Shown in pieces: positions 1 through 64,000 of a stretch of DNA of 64,000 bases. The translations under genes and the position numbers were made by a program. The number at the start of each line of letters is the position of its first letter. Positions within the stretch are counted from its first letter, which is position 1. The DNA is from Streptomyces sp. NBC_01268 (GTDB taxonomy: Bacteria > Actinomycetota > Actinomycetes > Streptomycetales > Streptomycetaceae), in assembly GCF_036240795.1 (NCBI RefSeq), contig NZ_CP108454.1, positions 2,170,001 through 2,234,000 on the forward strand, given 5' to 3'. Under the pieces are notes generated by a model. That model had not been told where the DNA came from, made no database searches, and saw only the letters and a program-made list of their open reading frames with translations.

Positions 1-1280
1 GTCGCGGAGAACGAGACGGCGCCCAGGGTGCGGCCCACGACCGCGGCACCGACGGTGAAGCGGCCGGTCCGCTCGCCCGCCTTGAGGTTCGGGGCGACGG
101 CCTTGCCGTTGGCTCCGGTGGTGGCGGTGATCTCGCGGGCGCCGATGCCGAAGCGGGCGTCGGTGTCCCCGGTGATCTGGAAGCGCACCTGGACGCCGGC
201 GACCGGCTTGCCCGCCGCGTCGAGCGCCACGACGGCGGGGCGGGTGGCGAAGGTGCCGCCGGCGGTGGCGGTCAGGGTGCCGGTGGAGGCGTCCTTGATC
301 CGGGCCACCTTGGTCACCGGGGCGGGGGTCGGCGTGGGCGGCTTCGGCGGGACGGGCTTCGACGGGGTCGGCTTCGGCGTGGGCGGCTTCGTGACCGGCG
401 TCTTCGGCGGCGGGGTGTTCCGGCCGGGCGTGGTGTCGCGGTCGTCGCTGCGGCCGCCGGGCAGCACACCGGTGCCGTCGGGCACCTGGTGGGTGCCGCG
501 CTTGTAGTACTCGAACCAGGAGAGGACCGTGTTCAGGTACTCCCGCGAGTGGTTGTAGCTGAGGACGGCCCGGTCCAGGTCCGCCTTGACCGCGAGGTTG
601 CGGTCGTTGGCGCAGAGGTACATGCCGGCGGCCTGGGCGGCGTCGTAGATGTTGCTGGGGTCCTTCTTCCCGTCGCCGTTGGCGTCCTGGCCCCAGGTGG
701 CCCAGGTGGACGGGATGAACTGCATCGGGCCTATCGCCCGGTCGTGCGTGGTGTCGCCGTCGTAGGCGCCCTTGTCCGTGTCCGAGATGTTGGCGAAGCC
801 GACACCGTTGAGGACCGGGCCGAGGATCGGCGAGAGGGTGGTGCCGTTGGCGTCGACCTTGCCGCCGCGCGCCTGCCCGGACTCGACCTTGCCGATGCCC
901 GCGAGCAGCTGCCAGGGCAGGTTGCAGTTGGGGTCGGTCGACCGGATCGACTGCTCGGCGCGCTTGTAGGCGGCGAGGACCGACGCGGGTATGCCGGCCT
1001 CCGCGGGGCCGGTGATGACCGGCAGATCGGTGGTGGCGCCGGGCTTGTTGGGGGTGTTCAGCGGCGGCAGGTCGGTGTAGTACGGCGAGTTGCCGGAGGC
1101 CGAGCCGCCCGGGGGCGTCGCCGTGTCCTCGGCACCGGCCGGCAGGTCACCGCTCGCGTTGTCCGCGGGCGGCGGTGCCATGTCCGGTGCCTGCGAGGCG
1201 GCCAGTGCCGCGACCGCCGCGGCCACCACCGCACCGCTGGTGGCTCCCCTGCGCAGCCGACGCCCCAAGTGCGATGCCAT
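1..1280 (-). CDS. Secreted lytic murein transglycosylase, 3' end outside window
   Basis: The minus-strand frame from the ATG at 1280 runs off the left edge, so the stop is not seen. A short Ala-rich signal-like segment is followed by a lysozyme-like SLT domain at about residues 70-230. It contains KVESG (probable catalytic Glu), GPMQFIPSTW and NDRNLAVKADLDRAVLSYNHS, the pattern of MltB/SLT_2-type enzymes that cleave peptidoglycan between MurNAc and GlcNAc. A Pro/Thr/Lys-rich linker (about 255-305) leads to a C-terminal bacterial Ig-like domain that is cut by the edge. It probably acts outside the membrane in cell-wall turnover. The family call is firm; the biological role is inferred. It is divergent from the DUF4184 gene. 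Confidence 0.85.
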   Translation of the reverse strand, partial: MASHLGRRLRRGATSGAVVAAAVAALAASQAPDMAPPPADNASGDLPAGAEDTATPPGGSASGNSPYYTDLPPLNTPNKPGATTDLPVITGPAEAGIPASVLAAYKRAEQSIRSTDPNCNLPWQLLAGIGKVESGQARGGKVDANGTTLSPILGPVLNGVGFANISDTDKGAYDGDTTHDRAIGPMQFIPSTWATWGQDANGDGKKDPSNIYDAAQAAGMYLCANDRNLAVKADLDRAVLSYNHSREYLNTVLSWFEYYKRGTHQVPDGTGVLPGGRSDDRDTTPGRNTPPPKTPVTKPPTPKPTPSKPVPPKPPTPTPAPVTKVARIKDASTGTLTATAGGTFATRPAVVALDAAGKPVAGVQVRFQITGDTDARFGIGAREITATTGANGKAVAPNLKAGERTGRFTVGAAVVGRTLGAVSFSA

Positions 1281-1474
1281 ACGTGTGGTCCCTCCCCGTT
1301 TCACCGCCATCGCGCTCCCCGCGCGAGATCTGACCACGTGACCCTATGCCAACTCCCGACGCGGCGGCACCGGGCCCTGACCGTGTTTCACGGTTTCGTC
1401 ACCACTTGGCCGTCGCCGCTTTCGACACCGGCCGCTCTTGCATACTGGGCCGGACACCACACGAGGGGATCCCG

Positions 1475-2389
1475 GTGCCGTTCACACTGAGCCATGCCGC
1501 CGCCGTCCTGCCGGGCATCCGGAGCGACGGCCGAGCGCGCGGGCCCCTGGTGGCCTCGGCGCTCGTCGCGGGCTCCTTCTCCCCCGACCTGACCTACTTC
1601 GCGGCCACCGCCGTACCCGGCGCGATGCAGTTCGGGAACGTCACCCACTCACCGCTCGGCGTCGTCACGGTCGACGTCCTGATCACGGCGGCGCTGGTGG
1701 CGCTGTGGCTGATGGTGCGTGAGCCGCTGGTGGGACTGCTGCCGCGCCGGTGGAACGGCCGGGTGTACGGGTTCGTCCGGGGCCGCCCGTGGCGGGAGCG
1801 GCGGCCGGCCGGGCTCGTCCTCTGGTTCGGTCTCTCTGCGGTGCTGGGCGCGACGACCCACGTGGTGTGGGACGCGTTCACCCACCTCGACCGCTGGGGC
1901 ACCCGGCTGATCCCGTTCCTGGGCGAGATCGTCGGCGGCTTCCCCGTCTATCTGTACGCGCAGTACGGCGGTTCGGCGCTGGCGCTGGTCCTGCTCGGCT
2001 GGTTCACGGTACGGGCGCTGCGCGCCACCCCGGCCGGGGCCGGGCCGCCCGCCGGGGTACCGCTCCTCGACCGGCGCGGGCGGCTCCTCGCGGCCGCGGT
2101 GATCGGAGCCTGCGTACTGGCCGCCACGGCCCACCGGGTGGTGCGCTTCTACGCGTACTGGGGACGGATCGACAAGCCCCTCGACATCATCCCGACGCTC
2201 TGCTTCGGTGCGGGCTCGGGGCTGGCCCTCGGTCTGCTGCTGTACGGGGCGGGGACGCGGCTGTGGCCGCCGGACCGGCCGGAAGCCCGCCTCGAGGCCC
2301 GGGTGCGCCCCGTCCCGGAAGCGGGTCCCGACGCCGCGGCCGGCGCGTCGGGCCGTGCGCCGGAGCGCTCCCGTCCCGGACCTCGCTGA
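1475..2389 (+). CDS. DUF4184 family integral membrane protein
   Basis: I chose the GTG at 1475, preceded by a GAGGGG ribosome site, because the product then begins VPFTLSHAAAVLPG, a typical N-terminus of the DUF4184 family; upstream codons in this frame look non-coding. The protein has 304 residues and about six hydrophobic segments, with conserved-looking SPDLTYF and HVVWDAFTH motifs (His/Asp residues inside or beside membrane helices). The hydrophilic tail is Arg/Pro-rich. The family resembles membrane-bound metal-dependent hydrolases of the YdjM type, but the substrate is unknown. It ends at a strong bidirectional hairpin shared with polA. Confidence 0.75.
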   Translation: MPFTLSHAAAVLPGIRSDGRARGPLVASALVAGSFSPDLTYFAATAVPGAMQFGNVTHSPLGVVTVDVLITAALVALWLMVREPLVGLLPRRWNGRVYGFVRGRPWRERRPAGLVLWFGLSAVLGATTHVVWDAFTHLDRWGTRLIPFLGEIVGGFPVYLYAQYGGSALALVLLGWFTVRALRATPAGAGPPAGVPLLDRRGRLLAAAVIGACVLAATAHRVVRFYAYWGRIDKPLDIIPTLCFGAGSGLALGLLLYGAGTRLWPPDRPEARLEARVRPVPEAGPDAAAGASGRAPERSRPGPR

Positions 2390-2488
2390 TCCCTTCGGCC
2401 GGGGTGAAGCCGCGGTCGGCCCCCGTTCCGCCGCCGCGCACCTCGTCCCGCGGCCCCGTCCTCGCCTCCCGCCTCCCGCCTCCGGGAA

Positions 2489-2533
2489 AAGGGACCGGGC
2501 GGCCGGCCTCCTCGGCCCGCCGCCCGGTCCCTT
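2489..2533. terminator. Bidirectional hairpin between DUF4184 gene and polA
   Basis: Perfect 15-bp inverted arms (AAGGGACCGGGCGGC and its complement) flank a 15-nt loop. It lies between two convergent genes and probably terminates both. Confidence 0.8.
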
Positions 2534-2545
2534 GCCTCCCGTGCC

Positions 2546-5266
2546 TCAGTGGGCGGCGGAGTCCCAGTCCGGGCCGACGCCGACGGAGACGTCCAGCGGG
2601 GCGCGCAGGTCGACGGCCTGCGACATCCGCTCGCGGACCAGGGCCTCGACCCGGTCGCGCTCGCCGGGGGCGAGCTCCAGGACGATTTCGTCGTGGACCT
2701 GGAGGAGCATCCGGGACGCGAGGCCGGCCTCCGTGAGGGCGCGGTCCACGTCGAGCATGGCGACCTTCACGATGTCCGCCGCGGTGCCCTGGATCGGGGC
2801 GTTCAGCGCCATCCGCTCGGCCGCCTCGCGGCGCTGGCGGTTGTCGCTGTTGAGGTCCGGGAGGTAGCGGCGACGGCCCAGCATCGTCTCCGTGTAGCCC
2901 GTGGCGCGGGCCTCGTCGACGACCCGGCGCAGGTAGTCGCGGACGCCGCCGAAGCGCTCGAAGTAGGTGTCCATCAGGCCGCGGGCCTCGGCCGGGTCGA
3001 TGCCCAGCTGCTGGGAGAGGCCGAAGGCGGACAGGCCGTAGGCCAGACCGTACGACATGGCCTTGATCTTGCGGCGCATCTCCGCGTCGACGGCGGACCG
3101 CTCGACGCCGAAGACCTGCGAGGCGACCGTGGTGTGCAGGTCCTCGCCGGAGGCGAAGGCCTCGAGCAGGCCCTCGTCCTCGGAGAGGTGGGCCATCACG
3201 CGCAGCTCGATCTGGCTGTAGTCGGCGGTCATCAGGGCCTCGAAGCCCTCGCCGACGACGAAGCCGTGCCGGATGGCGCGGCCCTCGTCGGTGCGCACCG
3301 GCACGTTCTGCAGGTTGGGGTCGGTGGAGGAGAGGCGGCCGGTGGCGGCGACGGTCTGGCTGAAGGTGGTGTGGATCCGGCCGTCGGCCGCGACGGTCTT
3401 GATCAGGCCTTCGACGGTGGAGCGCAGCCGGGCCTGCTCGCGGTGGCGGAGCATGATCACCGGGAGCTCGTGCTCGGTCTGGCCGGCGAGCCAGGCGAGG
3501 GCGTCGGCGTCCGTGGTGTAGCCGGTCTTCGTCTTCTTCGTCTTCGGCAGGTTCAGCTCGCCGAAGAAGACCTCCTGGAGCTGCTTGGGCGAGCCGAGGT
3601 TGAACTCGTGGCCGACGGAGGCGTGCGCCTCCTTCACGGCCTGCTGCACCGCGCCCGCGAACTGCTGCTCCAGAGCCTCCAGGTGGTCCCGGTCGGCGGC
3701 GATGCCGTGCCGCTCCAGGCGGGCGAGGAGGACGGAGGTGGGCAGCTCGACCTCGTGCAGGAGCTCGCGCGCGCCGACCTCGGCGAGCCGCTCGTCGAAG
3801 GCGGTGCCGAGGTCGAGGACGGCACGGGCCTGGCTCATGAGGGCCTCGGCCTCGGCGGTGTCCTCGGCGCCGAAGGCGAGCTGGCCGTCGGCGGCGGCCG
3901 CGGGGGCGAGCTCGCGGCCCAGGTACTCGACGGAGAGCGCGTCCAGGGCGAAGGAGCGGCGGCCCGGCTTGACCAGGTAGGCGGCGAGCGCGGTGTCCAT
4001 GGTGACGCCGGCGACGGTCCAGCCGTGCTCGGGGAAGACCCGCAGGGCGCCCTTGGCGTTGTGCAGGACCTTGGGCCGCTCCGGGTCGGCGATCCAGGCG
4101 GCCCACGCGCGCTCGTCGGCCTCGTCGAGCTGGGACGGGTCGAACCAGGCGGCGGCGCCGTCGGCCGCGGCGAGGGCGACCTCGGCGACGCTGCCGGTGC
4201 CGAGCGCCCAGCTGTCGACGGTGGCGACACCGAGCGGCTGGGCGCCGTGCCCGTCGAGCCAGCCGGCGAGCTCGCCGGCGCCGAGGACGGTGAAGTCGAG
4301 CTCCACGCCGGCGGCGGGGGCCGGGGCGGCCTCCTCGGCGGAGCCGGGGTCGACGGCGAGGAGCCGCTCGCGCAGCGAGGGGTTGCGGATCTCCAGGGTG
4401 TCGAGGACGAGGGCGACGGCGGTGCGGTCGTACGGCTCGCGGGCCAGGTCCTGGACGCCCTTGGGCAGCTCCACGTCGCGGACCATCTCGGTGAGGCGGC
4501 GGTTGAGCTTCACCGACTCCAGGTGGTCGCGGAAGTTCTGCCCGGCCTTGCCCTTGACCTCCTCGGCGCGCTCCACGAGCTCGGCGAAGGAGCCGAACTG
4601 GTTGATCCACTTGGCGGCGGTCTTCTCGCCGACGCCGGGGATGCCGGGCAGGTTGTCCGACGGGTCGCCGCGCAGCGCGGCGAAGTCCGGGTACTGGTTG
4701 GGAGTGAGTCCGTACTTCTCCTGGACCTTCTCCGGGGTGAAGCGGGTCAGCTCGGAGACGCCCTTGGTCGGGTAGAGCACGGTGGTGTGGTCGGTGACCA
4801 GCTGGAAGGAGTCCCGGTCGCCGGTGACGATCAGGACCTCGAAGCCCTCCGCCTCGGCCTGGGTGGCGAGCGTCGCGATGACGTCGTCCGCCTCGAAGCC
4901 CTCGACGGCGAAGCGGGGCGCGTGCATGGCGTCGAGGAGCTCGCCGATCAGCTCGACCTGCCCCTTGAACTCGTCGGGGGTCTTGGAGCGGTTCGCCTTG
5001 TACTCGGGGAACTCGTCCGAGCGCCAGGTCTTGCGTGACACGTCGAAGGCGACGGCGAAGTGCGTGGGCGCCTCGTCGCGGAGCGTGTTCGCGAGCATGG
5101 ACGCGAATCCGTAGATCGCGTTGGTCGGCTGCCCGGTCGCGGTGGTGAAGTTCTCCGCGGGCAGCGCGAAGAACGCCCGGTACGCCAGGGAATGCCCGTC
5201 CATGAGGAGCAGGCGCGGACGGTTCTCTTCGGTCATATCGGTCTTCTTCGCTGCTGTCTCGGCCAC
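2546..5266 (-). CDS. polA: DNA polymerase I
   Basis: 906 residues from the GTG at 5266 (AGGA seven bases upstream); the reading VAETAAKKTD fits Streptomyces PolA N-termini better than the internal ATG at 5236. Domains in order are an N-terminal 5'-3' exonuclease/FEN domain (LLLMDGHSLAYRAFFALP onward, about residues 15-300), a 3'-5' exonuclease-like fold (about 325-500), and the polymerase domain with motif A TADYSQIELR, motif B RRKIKAMSYGLAYG and motif C LQVHDEIVLE. The exonuclease-like fold reads ATVDSWALGTG where E. coli has the DxE catalytic pair, so proofreading is very probably absent, as in other actinobacterial PolA. The O-helix has Tyr where E. coli has Phe762. It acts in replication gap filling and repair. 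It is divergent from the FdhF-like gene. Confidence 0.97.
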   Translation of the reverse strand: MAETAAKKTDMTEENRPRLLLMDGHSLAYRAFFALPAENFTTATGQPTNAIYGFASMLANTLRDEAPTHFAVAFDVSRKTWRSDEFPEYKANRSKTPDEFKGQVELIGELLDAMHAPRFAVEGFEADDVIATLATQAEAEGFEVLIVTGDRDSFQLVTDHTTVLYPTKGVSELTRFTPEKVQEKYGLTPNQYPDFAALRGDPSDNLPGIPGVGEKTAAKWINQFGSFAELVERAEEVKGKAGQNFRDHLESVKLNRRLTEMVRDVELPKGVQDLAREPYDRTAVALVLDTLEIRNPSLRERLLAVDPGSAEEAAPAPAAGVELDFTVLGAGELAGWLDGHGAQPLGVATVDSWALGTGSVAEVALAAADGAAAWFDPSQLDEADERAWAAWIADPERPKVLHNAKGALRVFPEHGWTVAGVTMDTALAAYLVKPGRRSFALDALSVEYLGRELAPAAAADGQLAFGAEDTAEAEALMSQARAVLDLGTAFDERLAEVGARELLHEVELPTSVLLARLERHGIAADRDHLEALEQQFAGAVQQAVKEAHASVGHEFNLGSPKQLQEVFFGELNLPKTKKTKTGYTTDADALAWLAGQTEHELPVIMLRHREQARLRSTVEGLIKTVAADGRIHTTFSQTVAATGRLSSTDPNLQNVPVRTDEGRAIRHGFVVGEGFEALMTADYSQIELRVMAHLSEDEGLLEAFASGEDLHTTVASQVFGVERSAVDAEMRRKIKAMSYGLAYGLSAFGLSQQLGIDPAEARGLMDTYFERFGGVRDYLRRVVDEARATGYTETMLGRRRYLPDLNSDNRQRREAAERMALNAPIQGTAADIVKVAMLDVDRALTEAGLASRMLLQVHDEIVLELAPGERDRVEALVRERMSQAVDLRAPLDVSVGVGPDWDSAAH

Positions 5267-5332
5267 GGGACGATCCTGCCACGCGCCACCGACATTCCCG
5301 TCCACCGCTCGGTGGCCCGACCGGGCCTGGGC

Positions 5333-5356
5333 TCCTGTCGGTGGGGCGTGACAGGA
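5333..5356. promoter_or_regulatory. Inverted repeat in polA/oxidoreductase divergent promoter
   Basis: TCCTGTC and GACAGGA are separated by 10 bases in the 154-bp divergent intergenic region. The symmetry suits a protein-binding site; no regulator is recognisable. Confidence 0.35.
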
Positions 5357-5420
5357 TCGGACCCGTACGAGAGTTCTTCCCCGGACCCGTCCGGGGCCCC
5401 ACCGCTCAAGGGAGAGCGCG

Positions 5421-7703
5421 ATGGTCAGCAAGCCGCCCGCCGGCGATCCGGTCCAGGACGCGCCGCAGGTCACGGCGCCGCAGCACGCCGCGGCCGGTCT
5501 GCCCGCCGTCGCGCACACACTGCGGATCGCGCAGGCGCAGATGGGCGTGCGGCGCACCGCGCAGACCCTGCTCAAGGTCAACCAGAAGGACGGCTTCGAC
5601 TGTCCGGGCTGCGCCTGGCCCGAGGGCGACAAGCGGCACGTCGCGGAGTTCTGCGAGAACGGGGCGAAGGCGGTCGCCGAGGAGGCGACGCTGCGCCGGG
5701 TGACCCCGGAGTTCTTCGCCGCGCATCCGGTGGCGGACCTGGCGGCCCGCAGTGGGTACTGGCTGGGCCAGCAGGGCCGGATCACGGACCCCATGTACCT
5801 GGCGGAGGGGGCCGAGCGGTACGAGGCGGTGTCCTGGGAGCGGGCCTTCGCGATCCTCGCGGAGGAGCTGACGGCGCTCTCCTCACCCGACGAGGCGCTG
5901 TTCTACACCTCGGGGCGCACGAGCAACGAGGCCGCGTTCCTGCTCCAGCTGTTCGCCCGCGAGTTCGGCACCAACAACCTGCCGGACTGCTCCAACATGT
6001 GCCACGAGTCCTCGGGCTCCGCGCTCAACGAGACGATCGGGATCGGCAAGGGCAGCGTCTCCCTGGAGGACCTGCACCGGGCGGACCTGATCGTGGTCGC
6101 GGGGCAGAACCCGGGCACGAACCACCCCCGGATGCTGTCGGCCCTGGAGAAGGCGAAGGCCGCCGGCGCGCGGATCATCTCGGTGAACCCGCTCCCGGAG
6201 GCGGGCCTGGAGCGCTTCAAGAACCCGCAGACGCCGCAGGGCATGTTCAAGGGCGCCGCGCTCACGGATCTCTTCCTGCAGATCCGCATCGGCGGCGACC
6301 AGGCGCTGTTCCGGCTGCTCAACAAGCTGGTCCTGGAGACGCCGGGCGCCGTGGACGAGGAGTTCGTCGCCGCGCACACCCATGGGTACGAGGAGTTCGC
6401 CGCCGCCGCGCGGGACGCCGACTGGGACGAGACGCTGGCGGCGACCGGTCTGTCCCGGGCGGAGATCGAGCGGGCCCTGGAGATGGTGCTCGCCTCGGAG
6501 CGGACGATCGTCTGCTGGGCGATGGGGCTCACCCAGCACAAGCACTCCGTGCCGACCATCCGCGAGGTGGTCAACTTCCTGCTGCTGCGCGGCAACATCG
6601 GCCGGCCGGGCGCCGGGGTGTGCCCGGTGCGCGGTCACTCCAACGTGCAGGGCGACCGGACGATGGGGATCTTCGAGCGCCCCTCGGCGGCCTTCCTCGA
6701 CGCGCTGGACAAGGAGTTCGGGATCGTCTCGCCGCGCCACCACGGCTTCGACGTGGTCCGCTCGATCGAGGCGCTGCGGGACGGCGAGGCGAAGGTGTTC
6801 TTCGCCATGGGCGGCAACTTCGTGGGCGCGACCCCGGACACCGAGGTCACCGAGGCGGCGATGCGCAGGGCCCGCCTGACGGTGCACGTGTCGACGAAGC
6901 TGAACCGCTCGCACGCGGTGACCGGCACGCGGGCGCTGATCCTGCCGACGCTGGGGCGCACGGACAAGGACGTGCAGAAGAGCGGCAAGCAGGTCGTCAC
7001 GGTCGAGGACTCGATGGGCCTGGTGCACGCCTCGCGGGGCAACCTGCCGCCGGCGGGCCCGCGGCTGCTCTCCGAGCCGGCGATCGTGGCCCGGCTGGCG
7101 CGGGCGGTCCTCGGCGCGGGCTCGGCCACGCCGTGGGAGGCCTTCGAGGCGGACTACGCGACGATCCGCGACCGCATCGCCCGCGTGATCCCGGGCTTCG
7201 AGGACTTCAACGCGCGGCTGGCGGCGAACCCGGGCGGCTTCGCGCTGCCGCACGCGCCGCGCGACGAGCGGCGCTTCCCGACGGCGACCGGCAAGGCCAA
7301 CTTCACGGCCGCGCCGGTCGAGTACCCGAAGGTGCCCGAGGGCCGGCTGCTGCTGCAGACCCTGCGCTCGCACGACCAGTACAACACCACGATCTACGGT
7401 CTCGACGACCGCTACCGCGGCATCACGGGCGGCCGCCGGGTGGTCATGGTGCACCCGGAGGACGCGGCGGCGCTGGGCTTCGCGGACGGGGCGTACGCGG
7501 ACCTGGTGAGCGAGTGGACGGACGGCAGCGAGCGCCGGGCGCCCGGTTTCCGGGTGGTGCACTATCCGACGACCCGCGGCTGCGCGGCCGCGTACTACCC
7601 GGAGACGAACGTGCTGGTGCCGCTGGAGTCCACGGCGGACATCAGCAACACCCCGGCGAGCAAGTCCGTGATCGTGCGACTGGTTCCCCCGGCGGGTGAC
7701 TGA
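5421..7703 (+). CDS. FdhF/YdeP family molybdopterin oxidoreductase
   Basis: 760 residues from the ATG at 5421, preceded by AAGGGAGAG. The N-terminus has the YdeP-type signature DGFDCPGCAWPEGDKRHVAEFC, followed by molybdopterin-oxidoreductase motifs: SGRTSNEAAFLLQLFARE, LPDCSNMCHESSG, AGQNPGTNHPRML and GNIGRPGAGVCPVRGHSNVQGDRT. A C-terminal molybdopterin-dinucleotide-binding domain begins near residue 635. The family is related to formate dehydrogenase H, but the electron donor is unproven; YdeP in E. coli is linked to acid resistance. It is cytoplasmic, with no Tat signal. No fdhD or electron-carrier gene is adjacent, so it appears to be transcribed alone. Confidence 0.9.
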   Translation: MVSKPPAGDPVQDAPQVTAPQHAAAGLPAVAHTLRIAQAQMGVRRTAQTLLKVNQKDGFDCPGCAWPEGDKRHVAEFCENGAKAVAEEATLRRVTPEFFAAHPVADLAARSGYWLGQQGRITDPMYLAEGAERYEAVSWERAFAILAEELTALSSPDEALFYTSGRTSNEAAFLLQLFAREFGTNNLPDCSNMCHESSGSALNETIGIGKGSVSLEDLHRADLIVVAGQNPGTNHPRMLSALEKAKAAGARIISVNPLPEAGLERFKNPQTPQGMFKGAALTDLFLQIRIGGDQALFRLLNKLVLETPGAVDEEFVAAHTHGYEEFAAAARDADWDETLAATGLSRAEIERALEMVLASERTIVCWAMGLTQHKHSVPTIREVVNFLLLRGNIGRPGAGVCPVRGHSNVQGDRTMGIFERPSAAFLDALDKEFGIVSPRHHGFDVVRSIEALRDGEAKVFFAMGGNFVGATPDTEVTEAAMRRARLTVHVSTKLNRSHAVTGTRALILPTLGRTDKDVQKSGKQVVTVEDSMGLVHASRGNLPPAGPRLLSEPAIVARLARAVLGAGSATPWEAFEADYATIRDRIARVIPGFEDFNARLAANPGGFALPHAPRDERRFPTATGKANFTAAPVEYPKVPEGRLLLQTLRSHDQYNTTIYGLDDRYRGITGGRRVVMVHPEDAAALGFADGAYADLVSEWTDGSERRAPGFRVVHYPTTRGCAAAYYPETNVLVPLESTADISNTPASKSVIVRLVPPAGD

Positions 7704-7799
7704 CCGGTCACGCGCCGCGCGGGAGGAGCGGGGATTCTGTATCCTCCACTCCCGCGCCGCGGCAGCCGGCCGACGGCCGAGGACGCCACGGGGGTCCTG

Positions 7800-9116
7800 T
7801 TGTCCACTCCTCCCTCCGGCGGACACCCGCCGGAGCAGCACCCGCCCGCACAGTCCCCGCCCCCACCGAGCGCGGCCCCACCGCCGCCGGTGCCGCAGAA
7901 CCCGCCGGTGCCGCACAGCCCGCCGGTGCCGCAGAACCCGCCGATGGGGCAGATCCCGCCGGGGCGCCGGAGCCGGCCCGTGCCCCAGAGCCCTCCGGTC
8001 CCCCCGCAGAGCCCGTCGGCTCCCGCGCCCCCGACGACGCCACCTCCTCCCCCGCATCCACCCGCTCCACCCGCCTTACCGACCCCGCCCCCACCCCCGC
8101 CCTCACCCGCACCCGAGCCGCCCGCCCCGTCCCTCAGCGCCCTCGCCCTGGAGCGGATCGCACCGGGAAGTCCGGTGCCGCCGTCGCGGCGGGGCCGGTT
8201 GCGGGTGCTGGTCCGGGGGCTCCTGGTGATCGCCGCGGGCCTGCTGGCGACCGCGCTGCTCACCCAGGTCGTCACCTACGTCTACGACACCGTCTTCGCC
8301 GCCGACCGGGCCCGGGCGGAGGACGCCGCCCAGGACCGGCTGAACGACGAGAAGGCCCCGTTCACCGCCACGGCCGACTCCGACCTCTCGGCGCTCGACG
8401 GCGACGACTGGACGATCGTCCTCGACCGGACGCTCACCCCCGGGGAACAGCGCTCCCTGATGGCCGTGCCCGTCGAGGCCACCGGCTACGGCCGGAACGT
8501 CTGGCGGATCCTGGGGCCCCTCGGGGCGCGGGTCATCGGCACCACCCCGCACCTGGACGAGGGGAGGGACGGTGTCGTCTCGCCCCGGAGCGGGCCCACC
8601 ACCCAGTTCCGTCTGAACCTCTTCAGCGACCGCACCTCCCAGCTGTCGGTCACCGGCATGGAGGCGGTCGACCTGCACTGCCGCCCCTCCGCCGCCCGCT
8701 TCGTCCTGGAGCACCCCGCCCAGGGCGAGGCGACCTATCCGGGCGTCCACTTCGATCTGCGCCGGCCGGCCGCCGACCCGGTCATCACCGACGAGGGGGA
8801 CGACCAGGGGCAGCGGTACTTCGACCGGCGGCGGATCGACCTCGGCGGCGGCAGCGAGCCGGGCGGGCTGCGGATCGCGGCCACGGTCGGCACCGAGACC
8901 TGCGACTGGGCGATCAAGGCCGCCTACCGCGACGCGTCGGGGGCCCGCGGCGAGGTCGTGATCCGCGACGGGGACGAGCCGTTCCGCGCGGAGGCGCCGC
9001 CGGCCGCGCCCGACCAGTTCTACTTGGCACGGTTCGCCCCGTACCGGCTCACCCCGTGTCATGAGCCCGCGTACGCGGAGGACCGCCTCTGCCGTCTCTT
9101 CCTCGGGGGTGCATGA
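7800..9116 (+). CDS. Proline-rich single-pass membrane protein with TTA codon
   Basis: 438 residues from a TTG start at 7800 behind a GGGGG ribosome site; a TGTATCCT extended -10-like sequence lies at 7737-7744. Residues 1-120 are an extremely Pro-rich cytoplasmic tail with PPVPQNP repeats. One transmembrane helix follows (about 145-165, LLVIAAGLLATALL), then an external domain of about 260 residues with several Cys (LHC, ETC, PCH, RLC) that could form disulfides. Leucine 93 is encoded by TTA (8076-8078), the codon read by bldA tRNA, so translation is probably limited to late growth or development. I do not recognise a family or function. It is followed by an inverted repeat and the thioesterase gene. 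Confidence 0.75.
   Translation: MSTPPSGGHPPEQHPPAQSPPPPSAAPPPPVPQNPPVPHSPPVPQNPPMGQIPPGRRSRPVPQSPPVPPQSPSAPAPPTTPPPPPHPPAPPALPTPPPPPPSPAPEPPAPSLSALALERIAPGSPVPPSRRGRLRVLVRGLLVIAAGLLATALLTQVVTYVYDTVFAADRARAEDAAQDRLNDEKAPFTATADSDLSALDGDDWTIVLDRTLTPGEQRSLMAVPVEATGYGRNVWRILGPLGARVIGTTPHLDEGRDGVVSPRSGPTTQFRLNLFSDRTSQLSVTGMEAVDLHCRPSAARFVLEHPAQGEATYPGVHFDLRRPAADPVITDEGDDQGQRYFDRRRIDLGGGSEPGGLRIAATVGTETCDWAIKAAYRDASGARGEVVIRDGDEPFRAEAPPAAPDQFYLARFAPYRLTPCHEPAYAEDRLCRLFLGGA
7884..7943 (+). repeat. 18-bp tandem coding repeat
   Basis: Three and a third copies of CCGCCGGTGCCGCAGAAC (the middle copy has CACAGC) encode the PPVPQN/PPVPHS repeats of the proline-rich tail. This array could change copy number by slippage. 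Confidence 0.8.
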
Positions 9117-9125
9117 CACAATCAC

Positions 9126-9153
9126 CCACGCCTAAGCGTTTGCTCAGGCGTGG
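9126..9153. promoter_or_regulatory. Palindromic operator candidate before thioesterase gene
   Basis: CCACGCCTAAGC and GCTCAGGCGTGG (one mismatch) flank GTTT. The core CTAAGC-GTTT-GCTCAG resembles TetR-family operators found at acyl-CoA metabolism genes. It lies 47-74 bp before the thioesterase start and just after the preceding stop, so it could alternatively act as a weak terminator; there is no T-run. Confidence 0.45.
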
Positions 9154-9199
9154 AAAGACGCAGCAGACCAGCCGTACGAAGACGAACGGAGCCGGACCC

Positions 9200-9703
9200 A
9201 TGGGTGAGCAGCAGCATGTGAAGTTCCCGCAGGAGGTCATCGACGAGTACGCCTCGCTCGGTGTGGACCTGCCGGCGCTCTTCTCGGCCGGTCACCTCGG
9301 GAACCGGATGGGCGTGCAGATCCTGGAGGCCTCGGCGGACCGGGTCGTCGGCACCATGCCGGTGGAGGGCAACACCCAGCCGTACGGTCTGCTGCACGGC
9401 GGCGCCTCGGCGGTGCTCGCCGAGACGCTGGGCTCGATCGGCTCGATGCTGCACGGCGGGGTGTCCCGGATCGCCGTGGGCGTGGACCTCAACTGCACCC
9501 ACCACCGCGGGGCGCGCAGCGGACTGGTGACCGGGGTCGCGACGCCCGTGCACCGGGGCCGGTCCACCGCCACGTACGAGATCGTGATCACCGACGAGCA
9601 GGACAAGCGGGTCTGCTCGGCGCGGCTGACCTGCATGCTGAAGGAGATCGGCCCGAAGGACGCGGGGAACCTGCCGGAGGCCGGTCACGCCACCGGGGCC
9701 TGA
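9200..9703 (+). CDS. PaaI/YbgC-type hotdog-fold acyl-CoA thioesterase
   Basis: 167 residues from the ATG at 9200 (GGAG eight bases upstream). The upstream in-frame extension to 9113 crosses the palindrome and is unlikely to be translated. The single hotdog domain carries the HGGASAVLAETLGSIGS helix, where the family's catalytic Asn/Asp/Glu region lies, and the strand GVDLNCTHHRGARSG. The likely role is hydrolysis of aryl- or acyl-CoA thioesters in the cytoplasm; the closest class is PaaI/EntH-like proteins. It stands alone, flanked by the palindrome upstream and a strong terminator downstream. Confidence 0.88.
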   Translation: MGEQQHVKFPQEVIDEYASLGVDLPALFSAGHLGNRMGVQILEASADRVVGTMPVEGNTQPYGLLHGGASAVLAETLGSIGSMLHGGVSRIAVGVDLNCTHHRGARSGLVTGVATPVHRGRSTATYEIVITDEQDKRVCSARLTCMLKEIGPKDAGNLPEAGHATGA

Positions 9704-9715
9704 CGCGCAGCACAC

Positions 9716-9751
9716 CGGGGCCCCGGGACGGACTTCCGTCCCGGGGCCCCG
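9716..9751. terminator. Strong hairpin terminator after thioesterase
   Basis: A near-perfect GC-rich stem: arm CGGGGCCCCGGGACGG pairs with CCGTCCCGGGGCCCCG across a short ACTT loop, 13 bases after the stop. Confidence 0.8.
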
Positions 9752-9844
9752 TCGTATTCCCAACTCCCTTTACCTGATGGCCCCTTGCCCTCGGGCACGG
9801 CAAGCGCTTCACTGGCGGGCGACTCACACACCGAGGGGTTCCCG

Positions 9845-10264
9845 TTGAGGTCCACGCGCGCCACGACCAGGGTGACCGCCGGCACCGCCGCGGCTCTGGC
9901 GGGCTGCGTCCTCGCCCTGTCCACCGGGTGCGCGCGGGCGCCCGAGGAGCCGGCGCCGCGCGCGAGCTCACCCGCGGACGTGTGCGCGAGCCTGGTGTCG
10001 TACTGGGTGAAGGAAGCGCTCAAGGGGAGCAAGTGGGCGGGGCTCGACTGGGAGCAGAAGGGCCTGTCCAACGAGCAGTACGAGATCCACGACGAGGTCC
10101 TGCTCGCGGCGCGCGCCGAGGAGCGGCGGGCGGGCCGTGACGCCGCCTTCGCACTGGCCGACCGGGAGAGCCGGCGGCGCTGCGAGGAGGCGAAGGGAGC
10201 GACCGGAAGTTCGGAGAACTGGCGTCCGCCCAGCGAACAGAGAGTACCCACGGGCGGACTCTGA
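9845..10264 (+). CDS. Small putative lipoprotein
   Basis: About 139 residues from a TTG at 9845 with GAGGGG upstream. The N-terminus has Arg residues, a hydrophobic stretch and a lipobox ending LSTGC, so Cys near residue 25 is probably lipidated and the protein anchored outside the membrane (lgt lies at the other end of this window). The remaining roughly 115 residues are charged, with two Cys (ADVC, RRRC) and helix-rich text around EEVLLAARAEERRAGRD-like sequence. I recognise no family. It precedes livK but is separated from it by about 455 bp. Confidence 0.65.
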   Translation: MRSTRATTRVTAGTAAALAGCVLALSTGCARAPEEPAPRASSPADVCASLVSYWVKEALKGSKWAGLDWEQKGLSNEQYEIHDEVLLAARAEERRAGRDAAFALADRESRRRCEEAKGATGSSENWRPPSEQRVPTGGL

Positions 10265-10719
10265 CCCTCCTCTTCGTCACACTGCGTCACACCGGCGCAA
10301 TAAAGGAGCGGAGCCCTCCGGTCAGACCGCGCGTCCGCTGGCACCGAGGCGAGTGTCCGATATCCGGAGAGGTAACAGGTTCGGTCGTCAGGAGCCAAAA
10401 CCGCTCAAGCCCCTTAGCGGAACTGGGCGTTCTCAGCATGTGAACACCGCACTACCGACCGTTGTGCCCGGCTTTGCCCACCGCCCGCACACCGTCTCCC
10501 CCCGTCGGCATAACAAGACAGTCACATCCTGACCTCGGCGCTCCCCGACCTTCCCCACCTACGCCTAGAGTCACGGCCAGTCACCGCGCCGCCGGGCGCC
10601 TTCTCTGCACGGCACCCGCTCCACCCCGTACGGCCCGGCTTCGAAACGGCACCTCTAGCTACACAGCTTCACGGCACCGCCTCAGCTTGAGGGGGCCGCG
10701 CCAGGGAAAGGATTTCTTC
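10265..10719 (+). other. 455-bp non-coding region before livK
   Basis: No convincing gene is seen on either strand. The stretch is less GC-rich than its surroundings (for example CAATAAAGGAG, CATAACAAGACAG) and should hold the liv operon promoter. A TAGAGT sequence at 10566-10571 could be a -10 element, but no matching -35 stands out. AGGGAAAGGA just before 10720 is the livK ribosome site. Confidence 0.5.
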
Positions 10720-11958
10720 GTGCGACACCGTTCTTTGCTCATCCTCACCAGCGTGCTCACCACGGGAGCGCTCACCCTCACCGCCTGCGGTTCGCGCGAC
10801 GAGGGCAAGGGCGGCGGCGGCGACGACGCCGGCGGCACCACCACCGTGGTCATCGGTGTGGACGCCCCGCTCACCGGCTCGCTCTCCGCACTGGGCCAGG
10901 GCATCAAGAACTCCGTGGACCTGGCGGCCAAGACCGCCAACAAGAACAAGGAAGTCCCCGGGATCACCTTCAAGGTGGAGGCCCTGGACGACCAGGCCGT
11001 CCCCGCCTCCGGCCAGGCCAACGCCACCAAGCTGGTCGGCAACAAGGACGTCGTGGGCGTCGTCGGCCCGCTGAACTCCGGCGTCTCCCAGCAGATGCAG
11101 GGCGTCTTCGCCGCCGCCGGCCTCGCGCAGGTCTCCCCGGCCAACACGAACCCCTCGCTCAGCCAGGGCGACAACTGGGGCAAGGGCGAGTTCAAGCGCC
11201 CCTTCCCGACCTACTTCCGTACAGCCGCCACCGACGTGGTCCAGGGCAAGTTCGCCGCCCAGTACCTCTTCAAGGACGCCGGCAAGAAGAAGGTCTTCGT
11301 CGTCGACGACAAGCAGACCTACGGCGCCGGCCTCGCGGCGATCTTCACCGAGGAGTTCAAGCGCCTCGGCGGCCAGGTCGTCGGCACCGACCACGTCACC
11401 GTGAAGGAGACCGACTTCTCCTCCAGCGCCGACAAGGTCAAGTCCTCCGGCGCCGACTCCGTCTACTTCGGCGGCCAGTACCCCGAGGGCGGTCTGCTCT
11501 CCGACCAGGTCAAGAAGACCGGCGCCAAGATCCCCGTCATGGGTGGCGACGGCATCTACGACCCGGCCTTCATCAGCGCCTCCGGCGAGGCCAACGACGG
11601 CGACCTGGCCACCTCGATCGGTTACCCGGTCGAGAAGCTGGACACCGCCAAGAAGTTCATCGCCGACTACAACGCGGCCGGCTACAAGGACCCGTACGCG
11701 GCCTACGGCGGCTACTCCTACGACGCCGGCTGGGCGATCATCCAGGCCGTCAAGGCCGCCGTCGCCGCCAACAGCGGCAAGCTGCCGTCCGACGCCCGCG
11801 CCAAGGTCACCGAGGCCCTGGGCAAGGTCTCCTTCGACGGTGTGACCGGCAAGGTCTCCTTCGACGAGTTCGGCGACACCACCAACAAGCAGCTCACGGT
11901 CTACAAGGTCGAGGGCGGCAAGTGGGTCGACGTCAAGAGCGACACCTTCAACCAGTAG
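10720..11958 (+). CDS. livK: Branched-chain amino acid ABC transporter, substrate-binding lipoprotein
   Basis: 412 residues from the GTG at 10720 (AGGGAAAGG upstream). The signal peptide ends in the lipobox LTLTAC, so this is a lipid-anchored type-1 periplasmic-binding protein (Peripla_BP_6/LivJ class). Typical segments are IGVDAPLTGSLSALGQGI, VVGPLNSGVSQQMQGVFAAAGL, SPANTNPSLS and VFVVDDKQTYGAGLAAIF. It captures leucine, isoleucine and valine, or related ligands, and hands them to LivHM. Two consecutive hairpins follow the stop, which would lower read-through into livHMGF and give the usual excess of binding protein over membrane components. Confidence 0.93.
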   Translation: MRHRSLLILTSVLTTGALTLTACGSRDEGKGGGGDDAGGTTTVVIGVDAPLTGSLSALGQGIKNSVDLAAKTANKNKEVPGITFKVEALDDQAVPASGQANATKLVGNKDVVGVVGPLNSGVSQQMQGVFAAAGLAQVSPANTNPSLSQGDNWGKGEFKRPFPTYFRTAATDVVQGKFAAQYLFKDAGKKKVFVVDDKQTYGAGLAAIFTEEFKRLGGQVVGTDHVTVKETDFSSSADKVKSSGADSVYFGGQYPEGGLLSDQVKKTGAKIPVMGGDGIYDPAFISASGEANDGDLATSIGYPVEKLDTAKKFIADYNAAGYKDPYAAYGGYSYDAGWAIIQAVKAAVAANSGKLPSDARAKVTEALGKVSFDGVTGKVSFDEFGDTTNKQLTVYKVEGGKWVDVKSDTFNQ

Positions 11959-11967
11959 TACCCCGGT

Positions 11968-11995
11968 CCGCCCCCGGGCCCTGAGGCCCGGGCGG
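11968..11995 (+). terminator. First hairpin after livK
   Basis: CCGCCCCCGGGCC and GGCCCGGGCGG with a CTGA loop and a two-base bulge; probable partial terminator or mRNA-stabilising stem. Confidence 0.6.
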
Positions 11996-12034
11996 CGAGA
12001 CCCGCCCCTCGCAGTACCGCACACCTGAACCAGC

Positions 12035-12067
12035 CCGCGCGAGGGCGCAAACAGCGCCCTCGCGCGG
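12035..12067 (+). terminator. Second hairpin between livK and livH
   Basis: A perfect 14-bp stem (CCGCGCGAGGGCGC and its complement) with loop AAACA, ending 34 bp before livH. It is probably an attenuator that sets the livK to livHMGF ratio. Confidence 0.7.
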
Positions 12068-12101
12068 AGTCATATCCGACACGCTCATCGGAGGCCCTGC
12101 G

Positions 12102-13030
<929 letters not shown>

Positions 13031-13034
<4 letters not shown>

Positions 13035-14802
13035 GCGACATGAGCGAGAACCTCACCAAGACCGAAGCGGCCGAGGCCGCGGCCGCGACCCCGGCCGCCG
13101 GCAAGCCCGCGGGCCTGCTCTGGACGGTCGTCGGCGGCAGCGTCGCGACCGCCGCCAGCTCCTTCCTCGCCTGGACGTGGACCACCGCCTTCCCCGGCAA
13201 CCTCACGATCTACGGCAACCCCGCCCCGCTCCAGCTGCTCACCCTCGTCGGAGCCGTCCTCACCGCCGCCTACGCGCTCTCCGCGCTGGGCGTCAAGGGA
13301 CTCGGCTGGCTCACCCCGGCCGGCTCCCGCAAGGCGCTGTGGATCGTGGCCCTGGGCACCTTCGCCACCACCCTGTTCACGACGCTCTCGATCGTCGTCG
13401 AGCTGGGCGCCCTGGTGGACCTGGAGCCCGGCGCCGGCGTCGCCGTCATCGCCTCGGCCGTCCCGGCGCTCGCCGCGTACAAGCTGCCGGACGACAGCCG
13501 CCGGCCGGCCCGCGCCAAGGCCCTGCCCTCCTGGGCCGAGGTCCTGATCATCGTCGTCGTCTTCGCCCTCGGCCTCTTCGTGGTCACCTTCGGCATCGAC
13601 ACCGACGACTCGGAGCCGCAGCTCTTCATCGCGTACCTGATCCTGGTCGGCTTCTCCGCCACGGCCCTGGTCAAGTCCGGTATCACCGGGCGCCTTTCGC
13701 AGATGACGGCGCGCAACCGCCAGGTGACCGTCACGGCCAGCCTGGTCATGGCGATCGCCTTCCCGTTCATCCAGCAGAGCGGCGACACGTACACGCTGAT
13801 CGCGGTCAACATCCTGATCTTCGCGACCGTCGCCCTCGGCCTGAACATCGTCGTCGGTCTCGCGGGTCTGCTCGACCTCGGTTACGTCGCCTTCCTCGGT
13901 GTCGGCGCGTACACCGCGGCCCTGGTCTCCGGTGCCACCTCCTCCGCCTTCGGCGTCCAGTTCCCGTTCTGGGCCGCGGCCCTCACCGGCATGGCCGCCT
14001 CGCTGGTCTTCGGCGTCGTCATCGGCGCGCCGACCCTGCGTCTGCGCGGCGACTACCTCGCCATCGTGACGCTCGGCTTCGGAGAGATCTTCCGCATCGC
14101 CATGGGCAACCTCGACGGCACCTCGGGCCCGCAGATCACCAACGGCCCGAACGGCATCCCGAACATCCCGCAGCTGGAGTTCTTCGGCTACAACTTCGGC
14201 GAGTCCCACACCGTCCTGGGTGTCGAGCTCGGCGCGTACGCCAACTACTACCTGCTCATGATCCTCATCATGGTGATCGTCGTGGTGGTGTTCTCCCGCG
14301 CCGGCAACAGCCGCATCGGGCGGGCCTGGGTCGCCATCCGCGAGGACGAGACCGCCGCCACCGCCATGGGCATCAACGGCTTCCGGGTCAAGCTGGTCGC
14401 CTTCGCCCTCGGCGCGGCCCTGGCCGGCCTCGCGGGCACGGTCCAGGCGCACGTCAACACCACGGTGGTGCCGGAGAACTACGTCTTCGCCGGCCCCGTG
14501 CCGCCGAACTCCGCCTTCCTGCTCGCGGCCGTCATCCTCGGCGGCATGGGCACGATCAGCGGTCCGATCGTCGGCTCCGCGCTGCTCTTCCTGATCCCGG
14601 CCAAGCTGTCCTTCCTGCAGGACTACCAGCTGCTCGGCTTCGGCATCGCCCTGATCCTGCTGATGCGCTTCCGCCCCGAGGGCCTGATCGCCAACAAGCG
14701 CGCCAAGCTGGAATTCCACGAGAACGACGAGCAGCCCGACGTACCGGAGCAGCGACAGCCCGCGGACGCGGAGTCCGGCGTCGGTACGGCGAAGGCGGGG
14801 GC

Positions 14803-14806
<4 letters not shown>
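13031..14806 (+). CDS. livM: Branched-chain amino acid ABC transporter permease LivM, extended N-terminus
   Basis: 591 residues from the GTG overlapping the livH stop; an ATG at 13040 is an alternative. The permease core of BPD_transp_2 type starts near residue 232 (LGLNIVVGLAGLLDLGYVAF, LRGDYLAIVTLGFGEI, GRAWVAIREDE, LGGMGTISGPIVGS). The first 230 residues add about five or six extra membrane helices not found in E. coli LivM, a feature I associate with actinobacterial homologues. The C-terminus is a charged cytoplasmic tail. It couples to LivH and to the LivG/LivF ATPases. Confidence 0.93.
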
Positions 14807-15872
<1,066 letters not shown>

Positions 15873-15876
<4 letters not shown>

Positions 15877-16589
15877 CCGCACTTCTGGAGGTCGAGGACC
15901 TCAGGGTCGCCTACGGCAAGATCGAGGCCGTCAAGGGCATCTCCTTCTCCGTCGAGGCGGGCCAGGTCGTCGCCCTGATCGGCACCAACGGCGCCGGCAA
16001 GACCACGACCCTGCGCACGCTGTCCGGTCTGCTCAAGCCCTCCGGCGGCAAGATCACCTTCGACGGCCAGGTACTGAACGGCATCCCGGCCCACAAGGTG
16101 GTCTCGCTGGGCCTCGCCCACTCCCCCGAGGGCCGGCACATCTTCCCCCGGCTGAGCATCGCCGAGAACCTCCAGCTGGGCGCGTTCCTGCGCAGCGACA
16201 AGGACGGCATCGAGCGGGACATCCAGAAGGCCTACGACCTCTTCCCGATCCTGGGCGAGCGTCGCAAGCAGGCCGCGGGCACCCTCTCCGGCGGTGAGCA
16301 GCAGATGCTGGCGATGGGCCGGGCGCTGATGTCCCAGCCGAAGCTGCTGATGCTGGACGAGCCCTCGATGGGCCTCTCCCCGATCATGATGCAGAAGATC
16401 ATGGAGACCATCGCGGCGCTGAAGGCCGAGGGCATGACGATCCTGCTCATCGAGCAGAACGCGCAGGCCGCCCTCTCCCTCGCGGACTACGGTTACGTGA
16501 TGGAGGTCGGCACGGTGAAGCTGTCCGGCACCGGCCGCGACCTGCTCGTGAACGACGACGTGCGCAAGACGTACCTCGGCGAGGAGTAG
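15873..16589 (+). CDS. livF: Branched-chain amino acid ABC transporter ATPase LivF
   Basis: 238 residues, GTG start overlapping the livG stop, with AAGGAG upstream. The motifs are complete: Walker A GTNGAGKTT, signature LSGGEQQM, Walker B LLMLDEPSMGL, and ILLIEQNAQ. Its length is normal for LivF. It forms the heterodimeric ATPase with LivG that powers branched-chain amino acid uptake. It is the last gene of the operon and is followed by a strong terminator. Confidence 0.96.
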
Positions 16590-16600
16590 GCACCACGGAC

Positions 16601-16636
16601 GAAGGCCCGCCCCACGACGACGTGGGGCGGGCCTTC
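16601..16636. terminator. Terminator after livF (shared with ANTAR regulator)
   Basis: Perfect 16-bp stem GAAGGCCCGCCCCACG and its complement with a four-base loop, lying between convergent genes. Confidence 0.85.
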
Positions 16637-16655
16637 CTCGTGTGTACGGGCCGGA

Positions 16656-17321
16656 CTACTGCTCCTTGGCCTTCGCGGCCTTCTTCTCCTCGGCGTCCTC
16701 GATGACCGCCTCGGCGACCTGCTGCATCGACATGCGGCGGTCCATGGAGGTCTTCTGGATCCAGCGGAAGGCGGCCGGCTCGGTGAGTCCGTACTGGGTC
16801 TGGAGGATCGACTTGGCGCGGTCCACCAGCTTGCGGGTCTCCAGGCGCTGGGAGAGGTCGGCGACCTCCTGCTCCAGGGCGCGCAGCTCGGCGAAGCGGG
16901 AGACGGCCATCTCGATGGCCGGCACCACGTCGCTCTTGCTGAACGGCTTGACCAGGTACGCCATGGCGCCGGCGTCCCGGGCGCGCTCGACGAGCTCGCG
17001 CTGGGAGAAGGCGGTGAGCATGAGGACCGGGGCGATGGACTCGCCGGCGATCTTCTCGGCCGCGGAGATGCCGTCGAGGACGGGCATCTTCACATCGAGG
17101 ATGACGAGGTCGGGGCGGTGCTCGCGGGCGAGCTCCACGGCGGTGGCGCCGTCACCGGCCTCGCCGACGACGGTGTAGCCCTCCTCCTCCAGCATCTCCT
17201 TGAGGTCCATGCGGATGAGGGCCTCGTCCTCGGCGATGACGACGCGGGTCGTCAGCGGCGGGACGTGCGACGTGTCGGCGTCGTCGTCGGCGGCGGGCTG
17301 GGGCGACTCGGGGGCGGTCAC
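16656..17321 (-). CDS. ANTAR-domain response regulator (PdtaR-like)
   Basis: 221 residues from a GTG at 17321 with GAGGAG upstream. An N-terminal receiver domain (about 25-145) has IAEDEALIRMD, the phospho-acceptor Asp in LVILDVKMP, and LVKPFSKSD. A short coiled segment (LEQEVADLSQRLETRK) leads to a C-terminal ANTAR RNA-binding domain (about 160-210, VDRAKSILQTQYGLTEPAAFRWIQKTS). ANTAR proteins bind paired hairpins in nascent RNA and prevent termination. The architecture is that of mycobacterial PdtaR (Rv1626), which is driven by the PdtaS kinase; no kinase gene is adjacent here. Its RNA targets are unknown, though GC hairpins in the adjoining operons are possible candidates. Confidence 0.93.
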   Translation of the reverse strand: MTAPESPQPAADDDADTSHVPPLTTRVVIAEDEALIRMDLKEMLEEEGYTVVGEAGDGATAVELAREHRPDLVILDVKMPVLDGISAAEKIAGESIAPVLMLTAFSQRELVERARDAGAMAYLVKPFSKSDVVPAIEMAVSRFAELRALEQEVADLSQRLETRKLVDRAKSILQTQYGLTEPAAFRWIQKTSMDRRMSMQQVAEAVIEDAEEKKAAKAKEQ

Positions 17322-17445
17322 GCGGGCTCCTCGTTCAAGGCCTCGTTCGCAGGGTGATCGAGGCGGATACAGCTCCCCATGAGCCTACCCACCTCCTGTA
17401 AGGTAGGGGCACGGCGGGTGACCGCCCCCCTTCGTTTCGAAGGAA

Positions 17446-17518
17446 GCCCCGGTAGCCCAGCGGTAGAGGCAATGGTCTCAAACACCATCTAGCGTGGGTT
17501 CGAATCCCACCCGGGGTA
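17446..17518 (+). tRNA. tRNA with anticodon CAA but a short (class I) variable loop
   Basis: A 73-nt cloverleaf is complete: acceptor GCCCCGG/CCGGGGT (first pair a G-U wobble), D arm GCC/GGC with the loop GG, anticodon stem ATGGT/ACCAT with loop CTCAAAC, variable loop CTAGC, T stem GTGGG/CCCAC with loop TTCGAAT, and discriminator A. CCA is not encoded. The loop places C79-A80-A81 at positions 34-36, which reads UUG (Leu). Bacterial leucine tRNAs normally have a long variable arm, which is absent here, so the amino acid identity is uncertain. It sits between the ANTAR and pyk genes, on the opposite strand to both. Confidence 0.8.
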
Positions 17519-17569
17519 CATTAACGCGATTTCCAAGGTCACGCCCCGACTGCGGCTTCCGGGGGACCG

Positions 17570-19000
17570 TCACTCCGCCGGGGGTTCCCCGATGTGGTGG
17601 ACCCGGACCAGGTTGGTCGAGCCCGGCACACCGGGCGGAGAACCGGCCGTGATGACCACGATGTCCCCCTTCTCGCAGCGCCCGATCCGCAGCAGCTCCT
17701 CGTCCACCTGCGCCACCATCGCGTCGGTGGAGTCGACGTGCGGGCCGAGGAAGGTCTCGACGCCCCAGGTGAGGTTGAGCTGGGAGCGGGTCGCCGGGTC
17801 GGGCGTGAAGGCCAGCAGCGGGATCGGCGAGCGGTAGCGGGAGAGCCGCTTCACGGTGTCGCCGGACTGCGTGAACGCGACCAGGAACCGGGCCCCGAGG
17901 AAGTCCCCGATCTCGGCGGCGGCCCGGGCCACCGCACCGCCCTGGGTACGGGGCTTGCTGCGCTCGGTCAGCGGCGGCAGCCCCTTGGCGAGGACGTCCT
18001 CCTCGGCGGCCTCGACGATCCGGCTCATCGTGCGCACGGTCTCGACCGGATACTTGCCGACACTGGTCTCACCGGAGAGCATCACGGCGTCGGTGCCGTC
18101 GATGACGGCGTTGGCCACGTCGGAGGCCTCGGCGCGGGTCGGCCGGGAGTTGTCGATCATCGAGTCGAGCATCTGGGTGGCGACGATGACCGGCTTGGCG
18201 TTCCGCTTGGCCAGCTTGACGGCCCGCTTCTGGACGATCGGCACCTGCTCCAGGGGCATCTCCACACCCAGGTCGCCGCGGGCGACCATGATGCCGTCGA
18301 AGGCCGCGACGATGTCCTCGATGTTCTCGACGGCCTGCGGCTTCTCGATCTTGGCGATGACCGGGACCCGGCGGTCCTCCTCGTCCATGATCCGGTGGAC
18401 GTCCTCGATGTCCCGGCCGCTGCGGACGAAGGAGAGGGCGATGACGTCGGCGCCGGTGCGCAGGGCCCAGCGCAGGTCCTCGACGTCCTTCTCGGAGAGG
18501 GCGGGGACGGAGACGGCGACCCCCGGCAGGTTGAGGCCCTTGTTGTCGGAGACCATGCCGCCCTCGACGACCCGGGTGTTGACCCGGGGTCCTTCGACGG
18601 AGACGACCTCCAGGGTGACCCGGCCGTCGTCGACGAGGATGCGCTCACCGGCGGTGACGTCCTCGGCGAGGCCGGCGTAGGTGGTGCCGCAGCAGTGGCG
18701 GTCGCCCTCCATCGGCTCGACGGTGATGGTGAACTCGTCGCCGCGTTCAAGGAGTACGGGGCCCTCGCGGAATCGGCCGAGACGAATCTTCGGGCCTTGA
18801 AGGTCGGCGAGGACGCCGACGCTGCGGCCGGTCTCCTCGGAGGCCTTGCGAACGCGCTGGTAGCGCTCCTCGTGCTCGGCGTAGGAGCCGTGACTGAGGT
18901 TGAGACGGGCCACGTCCATCCCGGCTTCGACCAATGCCTTGATCTGGTCGTATGTTTCGGTGGCGGGCCCCAGGGTACAAACGATTTTTGCTCGGCGCAT
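17570..19000 (-). CDS. pyk: Pyruvate kinase
   Basis: 476 residues from the ATG at 19000, a normal length. It catalyses phosphoenolpyruvate plus ADP to pyruvate plus ATP, the last step of glycolysis. Visible motifs: N-terminal RRAKIVCTLGPAT, LNLSHGS, DLQGPKIRLG; the active-site segment VIAKIEKPQAVENI with the catalytic Lys; MVARGDLGVEMPLEQVP; the Mg/K-binding core MLDSMI and TRAEASDVANAVIDGTDAVM; and a C-terminal allosteric domain. S. coelicolor has two pyruvate kinases, so a paralogue elsewhere is likely. A perfect palindrome lies 54-80 bp upstream of the start and may be an operator. Confidence 0.97.
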   Translation of the reverse strand: MRRAKIVCTLGPATETYDQIKALVEAGMDVARLNLSHGSYAEHEERYQRVRKASEETGRSVGVLADLQGPKIRLGRFREGPVLLERGDEFTITVEPMEGDRHCCGTTYAGLAEDVTAGERILVDDGRVTLEVVSVEGPRVNTRVVEGGMVSDNKGLNLPGVAVSVPALSEKDVEDLRWALRTGADVIALSFVRSGRDIEDVHRIMDEEDRRVPVIAKIEKPQAVENIEDIVAAFDGIMVARGDLGVEMPLEQVPIVQKRAVKLAKRNAKPVIVATQMLDSMIDNSRPTRAEASDVANAVIDGTDAVMLSGETSVGKYPVETVRTMSRIVEAAEEDVLAKGLPPLTERSKPRTQGGAVARAAAEIGDFLGARFLVAFTQSGDTVKRLSRYRSPIPLLAFTPDPATRSQLNLTWGVETFLGPHVDSTDAMVAQVDEELLRIGRCEKGDIVVITAGSPPGVPGSTNLVRVHHIGEPPAE

Positions 19001-19053
19001 GAGGCGAGCCTAGGGCTTACCGGCGGGTAGCGAATGGGCCGGGCATGACTACT

Positions 19054-19080
19054 CAACAACCTTTCAGTGAAAGGTTGTTG
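19054..19080. promoter_or_regulatory. Perfect 27-bp palindrome upstream of pyk
   Basis: Arms CAACAACCTTTCA and its exact reverse complement flank a single central base. It is AT-richer than the surroundings, lies 54-80 bp before the pyk start, and overlaps TTGTTGA/TTGTCA promoter-like sequence on the minus strand. The one-base centre makes it a better DNA operator than a terminator, and no T-run follows. Confidence 0.6.
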
Positions 19081-19146
19081 ACAAGTCTTGAATCTGTGCG
19101 AACGCCTGCTCTGATGAGCGATTTCCGCGGTCGGGGACCGGATGTC

Positions 19147-19821
19147 TCAGAGTGCGGGCGGGGCCATCGTGAACCGCGCGGCGACCTCGGCGGTGACCGT
19201 CTGCCGCTGCGGTTCGAGCTCCATCGGGGCCGGCGCGTCCACCGCCTCCGCCGCGAACGCCATCCGCATCCCGCCCATCGGCGCGGGGCCGCCCTGCCCG
19301 AGCCCGGTGTCGGAGAGTTCGAGCAGCGCCACCAGTGAGGAGCCCAGCGCCTGGGCGTACTCGCGCGCCCGGCGCACCGCCTCCCGCACGGCCTGCCGGC
19401 GGGCCTCCGCGTACGCCGGGGAGTCCGGGCGCAGCGCCCACCAAGGACCGTCCACCCGGGTCCACTCCAGATCGGCGAGGCGCGTGGTCAGCTCGCCGAG
19501 GGCGGTGAAGTCGGTCAGCTCCGCCGACAGGTGCACCCAGCCCTGGTAGCCGCGCACCCGCTCGCCGCGCCCGTGCCGGGCGGGCTCCGGGCTGACCGAG
19601 AGCGCGCCCGTCTCCAGCTTGGCGACAGCCTCCCCGTACGACTTGACCAGGGCGATCGCCTCGGCGTTGCGGCTCGTCAGGGTGGCCAGGACCGAGGAGC
19701 GGTCGGTGCCCCGGGCGCGTACCGAGACACCGATCCTCGCGAGTTCCGGATCGACCTCCAGGCGGCCTTCGCCACGGACCGTCACCTGGGGCGCCTCGGG
19801 GGTGGGCTGCTGCTGTGTCAT
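19147..19821 (-). CDS. SIMPL (DUF541) domain protein
   Basis: 224 residues from the ATG at 19821. The sequence matches the SIMPL/DUF541 family: VTVRGEGRLEVDPELARIGVSVRARG at the start, a central segment YQGWVHLSAELTDF, and repeated Ala/Arg-rich helices (AYAEARRQAVREAVRRAREYAQALG). Most SIMPL proteins are exported; this one has no evident signal peptide, so it is probably cytoplasmic. The function of the family is poorly defined (oxidative-stress protection in some bacteria). It is divergent from the secreted 5'-nucleotidase. Confidence 0.85.
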   Translation of the reverse strand: MTQQQPTPEAPQVTVRGEGRLEVDPELARIGVSVRARGTDRSSVLATLTSRNAEAIALVKSYGEAVAKLETGALSVSPEPARHGRGERVRGYQGWVHLSAELTDFTALGELTTRLADLEWTRVDGPWWALRPDSPAYAEARRQAVREAVRRAREYAQALGSSLVALLELSDTGLGQGGPAPMGGMRMAFAAEAVDAPAPMELEPQRQTVTAEVAARFTMAPPAL

Positions 19822-19946
19822 ACCGAACACTTTCCCACTCCGTAACCCGAAAGGTCTGTTGCGACCGTGCGGTCTGAGCCAGAATCTACGCGCGTTGTGC
19901 GCCACGGTCGGCGCCTTCGCCACAGAACCACAAGGGGAGAACACAC

Positions 19947-21758
19947 ATGCCGCTGAACCGCAGGACGTTCCTGGAGCGCTCGGCCGCCGCCGGGGCCGGA
20001 GTGGCCCTCACCGGCGCCGTCGCCGTTCCGGCCGAGGCCCACGACGGAGCCCCCGGCCACGGCCGCCCGCGTCCGCAGAAGCGGTACTCCTTCACCGTGA
20101 TGGGCACCACCGACCTGCACGGGAACGTCTTCAACTGGGACTACTTCACCGACAAGGAGTTCGACGACAAGGCCCACAACGACGTCGGCCTCGCCAAGAT
20201 CTCCACCCTGGTCGAGCAGGTCCGCGAGGAGAAGGGCCGCTGCAACACCCTCCTCATCGACGCCGGCGACACCATCCAGGGCACCCAGCTGTCCTACTAC
20301 TACGCCAAGGTCGACCCCATCACCAAGGCGGGCGGCCCGGTCCACCCGATGGCGCAGGCCATGAACGCCATCGGCTACGACGCCGCCGCGCTCGGCAACC
20401 ACGAGTTCAACTACGGCATCCCGGTGCTGCGCAAGTTCCAGGACCAGCTCGACTTCCCGCTGCTCGGCGCCAACGCGCTCGACGCGAAGACCCTGCGCCC
20501 GGCCTTCCCCCCGTACAGCATCCACCGGCTGCGCACCCCGCACGGGCGGGACGTCAAGGTCGCCGTCCTCGGCCTGACCAACCCGGGCATCGCCATCTGG
20601 GACAAGGCCAACGTCAGCGGCAAGATGGTCTTCCCGGGCCTCGAGGAGCAGGCCGCCAAGTGGGTGCCGAAGCTGCGCTCCCTCGGCGCCGACGTGGTCG
20701 TCGTCTCGGCGCACTCCGGCTCCAGCGGCACCTCCTCGTACGGTGACCAGCTCCCGTACGTCGAGAACGCGGCCGGGCTCGTCGCCGAGCAGGTCCCGGG
20801 CATCGACGCGATCCTCGTCGGGCACGCCCACACCGAGATCCCCGAGTACCGGATCACCAACAAGGAGACCGGCAAGGACGTCGTCCTGTCCGAGCCGCTC
20901 AAGTGGGGCCAGCGCCTCACCCTGTTCGACTTCGACCTGGTGTGGGAGAAGGGCCGCTGGACCGTCGAGAAGGTCGGCGCGCAGGTCCTCAACTCCAACA
21001 CGGTCGCCGAGGACCCGGAGATCACCGGGCTGCTCGCGGACGAGCACAAGAAGGTCGTCGCCTACGTCAACCAGGTCATCGGCACCTCCACCGCCGCCAT
21101 GACCACGGCCGACGCGCCGTGGAAGGACGAGCCGATCATCGACCTGATCAACGTCGTCCAGGCCGAGACGGTGAAGGCGGCCCTGGCCGGCGGCGCCTAC
21201 GCGAACCTGCCGGTGCTCTCCCAGGCCTCCTGCTTCTCCCGCACGGCCCGCATCCCCTCCGGCACCATCTCCATCAAGGACGCCGCCGGGCTCTACCCCT
21301 TCGAGAACACCCTGGAGGCCCGACTGATGACGGGCGCCCAGCTCAGGGAGTACCTGGAGTACTCGGCGAGGTACTACGTCCAGACCCCGGCGGGCGCGCC
21401 CGTCGACACCGCGAAGCTCACCAACGCGGACAACACCCCGGACTACAACTACGACGCCGTGTCCGGGCTGACGTACGACATCGACATCGCCAAGCCCGCG
21501 GGGCAGCGGATCGCGAACCTGCTCTTCCAGGGCAAGCCGCTCGACCCGGCCGCGCAGTTCGTGCTCGCGGTGAACAACTACCGGGCCAGCGGCGGCGGCG
21601 CCTTCCCGCACGTGGCCAAGGCCCAGCAGCTGTGGGCGAACTCGGACGAGATCCGCAACACCATCATCCAGTGGGTGAAGGCCAAGGGCACGGTCGACCC
21701 GTCCCTGTTCGCCTCGGTGGACTGGAAGCTGACCCGGGACGGCGTGCCGGTGTTCTAG
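19947..21758 (+). CDS. Tat-secreted 5'-nucleotidase / 2',3'-cyclic-nucleotide phosphodiesterase family
   Basis: 603 residues, ATG start with GGGGAG upstream. A twin-arginine signal (NRRTFLERSAAAGAG, AEA cleavage) predicts folded export. The calcineurin-like metallophosphoesterase domain (about 45-330) shows TTDLHGNVFNWDYF, IDAGDTIQGT, ALGNHEFNYG, VVSAHSG and GHAHTEI. The 5_nucleotid_C domain (about 370-580) carries the substrate-recognition segment and FENTLEARLMTGAQL. It likely dephosphorylates extracellular nucleotides to release phosphate and nucleosides. A 14-bp palindrome (GGACGGATCCGTCC) at the stop may serve as a short shared terminator with the convergent N-hydroxylase. Confidence 0.92.
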   Translation: MPLNRRTFLERSAAAGAGVALTGAVAVPAEAHDGAPGHGRPRPQKRYSFTVMGTTDLHGNVFNWDYFTDKEFDDKAHNDVGLAKISTLVEQVREEKGRCNTLLIDAGDTIQGTQLSYYYAKVDPITKAGGPVHPMAQAMNAIGYDAAALGNHEFNYGIPVLRKFQDQLDFPLLGANALDAKTLRPAFPPYSIHRLRTPHGRDVKVAVLGLTNPGIAIWDKANVSGKMVFPGLEEQAAKWVPKLRSLGADVVVVSAHSGSSGTSSYGDQLPYVENAAGLVAEQVPGIDAILVGHAHTEIPEYRITNKETGKDVVLSEPLKWGQRLTLFDFDLVWEKGRWTVEKVGAQVLNSNTVAEDPEITGLLADEHKKVVAYVNQVIGTSTAAMTTADAPWKDEPIIDLINVVQAETVKAALAGGAYANLPVLSQASCFSRTARIPSGTISIKDAAGLYPFENTLEARLMTGAQLREYLEYSARYYVQTPAGAPVDTAKLTNADNTPDYNYDAVSGLTYDIDIAKPAGQRIANLLFQGKPLDPAAQFVLAVNNYRASGGGAFPHVAKAQQLWANSDEIRNTIIQWVKAKGTVDPSLFASVDWKLTRDGVPVF

Positions 21759-21777
21759 GACGGATCCGTCCCGGCAC

Positions 21778-23193
21778 TCACACGTTCTGAGTGAGAGGCG
21801 TCAGCTTCTGGCCCTGGGCCGGGATGCTCGGCGCCTCTCGCGCGTCCAGGCCGAAGGTGGTGAAGGCGGTGCGGCGGGGCAGCGGGTACGGCTCCTCGCC
21901 GGTGACCGAGTTGAGGATGACGGCGCTGCGCCAGGCGGCGAGCCCCAGGTCGGGGGCGCCGACGCCGTGGGTGTGCTTCTCCGCGTTCTGGACGTAGACC
22001 GAGCCGGTGACCGAGTCGTCGAGCACCAGCCGGTACGCGCTGTCGATCCGGGGCCGGCCGGCGGAGTCGTGCCGCAGGTACGGGTCGAGGCCGGCGAGCA
22101 TCCGGTCGACCGGGCGCTCGCGGTAGCCGGTCGCCAGGACCACGGCGTCGGTGGTGAGCCGGGAGCGGGTGTTCTGCTGGGCGTGCTCCAGGTGGAGCTC
22201 GACCTTGGTGGTGGCGACCCGGCCGGCCGTGCGGACCCGGACCCCCGGGGTGATGACCGCGTCCGGCCAGCCGCCGTGCAGGGTGCGCCGGTAGAGCTCG
22301 TCGTGGATGGCGGCGATGGTGTCGGCGTCGATGCCCTTGTGCAACTGCCACTGGCGGGGCACCAGTTCGCCGCGCACCGGCTCGGGCAGGGAGTGGAAGT
22401 AGCGGGTGTAGTCGGGGGTGAAGTGCTCCAGGCCCAGCTTGGAGTACTCCATGGGGGCGAAGGCCTCGCTGCGGGCCAGCCAGTGCAGCTTCTCGGCCCC
22501 CTCGGGGCGGGCGCGCAGCAGGTCGAGGAAGACCTCGGCGCCCGACTGCCCGGATCCGATGACGGTGACGTGCCCGGCGGCGAGCAGGGTCTCGCGGTGG
22601 GTCAGGTAGTCGGCGGAGTGGATCACGGGCACGCCGGGCGCGTCGGCGAGCGGGCGCAGCGGCTCGGGGACGTACGGCTCGGTGCCGACGCCGAGGACGA
22701 CGTTGCGGGTGTACGCGCGGCCCAGCGCCTCGGCCTCGCCGTCGGCGTCCAGCTGGGTGAAGTCGACCTCGAACAGGCGCCGTTCGGGGTTCCAGCGGAC
22801 GGAGTCGACCTGGTGCCCGAAGTGGAGCCCGGGGACCAGGCCGCTGACCCAGCGGCAGTAGGCGTCGTACTCGGCGCGCTGGATGTGGAACTTCTCGGCG
22901 AAGTAGAAGGGGAAGAGCCGGTCGCGGCTGCGGAGGTAGTTGAGGAAGCTCCACGGGCTGGCCGGGTCGGCGAGGGTCACCAGGTCGGCCAGGAAGGGGA
23001 CCTGGAGGGTGGCGCCCTCGATGAGCAGGCCGGGGTGCCAGTGGAAGGCGGGCCGCTGCTCGAAGAAGGCGGTGGTGAGACCGCCCGGGACGCCCTGGGC
23101 GAGCGCGGCGAGGGAGAGGTTGAACGGGCCGATGCCGACGCCCACCAGGTCGTGCGGACGGTCGAGGTCGTGCTGGGGGGTGCTGCCGGTCAT
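21778..23193 (-). CDS. Lysine/ornithine N-monooxygenase (DesB-like)
   Basis: 471 residues from the ATG at 23193, which overlaps the stop of the decarboxylase gene in ATGA. An FAD-binding GxGxxxxxL motif lies near the N-terminus (VGVGIGPFNLSLAALAQG), the NADPH site is in VIGSGQSGAEVFLDLL, and ATGYRERPV is the family ATG motif. The closest types are lysine N6-hydroxylases (IucD/DesB) that hydroxylate lysine or cadaverine as the first step toward hydroxamate siderophores. Coupling to a PLP decarboxylase supports N-hydroxycadaverine formation. The acyltransferase (DesC) and siderophore synthetase (DesD) normally found beside such a pair are absent. Confidence 0.88.
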   Translation of the reverse strand: MTGSTPQHDLDRPHDLVGVGIGPFNLSLAALAQGVPGGLTTAFFEQRPAFHWHPGLLIEGATLQVPFLADLVTLADPASPWSFLNYLRSRDRLFPFYFAEKFHIQRAEYDAYCRWVSGLVPGLHFGHQVDSVRWNPERRLFEVDFTQLDADGEAEALGRAYTRNVVLGVGTEPYVPEPLRPLADAPGVPVIHSADYLTHRETLLAAGHVTVIGSGQSGAEVFLDLLRARPEGAEKLHWLARSEAFAPMEYSKLGLEHFTPDYTRYFHSLPEPVRGELVPRQWQLHKGIDADTIAAIHDELYRRTLHGGWPDAVITPGVRVRTAGRVATTKVELHLEHAQQNTRSRLTTDAVVLATGYRERPVDRMLAGLDPYLRHDSAGRPRIDSAYRLVLDDSVTGSVYVQNAEKHTHGVGAPDLGLAAWRSAVILNSVTGEEPYPLPRRTAFTTFGLDAREAPSIPAQGQKLTPLTQNV

Positions 23194-24566
23194 CGGTCGG
23201 TGCCGCCTTCCACGAGGGTGAGGATCTGTGCCAGGTCGCCGGGGGTGGCGTGGGGGTTGAGCAGGGTGGCCTTGAGCCAGAGCCGCCCGTCGGCCGCGGC
23301 CCGCCCGAGGACCGCGCGGCCCTCGGTGAGCAGGGTGCGGCGGATCCCGGCGACGGCCTCGTCGGGAGCGCCGTACGGCCGGAACAGCACGGTCGTGAGG
23401 GTGGGCCGGGCGTACAGCTCCAGGCCCGGGGCCTTCTCGACCCGTTCGGCCAGCTCCTCGGCGAGCGCCATGCAGGCGTCGACGAGGGCGCCGAGCCCCG
23501 AGCGGCCGAGGGCGCGCAGGGTGACGGCGGTCTTGAGGACGTCGGGCCGCCGGGTGGTGCGCAGCGACCGCCCGAGGAGGTCGGGCAGTCCGGCGTCGGT
23601 GTCGTCGTCGGCGTTCAGGTAGTCGGCGCTGTGTCCGAGGACGGCGAGGTCGTCGGCGTCCCGGACGGCGAGCAGCCCGGCGGCGGCCGGCTGCCAGCCC
23701 AGTTTGTGCAGGTCGACGGTGACCGTGCGGGCCCGGTCGAGGCCGGCGAGGAGCGGTCGGTGCCGGTCGCTGAAGAGGAGCGGGCCGCCGTAGGCCGCGT
23801 CCACGTGGAGGTCGGCGTTCCCGTGCGCCGCGCACAGCTCGGCGATCTCCGGGAGCGGGTCGATCAGTCCGGCGTCGGTGGTGCCGGCGGTGGCGGCGAC
23901 CAGCAGCGGTCCGGGGAGGTCGGTGAGCGCCTGCTCCAGGGCGACCGGGTCCATGGTGCCGCTCGGGGCCGGCACGAGGACCGGCTCGGGCAGGCCGAGG
24001 AGCCAGGCGGCGCGCCGGAAGGAGTGGTGGGCGTTGGCTCCGACGAGCGTCTGCACGGTGCCGCCGCGTTCTCGCGCGAGGAGCAGGGCCAGCTGGTTGG
24101 ACTCGGTGCCGCCGGTGGTGACCAGGGCGTCCGGGCGGGGCGCGGCCGGGAACGCCTCGGCGGCGAGGGCGGCCGTGACCAGGTCTTCGAGCACGGAGGC
24201 GGCGGGGGCCTGGTCCCAGGAGTCCAGCGACGGGTTCAGCACGGAGGCGGCGAGGTCGGCGGCGGCCGCGAGGGCGAGCGGCGGGGTGTGGAGGTGCGCC
24301 GCGCACAGCGGGTGCGCGGGGTCGGCCGCCCCGGCGGCGACCGCCCGCACGACGGCGGACAGCGCCTCGGCGGCCCCCGACCCGCTCCCGGGCAGCGCCT
24401 CCCCCAGGGCCTCCCGCACCTGATGGGCCACCGCCCGGGGGCCCCCGGCCGGGAGGGGGCCGCCGCGGTCCTCCGCTCCGGCGCGGAGGGCGTCGAGGAC
24501 CGTGTCGAGGAGGGGACGGAGCTGCTCGGGGCCGGGGGCGCCTCCGGCGAGGGGTGCGGCACGCAT
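23190..24566 (-). CDS. PLP-dependent decarboxylase (lysine/diaminobutyrate type, DesA-like)
   Basis: 458 residues from the ATG at 24566. Group II PLP decarboxylase motifs are present: ALVTTGGTESNQLALLLARE, HSFRRAAWLLGL, ATAGTTDAGLIDPL, HVDAAYGG, and VTVDLHKLGWQP with the PLP Lys near residue 287. The N-terminal 60 residues are poorly conserved. Together with the coupled N-monooxygenase it resembles the first two steps of desferrioxamine-type biosynthesis (lysine to cadaverine to N-hydroxycadaverine). No DmdR/IdeR iron box is visible in the 200 bp before it, which is odd for a siderophore pair; it may be a divergent duplicate with another product. Confidence 0.85.
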   Translation of the reverse strand: MRAAPLAGGAPGPEQLRPLLDTVLDALRAGAEDRGGPLPAGGPRAVAHQVREALGEALPGSGSGAAEALSAVVRAVAAGAADPAHPLCAAHLHTPPLALAAAADLAASVLNPSLDSWDQAPAASVLEDLVTAALAAEAFPAAPRPDALVTTGGTESNQLALLLARERGGTVQTLVGANAHHSFRRAAWLLGLPEPVLVPAPSGTMDPVALEQALTDLPGPLLVAATAGTTDAGLIDPLPEIAELCAAHGNADLHVDAAYGGPLLFSDRHRPLLAGLDRARTVTVDLHKLGWQPAAAGLLAVRDADDLAVLGHSADYLNADDDTDAGLPDLLGRSLRTTRRPDVLKTAVTLRALGRSGLGALVDACMALAEELAERVEKAPGLELYARPTLTTVLFRPYGAPDEAVAGIRRTLLTEGRAVLGRAAADGRLWLKATLLNPHATPGDLAQILTLVEGGTDR

Positions 24567-24643
24567 GGACGACAGAGTGCCGGGGGTTCTGGGGGTTTGT
24601 CCGGAGAGTGGGGTGGTGTGACCCGAACGGGGGACGGGCGGGT

Positions 24644-24676
24644 GGGCCTTCGCCCCGCGGTGCGGGGCGAAGGCCC
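24644..24676. terminator. Hairpin after pepN
   Basis: GGGCCTTCGCCCCGC and its complement around a short GGT centre, between the pepN stop and the decarboxylase start (both on the minus strand). Confidence 0.75.
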
Positions 24677-24768
24677 AGGATGGAGCGGGCTGCAGGTCGT
24701 GCCCGGGAAGCGGCGCGGTCGGCCCGAAGGGCGGGGCCACGGGCCGGGCGGGACCTCCCGGACGCGGC

Positions 24769-27252
24769 CTAGCCGCGCACGCGCAGCGCCCGGCGCAGGT
24801 CGTCGAGCTGGTCGACCAGCTTGCGGTGGAGGGCCGGGATGGCCTTGTCCTCGGCGAGGTGGCGGTCGCCGAGGGCGAGGGAGTCGGCGTCGACCGCGTC
24901 CGCGGGGAAGGCCCAGCGGCCGGCGGCCTCGGCGATGGCGGGGCCGCGGCGGTCGGCGAGGGCCAGGGCGGCCGGGTAGAAGCGGGCCACGTAGGGGTGC
25001 AGCAGCTCGGCCTGTTCGGGCTTCCAGAAGCCCTGGGCGGTGGCCGTGAACAGGTAGTTGGAGAGGTCGTCCGCGTCGAACATGGACGCCCAGGCGGCGG
25101 CCTTGGCCTCCTCGGTCGGCAGGGCGGCGCGACAGCGGGCGGCACCCTCCTGGCCGGTGGCGCTGGGGTCGCGGTCGAGTTCGGCGGCGATGGTGGCCTC
25201 GTCCGTGGCGCCGAGGACGGCGAGGCGGGCGAGGATGCGCCAGCGGAGCTCGGGGTCGAGCTCGGGGCCGCCGTGGACGGTGCCGTCGGCGAGCCAGGTG
25301 GCGATCTTGTCGGGGGTGGTGGCGCTGTCGATGTAGGTGCGCACGGCGGTGAGGCGCAGGCCGGGCGCGTCGCCGTCCTCGGTGCGGCGCATCAGGTCGC
25401 GGGCGATCTCGCAGATCGTGGCGAGGGCGGCGGGGCGGTCGGCGGCGGAGACGTACCGGTCGGCGATCTGGCCGCGGGCGAAGCCCAGGACGCCCTGGAC
25501 GACGGCGAGTTCGGTCTCCTCGGGGAGGTGCGCGAGGGCGGAATCCAGGTAGTCGGCGGGCGCCAGTTCGCCGTCGCGGACCATGTCGCGGAGCGCGTTC
25601 CAGACGACGGCGCGGGTGAGGGCGTCGGGGACGCGGGAGAGGCCGCGCAGGACGGTCTCCTGTGACACCTCGTCGAAGCGGATCTTGGCGTAGGTGAGGT
25701 CGCCCTCGTTGAGGACGACGAGCGCGGGGCGCGGGCCGGTGAGTTCGAGCGGGGCGGCCTGGGGGACGTCGAGCTCGTGCCGGGCACGCAGCACGAGGTC
25801 GCCGGCGGCGTCCCGGTCGTACACGCCGACGGCGACGCGGTGCGGACGGCTGCCGTCGCGGTCGACGGTGAGCCGCCACTGCTTGCCCTCGCCCTCGACG
25901 CGCGGGGTGAGGACGTCGACGCCGGTGGTGCGCAGCCACTGCTCGGCCCAGCCGTGGACGTCGCGGTCGGTGGCGGCGGCGAGGTTGTCGATGAAGTCGG
26001 CGAGGGTGGCGTTGCCGAACTTGTGGCGCTTGAAGTGGATGTTGATGCCGGCGAGGAAGTCCTCCTCCCCCATCCACGCGACGAGCTGGCGCAGCGCGGA
26101 GGCGCCCTTGGCGTAGGAGATGCCGTCGAAGTTGAGGAGGGCGGAGGCGGTGTCGGGGACGGCGTCCGGGTCGGGGGCGACGGGGTGGGTGGAGGGCCGC
26201 TGGTCGGCCTCGTAGCCCCAGGCCTTCCGGGTCGCGCCGAAGTCGATCCAGGTGTCGGCGAAGCGGTCGGAGCAGGCCTCGTTGATGGTCTGGAAGCCCA
26301 TGTACTCGGCGAAGGACTCGTTCAGCCAGATGTCGTCCCACCAGCGCAGGGTGACGAGGTCGCCGAACCACATGTGGGCCATCTCGTGGGCGATGACCAT
26401 GGCGCGGGTCATCCGCTCGGTGTCGGTGACGGCGGAGCGGAAGACGAACTCGTCGCGGAAGGTGACGAGGCCGGGGTTCTCCATGGCGCCCGGGTTGAAC
26501 TCGGGGACGAAGGCCTGGTCGTACGAGTCGAAGGGGTACGGCTCGTCGAACTTCTCGTGGTACCGGTCGAAGCAGGCCTTGGTGATGTCGAGGATCTCCT
26601 CGGCGTCGGCGTCGAGGTGGGGGGCGAGCGAGCGGCGGCAGTGGATGCCGAAGGGCAGGCCGGCGTGCTCGGTGCGGACGGAGTGCCAGGGGCCGGCGGC
26701 GACGCAGACGAAGTAGGTGGAGAGCAGCTGGGTGGGCGCGGCGGTCCAGCGCCCGTCGGCGCCGCGCTCCGTGACGCCGTTGGACAGGACGGTCCAGCCC
26801 TCGGGGGCGGTGACGGCGATCTCGAAGACGGCCTTGAGGTCGGGCTGGTCGAAGGCGGCGAACACCCGCTGGATGTCCTCCATGAACAGCTGGGTGTAGA
26901 CGTACGCCTCGCCGTCGGTGGGGTCGGTGAAGCGGTGCATGCCCTCGCCGGTGCGGGAGTAGCGCATGGTGGTGGCGATGCTCAGGGTGTGCTCGCCCTC
27001 GGTGAGGGTGAGCGGGAGGCGGTTGCCGTCGAGGGCGGCGGTGTCGAGGGCTTCGCCGTCGAGGACGGCGGAGTGCAGGGCTTCCGGCTTGAGCTCGACG
27101 AAGCTGGTCCCGGCGGCGCGGGCGGTGAACCGGATGAGACTGGTGGACTCGAAGGTCTCGTCGCCGGTGGTGAGGTCGAGCTCCACGGTGTAGCGGTGGA
27201 CGTCGAGGAGCTGGGCACGGGTCTGCGCTTCGTCGCGCGTCAGTACGGACAT
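24769..27252 (-). CDS. pepN: Aminopeptidase N (M1 family zinc metallopeptidase)
   Basis: About 827 residues from the ATG at 27252 (an ATG at 27261 is possible). The order is typical of M1 enzymes: an N-terminal beta domain, the exopeptidase motif GAMEN near residue 254, zinc motif HEMAHMW (about 288) with the third ligand Glu in NESFAEYM (about 311), the catalytic Tyr region in YAKGASALRQL, and a C-terminal ERAP1-like helical domain. It removes N-terminal residues from peptides in the cytoplasm, with no signal sequence. Streptomyces usually carry more than one pepN; the start MSVLTRDEAQTRA differs from the better-known S. lividans PepN start, so this is probably a paralogue. Confidence 0.95.
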   Translation of the reverse strand: MSVLTRDEAQTRAQLLDVHRYTVELDLTTGDETFESTSLIRFTARAAGTSFVELKPEALHSAVLDGEALDTAALDGNRLPLTLTEGEHTLSIATTMRYSRTGEGMHRFTDPTDGEAYVYTQLFMEDIQRVFAAFDQPDLKAVFEIAVTAPEGWTVLSNGVTERGADGRWTAAPTQLLSTYFVCVAAGPWHSVRTEHAGLPFGIHCRRSLAPHLDADAEEILDITKACFDRYHEKFDEPYPFDSYDQAFVPEFNPGAMENPGLVTFRDEFVFRSAVTDTERMTRAMVIAHEMAHMWFGDLVTLRWWDDIWLNESFAEYMGFQTINEACSDRFADTWIDFGATRKAWGYEADQRPSTHPVAPDPDAVPDTASALLNFDGISYAKGASALRQLVAWMGEEDFLAGINIHFKRHKFGNATLADFIDNLAAATDRDVHGWAEQWLRTTGVDVLTPRVEGEGKQWRLTVDRDGSRPHRVAVGVYDRDAAGDLVLRARHELDVPQAAPLELTGPRPALVVLNEGDLTYAKIRFDEVSQETVLRGLSRVPDALTRAVVWNALRDMVRDGELAPADYLDSALAHLPEETELAVVQGVLGFARGQIADRYVSAADRPAALATICEIARDLMRRTEDGDAPGLRLTAVRTYIDSATTPDKIATWLADGTVHGGPELDPELRWRILARLAVLGATDEATIAAELDRDPSATGQEGAARCRAALPTEEAKAAAWASMFDADDLSNYLFTATAQGFWKPEQAELLHPYVARFYPAALALADRRGPAIAEAAGRWAFPADAVDADSLALGDRHLAEDKAIPALHRKLVDQLDDLRRALRVRG

Positions 27253-27301
27253 GGGGGCCATGCTGCCTGATGCCCCCCTGCCCCGGCAGGGGGGTTCGGA
27301 T

Positions 27302-28297
27302 TTACGCCAGGCCGGCGCCGTCCAGGTGGGCGAAGGCCGCGGAGATCCGGGGCCGGTCGTAGCCGGCGGGGCCCTTGGCGCCGCTGGAGAGCAGGGCGTG
27401 CAGCAGGAGCCGGGCCTTGGCGGGGGCGAGCGGGCCGGCCGGGACGAGGCCGCGGTGCAGCAGGTCGTACTCGGAGCCGGGGCCGCGATAGGTGTGCGAG
27501 AGGGTCGCGCCCGCGCCCGTGCGGGAGGCGAGGACGACCGGGATGCGCTCGGCGAGCGCGGCGAGGGGTTCGACGAGCCCGGCGGGGACGTGGCCCGCGC
27601 CGAAGGCGGCGACGACGAGGCCGTCGTACCGGTCGGCGACGGCGTCGAGGAGTTCGCCGCGGTCACCGAGGGAGAGGGTGAGCAGGGCCACCCGTACGGC
27701 GGGGTCGACGGTGAGCGGGCAGAGCCGGGACGGCACGGCGGGGCGGAGCAGGATCCGCGGCTCGCCCTCGACGACGGCGCCGAGGGGTCCGGCGCCGGGC
27801 GAGGTGAACGTGGCGACGGAGGTGGTGTGGGCCTTGTGGGCGAAGCGGGCGGCGTGGATCTCGTCGGCGAGCACCACGAGGACGCCGAGGCCGCGGCAGC
27901 CGGGGTCGGCGGCGACGGCGAGGGCGGCGGCCAGGTTGGCGGGGCCGTCGGCGCCGGGCAGGTCGGGGCGGCGCATGGCGCCGGTGACGGCGATGGGCTC
28001 CTCGGTGGTGCAGAGCAGGTCGAGGAGGAAGGCGGTCTCCTCCAGGGTGTCGGTGCCCTGGACGACGACCGCGCCGGAGCCGGCGGCGACGGTCGCGCGC
28101 ACCTCGTCGGCGAGGGCCGCGAGGTCCTCGAAGGAGAGCGAGGAGCTGGGCACGCGGCGGAAGTCGCGCAGCTCGACGTCGACGCCCTCGGGGGCGACGC
28201 CGAGTCCGGCGAGCACCTCGGTGCCGGTCATGCGGGCGGCGTCGCCGCCTCGCGCGGAGATGGTGCCTCCCAGCGTGAATACGGTGACCCGCGCCAT
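27302..28297 (-). CDS. L-asparaginase
   Basis: 331 residues. It has both asparaginase threonine motifs: FTLGGTIS at the N-terminus and VVVQGTDTLEETAFLLDLL near residue 90. KAHTTSVATFTSPGAGPLG follows, and FGAGHVP and SRTGAGA-type sequence lie in the C-domain. It hydrolyses asparagine to aspartate and ammonia, probably in the cytoplasm since no signal is present. It is translationally coupled to the preceding chorismate mutase gene (TGATG, one-base overlap), an unusual partner whose link may only be transcriptional. Confidence 0.93.
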   Translation of the reverse strand: MARVTVFTLGGTISARGGDAARMTGTEVLAGLGVAPEGVDVELRDFRRVPSSSLSFEDLAALADEVRATVAAGSGAVVVQGTDTLEETAFLLDLLCTTEEPIAVTGAMRRPDLPGADGPANLAAALAVAADPGCRGLGVLVVLADEIHAARFAHKAHTTSVATFTSPGAGPLGAVVEGEPRILLRPAVPSRLCPLTVDPAVRVALLTLSLGDRGELLDAVADRYDGLVVAAFGAGHVPAGLVEPLAALAERIPVVLASRTGAGATLSHTYRGPGSEYDLLHRGLVPAGPLAPAKARLLLHALLSSGAKGPAGYDRPRISAAFAHLDGAGLA

Positions 28298-28674
28298 CAG
28301 CGTGCTCCGTCCGCGATCGTCTCGTGGTGGCGGATGACCTCCGCGATGATGAAGTTCAGCAGCTTCTCGGCGAAGGCCGGGTCCAGTTTCGCGCTCCCGG
28401 CGAGTTCCCGCAGCCGGGCGATCTGCCGGGCCTCCCGGGCCGGGTCGGCCGGCGGCAGCTCGTGCTCGGCCTTGAGGACGCCGACCTGCTGGGTGCACTT
28501 GAAGCGCTCGGCCAGCATGTGGACCACGGCGGCGTCGATGTTGTCGATGCTCTCGCGCAGCCGGGTCAGCTCGGCGACGACGGAGGGATCGATGCCGCCG
28601 GTGCCCCCGGCCTCGCCGGTGCCGCTGGTGCCGTGGGTGCCACTGGTGTTGCCGGACTCGCTGGACTCGCTCAT
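28297..28674 (-). CDS. Chorismate mutase (AroQ type)
   Basis: 125 residues from the ATG at 28674 with AAGG nine bases upstream. The first 32 residues are a low-complexity Ser/Gly/Thr leader. The all-helical AroQ domain follows with LRESIDNIDAAVVHMLAERFKCTQQVGVLK (catalytic Arg and Lys positions) and PADPAREARQIARLRELA. It converts chorismate to prephenate for phenylalanine and tyrosine synthesis, or for a secondary product. It is cytoplasmic and monofunctional. Its stop overlaps the asparaginase start. Confidence 0.93.
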   Translation of the reverse strand: MSESSESGNTSGTHGTSGTGEAGGTGGIDPSVVAELTRLRESIDNIDAAVVHMLAERFKCTQQVGVLKAEHELPPADPAREARQIARLRELAGSAKLDPAFAEKLLNFIIAEVIRHHETIADGAR

Positions 28675-28685
28675 GAGCAGCGACC

Positions 28686-29573
28686 TTATCCGGATCTCGG
28701 CAGGATCGTGGGCGGGTGTTCGGGATCCGGAACGGTGGTGCTCCAGCCGCCCGGGACGCTTCTGCCCTGTTGTTCGCGGAAGCGGATGGGGGCGGTGCCG
28801 ACACGGCGGGTGAACAGGCGGGAGAAGTAGGCGGGGTCGTCGTAGCCGACCCGGCGGGCGACGGCGGCGACCGGGAGGTCGGTCCCGGCGAGGAGTTCCT
28901 TGGCGCGGCCGAGGCGGACGGTGAGCAGGTAGTCCTTGGGGCTGCAGCCGGCGGCGCGGCGGACGGCGGTGCGCAGCTCGGCGGCGGTCATGCCGTGCCG
29001 GGCGGCGTGTTCGGCGACGGTGAGGCGGCTGAAGGCGTCGCGGGCGAGGGCGGTGAGGACGGGGTCGCCGTCGGCGTTGGTGTCGGCGCGGGAGCGGCGC
29101 AGGGCGACGAGGAGCTCGTGGACGGCGGCGCCGGTCTCGACCTCCAGGAAGGGGTTGCCGGGGCGGGCGGCGCGGGCGATGCGCCCGATCGCGGCGCGGG
29201 CGGGGGCGGCGTCGGCGAGGGGGACGACGGGCCGGTCGGGTTCGATGTAGCCGAGCTCGGTGTAGGTGGCGGTGGCGGGCCCGGTGAAGTCGACGAAGGA
29301 CTCGTCCCAGCCGGTGCCGGGGTCGGCGGCGTAGTGGTGGGGCACGCCGGGGGTGAGCCAGATGACGGCGGGGGCGGTGACGGTGGTGCGGCGCCCGTCG
29401 GGGCCCCGGTACCAGCCGCCGCCCGAGCTGACGAGGACGGCGACGTGGTGGTCGAGGGTGCGCGGGCCGACGGTGGGCAGCGTGCCGTGCTGGAGTCCGA
29501 CGCCGAGGCAGACCAGACCGAGGCGGTGGTGGACGGGTCCGGGCGTGAAGTAGCGCATCCAGGTGTGGTACAT
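28686..29573 (-). CDS. AraC-family transcriptional regulator
   Basis: 295 residues, ATG with a perfect GAGGAGG ribosome site. An N-terminal cupin-like sensor (about 20-130, with VLVSSGGGWYRGPDGRR and PGVPHHY) is followed by two helix-turn-helix motifs in the C-terminal 100 residues (LTVAEHAARHGMTAAELRTAVRRAAG and LPVAAVARRVGYDDPAYFSRLFTRRVG). It is divergently transcribed from the GH35 beta-galactosidase, so it most likely activates that gene in response to a galactoside. Confidence 0.92.
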   Translation of the reverse strand: MYHTWMRYFTPGPVHHRLGLVCLGVGLQHGTLPTVGPRTLDHHVAVLVSSGGGWYRGPDGRRTTVTAPAVIWLTPGVPHHYAADPGTGWDESFVDFTGPATATYTELGYIEPDRPVVPLADAAPARAAIGRIARAARPGNPFLEVETGAAVHELLVALRRSRADTNADGDPVLTALARDAFSRLTVAEHAARHGMTAAELRTAVRRAAGCSPKDYLLTVRLGRAKELLAGTDLPVAAVARRVGYDDPAYFSRLFTRRVGTAPIRFREQQGRSVPGGWSTTVPDPEHPPTILPRSG

Positions 29574-29604
29574 CGCGCGGCAGCCTCCTCAGCGCCCGTC
29601 GAAG

Positions 29605-29636
29605 GGTCCAAACTGCGACGATCTTTGTCCATGGAC
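29605..29636. promoter_or_regulatory. GGTCCA motifs in the AraC/beta-galactosidase promoter
   Basis: The 95-bp divergent region holds a perfect GTCCATGGAC palindrome (29627-29636) and a direct GGTCCA half-site 22 bases upstream (29605-29610), a plausible AraC-protein binding arrangement. Confidence 0.4.
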
Positions 29637-29668
29637 CGGTCCGCCGCCAGAGGGTGAAGGTGAGGCGC

Positions 29669-31414
29669 ATGAGCGAGTTCGTGGTGGGTGACGAGGACTT
29701 TCTTCTCGACGGGCGGCCCGTGCGGCTGCTTTCGGGGGCGCTGCACTACTTCCGGGTGCACGAGGAACAGTGGGCGCACCGGCTCGGCATGCTGCGGGCG
29801 ATGGGCCTCAACTGCGTCGAGACGTACGTGCCGTGGAACCTGTACGAGCCGGAGCCCGGCCGCTACGGGGACGTGGACGCGCTCGGGCGGTTCCTGGACG
29901 CGGTGGCGGACGCGGGGATGTGGGCGATCGTGCGCCCCGGCCCGTACATCTGCGCCGAGTGGGAGAACGGCGGCCTGCCGCACTGGCTGACCGGGCCGCT
30001 GGGGCGGCGGGTGCGCACGGACGACGCGGAGTACCTGGCGCACGTGGAGCGCTGGTTCCGGCGGTTGCTGCCGCAGGTGGTGGAGCGGCAGATCGGCCGC
30101 GGCGGTCCGGTGGTCCTGGTGCAGGTGGAGAACGAGTACGGCAGCTACGGCACCGACGCCGGCTATCTGCGGCGGGTCGCCGATCTGCTGCTCGCCTGCG
30201 GGGTGGAGGTGCCGCTGTTCACCTCGGACGGCCCGGAGGACCACATGCTGACGGGCGGTTCGGTGCCCGGGGTGCTCGCGACGGCGAACTTCGGCTCGGG
30301 GGCGCGGGAGGCGTTCGCGACGCTGCGGCGGCACCAGCCGGGCGGCCCGCTGATGTGCATGGAGTTCTGGTGCGGCTGGTTCGACCACTGGGGCACGGAG
30401 CACGTCGGGCGGGACGCGGCGGACGCGGCGGCGACGCTGCGGGAGATCCTGGAGTGCGGGGCGTCGGTCAACGTCTACATGGCGCACGGCGGGACCAGCT
30501 TCGCCGGGTGGGCGGGGGCGAACCGGGCCGGGCGGCTGCACGAGGGCGCGCTGCGGCCGACGGTCACCTCGTACGACTACGACGCGCCGGTCGACGAGGC
30601 GGGGCTGCCGACGGAGAAGTTCTGGCGCTTCCGCGAGGTGCTCGCCGCGTACGCGGAGGGGCCGCTGCCCGAGGTGCCGCAGCCGCCCACCCGGATCGGC
30701 GCGCCCGCGGCCGGGGCGATGGACGGGTGGGCGCCGCTCGCGGAGGTGCTGTCGGTGCTCGGTGGCGCGGAGACGGTCTCCCCGACGCCGCCGACCTTCG
30801 AACAGCTGGGCGTGGACCGGGGCCTGGTCCGCTACCGGGTGCAGGTGCCGGGCCCCCGGCAGCCGTACCCGCTGGCGGTGGCGGGGCTGCGCGACCGGGC
30901 CTCGGTGTACGTGGACGGGATCTTCGCCGGGGTGCTCGACACGGAGGAGGCCGTGCTGCCGGAGCCGGTGGCGGGGCCCGCGGTCGTCGAGCTGTGGGTG
31001 GAGTCCCTGGGCCGGGTGAACTACGGGCCGCGGCTCGCGGAGCCGAAGGGCGTCACGGGCGGCATCCGGCACGAGCGGCAGTACCTGCACGGGGTACGGG
31101 CCCGGGGCCTGCGGCTCGACGCCTTCGAGGCGGCGGCGGTGGACAAGGTCCCGTTCGTCCCGGCCCCTGCGGCCGCCGGCCCGGGGCTCCACCGCGGCAC
31201 GGTGACGGTCCCCTCCCCCGGTGACGCGGCCCTGCGCCTGCCGGGCTGGACCCGCGGCTTCGTCTGGGTCAACGGCTTCTGTCTGGGCCGCTACTGGAAC
31301 ACCGGCCCGCAGGACGCGCTGTTCGTCCCGGGCCCGGTGCTGCGGGAGGGCCCGAACGAGGTGTGGGTGCTGGAGCTGGAGGGCGGGGCGGGGGGCGCGG
31401 TGGAGCTGGGGTAG
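29669..31414 (+). CDS. Beta-galactosidase, glycoside hydrolase family 35
   Basis: About 581 residues from the ATG at 29669 (AAGG eight bases upstream). The catalytic TIM barrel opens with VRLLSGALHYFRVHEEQWAHRL and NCVETYVPWNLYEPEPG. The proton donor lies in VENEYGSYG (near residue 153) and the nucleophile in CMEFWCGWFDHWG (near 231). C-terminal beta domains end in FCLGRYWNTGPQ and FVPGPVLREGPNEVWVLELEG, as in GH35. There is no signal peptide, so it hydrolyses imported beta-galactosides in the cytoplasm. It is probably controlled by the divergent AraC regulator. Confidence 0.95.
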   Translation: MSEFVVGDEDFLLDGRPVRLLSGALHYFRVHEEQWAHRLGMLRAMGLNCVETYVPWNLYEPEPGRYGDVDALGRFLDAVADAGMWAIVRPGPYICAEWENGGLPHWLTGPLGRRVRTDDAEYLAHVERWFRRLLPQVVERQIGRGGPVVLVQVENEYGSYGTDAGYLRRVADLLLACGVEVPLFTSDGPEDHMLTGGSVPGVLATANFGSGAREAFATLRRHQPGGPLMCMEFWCGWFDHWGTEHVGRDAADAAATLREILECGASVNVYMAHGGTSFAGWAGANRAGRLHEGALRPTVTSYDYDAPVDEAGLPTEKFWRFREVLAAYAEGPLPEVPQPPTRIGAPAAGAMDGWAPLAEVLSVLGGAETVSPTPPTFEQLGVDRGLVRYRVQVPGPRQPYPLAVAGLRDRASVYVDGIFAGVLDTEEAVLPEPVAGPAVVELWVESLGRVNYGPRLAEPKGVTGGIRHERQYLHGVRARGLRLDAFEAAAVDKVPFVPAPAAAGPGLHRGTVTVPSPGDAALRLPGWTRGFVWVNGFCLGRYWNTGPQDALFVPGPVLREGPNEVWVLELEGGAGGAVELG

Positions 31415-31553
31415 CGGGCGCGGGGTTGCGCCGCGGGCGGCGGGGCGGCTCGCGCGGGGGTCAGCCGCGGGCGGCCGGGGCGGCTCGCGCGGGCGGGGGT
31501 GCGGGAGAACCCGTGCGCGCAGGAGGTGCCCTCGGGAGCCCCGTACGCACGGA

Positions 31554-31582
31554 GGTGCCCGGGGCTTCGCGCCCCGGGCACC
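31554..31582. terminator. Hairpin between beta-galactosidase and trypsin genes
   Basis: GGTGCCCGGGGC and its complement with loop TTCGC, in a GC-rich, gene-free 190-bp stretch between convergent genes. Confidence 0.75.
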
Positions 31583-31606
31583 CCGCGTCACGTGTCCGTC
31601 CGTCCG

Positions 31607-33398
<1,792 letters not shown>

Positions 33399-33455
33399 CC
33401 GCACGTCAAGGAATGGATTTGCGCCGTTCGGGCGACTCGGGTGAGGGTCGGGCGC

Positions 33456-34985
33456 ATGAGCACGTTGTTCGAGGCGCTGTGGAACGGGGACGACGACGGG
33501 GTCGTACGGGCCCTCCGGGCCGGGGCGGACCCCGAGGCGCGGGAGGACGCCGAGACCGCGCTGTACCGCGCGGCCGTCGGCAACCAGCCGGTGGCGGTCC
33601 GGCTGCTGCTCGCCGCCGGAGCGGACCCGGCCCGGCGCGGCGGCGAGGACGACGCCGACCTGCCGCTGTGCGGGGCGGCCTGCGGCGGCCACGCCGAGGT
33701 GGTGCGGGCGCTGCTGGCCGCGGGCGTGGACCCGGACCAGGAGGAGGGCTACGGCTTCACCGCCCTGGCCTGGGCGATCCGGCTCGGCCACACGGAGGTG
33801 GTGCGTGAGCTGCTCGAGGCGGGCGCCGCCCCGGACCGGCCGGGACCCGACGGGCTCGCCCCGCTCGTGGCCGCCGCCCGGCGCGGCTCCACCTCGTGCG
33901 TACGGGCGCTGCTCGAACACGGCGCGGGCAGCCGGGCGGAGGCGCTCGACGAGGCCCGGCGGTGGATCGGCGCGGACATGGCGGCGGTGCTGCGGCGCGG
34001 GCTCGTCGAGGGCGGGGGCGCCGGGGACACGTACGAGGCGGTGGTGCGGCGGGTCCCCGAGGACGGCGGCGTGACCGTGATCGTCGAGCTGCTGCGCGAG
34101 GACGGCGCGCCGACCCGCGGCGACGAACGCCAGACCGGCCACGCGGCCATCGCCACCCTCCTGGAGGGCGCCCTCGGCCTCCGCACCCCGCACGAGGAGC
34201 TCGCGGGGCGCGCCCTGCGCTGCGGCGATCCGGCCCAGGACGCCTGGACGACGGCGGTCGCCGCGCTCACCGCCCGCCCCGACGACACCGTGGCGACGAC
34301 CGCCACCACCTGGTGCGCCGCCCCCGACGCCCTCCGCCGCGCCCTGGGCGTCCAGGTCCTCGCCGCCCTGCCGGGTCACACGGCGCGGGCCCTGCCGGTG
34401 TTGCGGGGGCTGGCGCGGGAGGTGGGGGCGGAGTTGCGGGAGGCGGGCGCGGGGGGCGTGGCGGGTGCTGCGGCCGGGGCCGGGTCACCCTTCCCCCGCG
34501 AGCCCGCCCTCTCCCTCGCCGTCGCACTCGGGCAGTGCGCGGACGCGGGTGCCGTGCCCGGGCTGCTCGGGCTCGCCGGGCACCCGGACGGCGAGGTGCG
34601 GCGGCAGACGGCCGCCGCGCTGACCGGGCTCGTGCCCACGGGCCACGCCGAGGCGGTCGGGGTGCTCGTCGGGCTGAGCCGGGACCACGAGCCCCGGGTC
34701 CGGGACTGGGCCACCCTGGCGCTCGCCGAACTCCCCGACGACACCCCCGCCGTCCGCGAGGCCCTCGCCGCGCGACTCGCCGACCCGGACCCGGAGACGG
34801 CGGCCGAGGCCGCGCGGGGCCTGGCCATCCGTCAGGATCCGCGCGCCATAGAGGCACTGGCGCGCGTCCTGGCGGACGGCGACCCGGACGGCCCCGCCCG
34901 GGAGACGGCCCTGGCCGCCCTGGAACACGTGGCGGACCCCCGGACCCGGACCCGCCTGGAGTGGACGCCGCCGCGCGGGCGCTGA
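33456..34985 (+). CDS. Ankyrin- and HEAT-repeat protein
   Basis: 509 residues from the ATG at 33456 (GAGGG upstream). Residues about 1-160 form four to five ankyrin repeats (DDDGVVRALRAGADPEAREDAETALYRA, AEVVRALLAAGVDPDQE, GFTALAWAIRLGHTEVVRELLEAGA). Residues about 190-510 form PBS-lyase/HEAT-like repeats (GLAGHPDGEVRRQTAAALTGL, RVRDWATLALAELPDDTPAVREALAARLADPDPETAAEAARGL). Both repeat types are protein-binding scaffolds, and no catalytic domain is present. A 13-residue Gly/Ala-rich insert near 340 separates repeat blocks. The function is unknown; co-location with a possible zinc protease could indicate a target-selecting partner. Confidence 0.85.
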   Translation: MSTLFEALWNGDDDGVVRALRAGADPEAREDAETALYRAAVGNQPVAVRLLLAAGADPARRGGEDDADLPLCGAACGGHAEVVRALLAAGVDPDQEEGYGFTALAWAIRLGHTEVVRELLEAGAAPDRPGPDGLAPLVAAARRGSTSCVRALLEHGAGSRAEALDEARRWIGADMAAVLRRGLVEGGGAGDTYEAVVRRVPEDGGVTVIVELLREDGAPTRGDERQTGHAAIATLLEGALGLRTPHEELAGRALRCGDPAQDAWTTAVAALTARPDDTVATTATTWCAAPDALRRALGVQVLAALPGHTARALPVLRGLAREVGAELREAGAGGVAGAAAGAGSPFPREPALSLAVALGQCADAGAVPGLLGLAGHPDGEVRRQTAAALTGLVPTGHAEAVGVLVGLSRDHEPRVRDWATLALAELPDDTPAVREALAARLADPDPETAAEAARGLAIRQDPRAIEALARVLADGDPDGPARETALAALEHVADPRTRTRLEWTPPRGR

Positions 34986-35183
34986 CGGGGGGCGGCGGCG
35001 GGGCGGGCGGACCGGTCGGCCCGGGCCGCCTGTCCGCCCCCCTCGACCCGTCCCGGCCCACGGAAGGGCCCACGGAAGGGCCCGGGCGACGCCCGCGCCG
35101 ACCCCGCCCGTTTCCACGGGTGACGACGGCGCCCCTCCCGCCCGGCCCCGTCGGCTGCTACCTTCCTCCCAGCACGGTCACCT

Positions 35184-35197
35184 AACAAGCGTTTGGT
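35184..35197. promoter_or_regulatory. KstR2-type operator remnant
   Basis: The 14-mer AACAAGCGTTTGGT matches the KstR2 motif AnCAAGnnCTTGnT at 9 of 10 defined positions. A TACCTT -10-like sequence precedes it at 35159, and an AAAGGGGG ribosome-site-like run follows. No intact gene is placed to use it; instead truncated coding remnants begin 20 bp downstream. A KstR2-like TetR gene lies at 41567-42193. Confidence 0.6.
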
Positions 35198-35216
35198 GGA
35201 AAGGGGGCTGATCCTT

Positions 35217-35303
35217 ACGTGGGTGCCCACCGCCGAGGAGCTGCGACTGATCCGCGAGGTGATCGACCCCGAGGGCCTGCGGGACCGCGAGGTCCGGTCC
35301 TGA
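35217..35303 (+). pseudogene. 3' remnant of CoA-transferase beta subunit (IpdB-like)
   Basis: An open reading frame without a start codon reads PTAEELRLIREVIDPEGL then RDREVRS and stops with TGA. This is the usual C-terminal segment of class I CoA-transferase beta subunits of the IpdB type. The stop overlaps the ATG of the next remnant (TGATG), the coupling expected for an ipdB-ipdC pair. Everything between the operator's ribosome-site-like run and this fragment appears deleted. Confidence 0.55.
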
Positions 35304-35601
35304 TGACGGGGATCGGGACCCCACCGACCAAGCCGGTCGGCGCCGAGCACCCGATCGCGCAGACCGGCACGGGCCGGGTCGCCGGCCCCCGCCCCGTCCC
35401 GTGCCCCTGGTGGCTTCCACGGTCGAGGGCCGCACCGACCTCGGCGTCATGACCTCCGGACAGGTCGCGGAGGTGATCGAGGACCTGCCCGGCTGCGAGG
35501 AACTCGTCACCCGGACCGCGTCCGGGGCCGCGCACGTGCTCCGTACCCTCCCTTCTCTCCGACGGAGTCAGTCATGTCCCTCTCCAGACGCGCACTGCTG
35601 A
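35303..35601 (+). pseudogene. Internally deleted nitronate monooxygenase (IpdC-like)
   Basis: The ATG at 35303 opens MTGIGTPPTKPVGAEHPIAQ and TGTGRVAGPRPV, which resembles the FMN-binding N-terminus of nitronate monooxygenases (intact: GVEHPIVQTGMGWVAGPRLV). From about 35401, in another frame, comes VASTVEGRTDLGVMTSGQVA and EVIEDLPGCEELV, resembling the C-terminus of the same family. Roughly 270 residues between them are missing, with a frame change at the junction. The end runs into the phosphatase gene. It is not functional. Confidence 0.55.
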
Positions 35602-36470
35602 GCACCGCCGGCGCCACCGCCATCCTGGCGGCCACCGCCCCGCCCGTCCTGGCCAGGCCACGGGTCCGCACCGCGAACGCCATCCGGCAGGTCCCCCTCC
35701 AGGGCGCGGTCAACGTCCGCGACCTGGGCGGATACCTCACCTACGACGGGGCCCGGGTCCGGCACGGCCTGGTCTACCGGGGCGACCACCTCGGCAAACT
35801 GACCGCCGCCGACCTGACCGTGCTGGGCGGCCTCGGCCTCGCCCGGGTGATCGACTTCCGGATCCCCCTCGAAGTCCAGTCCGACGGCACGGACCGCCTC
35901 CCGGCCGGCCCCGTTCTCGTCTCCCGCCCCGTCACCGACAACGGCCTGTACGGGCAGCTGCTCGCCGCGATCGGCTCGCGCGACCCGGTCCGGCAGGAGC
36001 AGATGCTGGGCGGCGGCCGGGCGGCGGCCTTCATGACCGAGGTGTACCGCACCTTCGTCACCAGCCCCGCCAACCGCGAAGGCTTCGGCACGACCCTGCG
36101 CGAACTGGCCGCCCCGGGCGCGGGCCCCCACCTCTACCACTGCACCTCGGGCAAGGACCGCACGGGCTGGACCAGCTGGCTGCTCCTCACCCTCCTCGGC
36201 GTACCGGAGCGGACGGCCACCGAGGACTACCTGGCCTCCAACACCTTCCGCGCCGCCAACGACGCCCGCGTCCGCGAGGGTCTCCGCCAGGCCGGCCTGA
36301 TGCAGAACCCGGACCTGATCATCCCCCTCCAGGAAGTCAGCCGCCCCTACCTGGACGCCGCCCTCGCCGAACTCCGCACCGCCTACGGCAGCGTCTACCA
36401 CTACCTGACGGACGGCCTGGGCCTGGACCTGCCGGTCCTGGCGGCACTGCGGCGGCGGTTGGTGGACTGA
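35574..36470 (+). CDS. Tat-exported tyrosine phosphatase
   Basis: 298 residues, ATG start. A twin-arginine signal (LSRRALLSTAGATAILAA, with A-rich cleavage region) predicts export. The phosphatase belongs to the tyrosine-phosphatase 3 family (PtpB-like): VNVRDLGGYLTYDG near the N-terminus, the P-loop HCTSGKDRTG (Cys near residue 190) and a C-terminal helical region ending LPVLAALRRRLVD. It likely removes phosphate from phosphotyrosine or phosphoinositide at the cell surface. The start overlaps the tail of the decayed ipdC-like remnant. A hairpin follows. Confidence 0.9.
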   Translation: MSLSRRALLSTAGATAILAATAPPVLARPRVRTANAIRQVPLQGAVNVRDLGGYLTYDGARVRHGLVYRGDHLGKLTAADLTVLGGLGLARVIDFRIPLEVQSDGTDRLPAGPVLVSRPVTDNGLYGQLLAAIGSRDPVRQEQMLGGGRAAAFMTEVYRTFVTSPANREGFGTTLRELAAPGAGPHLYHCTSGKDRTGWTSWLLLTLLGVPERTATEDYLASNTFRAANDARVREGLRQAGLMQNPDLIIPLQEVSRPYLDAALAELRTAYGSVYHYLTDGLGLDLPVLAALRRRLVD

Positions 36471-36484
36471 CGGCGCGGGGGCAT

Positions 36485-36508
36485 GGCGGCCCGCCGTCCC
36501 GGGCCGCC
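36485..36508 (+). terminator. Hairpin after tyrosine phosphatase gene
   Basis: GGCGGCCCG and CGGGCCGCC with a six-base loop, 15 bp after the stop; it separates the phosphatase from the accessory module. Confidence 0.65.
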
Positions 36509-36647
36509 GTGGACCTCCGCACCAGGGCCTGCGACAAACCGACCGGAATTCCCCAACGCACCGATCCCATCGTGCAGTTAATCTTTCTGCGCCCACCGAA
36601 GCGTGATCGCGAAGCCTGATCGCACGAGCGTCTGGAGAGTGCCGCCG

Positions 36648-37907
36648 TTGAGTACCGATCTCAGCACCGCGACCGGCGCCCGGCAGTTTGTCACGGTCGT
36701 CTTCCCCGTACGGCTGCCTGCTCCGCCCCCGTGGGAGACCGGCCCCCTGCCGCTCCGGCTCGGCGCCCGCACGACCGACGCGGGAACCCGGCAGACCTAC
36801 TTCACCCCCGCTGCCGCCCGCGCCCTGTACGGCACCCCCGAACGTCCGTGCCGCTGGCACACGTTCACGTCCGTGGCACACGGCGACCTCACGCTGCGGG
36901 CGATGGAGATCCTGCACACCGCCACCGCACAGCACCCGCGGCACGCCCTCGCCATCCTGCACCTCGACGTGAAGGGGCCGTCGCTGCTGACGACCCTGCG
37001 GGCCATCGGCCAACGGCCCACGGCGGGCCCCGACCCGCTCGACGGCCCACTCGACCCGGCCGTACTGCTCGCCGGCATCGCGGTGCCGATGACCGCCCAG
37101 GGCCCCTTCGCCATCGCCCGCCCCTACACCGTCGCCTTCCTGACCCCGCGCACCGAGCACACGGCCGCGTTACGGATCGACGGGCGGCTGCCGGACTCGG
37201 CCGACGGCTGGCTGTGGTCGCTCGCGTCCCGCTCCGCCGACGCGGACTTCCCCTCCGCGCCGGAGCAGTTCCCCCGGCAGACCGCCGACACGGTGCGCAT
37301 CTCGGCGGACTGGAGCGCGCTGGTGCTGCGGCACGGAGCGGCGTTCCTGGGCCATCGCCCGGACACCGGCGACGGGGACTTCTACGAGTTCGCCGCGCTC
37401 CACTCCCGGACCGTGTACCTGGACGCGATCCTGCTCGGCACCATCCAGCGCGACCACGTCGACGAGCTCACCGAGGGCCTGTCGAACGTCTTCGACGGGC
37501 GGCGGCTGGCCCGCCGGGTGACCGCGCTGGAGCGCCACATCGCCGCCTTCCGCAGCACGTACTGGCGGCAGCACCTCACGGCGCACGGCCCGGCGAACGA
37601 GCTGCTCGTCGCCTTCCAGGCGCAGTACCGACTGGCCGACCGCTTCGCGGAGATCCTCGCCGAGGCCGCCGACTACAGCCGGCTCGTGCAGACACAGGAC
37701 AACCAGCAGATCGCGGGCGCGCTCGGCGTACTGACGATCCTCGGCCTCCCCCTCAGCACCGCCCTGGGCATCCTCCAGGTCCTGGGGGACGAGAGCCCGG
37801 CGCACATGCTGATCGGCCTCGGCGCGGCCCTGGTCGCCACCGCCGGCGCCTTCGCCACCCGCTACGGCCGCATCGTCCTGGCCTCGCTGAGCGGGGACCG
37901 GCGGTAG
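36648..37907 (+). CDS. CorA-like two-helix membrane protein of unknown function (TTA codon)
   Basis: About 419 residues from a TTG at 36648 behind GGAGAG; a GTG at 36603 has no ribosome site. The N-terminal 270 residues are a soluble alpha/beta region (FVTVVFPVRLPAP, YFTPAAARALYG, LHLDVKGPSLLTTLRAIG). Then comes a long helical stretch (RRVTALERHIAAFRSTYW, FAEILAEAADYSRLVQTQ) and two C-terminal membrane helices (ALGVLTILGLPLSTALGIL and LIGLGAALVATAGAFA). This resembles CorA-type stalk-plus-two-helix topology but lacks the GMN filter motif. Leucine 175 is a TTA codon (37170-37172), so expression probably needs bldA. It sits just upstream of the four-gene GTGA-coupled operon. Confidence 0.7.
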   Translation: MSTDLSTATGARQFVTVVFPVRLPAPPPWETGPLPLRLGARTTDAGTRQTYFTPAAARALYGTPERPCRWHTFTSVAHGDLTLRAMEILHTATAQHPRHALAILHLDVKGPSLLTTLRAIGQRPTAGPDPLDGPLDPAVLLAGIAVPMTAQGPFAIARPYTVAFLTPRTEHTAALRIDGRLPDSADGWLWSLASRSADADFPSAPEQFPRQTADTVRISADWSALVLRHGAAFLGHRPDTGDGDFYEFAALHSRTVYLDAILLGTIQRDHVDELTEGLSNVFDGRRLARRVTALERHIAAFRSTYWRQHLTAHGPANELLVAFQAQYRLADRFAEILAEAADYSRLVQTQDNQQIAGALGVLTILGLPLSTALGILQVLGDESPAHMLIGLGAALVATAGAFATRYGRIVLASLSGDRR

Positions 37908-37952
37908 CCGGACGAGGCGGAGAAGTGGCTGGCGGGCACCCGTCGGCCTTGG

Positions 37953-37958
37953 TAGCTT
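37953..37958 (+). promoter_or_regulatory. Possible -10 element of the module operon
   Basis: TAGCTT preceded by TTGG, followed by an A-rich GCGAAAAAC start-site region 32 bp before the GTG; the -35 is weak. Confidence 0.3.
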
Positions 37959-37990
37959 CCGCGAAAAACAGTGAAGAGGACACGGGCGAC

Positions 37991-39256
37991 GTGACGGTGA
38001 ACGAGGGGGAGCCGATCCGGTTGTACCGGAAGGCTTTGCGCTACGCGGAGGCGGACCCGGAGGTCTTCCTCAGCACGGCACGGAGGGCGGCGGAGTCGAT
38101 CCTGTTGGATATCGCCATACAGCAAGCGGTCGGCTCGAAGCCGACGCTGGAGTCCTTGTTGACGACCCTCACGGCGAAGGGCCTGGTCCCGCAGAAGGTC
38201 GTGCTCGCCGTGCGGACCATCCAGAACTACGGCAACTACGGCAGTCACGCGCAGGACGCCGCCGATGAGGAGATCTCCACCGAGGACGTGCAGCCGTGCC
38301 TCAACGCCCTGACGCAGCTGGCGGTCTGGTACGGCAGGACCACCGCGTCGTTCGCGGAGGACGAGGCCCAGCACGAGCTGTCCGCGATCAAGCACCGTTC
38401 GGGGACGACCCGTCTCGCCGACTCGACGCTGATCGTCGTGAAGGCGGTGCTGCTGGGCTGCGGGTTCGACGAACTCCTCGGACGTCGCCGTCATCGCGTG
38501 GTGCATGTGCAGATGCCGTGGTCGGACAGACTGGTGACCGACGTCGCCGGGGGCCTGCTGGACCTCGCCGTCTACAACGAGCAGCGGTTGCTGCGCATGA
38601 GGGAGACGGACCCGGAGGTCGCCTCCCAGGTCGTCCCCGTCGGCCAGGTCGGCTACTCGATGGGCGGCCGCAACTTCTACCTCCTCGCCGCCCGGGACGG
38701 GCGCTGGGGAGACACCTCGGGCGAGGAGTTCCTGCGGGACCCCGCAGGGGCGACGATCGCCGTGCCCAAGCACAGCGACATGTTCGACAACATCCTGCGG
38801 GCGTTCTCGACGGACGAGGCGGGACTGGCGGAGAAAGGGGTGCGCATCCTCGACGTGCCGCACCACCTGGGCCTGGAACTGTTCCACCTCAACGGGGACG
38901 TCCTGGCGGTCGGCGGTCAGAACCTGCGGATGCACGCCCTGGAGGACGACGCGTACTTCGAGCTGCTGAACTCCGACATGCTGCCCGCGGAAGCCCAGGC
39001 CCAGCTGCGGTCCGCGGCCGCGAACGTCCTGCTGGCCAACCGCACCTGGCTGGAGGAGCTGAAGGTGCCGCCGGAGCAGTTGCACCAGGAGTCCATGCGT
39101 TCCTTCCACGATCTGAGTTCGGAGGAGGCGCGGTTCGAGGAACTGGTGCGCGACCTGGTCACGCACGCCTCGTTCCCGCTGCAGAACACCGGTGAGAGCA
39201 GGGAGCGGCTGGTGCGGCACGTCCTGTTCGAGAGTTACCGGCTGGGGCGCCCGTGA
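37991..39256 (+). CDS. DUF4145 (HEPN-like) domain fused to a cytosolic type-2 periplasmic-binding-like domain
   Basis: 421 residues from the GTG at 37991 (GAAGAGG upstream). Residues about 10-130 look like DUF4145, a HEPN-superfamily fold: FLSTARRAAESILLDIAI, LVPQKVVLAVRTIQNYGNYGSH and an acidic final helix. The canonical HEPN RNase spacing (R-x4-6-H) is not met. Residues about 140-400 resemble NMT1/SBP-type binding proteins (DVAGGLLDLAVYNEQ, ATIAVPKHSDMFDNILRAF, LELFHLNGDVLAVGGQNLRMHAL) but there is no signal peptide, so the domain would bind its ligand inside the cell. It is the first of four overlapping genes and probably the sensor or regulator. Confidence 0.65.
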   Translation: MTVNEGEPIRLYRKALRYAEADPEVFLSTARRAAESILLDIAIQQAVGSKPTLESLLTTLTAKGLVPQKVVLAVRTIQNYGNYGSHAQDAADEEISTEDVQPCLNALTQLAVWYGRTTASFAEDEAQHELSAIKHRSGTTRLADSTLIVVKAVLLGCGFDELLGRRRHRVVHVQMPWSDRLVTDVAGGLLDLAVYNEQRLLRMRETDPEVASQVVPVGQVGYSMGGRNFYLLAARDGRWGDTSGEEFLRDPAGATIAVPKHSDMFDNILRAFSTDEAGLAEKGVRILDVPHHLGLELFHLNGDVLAVGGQNLRMHALEDDAYFELLNSDMLPAEAQAQLRSAAANVLLANRTWLEELKVPPEQLHQESMRSFHDLSSEEARFEELVRDLVTHASFPLQNTGESRERLVRHVLFESYRLGRP

Positions 39257-40110
39257 CCCGGCCCCGCCGTGTGCTCGTGGCCGGGGGCACCAACTTCGAC
39301 ATCATCGTGCACGCCGGGCGGCTACCCGAGGAGCACGAGAAGCTGCGCGGCGGCGAGTACAGCGCCCAGCCGGGCGGCTCCGCCGCCAACACGGCGCTCG
39401 GCCTCGCCCGGCAGGGCTGCGAGGTGCGGCTGGTGTCGGCGGTGGGCGACGATCTGCTCGGCCGGGTGTGCCTGGAAGACCTGAGGGCGGGCGGGGTGGG
39501 CACCGGGCTGATCCACGTCGAGCCCGCCGCGAGGACCGGCATGGCGATCGTCCTGGCCGCCGGTGACGGCAAGCGGATGATGACCTTCCCCGGTGCCGAC
39601 CGCGACGCGGCGATCGCCTCGGTCACCGCGGACGACGTCCGCGGGGTGGACCACGTCCACCTCGTCGGGGAGCCTCGGCCGGCGCTGGCCCGCCTCGCGT
39701 CGCTAGCCCGGGAGGCCGGCCGTTCCGTCTCCGTGGAGTGGAACGGGCGGGACATGGGGGCGTCCCTCGGGCGGGGGGCGCTGAACTTCATGAACGCGGA
39801 CGAGGCCGCCCGCCTGCCCGACGCGGTCCCCGGCGACCCCGAGGGCACGGCCCTCAGGTACGCCGCTGCCCTGTCCGGTCATGTGATCCTGACTCTGGGG
39901 CCGAGCGGCGCGCTGTGGGCGTCGCCGGACGGCAGGGTCGTCACCGAACCGACCGTGGCCGTCCGCCCGGTGGACCGGACCGGGGGCGGCGACGCGTTCG
40001 ACGCGGGTTTCCTCGCCGGCTGGTTGAGCGGGGAGGACCCGGCGTCCTGCCTGCGCCGAGGGCTCGACGCCGCACTGCACGTGATCACGAAGATTGGAGC
40101 TCAGCCGTGA
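39253..40110 (+). CDS. PfkB-family carbohydrate/nucleoside kinase
   Basis: 285 residues, GTG in a GTGA overlap with the preceding gene. Ribokinase-fold motifs: VLVAGGTNFDIIVHAGRLPEE, PGGSAANTALGLARQG (substrate side), and the ATP-site signature DRTGGGDAFDAGFLAG with the catalytic Asp. It would phosphorylate a sugar or nucleoside-like substrate on a primary hydroxyl. The N-terminal EEHEKLRGGEY differs from ribokinase, so the substrate is open. It lies between the binding-domain protein and the 2H phosphoesterase. Confidence 0.85.
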   Translation: MTRPRRVLVAGGTNFDIIVHAGRLPEEHEKLRGGEYSAQPGGSAANTALGLARQGCEVRLVSAVGDDLLGRVCLEDLRAGGVGTGLIHVEPAARTGMAIVLAAGDGKRMMTFPGADRDAAIASVTADDVRGVDHVHLVGEPRPALARLASLAREAGRSVSVEWNGRDMGASLGRGALNFMNADEAARLPDAVPGDPEGTALRYAAALSGHVILTLGPSGALWASPDGRVVTEPTVAVRPVDRTGGGDAFDAGFLAGWLSGEDPASCLRRGLDAALHVITKIGAQP

Positions 40111-40733
40111 CGAGATGGCTCGGCATCGCCCTGTTGCCCAGCGCGGAACACCGCACGACCGCGATTCGCCTCCAGGGGGAGGTGGGCGGCGACCACGTGT
40201 TGCGGCCGCCGCTGAGCCCGGAGGGCAACCTGCCCCATGTCACGGTGTTCCAGGGCCCGTTCCTCGACTCCCTCGACCCGGCGGCCGAGCTCGACCGGAT
40301 AGTCGACACCGTGGACGCACCGGAGCGGATCGCCCTGGCTTCGCACGGGGTCGTCTACCAGCCCACCGGCTGGGTGTTCCTCTCGCTGGAGCGACCCGCC
40401 CTGCTGGAGAGGATCCAGCAGGCGACGCTGAAGGCGCTGGAGCCGCATCTGGACCGGGCGGCGTTCGACCCGTCCAAGGACGTCTCTCGGTTCACCCCGG
40501 ACGAGCGGGAGAGCTTCGAGCGGTACGGGTACAGGTACACCGGACCCGCGTACGCGCCCCACATCACGTTGGGGCGTGCCGAGGAGGCGGTGGCCAAGGA
40601 GCTGGTCCGGTCGGCGCCCGAGCGGGTGGACGTGCCGGGGACCTGGGACTTCGACCGCTTCAGCTTCTACGTGATGGGCGAGAACGGCGCTCATGCGGAG
40701 ATCCTGGAGGAGAGGATGCTGACCCCGAGGTGA
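40107..40733 (+). CDS. 2H phosphoesterase superfamily protein
   Basis: 208 residues, GTG in a GTGA overlap. Two H-x-T motifs define the superfamily: LPHVTVFQG (about residue 42) and YAPHITLGR (about 151). Related enzymes hydrolyse 2',3'-cyclic phosphates, ADP-ribose 1'',2''-cyclic phosphate, 2'-5' oligoadenylates, or signalling nucleotides. The middle carries DPSKDVSRFTPDERESFERYG, not typical of RNA 2'-5' ligases. It is coupled to a kinase upstream and an IMPase-type phosphatase downstream, suggesting consecutive steps on one phosphorylated nucleotide or sugar. Confidence 0.8.
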   Translation: MTRWLGIALLPSAEHRTTAIRLQGEVGGDHVLRPPLSPEGNLPHVTVFQGPFLDSLDPAAELDRIVDTVDAPERIALASHGVVYQPTGWVFLSLERPALLERIQQATLKALEPHLDRAAFDPSKDVSRFTPDERESFERYGYRYTGPAYAPHITLGRAEEAVAKELVRSAPERVDVPGTWDFDRFSFYVMGENGAHAEILEERMLTPR

Positions 40734-41515
40734 CATCGGAGAGTGAGCTCCTCGCCGTCGCGGGTGAGGCTGTCGACGCGGGGGCGCGCTGGCTGGCCGG
40801 GGCGGACGCGGACTGGGCCCGGGCCCGGCGCAAGCCCTCGGGTGAGGAGGTCACCGACGCCGATGTGGAGATCGAGCACCGGGTCTCCGCGTTCCTGCGC
40901 CGGCGGACCCCGGACATCCCGGTCATCGGCGAGGAGAGCTTCGCCGGGGGGCCGTTGCCGGACCGGTGCTGGCTGCTCGACCCCGTCGACGGCACGATGA
41001 ACTTCGCCCGCGGCGCGCCGCTGTACGGCATCTCGCTGGCGTACGCGGAGGGCGGATCGCCACGGCTCGGGGTGGTCGACGCACCTGCGCTCGGCCGCCG
41101 CTGGTCGGCCGGCGGGAGCGTTCCGGCCGACCCGATCGCCACCGAGCCGCCCGAGGCCGTACGGGAAATCCGGCGGGCGGTCGTCGGCCTGACCGGCACC
41201 GGCTCCGGCGATCCACGGGCGCGGATCCTGCTGGCACTGCTGTACGACGAGGCCTACCGGATCCGGCTGCAGGGCGCGATGAGCCTGGACCTCGTCGGGG
41301 TCGCAGAGGGCTGGATCGACGCCTGTCTCTGCGTCGGCCCGAAGCCCTGGGACGTGGCGGCGGGAGTCCCGCTGGTGCGGGAGCGCGGTCTGGCGGTCCT
41401 GGGCGCGGACGGGGCGGACTACGGCTTCGGCTCGCCCGTGCTCGCGGCGGGCAGCCGCCGGGCGGCGCGGGAGCTGCTCGAACGGTGGGGGCAGGCCGGC
41501 GTGGCCGGCCCCTGA
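40730..41515 (+). CDS. Inositol monophosphatase-family phosphatase
   Basis: 261 residues, GTG in a GTGA overlap with the 2H gene. Metal-binding motifs are intact: GEES (about residue 67), DPVDGTMNFARG (about 84) and GPKPWDVAAG (about 206). The family includes inositol-1-phosphatases, 3'-phosphoadenosine phosphatases (CysQ), NADP phosphatases and histidinol phosphatases. Mg-dependent removal of a phosphate from the 2H product is a reasonable guess. It is the last gene of the module and is convergent with the KstR2-like regulator. Confidence 0.87.
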   Translation: MTSESELLAVAGEAVDAGARWLAGADADWARARRKPSGEEVTDADVEIEHRVSAFLRRRTPDIPVIGEESFAGGPLPDRCWLLDPVDGTMNFARGAPLYGISLAYAEGGSPRLGVVDAPALGRRWSAGGSVPADPIATEPPEAVREIRRAVVGLTGTGSGDPRARILLALLYDEAYRIRLQGAMSLDLVGVAEGWIDACLCVGPKPWDVAAGVPLVRERGLAVLGADGADYGFGSPVLAAGSRRAARELLERWGQAGVAGP

Positions 41516-41566
41516 CCGGGCCGGGGGCCGTGGGCGGTCGATAGGGCGTCCGGGAGCTCCGTGGGG

Positions 41567-42193
41567 CTAAGCGCGTACGGCGATTCCGTCCAGGACCATC
41601 GACAGGTACTGGCGGGCGATCTCCTCCGGGGTGTGCCGGCCGCCGGGGCGGTACCAGGACGCGGCGACCCAGACGGTGTCGCGCACGAAGCGGTAGGTGA
41701 GCCGGAGGTCGAGGTCGGGGCGGAAGACGCCGGCGGCGACCCCGCGCTCCAGGGTGCCGAGCCAGGCCTTCTCGAACCTGACCTGCGAGTCGGCGAGGTA
41801 CTGGAAGCGGTCCTGGTCGACGAGGTGGCGGGACTCCTTCTGGTAGATGGCGACGGCGGCGCGGTGCCGGTCGATCTCCCGGAAGGATTCGGTGACGAGG
41901 GCCTCGATGGTCTCCCGGGGGCCGAGGCCGGCGGCGAGCACGGTGTCGTAGCCCTCCCACAGCTCGTTCAGGAAGGTCGAGAGGATCTCGTCGAGCATCG
42001 ACTCCTTGGAGTCGAAGTGGTAGTAGAGGCTGCCCGCGAGCATGCCGGCCTCATCCGCGATCCTGCGGACGGTGGTGGCGTTGTAGCCCTGGGCGGCGAA
42101 CACCTCGGCGGCGATGTCGAGGAGCTCGCGGCGCCGCTCGGGCGACGCGGTCACCTGGGGCTTCTTCTTGGCGGATGTCTTGGTCGTCGGCAC
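41567..42193 (-). CDS. KstR2-like TetR-family repressor
   Basis: 208 residues from the GTG at 42193 (PTTKTSAKKKPQ start); frames upstream look non-coding. The N-terminal HTH is LLDIAAEVFAAQGYNATTVRRIADEAGMLAGSLYYHFDSKE. The C-terminal ligand domain ends VFRPDLDLRLTYRFVRDTVW and ASWYRPGG, then QYLSMVLDGI, extremely close to mycobacterial KstR2 (FRPDLDVDLVYRFIRDTTW, QQYLAIVLGGI). KstR2 represses steroid C/D-ring (HIP) catabolism and responds to HIP-CoA. None of those genes is intact in the window, but a KstR2-type operator and ipdB/ipdC remnants lie 6 kb away. Confidence 0.85.
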   Translation of the reverse strand: MPTTKTSAKKKPQVTASPERRRELLDIAAEVFAAQGYNATTVRRIADEAGMLAGSLYYHFDSKESMLDEILSTFLNELWEGYDTVLAAGLGPRETIEALVTESFREIDRHRAAVAIYQKESRHLVDQDRFQYLADSQVRFEKAWLGTLERGVAAGVFRPDLDLRLTYRFVRDTVWVAASWYRPGGRHTPEEIARQYLSMVLDGIAVRA

Positions 42194-42320
42194 ACGTCCA
42201 TTCTGGTACCACGCGTGCCGGCTGCCGACCGGGACCGGCCCGACGGTCGTGCGCGAGGAGCAGGGGGCCGGTCGGGGCACGACGACGGTCCTGGTGTCGG
42301 CCCGGGTGGTTCCTTCGGCC

Positions 42321-42866
42321 TCATGACTCGCGTGCGGGCGCGTCGTCGTTCCCGCGCCGGATCGTCCGCAGCGGCCGGCCCGGCACCCAGGTGCGCAGGA
42401 TGAGCTCCTCGCCCTCGACCGCGGTGCGGACGACCTCCGTCGGCTCGACCCGGAAGAGGTGGAACGGCAGGGGCTGGCCGGCCTCCTTCGCGTACCACTC
42501 CAGGGTCCGCGGGTCGGTGACCTCGACCGCCCGGCCGGAGACGCGGACGTCGCCGCCGCCCATGCCGGTGCCCTCGCCGGGGTTCGCCAGCAGCGAGCAG
42601 CGCGGGTCGCGCAGGAGGTCGAGCGCCTTGCGGGAGTGCGGCATCATGCCGAGCCACAGCTCGTCGCCGCGGAAGTCCGCCTCGATGCCGCTCAGCCGCG
42701 GCGAGCCGTCCTTGCGGAGGGTCGCGAGGGCGTGGTGGGTGTACTGCCCGAAGCGCTCGCGGACGGTGGTGGCGAAGGCGGGCTCGGCGGCCTCGAAGGC
42801 GGCCCAGGTGGCGGGGGCCTCGGGGGCGTCGGCGTTCGGGGTGGCAGTGGTTCCGGTGTCTCCCAT
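42321..42866 (-). CDS. PPOX-class flavin/F420-binding protein
   Basis: 181 residues, ATG start. A pyridoxamine-5'-phosphate-oxidase-like split barrel is recognisable (HALATLRKDGSPRLSGIEADFRGDELWLGMM, MPHSRKALDLLRDPRCSLL, EVTDPRTLEWYAKE). Such proteins bind FMN or F420 and act as reductases or heme- or pyridoxamine-handling proteins; the substrate is not evident. No clear ribosome site precedes the start on this strand, so it may be leaderless. Its promoter region holds the 11-bp periodic TCCGGA array. Confidence 0.82.
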   Translation of the reverse strand: MGDTGTTATPNADAPEAPATWAAFEAAEPAFATTVRERFGQYTHHALATLRKDGSPRLSGIEADFRGDELWLGMMPHSRKALDLLRDPRCSLLANPGEGTGMGGGDVRVSGRAVEVTDPRTLEWYAKEAGQPLPFHLFRVEPTEVVRTAVEGEELILRTWVPGRPLRTIRRGNDDAPARES

Positions 42867-42911
42867 GACTCAAGGAGACAACGGAAACCCGACAACCTCT
42901 GTCCTGATTAC

Positions 42912-42985
42912 TCCGAAATCACTCCGGAGTCAGTCCGGAGTGGGTCCGGAGTGGGTCCGGAGTGGGTCCGGAGTCAGTCCGGACT
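42912..42985. repeat. 11-bp-periodic TCCGGA array upstream of PPOX gene
   Basis: TCCGGA occurs at 42923, 42934, 42945, 42956, 42967 and 42978, exactly 11 bp apart, and a degenerate TCCGAA precedes at 42912. The intervening bases are mostly GTGGG or GTCAG, and palindromes ACTCCGGAGT and CAGTCCGGACTG mark the ends. One helical turn per unit suggests protein sites stacked on one DNA face. Confidence 0.85.
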
Positions 42986-43004
42986 GCACCTGGGGCGTCC
43001 CGGG

Positions 43005-43394
43005 TCACTCCGCGTGCTCGGCCGCTGCCCGCTCCCCCTTGCTGCGCTCGACGCAGAACTCGTTCCCCTCCGGGTCGGCCAGGACCGCCCACCCCAGGCC
43101 GTCCGGGCGGCGCTGGTCGTCGACGAGGGTGGCGCCGAGGGCGAGGAGGCGCTCGACCTCCTCCTCGCGGGTGCGGTCCTCCGGCTGGAGGTCGAGGTGG
43201 ATCCGGTTCTTCACCGACTTCTTCTCCGGCACCTGGATGAAGAGCAGGCCCGCGCCCGGCGACTCCACCAGTACTTCGGTGTCGCCCGGCCGGTCGTCGT
43301 CGGAGAGCTTGGAGTCGAGGACCTGGGCCCAGAAGCCGCCCAGGGCGTAGGCGTCGGCGCAGTCGATGGTGATGTGGCGTACGAGAGAGCTCAT
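43005..43394 (-). CDS. VOC (glyoxalase/bleomycin-resistance) family protein
   Basis: 129 residues, ATG start, one VOC-fold domain made of two beta-alpha-beta-beta-beta modules: VRHITIDCADAYALGGFWAQVL, KNRIHLDLQPEDRTREEEVERLLALGATLVDD and WAVLADPEGNEFCVERS with the metal-ligand Glu. Members bind a divalent metal and act on aldehydes, aromatic diols or antibiotics; the specific role is not apparent. It is separated from the PPOX gene by the TCCGGA array. Confidence 0.88.
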   Translation of the reverse strand: MSSLVRHITIDCADAYALGGFWAQVLDSKLSDDDRPGDTEVLVESPGAGLLFIQVPEKKSVKNRIHLDLQPEDRTREEEVERLLALGATLVDDQRRPDGLGWAVLADPEGNEFCVERSKGERAAAEHAE

Positions 43395-43486
43395 CCGGTC
43401 ACTATCGCCCGCGGGGAACGCTTCTGACCATCCGTTTTCTCACGGTCGTCCGCCGTCCCGTACAGGCCACTCGATCGTGCGCGGGC

Positions 43487-44071
43487 TCAGTGCCGCGGGC
43501 GGTTCCTCTCCAGCTCCTCGATGTCCGCGAGCATGGCGTCGGCCAGGTCGCGCTCGGCGGCGTAGTACCGCTCGGCCCACTTGAGGGTGAGCAGCGGGTA
43601 CGCCCAGGAGGCGTCGGCCCCGGCGTCGGCGACGTCCGCCTCGGCGCGCAGCCGCATGGTCTCGGCGTGCTCCCGGTGTCCGGCGAGGATCTCGCGGGTC
43701 CGCTCGGGTTCGAGGAGGTGCCCGAGCCAGAGGCGCAGCATCGGCCCGTGCTTGAGGACCGGCGGGTCGAGGGGGGCGGTGCGCGCCCAGGCCCGGACGG
43801 CGGCGAGGCCCTCGTCGGTGATGCGGTAGACGCGCTTGTCTCGGGAGCCGGACTCGGGGGCGACCAGGCGGGAGGTGGCGTAGCCGGCCGCCTCCAGGCG
43901 CTTGAGCTCGGCGTAGATCTGGCTGAAGGACGGGCTCCAGTAGAAGAGGCCGAGCGAGCGGTCGGACCACTTCTTCAGGTCGTAGCCGGACAACTCCCGC
44001 CCGAAGGAGAGCAGTCCGAGCACGGCCCAGCTGGTCGCGGGCAGCGCGGGCACCTTCTCGTCGTCCACCAC
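43487..44071 (-). CDS. PadR-family transcriptional regulator
   Basis: 194 residues from a GTG at 44071 (a second GTG at 44068 is possible). The N-terminal winged helix is LGLLSFGRELSGYDLKKW, IYAELKRLEAAGYATSRLV and DKRVYRITDEGLAAVRAWA, followed by a C-terminal Vir_act_alpha_C dimerisation domain (REILAGHREHAETMRLRAEAD, AYPLLTLKWAERYYAAERDLADAMLADIEEL). It is divergent from the LLM oxidoreductase operon, so it most likely represses it. A dyad with CTATGCCT arms lies between them. Confidence 0.92.
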   Translation of the reverse strand: MVDDEKVPALPATSWAVLGLLSFGRELSGYDLKKWSDRSLGLFYWSPSFSQIYAELKRLEAAGYATSRLVAPESGSRDKRVYRITDEGLAAVRAWARTAPLDPPVLKHGPMLRLWLGHLLEPERTREILAGHREHAETMRLRAEADVADAGADASWAYPLLTLKWAERYYAAERDLADAMLADIEELERNRPRH

Positions 44072-44105
44072 GGTGGGCAGTCTACGGCTCTCTTCCCTCC
44101 TCTCC

Positions 44106-44139
44106 CTATGCCTGCTAGAAGTATTTCGATTAGGCATAG
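44106..44139. promoter_or_regulatory. Inverted repeat operator candidate for PadR regulator
   Basis: CTATGCCT and its exact complement AGGCATAG are separated by 18 AT-rich bases in the 96-bp divergent promoter; TATTTC and TAGAAG in the spacer could be promoter elements. Confidence 0.5.
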
Positions 44140-44167
44140 AGCCGATCGGTTTCGGGAGGAGCTCCCC

Positions 44168-45295
44168 GTGAAGTTCTCGATGATCTTCGAAGCACAGCTC
44201 GTCGACCCCACCCCCGCCCGCGAACAGCAGGTCATCCACGACTGCGTCGAACAGGCCGTCCACGCCGAGGAGATGGGCTTCGACCGCATCTGGGCGGTCG
44301 AACACCACTCCCTCACCCAGTACGCCCACATGAGCGCGTCCGAGATCTTCCTGACCTGGGTCGCCGCCCGCACGCGCACCATCCGGATCGGCCACGGCGT
44401 GGTGACCCTGCCCTTCGGCTACCAGCACCCGGTGCGGGTGGCCGAGCGCACCGCCATGCTCGACGTGCTCTCCGGCGGCCGGGTCGACATCGGCGCCGGC
44501 CGTGGCGCGACCCGGCAGGAGACCCGCATGTTCGGCGTGGACCCGGCCGACACCCGGCCGCAGATGGAGGAGGCCCTGCGGATCCTCGCCGCCGCCTGGC
44601 GCGAGCCGGAGTTCGAGTGGCACGGCTCCCTCGACATCGGCCCCGGCGCCGTCCTGCCCCGGCCCGTGCAGGGCCCGCACCCGCCGCTCTTCATGGCCTG
44701 CTCGCAGCACGACTCCCTCAAGCGTGCCGCCGAACTCGGCATCGGCGCCCTGGTGATGGGCTTCGCCGGCGCCGACGACGTCCGCGCGATGCGCGAGGCG
44801 TACGACGAGGCCATCGCCGCACGGGACGGCTCTCAGCTGGTGTCCACCGAGGTCAACGACCACTTCTCCGCGCTCTGCCCGACGATCGTCCTGGACGACG
44901 CCGCCCGCGCCCTGCGCCTGGGCACCCGCGGCCAGCGCTTCTTCGCCGAGTCCATCGCCCACTGGTACGGCGGCGCCCCCGCGCCCACCGGATACGCCGA
45001 GGACGAGGACCACGCCGGAGCCCTCGCGCAGGAGCGGCGGGAGCTGGTCGCCCGGCTGCACGAGGCGAACATCCCGGCCCGGCCCGTCGACACCGGCACC
45101 TACAACACCGACCACGCCTACGGGGACGCGGACACCGCCATCGCCTACGTCGAACGGCTGCGGCGGATCGGTGTCGACGAGGTCATGTGCCTGATCCAGA
45201 TGGGGACCGTGCCGCAGGAGGTCTGCATGGAGACCATCCGGCAGTGGGGCGAGAAGGTCATCCCGCACTTCCGCACGCCGGCGGCCGCCGCGTGA
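44168..45295 (+). CDS. LLM-class flavin-dependent oxidoreductase
   Basis: 375 residues, GTG start with GGGAGGAG upstream. It is a luciferase-like monooxygenase (bacterial luciferase TIM barrel): EMGFDRIWAVEHHSLTQYAHM, IRIGHGVVTLPFGYQHPVRVAERTAMLDVLSGGRVDIGAGRG and LFMACSQHDSLKRAAELGIG. It uses FMNH2 or F420H2 to oxidise an organic substrate. It heads a three-gene operon with an SDR and an alpha/beta hydrolase, a set-up typical of small catabolic pathways that hydroxylate or oxidise, dehydrogenate, then hydrolyse. Regulation is probably by the divergent PadR protein. Confidence 0.9.
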   Translation: MKFSMIFEAQLVDPTPAREQQVIHDCVEQAVHAEEMGFDRIWAVEHHSLTQYAHMSASEIFLTWVAARTRTIRIGHGVVTLPFGYQHPVRVAERTAMLDVLSGGRVDIGAGRGATRQETRMFGVDPADTRPQMEEALRILAAAWREPEFEWHGSLDIGPGAVLPRPVQGPHPPLFMACSQHDSLKRAAELGIGALVMGFAGADDVRAMREAYDEAIAARDGSQLVSTEVNDHFSALCPTIVLDDAARALRLGTRGQRFFAESIAHWYGGAPAPTGYAEDEDHAGALAQERRELVARLHEANIPARPVDTGTYNTDHAYGDADTAIAYVERLRRIGVDEVMCLIQMGTVPQEVCMETIRQWGEKVIPHFRTPAAAA

Positions 45296-46014
45296 GCCGG
45301 CTCGACGGCCGGACCGTCGTGGTGACCGGCGCGGCCCGCGGGCAGGGCGCCGCCGAGGCGCGGCTGCTCGTCGCGGCGGGCGCGCGGGTGGTCCTCACCG
45401 ACGTACGCGAGGAGGAGGGCCGCGCGGTCGCCGCGGAGCTGGGGCCGGCGGCGCTCTTCGTGCGGCACGACGTGACCTCGGCCGAGGAGTGGCGGGCCGT
45501 GACGGACGCCGCGCTCGGCACGTACGGGCGGCTCGACGGCCTGGTCAACAACGCGGCCCTGTGGCGGACCGCGCCCGTGGAGTCGGAGACGTACGAGAAC
45601 TTCGAGCTCCTGCTGCGGGTCAACCTCCTCGGCCCCTTCCTCGGCATGCGGGCGGTGCTCCCGGCGCTGCGCGCGGCGGGCGGGGGCTCGGTCGTGAACG
45701 TGTCGTCGACGGCCGGTCTCGTCGGTGTCCCGGGCCACGCGGCCTACGGGGCGGGCAAGTTCGGGCTGCGCGGGCTCAGCCGCTCGGCGGCCCGGGACCT
45801 CGCCCCGTACGGCGTCCGCGTCAACTCGGTGCATCCCGGCGCCGTCGACACCCCGATGACGGCGGCGGTCGCGGACCGGGACTGGTCGCACGTGCCGCTC
45901 GGCCGGATGGGCCGGCCCGAGGAGGTCGGCGAGCTGGTCGCCTACCTGCTGTCCGACGCCGCATCGTACGTGACGGGCGCCGAGTTCACCGTGGACGGAG
46001 GGCTCACCGCATGA
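45292..46014 (+). CDS. SDR-family oxidoreductase
   Basis: 240 residues, GTG in a GTGA overlap. Classical short-chain dehydrogenase: cofactor motif TGAARGQG, NNAA in LDGLVNNAALW, catalytic Ser in VVNVSSTAGL, Tyr and Lys in YGAGK, and C-terminal TGAEFTVDGG. Asp at the end of beta-2 (LTDVREEEG) indicates NAD preference. It most likely oxidises an alcohol made by, or feeding, the neighbouring flavin enzyme. Confidence 0.93.
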   Translation: MSRLDGRTVVVTGAARGQGAAEARLLVAAGARVVLTDVREEEGRAVAAELGPAALFVRHDVTSAEEWRAVTDAALGTYGRLDGLVNNAALWRTAPVESETYENFELLLRVNLLGPFLGMRAVLPALRAAGGGSVVNVSSTAGLVGVPGHAAYGAGKFGLRGLSRSAARDLAPYGVRVNSVHPGAVDTPMTAAVADRDWSHVPLGRMGRPEEVGELVAYLLSDAASYVTGAEFTVDGGLTA

Positions 46015-46910
46015 CGGCCGACCCCCTGACCCCGGGCGCCCGCGCCCTGTGCGACGCCCTGTCGGCCGGCTTCCCCCGTCCCGGGGCGGGCGCGGCGGCG
46101 CTGCGGGCGGCGGCGCGGGCGCACCTGGGCGCGCTCCCGCCGGGCGCCACGGACACGGAGGCGGGCGGCGTCCCGGTGCGCGTGTACGCGGGGGCGGCCG
46201 GGCTCGTCGTCGTCTTCGCGCACGGCGGCGGCTGGGTGCTGTGCGACCTGGACACCCACGACCGGCTGTGCCGCGCGCTCGCCTCCCGCACCGGGGCGAC
46301 CGTCGTCTCGGTCGGCTACCGGCGCGCGCCCGAGCACCGCTTCCCGGCGGCCGAGGACGACGTGTACACGGCCCTGGGGTGGGCGGCGGCCCGGTACCCG
46401 GGGCGTCCGCTGGTCCTGGCCGGCGACTCCAGCGGCGGCAACCTCGCCGCGGCCGCCGCCCTGCGCGCCCGCGGTCCCGGCGGGCCCGAGGTCGCCGGGC
46501 AGCTCCTGTTCTACCCGGTTCTGGACCACCGTCTGGCCGGGGCGTCGGCGGAGACGTACGCGGAGGGCTTCTTCCACACGACGGCCCACATGCGCTGGTA
46601 CTGGGAGCAGTACGTGGGCCCCGGCGGCGACCCGGCGCCCGCCTCGCCCGGTCTGGCGCCCGACGTCGCCGGCCTTCCGCCGGCCCTGTTCGTCCTCGCC
46701 GACTGCGACCCGCTGCGCGACGAGGGCCTCGCCTACGCCCGCCGCCTGTCCGCCGCGGGCGTCCCGGCGCAGGTCCGCGTCCACACCGGCATGTTCCACG
46801 GCTTCCTCGGCGGCGCGGGCGTGCTGCCGGAGGCGGACGAGGCCCTGGACGGGGCGGCGGACTGGCTGGGGCGGCTGACCGACCGAGGAGCTGGTCGACC
46901 GGGGGGCTGA
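46011..46910 (+). CDS. Alpha/beta hydrolase fold-3 (HSL family) esterase
   Basis: 299 residues, ATG in an ATGA overlap. Oxyanion-hole motif HGGGWVLCDLDTHD, nucleophile GDSSGGN, acid in ADCDPLRDEG, and His in GMFHGFLG define a hormone-sensitive-lipase-type carboxylesterase. It probably opens an ester or lactone intermediate of the pathway encoded by this operon. The last residues (DRGAGRPGG) run into degenerate GGGGCTGACC repeats after the stop. Confidence 0.92.
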   Translation: MTADPLTPGARALCDALSAGFPRPGAGAAALRAAARAHLGALPPGATDTEAGGVPVRVYAGAAGLVVVFAHGGGWVLCDLDTHDRLCRALASRTGATVVSVGYRRAPEHRFPAAEDDVYTALGWAAARYPGRPLVLAGDSSGGNLAAAAALRARGPGGPEVAGQLLFYPVLDHRLAGASAETYAEGFFHTTAHMRWYWEQYVGPGGDPAPASPGLAPDVAGLPPALFVLADCDPLRDEGLAYARRLSAAGVPAQVRVHTGMFHGFLGGAGVLPEADEALDGAADWLGRLTDRGAGRPGG

Positions 46911-47000
46911 TCTGCCGAGGGGCTGACCGAACACAGGGGCTGACCTGCTGAGGGTCTGACCGACCGAGGGGCCGACCGGCGCTCCCGGGCACCGCAGCGG
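46911..47000. repeat. Degenerate GGGGCTGACC repeats after hydrolase gene
   Basis: Four to five imperfect copies of a GAGGGGCTGACCGA-like unit, about 22 bp apart, starting within the last codons of the hydrolase gene. No gene is seen from here to the gltD stop at 47136. Confidence 0.45.
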
Positions 47001-47135
47001 CCTCGGAGCGGCGCTTCGCGGGTCCCCGCAACGAGCACCGGCGCCCTACCCAGTCGTCCGGTCGGGGACATTCGGGGGGCGCCGCGCTCAGTTCCGCACG
47101 TCGTTGTACGGGACGTTCTCGGGGGGTCCGGCCGG

Positions 47136-48588
47136 TCAGACCGTCAGGGAACGGTCCGTCGGACGGATGGGGGCCGGCAGGGAGCTGGCGCCCGTCAGGC
47201 GGCGGTCCACGCCACGGGCGGCCGAGCGGCCCTCGGCGATGGCCCAGACGATCAGCGACTGGCCACGGCCGGCGTCGCCGGCGACGAAGACACCATCGAC
47301 GTTGGTGGCGAAGTCCGCGTCACGGGCGATGTTACCCCGCGCGTCGAGGTCCAGACCAAACTGCGCCACCAGGCCGTTCTCCACGTCCGTGCCGGTGAAG
47401 CCCATGGCGAGGGTGACCAGCTCGGCGGGGATCTTCCGCTCGGTGCCCGGCTTCTGGGTCAGCTTGCCGTCGACGAACTCGACCTCGACCAGGTGCAGGA
47501 AGCGGACGTTGCCCTCCTCGTCGCCCTCGAAGTGGGTGGTGGAGACGGAGTAGACCCGCTCGCCGCCCTCCTCGTGGGCCGAGGTGACCTTGTAGAGCAT
47601 GGGGAAGGTCGGCCAGGGCTGGCCCGGGTTCCGCTCCTCGCCCGGCTTGGGCATGATCTCCAGCTGGGTCACGGAGGCCGCGCCCTGACGGTGCGCCGTG
47701 CCGACGCAGTCCGCGCCGGTGTCGCCGCCGCCGATGACGACCACGTGCTTGCCCTCGGCGGAGATCGGCGAGGAGACGAAGTCGCCCTCGACGACCTTGT
47801 TGGCGAGCGGCAGGTACTCCATCGCCTGGTACACGCCCTTGAGCTCCCGGCCCGGGACGGGCAGGTCGCGGGCGGTGGTGGCGCCGGCGGCGACGACCAC
47901 CGCGTCGAACCGCTTGCGCAGGTCCGTCGCGGTGAGGTCGCGGCCGATCTCGATGCCGGTGCGGAACTTGGTGCCCTCCGCGCGCATCTGCTCGATGCGG
48001 CGGTTGATGTGCCGCTTCTCCATCTTGAACTCGGGGATGCCGTAGCGCAGCAGTCCGCCGATGCGGTCGGCCCGCTCGTACACGACCACGGTGTGGCCGG
48101 CCCGGGTCAGCTGCTGGGCGGCGGCGAGACCCGCCGGGCCGGAGCCGATGACCGCGACGGTCTTGCCGGACAGGCGCTCGGGGGCCTGCGGCCGGACGTC
48201 GCCGCCGTCCCACGCCTTGTCGATGATCGAGACCTCGACGTTCTTGATGGTCACGGCCGGCTGGTTGATGCCGAGCACGCACGCCGCCTCGCACGGAGCC
48301 GGGCACAGGCGGCCGGTGAACTCCGGGAAGTTGTTGGTGGCGTGCAGCCGCTCCGACGCCGCCGACCAGTCCTCGCGGTAGGCGTAGTCGTTCCACTCGG
48401 GGATGAGGTTCCCCAGCGGGCAGCCGTTGTGGCAGAACGGGATGCCGCAGTCCATGCAACGGCCGGCCTGCTTGCTGATGATCGGCAGCAGGGAGCCGGG
48501 GACGTAGACCTCGTTCCAGTCCTTGACTCGCTCGCCCACCGGCCGGGTCTTGGCGACCTCGCGCCCGGTGGTCAGGAAGCCCTTGGGG

Positions 48589-48596
<8 letters not shown>
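47136..48596 (-). CDS. gltD: Glutamate synthase small (beta) subunit
   Basis: 486 residues, ATG start overlapping the gltB stop by 8 bp. The N-terminus holds the cysteine clusters [17 protein letters not shown] and [14 protein letters not shown] for the two [4Fe-4S] centres. Two dinucleotide folds follow: FAD site [16 protein letters not shown] and NADPH site [18 protein letters not shown]. It oxidises NADPH and passes electrons to GltB for reductive transfer of glutamine amide nitrogen to 2-oxoglutarate. It is the second gene of the gltBD operon. Confidence 0.97.
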
Positions 48597-53160
<4,564 letters not shown>

Positions 53161-53585
53161 CGGCTCTCCCGTCGTCGTCGTGGCATATGCAGCAGCCGAG
53201 GGACGACGTTGGCCCTCCGCGAAATTTCGTGCAGGTTACATGATGGCTGGCTTCTCGGAAAGTGGATAGCTCATTCCAGCATGCGGACACCGCGCGTGCG
53301 AGCGGTGGCAATGATCCAGCGGTGGGACATGGGAACTGAAGGGCTCCCATGGCTCCCATGGGGGGGGGACGGATCGAGATTTCCGGGGGTCTTCCGCGAC
53401 CCGTCACAGAGCGGGCCTCATTGCCCGCGGCGCTTACGCCTCATGCCCGGTGGTCAGGCTTTCGAAACCGCCGGGTAACCGGCTAGTTATGTGGCGCTGC
53501 GCATAGTGTCTCACCGGAACGGTGGATCCGCTCCGGGAGATACGTCACAGAGACAGGGGCCCTCGGTCGTGTCTTCGGACATGCG
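53161..53585. other. 425-bp non-coding region upstream of gltB
   Basis: No gene is supported here. It should hold the gltB promoter on the minus strand. It contains a CGAAATTTCG palindrome and GlnR-like site near 53224, a run of nine G (53360-53368), and tandem GGCTCCCAT copies (53342-53359). The rest shows nothing recognisable. Confidence 0.5.
53224..53239 (-). promoter_or_regulatory. Candidate GlnR box upstream of gltB
   Basis: On the minus strand GTAAC-CTGCAC-GAAAT fits the GlnR a/b-site pair GTnAC-N6-GAAAC with one mismatch. Only one pair is seen, and GlnR control of gltBD varies among actinobacteria. Confidence 0.35.
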
Positions 53586-53615
53586 AAAGGCCCCCGGGTC
53601 AGGGACCGGGGGCCT
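53586..53615. terminator. Terminator after VIT-family gene
   Basis: AAGGCCCCCGG and its complement around a GTCAGGGA loop, just 3' of the VIT-family gene stop. Confidence 0.75.
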
Positions 53616-53642
53616 TCGCAACACGTGCGGGGCGGGCGGGGC

Positions 53643-54371
53643 CTACAAGGCGGCGCCGAAGAGCATGCCGAGCCCGTACGTGAGGGCGGCGGCGGCGCCA
53701 CCGAGGACGAGCTGGCGCAGGCCGCTGAACCACCAGCTGCGGGCGGTGACCCGGGCGACCAGGGCGCCGCAGGCGAAGAGCCCGAGGAGCGCGAGCAGCA
53801 CGGCCGGCCACAGCGCGGTCGCGCCGAGCAGGAACGGCAGCACGGGCAGCAGGGCGCCGAGCGCGAACGAGCCGAACGACGACACCGCGGCGACCATCGG
53901 CGACGGCAGGTCGTCGGGGTCGATGCCCAGCTCCTCGCGGGCGTGGATCTCCAGCGCCTGCTCCGGGTCCCGGGACAGCTGCATGGCGACCTCGCGGGCG
54001 AGTCCGGGCTCGACGCCACGGGAGACGTAGAGCGCGGCCAGCTCCTCCATCTCGTCGACCGGGTGCTTGCGCAACTGACGGCGCTCCACGTCGAGTTCGG
54101 CCTGGACCAGCTCGCGCTGCGAGGCGACCGAGGTGTACTCGCCGGCGGCCATCGAGAAGGCGCCGGCCGCGAGACCGGCGAGGCCGGTGATCACGACGGT
54201 CTGCGTGGAGACGGCGCCGCCGACGACACCGGTCATGAGGGCGAGGTTGGAGACGAGTCCGTCCATCGCGCCGAAGACCGCCGGGCGCAGCCAGCCGCCG
54301 TTGACGTCACGGTGGCTGTGGTTGTCGCGGTGGGCCTCGTGGAGCGGTGCGACGGCTTCGATGATGGACAT
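53643..54371 (-). CDS. VIT1/CCC1-family iron/manganese transporter
   Basis: 242 residues from the ATG at 54371. The family pattern is clear: N-terminal HRDVNGGWLRPAVFGAMDGLVSNLALMTGVVGG, first helix pair, GLAAGAFSMAAGEYTSVASQRE, a central hydrophilic metal-binding segment rich in Glu (VDEMEELAALYVSRG, AREVAMQLSRD), and three C-terminal helices. Vacuolar and bacterial members export or sequester Fe2+ or Mn2+. An iron-box-like sequence lies about 100-120 bp upstream in the divergent promoter, consistent with control by a DmdR/IdeR-type regulator. Confidence 0.9.
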   Translation of the reverse strand: MSIIEAVAPLHEAHRDNHSHRDVNGGWLRPAVFGAMDGLVSNLALMTGVVGGAVSTQTVVITGLAGLAAGAFSMAAGEYTSVASQRELVQAELDVERRQLRKHPVDEMEELAALYVSRGVEPGLAREVAMQLSRDPEQALEIHAREELGIDPDDLPSPMVAAVSSFGSFALGALLPVLPFLLGATALWPAVLLALLGLFACGALVARVTARSWWFSGLRQLVLGGAAAALTYGLGMLFGAAL

Positions 54372-54471
54372 GCTTCTCCCCTGTCTTTCCAGCGGGTTCG
54401 GCACGCCCGCCCCCTTCGACATCATCGAAAATACGCCCGATGTAAGGGTCGCGCCAGCAAGGCAGGCCGTA

Positions 54472-54490
54472 CTTACTAAGGCTCGCTTTA
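54472..54490. promoter_or_regulatory. Candidate DmdR/IdeR iron box
   Basis: The core TAAGGCTCGCTTTA (54477-54490) resembles the iron-box core TTAGGCTCGCCTAA (11 of 14). An AGGCA-ACCC-TGCCT dyad follows at 54494-54507. It lies between the VIT transporter and the ADP-ribosylglycohydrolase operon. Confidence 0.4.
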
Positions 54491-54513
54491 CTGAGGCAAC
54501 CCTGCCTGACCTG

Positions 54514-54540
54514 CTGTCACCCGGGTGACAGAAACGTTTC
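54514..54540. promoter_or_regulatory. Two abutting perfect palindromes before the glycohydrolase operon
   Basis: CTGTCACCCGGGTGACAG (18 bp, perfect) is immediately followed by GAAACGTTTC (10 bp, perfect, sharing one G). The second has the central CG symmetry of LacI-family operators. They lie 62-88 bp before the first gene of the operon. Confidence 0.6.
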
Positions 54541-54601
54541 CTTGGAGGGTCGGACCCCCTCGCGTGGCAGGCATTCGGGCGAGCGCGAGAGGGGAGCGAA
54601 C

Positions 54602-55600
54602 ATGATCGGCGAGACGGTGTGTGACATCCGGGAGCGCGCGAGGGGCGCGCTGCTCGGACTCGCGGTGGGCGACGCGCTCGGCGCGCCCGCCGAGAACCTG
54701 CGCCCCTCGGAGATCCGGCGCCGGTGGGGCCGGATCGAGGGCTTCGTGACGGACCGCCCCGCGGGCACGGACGACACCGAGTACGCCATCTTCTCCGGCC
54801 TGCTGCTCGCCCGGCACGGCTCGGCGCTGACCGTCGCCCACGTGGAACGGGCCTGGCACCACTGGATCGCCGACCTCGACGAGGGCCCGTTCCGCGGCGC
54901 CGGCTTCTCCGAGCGCGGCACCCTGGAGAACCTGCGCCGGGGCCTGGCCGCCCCCATCTCCGCCCAGCACCGGCACGCCTGGAGCGACGGTCTCGCCATG
55001 CGGGCCGCACCCTTCGGGGTCTTCGCGGCGGGCCGCCCCGCCGAGGCGGCCCGCCTGGTCGCCATCGACGGGAGCGTCAGCCACGAGGGCGAGGGCATCT
55101 ACGGCGGCCAGGCCGTCGCCGCGGGCGTCGCGGCGGCGATGGGCGGCGCCTCGGTCACCTCGGTGATCGCGGCGGCCCTGTCCGTCGTCCCGATGGACTC
55201 CTGGACGGCCCGTTCGATGCGGCGCGCGGTGGTCGCGGCGCAGCGCGTCCAGCCCGACCCGCTGACCCGCGAGCGCACGGTCCGCTCGGCGGTCGTCATC
55301 GGCGGCTACCCCTGGACGGACCTGGCCCCCGAGGCCGTCGCCCTCGCCTTCGGCGCCTTCGCCGCCGCCCGCGGCGACTTCCGCACCGCGGTCCTGACCG
55401 CCGTCAACATGGGCCGCGACGCCGACACGACGGCTGCCGTGGCAGGCGCCCTGGCCGGCGCGTCGGGCGGCCTCGCCGCCGTCCCGGAGGAATGGTCCAC
55501 CGCCATCAGCCCGGTCACCGGCAGCTGCCTGCCGTCGATGCGGGGGTACCACGTGCTGGACATCGCGGACTTGCTGACACCGGAGGAGGACGCCCTATGA
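54602..55600 (+). CDS. ADP-ribosylglycohydrolase family protein 1
   Basis: 332 residues from the ATG at 54602 (GGGGAG upstream). DraG/ARH fold: opening ARGALLGLAVGDALGAPAEN, metal-binding GTDDTEYAIFSGLLLARHG, GIYGGQAVAAGVAAAMGG, and the C-terminal metal motif NMGRDADTTAAVAGALAGA. Both metal sites look intact, so it should be active with two Mg2+ on an N- or O-glycosidic ribose bond. It is the first of seven genes joined mostly by 4-bp overlaps. Confidence 0.9.
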   Translation: MIGETVCDIRERARGALLGLAVGDALGAPAENLRPSEIRRRWGRIEGFVTDRPAGTDDTEYAIFSGLLLARHGSALTVAHVERAWHHWIADLDEGPFRGAGFSERGTLENLRRGLAAPISAQHRHAWSDGLAMRAAPFGVFAAGRPAEAARLVAIDGSVSHEGEGIYGGQAVAAGVAAAMGGASVTSVIAAALSVVPMDSWTARSMRRAVVAAQRVQPDPLTRERTVRSAVVIGGYPWTDLAPEAVALAFGAFAAARGDFRTAVLTAVNMGRDADTTAAVAGALAGASGGLAAVPEEWSTAISPVTGSCLPSMRGYHVLDIADLLTPEEDAL

Positions 55601-56955
55601 GTGGTGACACGACGCTGGCAGCCGGAGACAGGCCGGCGGCCCCGGGGAACAGGCCGACGGCCCCGGGGGACAGGGCGGCAGCCCCGGGGGACAGGGCGGC
55701 GGCGGGCCACGCCGCCCCGGACCCCGCTCCCGAGAACCCGCCCCCCGTACGCCGCCGCGCACGACGCGCCCCCGTGCTGGGCACCCGGAGCCCCGCGTCC
55801 CGCGCCAGGGCGACGCGCCGCGACACCGTCGAGGGCCTCCTCCTGGGCCTGGCCGCGGGCGACGCCGCCGGCTGGCCGGCCGCCCGGCACCGCGCCTCCC
55901 GCATGCCCGAATGGACCCGTCGTCTCACCCGCGAACTCGACACCTTCGCCGAACAGAACGCGACGACCACCCTCCCCGTCCCCATCGCCCTCAACCAGCC
56001 CCCCGAGCCCCTCCGCCTCGGCCCCTCCGACGACGCCGAATGGGCGGTGTTCACCGCCGAGGCCCTGCTCGCGTCCGCGGGCCCGCTCTTCGCCTCCCTG
56101 CCGCCCGAGCGCCGGCTGCGCGCCGCCGTCGACATGGCCTGGAACGCGCTCGCCAGCCAGGTCGCAGCCGCCGCCGACCGCGCCCCCGAGGTCGAGTCCG
56201 CCGTCCTTCCCCTCCGCGCCCGGATCTCGGTCCGGGCCGGGCTCGGCAACCTCGCCGCCGGTCTCCGCCCGCCCGCCACCGGCCACGACAACCCGCACTA
56301 CTTCGACGACGCGGCCTGCGTACGCGCCGCCGTACTCGCCCTGGTGCACCCCGGCGACCCGGCCGCCGCCGCCGAACTCGCCGAGTTCGACGCCCGCTAC
56401 ACGCAGGACGGCGACGGCGTGCACGGCGCCCGGGCGATGGCCGCGGCCACGGCGGCCGCCGTCGGCGGGGCCACGCCCGACGAGGCCGTGGCGGCGGCCC
56501 TGGCACAGCTGCCGCCCGCCACCGAGATCGGCCGCAACGGCCGGTACGCCGTGGAGCTGGCCCGCACCGCGGCCTCCGCGTTCGAGCTCGTGCCGCTCCT
56601 GGAGCACCGGATCGTCGACCACGTGTACAGCTACGGCATCGCCGCCGCCGAGACCGTGCCGGTCGCCCTCGCGCTGACCGTCGCCGCGCGCGGCGAGATC
56701 GCCGTCGCCGTACCGGCCGCGGCCTGTCTGTCGCGGGTCGCCGACTCGGCCCCCGCGCTCGTGGGCGCGCTCACCGGCGCGCTGGGCGGCGGCGGTTCGG
56801 TCCCGGCGACCTGGCGGGAGGCCTGCCGCACGCTCGCGGGCTGCGCGCTGCCCCGGCTCGCGGGCACCGACCTGGTGGAACTCGCCGGTCTCCTCGGAGC
56901 CACGGAACCGGCCGACCCGGGTGGACAATTCCGACATGACACCCACTCTGGATGA
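55597..56955 (+). CDS. ADP-ribosylglycohydrolase family protein 2, degenerate metal site
   Basis: 452 residues, ATG in an ATGA overlap. The first 70 residues are a low-complexity leader with AAPGDR/TAPGDR repeats. The DraG-type domain starts near residue 75 (VEGLLLGLAAGDAAGWPAARH). The first metal motif is GPSDDAEWAVF instead of TDDT, and the C-terminal motif is CLSRVADSAPALVGALTGALGG, where the family has GxDxDT: one key Asp is Val. Activity is therefore doubtful; it may be a regulatory or binding subunit for its paralogues. Confidence 0.85.
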   Translation: MSGDTTLAAGDRPAAPGNRPTAPGDRAAAPGDRAAAGHAAPDPAPENPPPVRRRARRAPVLGTRSPASRARATRRDTVEGLLLGLAAGDAAGWPAARHRASRMPEWTRRLTRELDTFAEQNATTTLPVPIALNQPPEPLRLGPSDDAEWAVFTAEALLASAGPLFASLPPERRLRAAVDMAWNALASQVAAAADRAPEVESAVLPLRARISVRAGLGNLAAGLRPPATGHDNPHYFDDAACVRAAVLALVHPGDPAAAAELAEFDARYTQDGDGVHGARAMAAATAAAVGGATPDEAVAAALAQLPPATEIGRNGRYAVELARTAASAFELVPLLEHRIVDHVYSYGIAAAETVPVALALTVAARGEIAVAVPAAACLSRVADSAPALVGALTGALGGGGSVPATWREACRTLAGCALPRLAGTDLVELAGLLGATEPADPGGQFRHDTHSG

Positions 56956-58087
56956 CCGGATCACCGGCAGCCTCATCGGTGCCGCCGTCGGCGACGCCCT
57001 CGGCGGCCCCGTCGAGGGCTACACGCCCGCCCAGATCCTGGAACGCCACGGCGGCCGCGTCACCGGCATCGTCGGCCCCTGGAACGGCGAGGCCTGGCGC
57101 ACGGCGCGCCCCCTCGCGCCGTACCACAAGGGCGACGGGCACGTCACCGACGACACCTTGATGACCCACGCCCTGATCAGGGTGTACGTGAAGGTCCGCG
57201 ACCACCTCGACGCGTACGCCGTCGCCGAGCACCTGGTCCCCGAACTCATGGGCCGCCCCGTGTGGATCCCCGAGCTGGAGGCGGAGGCCCTCCCCCTCCA
57301 GCGGGTGTTCCTCGCCGAGAAGTGGATCGTGACCCGGCTCCACTACGCCCACGCCGACCCGCGCGAGGCCGGCACCGGCAACATCGTCAACTGCGGCGCG
57401 GCGATGTACATGGCCCCGGTCGGCCTGGTGAACGCGGCGAACCCGGCGGGAGCCTACGCCGAGGCGCTCGACCTGGCCGGCGCCCACCAGTCCTCGTACG
57501 GCCGGGAGGCGGCCGGCGTCTTCGCGGCGGCGGTCGCCGCGGCCTGCGTCCCGGGCGCCACCCCGCGCTCGGTCGTCGACGCGGCGCTGGCGCTCGCCAA
57601 GGACGGCACCCGCGCGGCGATCCACGCGGTCGCCGAAGTGGCCGACGCCTACCGGGACTTCGAGTCCGCACTCGATCCGCTGCGCCGTGCGGTCGCCCCG
57701 TACGACTCCGTCGGCCCCGACTACCGCGCCCCCTCCCTCGACGCCCGCCGCCCTTCCCGGGTCCACGCGATCGAGGAACTGCCCGTCGCCCTCGGGATGC
57801 TGCTCGTCGGCGCGGGCGACTACCGGCGGACGGTGCTGGGTGCGGTCAACTACGGGCGGGACTGCGACTCGATCGCCACGATGGCGGGCGCGATCAGCGG
57901 CGCCCTCGGCGGCGAGGCGGTGGTCCCCGCGGAGTGGGCGAAGCGGGTGGCGGAGGCCAGCCGTCTCGACCTGCACGCCCCGGCGACCGCCCTGGCCGCG
58001 GTCTCCCGTGAGATCCACACCCGCGACACCGCCCGCCGCCGCGCCCACGAGTCGGCCTACGCGGCCCTGACGGGCCCGGCCCGATGA
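56936..58087 (+). CDS. ADP-ribosylglycohydrolase family protein 3
   Basis: 383 residues from the ATG at 56936 (a GTG at 56921 is possible), overlapping the previous gene by 20 bp. Motifs: ITGSLIGAAVGDALGGPVEG, GHVTDDTLMTHALIRVY, and NYGRDCDSIATMAGAISGALGG, all metal ligands present. It differs from protein 1 by a large middle insertion containing ELMGRPVWIPELEAEALPLQR and MYMAPVGLVNAANP. It is probably catalytically active on a related substrate. Confidence 0.9.
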   Translation: MTPTLDDRITGSLIGAAVGDALGGPVEGYTPAQILERHGGRVTGIVGPWNGEAWRTARPLAPYHKGDGHVTDDTLMTHALIRVYVKVRDHLDAYAVAEHLVPELMGRPVWIPELEAEALPLQRVFLAEKWIVTRLHYAHADPREAGTGNIVNCGAAMYMAPVGLVNAANPAGAYAEALDLAGAHQSSYGREAAGVFAAAVAAACVPGATPRSVVDAALALAKDGTRAAIHAVAEVADAYRDFESALDPLRRAVAPYDSVGPDYRAPSLDARRPSRVHAIEELPVALGMLLVGAGDYRRTVLGAVNYGRDCDSIATMAGAISGALGGEAVVPAEWAKRVAEASRLDLHAPATALAAVSREIHTRDTARRRAHESAYAALTGPAR

Positions 58088-59646
58088 CGACCGCCGAAGC
58101 CGGGGCACCGGCCCGGACCCGTGCACCCGCCGGACCGGCGGCGGACCCGTCCGGCGCGGCCGCCGCCCCGCTGCGGCTGACCTGGGTGCAGCCCGAGGAC
58201 CTGGTCGGGCACGAGCTGCGCCAGGCCGCGGAGGACGGGCGCGACGCCACGGAACTCGCCGCCCGCTGGTACGCGGCCGGCGGCCCCCCGGCCCCACGGA
58301 CCTCCGGGGCGTCCCCCGGCACCCGCCCCGGACTACGCCCCTTGGCCGAGGAGATCCTGGACGCCCTGGCCGCGCTCCCCTCCCCCCTGGCCACCCGCGA
58401 ACCGACCGCCCTCGCCGCCATCGTGGCGGCCTGCCCGGACTGGCCCGCGCGGCCGGACCGGACCGCCCGGCCGGACCGGCTGGGCAGTGCGGGAGGTGCG
58501 AGCGGCGCGGAAGGTGCGAGCGGCGCGGGAGAGTCCGACGGGCGGCCCCGCCCGGTGCCGCCGCCGGACTCGCCCGACGGCGCCCTGCTCTCCCGTCTGC
58601 ACGCCGCCTGGCTCGGCCGGGCCGTCGGCTGTCTGCTCGGCAAGCCCGTGGAGAAGCTGCCCCTGGACGCGATCCGGGCCCTCGCCCGCGCCACCGGCAA
58701 CTGGCCGCTCGCCGACTGGTTCACCGCCCGCGGCGTACCCGCCGCCCTGCTCGCCGCGCACCCCTGGAACCGGCGCTCCGCCCCCACCTCCCTCGCCGAG
58801 AACATCGCCGGGATGCCCGAGGACGACGACCTCGACTACCCGCTCCTGGCGCTGCTCCTGCTCCGCCGCCACGGCCGGGAGTTCAGCACCGCCGACGTCG
58901 CCCGGCTCTGGCTCGACGAACTGCCGGCCGGCCGTACGTTCACCGCCGAGCGGATCGCCTACCGCAATCTGCTCGACGGCGTCGAACCCCCGCTGACCGC
59001 CGTCCGCCGCAACCCGTTCCGGGAGTGGATCGGCGCCCAGATCCGCGCCGACGTGCACGGCTGGACCCACCCGGGTGACCCGGCCGCCGCAGCCCGCCAG
59101 GCGTACCGGGACGCGGTGCTCAGCCACACCGGCAACGGCGTCTACGGCGCCCTGTTCGTCGCCGCCACCCTCGCCACCGCCGCCACCGGCACCGCCGACG
59201 TGCACGCGTCCCTGGCGTCCGGACTGGCCGTCGTACCACCGGAGTCGCGGCTGGCCGAGGCGGTCCGGTACGGCATCGCCGCCGCCCGCGGCGCCCGGAC
59301 GCCCCACGCCTTCGACTCGGTCGTGGACCGGCTCCACGCCCAGTACGGCGGGTATCACTGGGTGCATGCCGTCCCCAACGCCGCGCTGCTCGCCGCCGCC
59401 CTCACCCACGCCGACGGCGACTTCACGCGCTCCGTCTGCGCGGCCGTCTCGGGCGGCTGGGACACCGACTCCAACGGCGCCACGGCCGGCTCCGTCGCCG
59501 GTCTGCTCGCCGGCCACCCGGACCGGCTCCCCGCCCACTGGACCTCCCCCCTCGAGAACCGCCTCTCCACCTCGGTGCCGTCCTTCGACGGCATCGGCTT
59601 CGACACCCTGGCCGCACTGACGCACTCGGAGGCCGTACGCCCATGA
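58084..59646 (+). CDS. ADP-ribosylglycohydrolase family protein 4 with N-terminal extension
   Basis: 520 residues, ATG in an ATGA overlap. About 165 N-terminal residues are extra: a segment LRLTWVQPEDLVGHELRQAAEDGRDATEL resembling a short conserved module, then a Pro/Gly/Arg linker. The glycohydrolase domain follows: LHAAWLGRAVGCLLGKPVEKLP, MPEDDDLDYPLLALLLL, SHTGNGVYGALFVAA, and the metal motif GGWDTDSNGATAGSVAGLLAG. Metal ligands look complete. Its stop overlaps the ribokinase start. Confidence 0.88.
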   Translation: MTTAEAGAPARTRAPAGPAADPSGAAAAPLRLTWVQPEDLVGHELRQAAEDGRDATELAARWYAAGGPPAPRTSGASPGTRPGLRPLAEEILDALAALPSPLATREPTALAAIVAACPDWPARPDRTARPDRLGSAGGASGAEGASGAGESDGRPRPVPPPDSPDGALLSRLHAAWLGRAVGCLLGKPVEKLPLDAIRALARATGNWPLADWFTARGVPAALLAAHPWNRRSAPTSLAENIAGMPEDDDLDYPLLALLLLRRHGREFSTADVARLWLDELPAGRTFTAERIAYRNLLDGVEPPLTAVRRNPFREWIGAQIRADVHGWTHPGDPAAAARQAYRDAVLSHTGNGVYGALFVAATLATAATGTADVHASLASGLAVVPPESRLAEAVRYGIAAARGARTPHAFDSVVDRLHAQYGGYHWVHAVPNAALLAAALTHADGDFTRSVCAAVSGGWDTDSNGATAGSVAGLLAGHPDRLPAHWTSPLENRLSTSVPSFDGIGFDTLAALTHSEAVRP

Positions 59647-60554
59647 CCAGCATCGTCGTGCTCGGCAGCACGAACATGGACCTCGTGGCCTATGTGCCCA
59701 GGGCCCCCGCCCGCGGCGAGACCGTGACCGGCCGCGAGTTCCGCACCGTCCCCGGCGGCAAGGGCGCCAACCAGGCCGTCGCCGCCGCCCGGGCCGGTGC
59801 CGAGGTGTCGATGATCGGCGCGGTCGGCGCCGACGACTTCGGCGCCCGGCTCCGGTCGGCGCTCGAACACAGCGGCGTCGACACCGACCTGCTGCGCACC
59901 GTCGAGGGCCCCTCCGGCACCGCGCACATCGTCGTCGACGACGAGGGCGGCAACGCGATCGTCGTCGTCCCCGGCGCCAACGGCACCGTCACCTCCCTGA
60001 GCCACGGCGACGAGGCCCTGATCGGCACCGCCGACGCCCTGCTCCTCCAGCTCGAACTCCCCCTCCCCGTCGTCGTCGAGGGCGCCCGCACCGCCCGCGG
60101 CCTCGGCGTGCGCACCGTCCTCACGCCCGCCCCGGCCCGGGCCCTGCCCGCCGAACTCCTCGCCGCGACGGACCTGTTGGTACCCAACGAGCACGAGGCC
60201 GCCGCCCTCACCGGTCACACCGAGCCGCACGCCGCCGCGCAGGCCCTGCTGCGGTTCGTCCCGGAGGTGGTGATCACCCTCGGCGCCACCGGCTGCCTGT
60301 ACGCCACGCGCGGCGCCGAGCCGGTCACCGTGCCCGCGCCCCGCGTCCGGGCGGTGGACACCACCGCCGCCGGCGACACCTTCGTCGGCACGCTGGCCGT
60401 CGCCCTCACCGAGGGCCGGCCCGCACCGGAGGCGCTCGCCTGGGCGTCGGCCGCCGCCGCGCTCTCCGTCCAGCGCCCGGGCGCGTCCACCTCGATGCCG
60501 TACCGCTCCGAGATCGAGGCGGCGGCCGGCGAACCGGAGGCCGACCGCACATGA
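59643..60554 (+). CDS. rbsK: Ribokinase-like PfkB kinase
   Basis: 303 residues, ATG in an ATGA overlap. Ribokinase signatures: VLGSTNMDLVAYVPRAPARGET, PGGKGANQAVAAARAGAEV, LVPNEHEAAALTG and the ATP motif DTTAAGDTFVGTLAVAL. The KGANQAVAAAR block is specific for ribokinase-type enzymes, so ribose 5-phosphorylation is the best guess. Located directly after four glycohydrolases, it would capture the ribose that they release. Confidence 0.88.
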   Translation: MTSIVVLGSTNMDLVAYVPRAPARGETVTGREFRTVPGGKGANQAVAAARAGAEVSMIGAVGADDFGARLRSALEHSGVDTDLLRTVEGPSGTAHIVVDDEGGNAIVVVPGANGTVTSLSHGDEALIGTADALLLQLELPLPVVVEGARTARGLGVRTVLTPAPARALPAELLAATDLLVPNEHEAAALTGHTEPHAAAQALLRFVPEVVITLGATGCLYATRGAEPVTVPAPRVRAVDTTAAGDTFVGTLAVALTEGRPAPEALAWASAAAALSVQRPGASTSMPYRSEIEAAAGEPEADRT

Positions 60555-61771
60555 CCGCCGCCGACCCGCACGCCACCACCGCTCCCGCCCCGCCCCTGCG
60601 CGGACTGCGCGTCCTCGACCTCGCCACCCTCTTCGCCGGTCCGCTCGCCGCGATGATGCTCGGCGACTTCGGCGCCGACGTGATCAAGGTCGAGCACCCC
60701 CGGCGGCCCGACCCCTCGCGCGGCCACGGCCCGGCGAAGGACGGCGTCGGCCTGTGGTGGAAGGTCCTCGGCCGCAACAAGCGGACGATGACCCTCGACC
60801 TGTCCACCCCCGGCGGCCGCGACACCCTGCTGCGGCTCGCCACCGACGCCGACGTGATCGTGGAGAACTTCCGCCCCGGCACCCTGGAGCGCTGGGACCT
60901 CGGCTGGGACGAGCTGTCCACCGTCAACCCGCGCCTCGTGCTCGCCCGGGTCACCGGCTTCGGCCAGTTCGGCCCGTACGCCCACCGGCCCGGCTTCGGC
61001 ACCCTCGCCGAGGCCATGAGCGGCTTCGCCGCCATCACCGGCGAACCCGACGGCCCGCCGACCCTGCCGCCCTTCGGCCTCGCCGACTCGATCGCCGCCC
61101 TCGCCACCGCGTACGCGGTGATGACGGCGCTCACCGCCAGGGCCACCACGGGCCGCGGCCAGGTCGTCGACATGGCCATCATCGAACCGATGCTCTCCGT
61201 CATCGGACCCCACCCCCTCTGGTACGACCAGCTCGGCTACGTCCAGCCCCGCACCGGCAACCGCTCCCGCAACAACGCCCCGCGCAACACCTACCGGACC
61301 GCCGACGGCTCCTGGGTCGCCGTCTCCACCTCCGCCCAGTCCATCGCCGAACGCGTGCTGCGCCTCGTCGGCCGCCCGGAGCTGATCGACGAGCCCTGGT
61401 TCGCCGACGGCACCGGCCGGGCCGCGCACGCGGAGCTCCTCGACGAGGCCGTCGGCTCGTGGATCGCCCGCCACACCCGCGACGAGGCCATGGCCGCGTT
61501 CGAGAAGGCGGAGGCCGCCATCGCCCCGGTCTACGACGTCCGGGACGTGCTCGCCGACCCCCAGTTCCAGGCGCTCGGCACCGTCACCGAGGTCCCGGAC
61601 CCCGAGCTCGGCCCGCTCCGCATGCAGAACGTCCTCTTCCGGCTCTCCGAGACCCCCGGCGGAATCCGCTGGGCCGGACGCGGCCACGGCGCCGACACCA
61701 CCGAACTCCTCACCGAGCTGGGCCTCACCGACGCCGAGATCGACGCCCTGCGCGAGGAGGGAGCCGTATGA
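60551..61771 (+). CDS. CaiB/BaiF family CoA-transferase
   Basis: 406 residues, ATG in an ATGA overlap. Class III CoA-transferase: GLRVLDLATLFAGPLAAMMLGDFGADVIKVEHP, DLSTPGGRDTLLRLATDADVIVENFRPG, TGFGQFGPYAHRPGFGTLAEAMSG and a DMAIIEPML stretch; the catalytic Asp should lie in the FRPGTLERWDLGWDEL region. It moves CoA from a donor acyl-CoA to a carboxylic acid, so it activates an acid produced or used by the pathway. It is followed immediately by a CoA-ester lyase. Confidence 0.92.
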   Translation: MTAADPHATTAPAPPLRGLRVLDLATLFAGPLAAMMLGDFGADVIKVEHPRRPDPSRGHGPAKDGVGLWWKVLGRNKRTMTLDLSTPGGRDTLLRLATDADVIVENFRPGTLERWDLGWDELSTVNPRLVLARVTGFGQFGPYAHRPGFGTLAEAMSGFAAITGEPDGPPTLPPFGLADSIAALATAYAVMTALTARATTGRGQVVDMAIIEPMLSVIGPHPLWYDQLGYVQPRTGNRSRNNAPRNTYRTADGSWVAVSTSAQSIAERVLRLVGRPELIDEPWFADGTGRAAHAELLDEAVGSWIARHTRDEAMAAFEKAEAAIAPVYDVRDVLADPQFQALGTVTEVPDPELGPLRMQNVLFRLSETPGGIRWAGRGHGADTTELLTELGLTDAEIDALREEGAV

Positions 61772-62655
61772 CGGGCCCCGCCGGGCACGGCGGACTCACC
61801 GTCCCGGCCGGGCCGGCGGGTCTCGCGGGCCGGCCCGGTCGCCTCGGGCGCGACGCCCCGCCCGTCCCCCTCACCTGGCTCTACGCCCCCGGCGACCGCC
61901 CGTCCGTGGTCCGCAAGGCCCTCGCCTCCGGGGCCGACGTCGTCATCGTGGACCTGGAGGACGCGGTGGCCCCGGACCGCAGGGCCTATGCCCTGGCCGC
62001 CACCGCCGAGCTGCTCGCCGAACCCCACCCCGTACCGATCCACGTCCGCATCCACTCCCCCCGTGACATCCCCGCACTGGCACCCCTCCCCGGGATCGTC
62101 GCTCTCCGTGTTCCCAAGGTGACACACCCCACTGACATCCAGCGGATCGTCGAGCTCGCCCAGGGCCTCCCGATCTACCCGCTTCTGGAGAACGCCCTGG
62201 CCGTGGAGCACGCCTACGCCATCGCCGCCGCGCACCCCTCGGTCCACGGCATCGCCCTCGGCGAGGCGGACCTGCGCGCCGATCTGGGCGTACGGGAGGA
62301 CAGCGGCCTCGACTGGCCGCGCAGCCGGGTCGTGGTCGCCGCCCGCGCGGCCGCGCTCCCTCCCCCGGTCCAGTCGGTGCACCCGGACGTCCGCGACCTG
62401 AACGCGCTCGCCGCGGGATGTGCGCGGGGCCGTGCCATGGGCTTCCTCGGCAGGGCCGCGATCCATCCCCGCCAGCTCCCCGTCATCGCCCGGGCCTACC
62501 TGCCCACGCCCGGCGAGGTCGCCGCGGCCGAGGAGGTCGTGAAGGCGGCGGAGACCGAGGAAGGGGCGCTCGCCCTTCCCGACGGACGCTTCGTGGACGC
62601 GGCCGTGGTCGAGGGCGCCCGCCGCGTCCTCACCCTCGCGGCCCGTACGGCCTGA
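61768..62655 (+). CDS. HpcH/HpaI (CitE-like) CoA-ester lyase
   Basis: 295 residues, ATG in an ATGA overlap. After a 25-residue Gly/Pro leader, the CitE fold begins TWLYAPGDRPSVVRKALASGADVVIVDLEDAV; VRIHS, PKVTHPTDI, LLENALAVEHAYAIA and GIALGEADLRADLG are characteristic, with FLGRAAIHPRQLPVI near the end. It would cleave a beta-hydroxyacyl-CoA into acetyl-CoA or glyoxylate plus a second product. It is the last gene of the operon and is followed by a convergent terminator with lgt. Confidence 0.92.
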   Translation: MTGPAGHGGLTVPAGPAGLAGRPGRLGRDAPPVPLTWLYAPGDRPSVVRKALASGADVVIVDLEDAVAPDRRAYALAATAELLAEPHPVPIHVRIHSPRDIPALAPLPGIVALRVPKVTHPTDIQRIVELAQGLPIYPLLENALAVEHAYAIAAAHPSVHGIALGEADLRADLGVREDSGLDWPRSRVVVAARAAALPPPVQSVHPDVRDLNALAAGCARGRAMGFLGRAAIHPRQLPVIARAYLPTPGEVAAAEEVVKAAETEEGALALPDGRFVDAAVVEGARRVLTLAARTA

Positions 62656-62678
62656 CGGGCGGGGGGGCCGACGACGCG

Positions 62679-62716
62679 GAAGGGCCGCCGGGACCGGATG
62701 GTCCCGACGGCCCTTC
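62679..62716. terminator. Terminator between CitE-like gene and lgt
   Basis: GAAGGGCCG-CGGGACC stem with one mismatch and a five-base loop, between convergent genes. Confidence 0.8.
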
Positions 62717-62739
62717 GCCGTGTCGGTCGGTCGGCCGGG

Positions 62740-63819
62740 TCAGCGCCCGCCCGCGCCGGCCCCGTTGTCCACGCCGTCCTTCGCGGCGGCGTCCTCGGCC
62801 GGGGCGTCGGAGGGCTCGTCCTCCGTGGTCCTGCCCGTCTTGCCCTGCGGAGCCCCGTCGGCGGCGGCGTCCTTCGCCGGCGCCTCGTCCGAGCCGGAGT
62901 CGGCGTCGGGGGCCTTGTCGCCGCCGTCCGCCTTCTCGCCGACGACGTCGTCGCCCTGCTCCGTGGCGTCGGCCTGGTCGGCCTGGTCGCTCTTCTCGGT
63001 CTTGTTCGCCTTCGGCTCCACGATCTCCTCGCGGCCCGGGCGGATCTTCGCCGAGATCACGATGTAGACGACCGCGAGGACGAAGACGATGATCGCCGTC
63101 CACACGTTCAGCCGCAGGCCGAGGATGTGGTGGGCCTCGTCGACGCGCAGGTACTCGGTCCAGACGCGGCCCGCGCAGTACGCCGCGACGTACAGCGCGA
63201 AGGCGCGGCCGTGGCCCAGCTTGAAGCGGCGGTCGGCCCAGATGACCAGGAGCGCGACGCCGACGCACCACAGCGACTCGTAGAGGAAGGTCGGGTGGTA
63301 GAGGCCGGCCTCGCGGTTGGGGCCCGCGGTGATCTTCAGCGCCCAGGGCAGGTCGGTCGGCTTGCCGTAGAGCTCCTGGTTGAACCAGTTGCCCCAGCGT
63401 CCGATGGCCTGGGCGAGGGCGATGCCGGGCGCGATGGCGTCCGCGTACGCCGGGAGCGGGATGCCGCGGCGGCGGCAGCCGATCCAGGCGCCGACGGCGC
63501 CGAGCGCGATGGCGCCCCAGATACCGAGGCCGCCCTCCCAGATCTTGAAGGCGTCGACCCAGTTCTCACCCTCGCTGAAGTACAGCTGGTAGTCGGTGAT
63601 CACGTGGTAGAGCCGGCCGCCGACGAGGCCGAAGGGCACGGCCCAGACGGCGATGTCGGCGACGGTGCCGGCGGTGCCGCCCCGGGCGATCCAGCGCTTG
63701 TTGCCGAGCCAGACGGCGACGAAGACACCGATGATGATGCAGAAGGCATAGCCGCGCAGCGGGATCGGTCCGAGGTGGATCACGCCGGTCGACGGGCTGG
63801 GAATGTAGGCAAGGTCCAT
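62740..63819 (-). CDS. lgt: Prolipoprotein diacylglyceryl transferase
   Basis: 359 residues, ATG start. Seven-helix integral membrane enzyme that transfers diacylglycerol from phosphatidylglycerol to the lipobox Cys of prolipoproteins such as LivK above. Visible motifs: GPIPLRGYAFCIIIGVFVAVWLG, GLVGGRLYHV with the essential His, and the family signature IGRWGNWFNQELYG with the key Arg and Asn. The last 95 residues are a highly charged Asp/Glu/Lys/Ala-rich cytoplasmic tail, common in actinobacterial Lgt and absent from E. coli. Confidence 0.97.
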   Translation of the reverse strand: MDLAYIPSPSTGVIHLGPIPLRGYAFCIIIGVFVAVWLGNKRWIARGGTAGTVADIAVWAVPFGLVGGRLYHVITDYQLYFSEGENWVDAFKIWEGGLGIWGAIALGAVGAWIGCRRRGIPLPAYADAIAPGIALAQAIGRWGNWFNQELYGKPTDLPWALKITAGPNREAGLYHPTFLYESLWCVGVALLVIWADRRFKLGHGRAFALYVAAYCAGRVWTEYLRVDEAHHILGLRLNVWTAIIVFVLAVVYIVISAKIRPGREEIVEPKANKTEKSDQADQADATEQGDDVVGEKADGGDKAPDADSGSDEAPAKDAAADGAPQGKTGRTTEDEPSDAPAEDAAAKDGVDNGAGAGGR

Positions 63820-63901
63820 GGCAGGTCCGACGCTACCCTGCCGGGCGGGCCGTGCGGCAGCCAGCCCGGCAACTTCTCCGTAACTACCGTGACGGACGAG
63901 G

Positions 63902-64000
63902 TCAGCGGGTGGCGGATCCGGCGGCCGGGGAGGCCGTGCCGGGCTTCTTGCCCTTGTTGGCCTCGGCGACCCACTTCTTCAGGTTCTCCGGGGAGATCTG
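63902..64000 (-). CDS. C-terminal end of DsbA-like secreted protein, partial
   Basis: Only the last 32 codons are inside the window: QISPENLKKWVAEANKGKKP and then a low-complexity TASPAAGSATR end. The position upstream of lgt and this C-terminal helix suit the DsbA/thioredoxin-fold exported protein that often neighbours lgt in Streptomyces. The active site lies beyond the edge, so the assignment rests on the tail and context. Confidence 0.5.
   Translation of the reverse strand, partial: QISPENLKKWVAEANKGKKPGTASPAAGSATR

Follow-up and report, generated by a model that had tools for sequence, protein, structure and literature searches.

A five-gene cassette of Streptomyces combining a CorA-like membrane protein, a HEPN-like/binding-fold protein and three candidate ligand enzymes

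Results

Five genes form a discrete cassette

Five genes of Streptomyces sp. NBC_01268, here called A to E, were found to form one cassette, which we tentatively interpret as a small-molecule signalling system with B as the sensor, C, D and E as the enzymes of the ligand and A as the effector. The ORF reading of the window, i.e. the whole 64,000-nt stretch of contig NZ_CP108454.1 that was analysed, places all five genes on the forward strand between positions 36648 and 41515. Gene A (36648..37907) encodes a CorA-like predicted membrane protein of 419 aa; gene B (37991..39256) a protein with a HEPN-like DUF4145 domain and a type-2 periplasmic-binding-protein fold; gene C (39253..40110) a PfkB/ribokinase-family kinase of 285 aa; gene D (40107..40733) a 2H phosphoesterase of 208 aa; and gene E (40730..41515) an IMPase-family phosphatase of 261 aa. 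As the first-pass annotation had reported, the B/C, C/D and D/E junctions each overlap by GTGA (39253..39256, 40107..40110 and 40730..40733, respectively, all on the forward strand). A is separated from B by a gap of 83 bases and is not translationally coupled to it. The cassette region showed neither a sigma-70-type promoter nor a pattern typical of intrinsic terminators, a result which is weakly informative for Streptomyces.

The order A-B-C-D-E recurs in five further Streptomyces genomes (loci L001, L002, L003, L004 and L011), with protein identities of 57-77%. With the window's own site included, the six genomes represent at least four distinct cassette sites; L012 and L079, which are repeats of L004 and L003, respectively, were not counted as extra loci. 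A lies immediately upstream of B in all six module loci examined. The DNA similarity between the window and the five other loci is confined, barring two unlinked stretches, to 36642..41470 at its widest (forward strand); it starts at A, not at B, and ends near both limits of the cassette, which indicates a discrete unit. Since the same order is found at these sites and the similarity ends near the cassette limits, the five genes are not chance neighbours, and an accident of position was ruled out by the recurrence together with the cassette ends. The earlier proposal of a single module that includes the first gene is borne out by these results.

The cassette also looks acquired, as had been suggested: DNA similarity to the other loci ends near its limits, and the relatives G004, G006 and G015 carry different DNA between the flanks that enclose it in the window. 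The left flank holds a gene common to these three relatives (35574..36470, forward strand), which we take to be phosphatase-like, and the right flank a gene common to relatives without the module (41567..42280, reverse strand), presumably a TetR-type regulator. Further left and outside the module, 35225..35400 (forward strand) probably holds what is left of a gene region found intact in G004, G006 and G015. Beyond the cassette, no genes were found in common across the module sites compared, and the flanks differ.

The cassette is patchily distributed in Streptomyces

The presence of genes was scored by tblastn because the gene caller overlooked genuine genes, such as B in L002-L004. B was detected in 3 of 150 Streptomyces genomes; D (at ≥65%) was found in the same three of the 150, C (at ≥65%) in the same three among the matches listed, and E (at ≥61%) in the same three out of 60. 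B was present in three of the 293 genomes of an order-level sample, all of them Streptomyces, and was absent from 396 phylum-level and 394 class-level genomes except the window's own; the three samples overlap, and the first-pass search may overlook distant relatives. The named genomes in which B was encountered are all Streptomyces, and besides their B proteins only diverged relatives were encountered (49-53% and 34-37%). Co-occurrence of the five genes, for which a test in unrelated actinobacteria had been suggested, was found in other Streptomyces but not in unrelated actinobacteria, B being confined to Streptomyces in the genome searches.

D was encountered once without the other cassette genes (L124). 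For 21 of 65 B clusters the longest contig has the same length as that of a D cluster, which only suggests linkage. B had no match among plasmids, and none of eight pattern matches on viral contigs encodes a relative; a phage- or plasmid-borne module was discarded on these grounds, but a plasmid of S. mirabilis bears A together with the methyltransferase and STAND-FGE partners described below, and D occurs alone on a second plasmid. No publication describing the five-gene set by title or abstract was found in a limited search, which does not imply its absence from print.

B joins a HEPN-like domain to a binding fold

Residues 14-103 of B match PF13643 (DUF4145) with 30.5 bits against a cut-off of 23.1, and the helices of the HEPN-like part span approximately residues 7-132. 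In the structure model, residues of about 136-418 adopt a two-lobed type-2 periplasmic-binding-protein fold that resembles SsuA and Thi5 proteins. R141, R313, Q310 and N311 in this part of B are invariant. The PF13643 match and the modelled fold uphold the HEPN-like/binding-fold fusion that had been proposed for B. This fold is common to B 136-418 and the type-2 binding proteins SsuA and ThiY/Thi5, including the cytosolic regulatory versions in NrtC/CmpC; unlike them, B is fused to DUF4145, and the cassette has no ABC transporter gene. B shares its PF13643 match with the DUF4145 HEPN families (PMC3710099), but its catalytic Arg is apparently replaced, and a DUF4145/type-2 fusion is not found in the available part of that paper.

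The degenerate HEPN motif of B lies at residues 75-86 RTIQNYGNYGSH (38213..38248, forward strand). At the Arg place of Rx4H, Gly81 was found in 44 of 44 alignment rows, and His86 in 43 of 44, in a register that was taken from a non-significant pairwise alignment (E 10); one row, P0065, has a different N-terminus. The invariant Arg75 stands 11 residues ahead of His86. Judged from the sequence, the HEPN motif of B appears to be without the catalytic Arg of the Rx4-6H motif that marks HEPN ribonucleases. An active HEPN nuclease as the mechanism of B was set aside because this Arg is apparently gone, the motif register being weak.

C, D and E retain the motifs of their enzyme families

C matches PF00294 (PfkB) with an E value of 5e-40 and carries in all five loci examined the sequence DRTGGGDAF, which we take to be the C-terminal PfkB signature; this signature usually has GAGD, as against GGGD in C. 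The kinase resembles ribokinase and ribose-1-phosphate kinase, the latter giving its best NCBIfam score, which is far under the cut-off, and it matches acarbose 7-phosphotransferase 6wb7 (E 3.5e-9). D has two HxT motifs, HVT (residue 44) and HIT (residue 152), as do the 2H phosphoesterases (LigT/ThpR), and among 103 rows the four residues H44, T46, H152 and T154 are conserved in 101, 102, 100 and 100, respectively. Acb1 is, we presume, also to be counted among the 2H phosphoesterases with two such motifs. D differs from the known 2H enzymes in being a family of its own, with its context drawn from a handful of loci; its Pfam family, called 2'-5' RNA ligase, is a 2H family. E matches PF00459 (IMPase; E 9e-37), resembles the HisN and CysQ phosphatases, and has in 5/5 loci examined the motifs GEES (GEET in L011), DPVDGT and WDVAAG, presumably the IMPase metal-binding motifs. 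With their motifs intact, the PfkB, 2H and IMPase identities assigned earlier stand. PADLOC left C, D and E unmatched, and no recognisable signal synthase is present among the cassette proteins.

A is CorA-like and has a second type of partner

Two hydrophobic segments of A lie at about residues 354-380 and 384-404. All of the 31 A proteins scanned matched the PADLOC CorA-like profile (best E 5.8e-14); none of the 31 has a GMN motif, and none matched the Pfam CorA family (presumably PF01544) at E 1. A as a Mg2+ transporter was discarded for want of the Pfam CorA match and of GMN, and kinship with CorA is predicted from PADLOC sequence profiles as its sole basis. The structure model of A is weak (pLDDT 55.6) and too poor to use; against the PDB, E values were no lower than 0.77 for this model and no lower than 0.23 for the sequence of A. 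A TTA leucine codon lies inside A (37170..37172, forward strand); A has one TTA in L001 and one in L011, and none in L003 and L004.

Full-length A was found in 14 genomes. It sits behind a methyltransferase and a STAND NTPase-FGE protein in seven of them (partner domains assigned by Pfam in three of the seven), is followed by B-E in three and has neither partner in four, i.e. A is without B-E in 11 of 14. There are two alternative operon types for A, and the STAND-FGE partner is a new observation. The N-terminus of this partner is weakly DUF4145-like in two of the three proteins scanned (17.7 bits against the Pfam cut-off of 23.1; the third is unlisted), and its alignment with the DUF4145 of B is not significant (E 10), so that a sensor domain common to both is uncertain. 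What looked in L069 like a 945-aa partner of A was judged a reverse-strand artefact, having no Pfam match and lying opposite two ORFs with higher third-position GC. STAND NTPase-FGS proteins have been published as conflict systems, (PMC8195603), and relatives of A follow such a protein, together with a methyltransferase; the A-E of the window differ in having neither a STAND NTPase nor an FGS domain, and DUF4145 and CorA proteins are unmentioned in section 7 of that paper.

According to the available part of PMC10600005, a CorA effector of type III-B CRISPR takes part in SAM-AMP signalling, and CRISPR CorA genes adjoin a phosphodiesterase that degrades their signal, which offers a parallel for A and D in one cassette. 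The two systems share a CorA-like membrane part after a larger N-terminal domain and a phosphodiesterase in the cluster, but the phosphodiesterase of the cassette is a 2H enzyme, not NrN or DEDD, it is not directly beside A, and the likely sensor is B. No NrN, DEDD phosphodiesterase or SAM-AMP lyase is found among A-E. The type III-B Cas10 (Cmr2), the Cas10 type that the search covered, was detected in 0 of 9 A-bearing genomes; on control genomes the search gave a signal in 4 of 14, above the cut-off in one. On the Cmr2 result, A as a CRISPR ancillary gene was discarded. At three loci, the distance from A or the module to genes of BREX, type I methylase or DISARM-like kind is no more than about 5 kb, an uncontrolled count.

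Discussion

In the signalling reading that we tentatively prefer, B is predicted to bind a phosphorylated ligand, which C, D and E would produce or remove, and ligand-loaded B would gate A, which as the membrane effector would harm or idle the cell; the trigger could be phage infection or RNA damage. The cassette is likely a stress- or infection-sensing system, because close relatives of A adjoin an immune-receptor-like protein in other strains, and its role is probably defence. The signal may be a nucleotide. The defence role guessed earlier gains indirect support from the STAND-FGE neighbours of A and from the three loci near defence genes, uncontrolled as that count is. The overall interpretation in the first-pass annotation is partly supported: the module, the fusion and the enzyme motifs were confirmed, recurrence in unrelated actinobacteria found no support, and RNA repair proper is weak, as no RNA ligase or RNA-end kinase is present among A-E.

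It is possible, if somewhat unlikely, that the genes are a metabolic salvage operon, in which C, D and E would yield a 5'-phosphate from an unusual cyclic phosphodiester, 2',3'-cyclic nucleotides derived from RNA being one example, with B as a ligand-binding regulator and A as an ion transporter or mere neighbour. The three enzyme families make a chemically coherent path with catalytic motifs kept, and the resemblances of C (ribokinase, ribose-1-phosphate kinase), E (HisN, CysQ) and B (SsuA, Thi5) suit such a role; the HEPN-like domain fused in B, the patchy distribution (3/150) and the place of A, immediately upstream of B in six module loci and elsewhere with a STAND-FGE partner, argue against it. 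That A and B act in abortive infection or as a toxin-antitoxin-like pair, while the other three proteins repair or detoxify damage done to RNA or NAD-derived molecules by the system itself or by a phage, is improbable: the N-terminus of B is HEPN-like, and the three loci of the uncontrolled count place A or the module close to R-M, BREX or DISARM-like genes, but the HEPN catalytic Arg is apparently missing from B, the register being uncertain, and the cassette has neither RNA ligase nor RNA-end kinase.

Streptomyces is rich in sugar- and nucleoside-like secondary metabolites, and the match of C to the acarbose enzyme would suit a self-resistance or tailoring set for such a compound, in which C phosphorylates, E reverses this, D acts on a phosphodiester and B senses; with flanks that differ between sites and no additional genes in common at the sites compared, we consider this quite improbable. 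Least probable is an accident of position, already contradicted for the five genes jointly, or a four-gene operon to which A is an unrelated neighbour. The 83-base uncoupled gap and the 11 of 14 genomes with A but not B-E speak for it; the retention of A directly upstream of B-E in six genomes and at least four sites, with DNA similarity starting at A, speaks against it.

Type III CRISPR is the setting from which CorA-like effectors are known, and a messenger made by Cas10 is believed to act on them there. The present CorA-like protein stands apart from CRISPR: it occurs in one or the other of two operon types, and nine genomes that carry it have no detectable Cmr2. A wider proposal, which we regard as doubtful, is that streptomycetes possess a new membrane-effector immunity in which one CorA-like family would serve interchangeable HEPN-headed sensors, either a STAND-FGE receptor or, in the present cassette, a cytosolic binding protein reading a ribose-phosphate signal that would be formed and removed by a kinase, a 2H esterase and a phosphatase dedicated to it. 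Each step is testable, since the cassette is small and discrete and the host genus is a culturable soil bacterium. If true, this reading would open to experiment what a CorA-like immune effector answers to without Cas10, and whether the signal is a phosphorylated ribose compound.

Gene organization of the cassette

The five genes lie on the forward strand of the window, where the first-pass annotation had placed them. Gene A (36648-37907), encoding a predicted membrane protein, has no Pfam match and is matched by the CorA-like profiles of PADLOC, as are 30 other scanned members of its family. After 83 bases it is followed by B (37991-39256), C (39253-40110), D (40107-40733) and E (40730-41515), which overlap by GTGA at the B/C, C/D and D/E junctions, as described earlier. 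The TTA codon previously reported was located at 37170, inside A, and the Pfam results agree with the domains originally assigned: DUF4145 at the N-terminus of B, PfkB for C, 2_5_RNA_ligase2 for D and the IMPase family for E.

Recurrence and distribution

Whether the five genes recur together was examined by tblastn, which detected them in the same order in five further Streptomyces loci: Streptomyces sp. CHD11 (L001), S. torulosus (L002), S. ossamyceticus (L003, repeated as L079), Streptomyces sp. MA5143a (L004, repeated as L012) and genome G100 (L011). Protein identities to the window were 67-71% for A, 74-77% for B, 64-70% for C, 62-65% for D and 57-63% for E. DNA similarity to the window covered 36642-37896 and 37970-41451 in L002, L004, L012 and L079, 36737-41470 in L001 and 36795-41452 in L011. 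In three relatives without the module (G004, G006 and G015), 3.3-3.5 kb of different DNA lies between the same flanks. Since similarity ends near the cassette and other DNA occupies its place in these relatives, the cassette looks to have been acquired as a unit, as had been proposed. The window segment 35225-35400, next to the module, contains probable remnants of a gene region that is intact in the three relatives.

L079 and L004 are 96% identical across the module and share the upstream flank. In the pairs compared among L001, L011 and these two loci, the module alone was in common, the exception being a 371-base downstream stretch between L079 and L004. On these comparisons, we take the distinct insertion sites to number four or more, the window counted. 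There were two non-adjoining matches: window 5441-7683 resembles the gene that directly follows the L001 module, and 43050-43299 (43050-43257 for L002), a glyoxalase-like stretch downstream of the module, resembles a stretch 1-2 kb upstream of it in L002, L004, L012 and L079.

B was found in 3 of 150 Streptomyces genomes and in 3 of 293 genomes of the order, all three Streptomyces; among 396 genomes of the phylum and 394 of the class, none but the window's own carried it. The part of the earlier interpretation that saw one recurring, acquired-looking unit stands, whereas an occurrence of B beyond Streptomyces was not found in these order, phylum and class genomes. The same three of the 150 Streptomyces genomes carry C at 65% or more (other C matches at most 41%, both among the matches listed) and, out of 60 genomes, E at 61% or more (next best 36%). 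D occurs in 4 of the 150, at 65% or more in these three and as a decayed 37-residue piece in G066 (L078:6492-6602; 54% identity, then stops), far away from the A gene of that genome. In a large protein set, 65 B clusters were obtained, including four at 49-53% and three at 34-37%; two of them (49-50%) have longest contigs equal in length (6721 and 4938 bases) to those of D relatives (49-50%), which suggests that the B-D link persists at this identity. A mobilizable plasmid (NZ_CP109170) carries a D gene without other module genes, in the vicinity of an IS5 transposase (L124:8001-8627).

A second partner of the CorA-like gene

The five-gene observation was confirmed, and it was extended by a second partnership of A. 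Matches to A were present in 25 of the 150 genomes, 14 with a full-length relative (at least 56%) and 11 fragmentary or distant. Among the 14, B-E accompany A in 3, an upstream methyltransferase and a long protein (884-aa type) in 7, and neither in 4. Pfam analysis of three of the seven long proteins assigned to each both an FGE-sulfatase domain and matches to STAND/NACHT-type NTPases, the latter below the cut-off in two and with NACHT above it in one; the remaining four were identified through identity to the protein at L072, and the motif RNRSTH is present in all seven. DUF4145 matched two of the three below the cut-off (E 0.004) and was absent from the matches of the third. B and the L072 protein showed no significant alignment over the DUF4145-like part (E 10), and each weakly matches one PADLOC model, PDC-M16A. 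With the long protein as query, 9 of 150 genomes were detected, and A adjoins it in 7; G002 has the long protein and methyltransferase without an adjoining A, and the copy in G124 is truncated. Methyltransferase, STAND-FGE protein and A also occur near the end of a 1.03-Mb linear plasmid of S. mirabilis (L125, NZ_CP108478).

In a tree of A with 18 rows, the minimum number of changes is three for the STAND-partnered rows and two for those partnered with B-E. The unpartnered L067 and L075 are nested within groups of partnered genes, L069 branches at the base of the STAND-partnered group, and L076, the window and L011 have no resolved placement. An A relative at L115:5897-12383 (G072; 34% identity) is first in a tight gene run that also encodes proteins with KH and VWA domains, which may represent a third type of partner.

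PMC8195603 treats STAND NTPase-FGS proteins as conflict systems; DUF4145 is absent from its main text, where the two text matches to CorA are the word "coral". A or the module lies near defence genes at three loci, an uncontrolled count that we regard as a lead. At L075:3061-13991 (G066) an unpartnered A adjoins a type I methylase, with BrxHI 3.6 kb away and then BrxD; at L067 a type I methylase lies 1.5 kb away from A; and at L079 (G139) DrmA and a UvrD/GajB-like helicase occur at a distance of 4 kb from the module. The latter two, with another helicase-type protein, make up a DISARM-like locus (L079:12441-19977). The few module neighbours scanned with PADLOC in L001, L004 and L011 gave no strong match.

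A possible signalling role

In type III-B CRISPR, according to PMC10600005, the CorA protein binds SAM-AMP and a phosphodiesterase beside it degrades this messenger; the cassette has A and D. A Cmr2-type search found no Cmr2 in nine A-bearing genomes, which sets the cassette apart from the CRISPR kind, so a Cmr2-made messenger is not a likely source of the signal. Along a plausible path, D would first open a cyclic phosphodiester to a monophosphate, E would release the free ribose compound and C would add a new phosphate. C-E are accordingly expected to remove or convert the signal, with B as its reader and A acting at the membrane. What is shown is the anatomy of the cassette; the reactions, their sequence and any part in defence are inferred.

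The strongest new fact is that one CorA-like gene family is common to the cassette and the methyltransferase-STAND-FGE operons. As an arrangement the cassette is new, and it may function in the manner of a CorA-effector signalling system.
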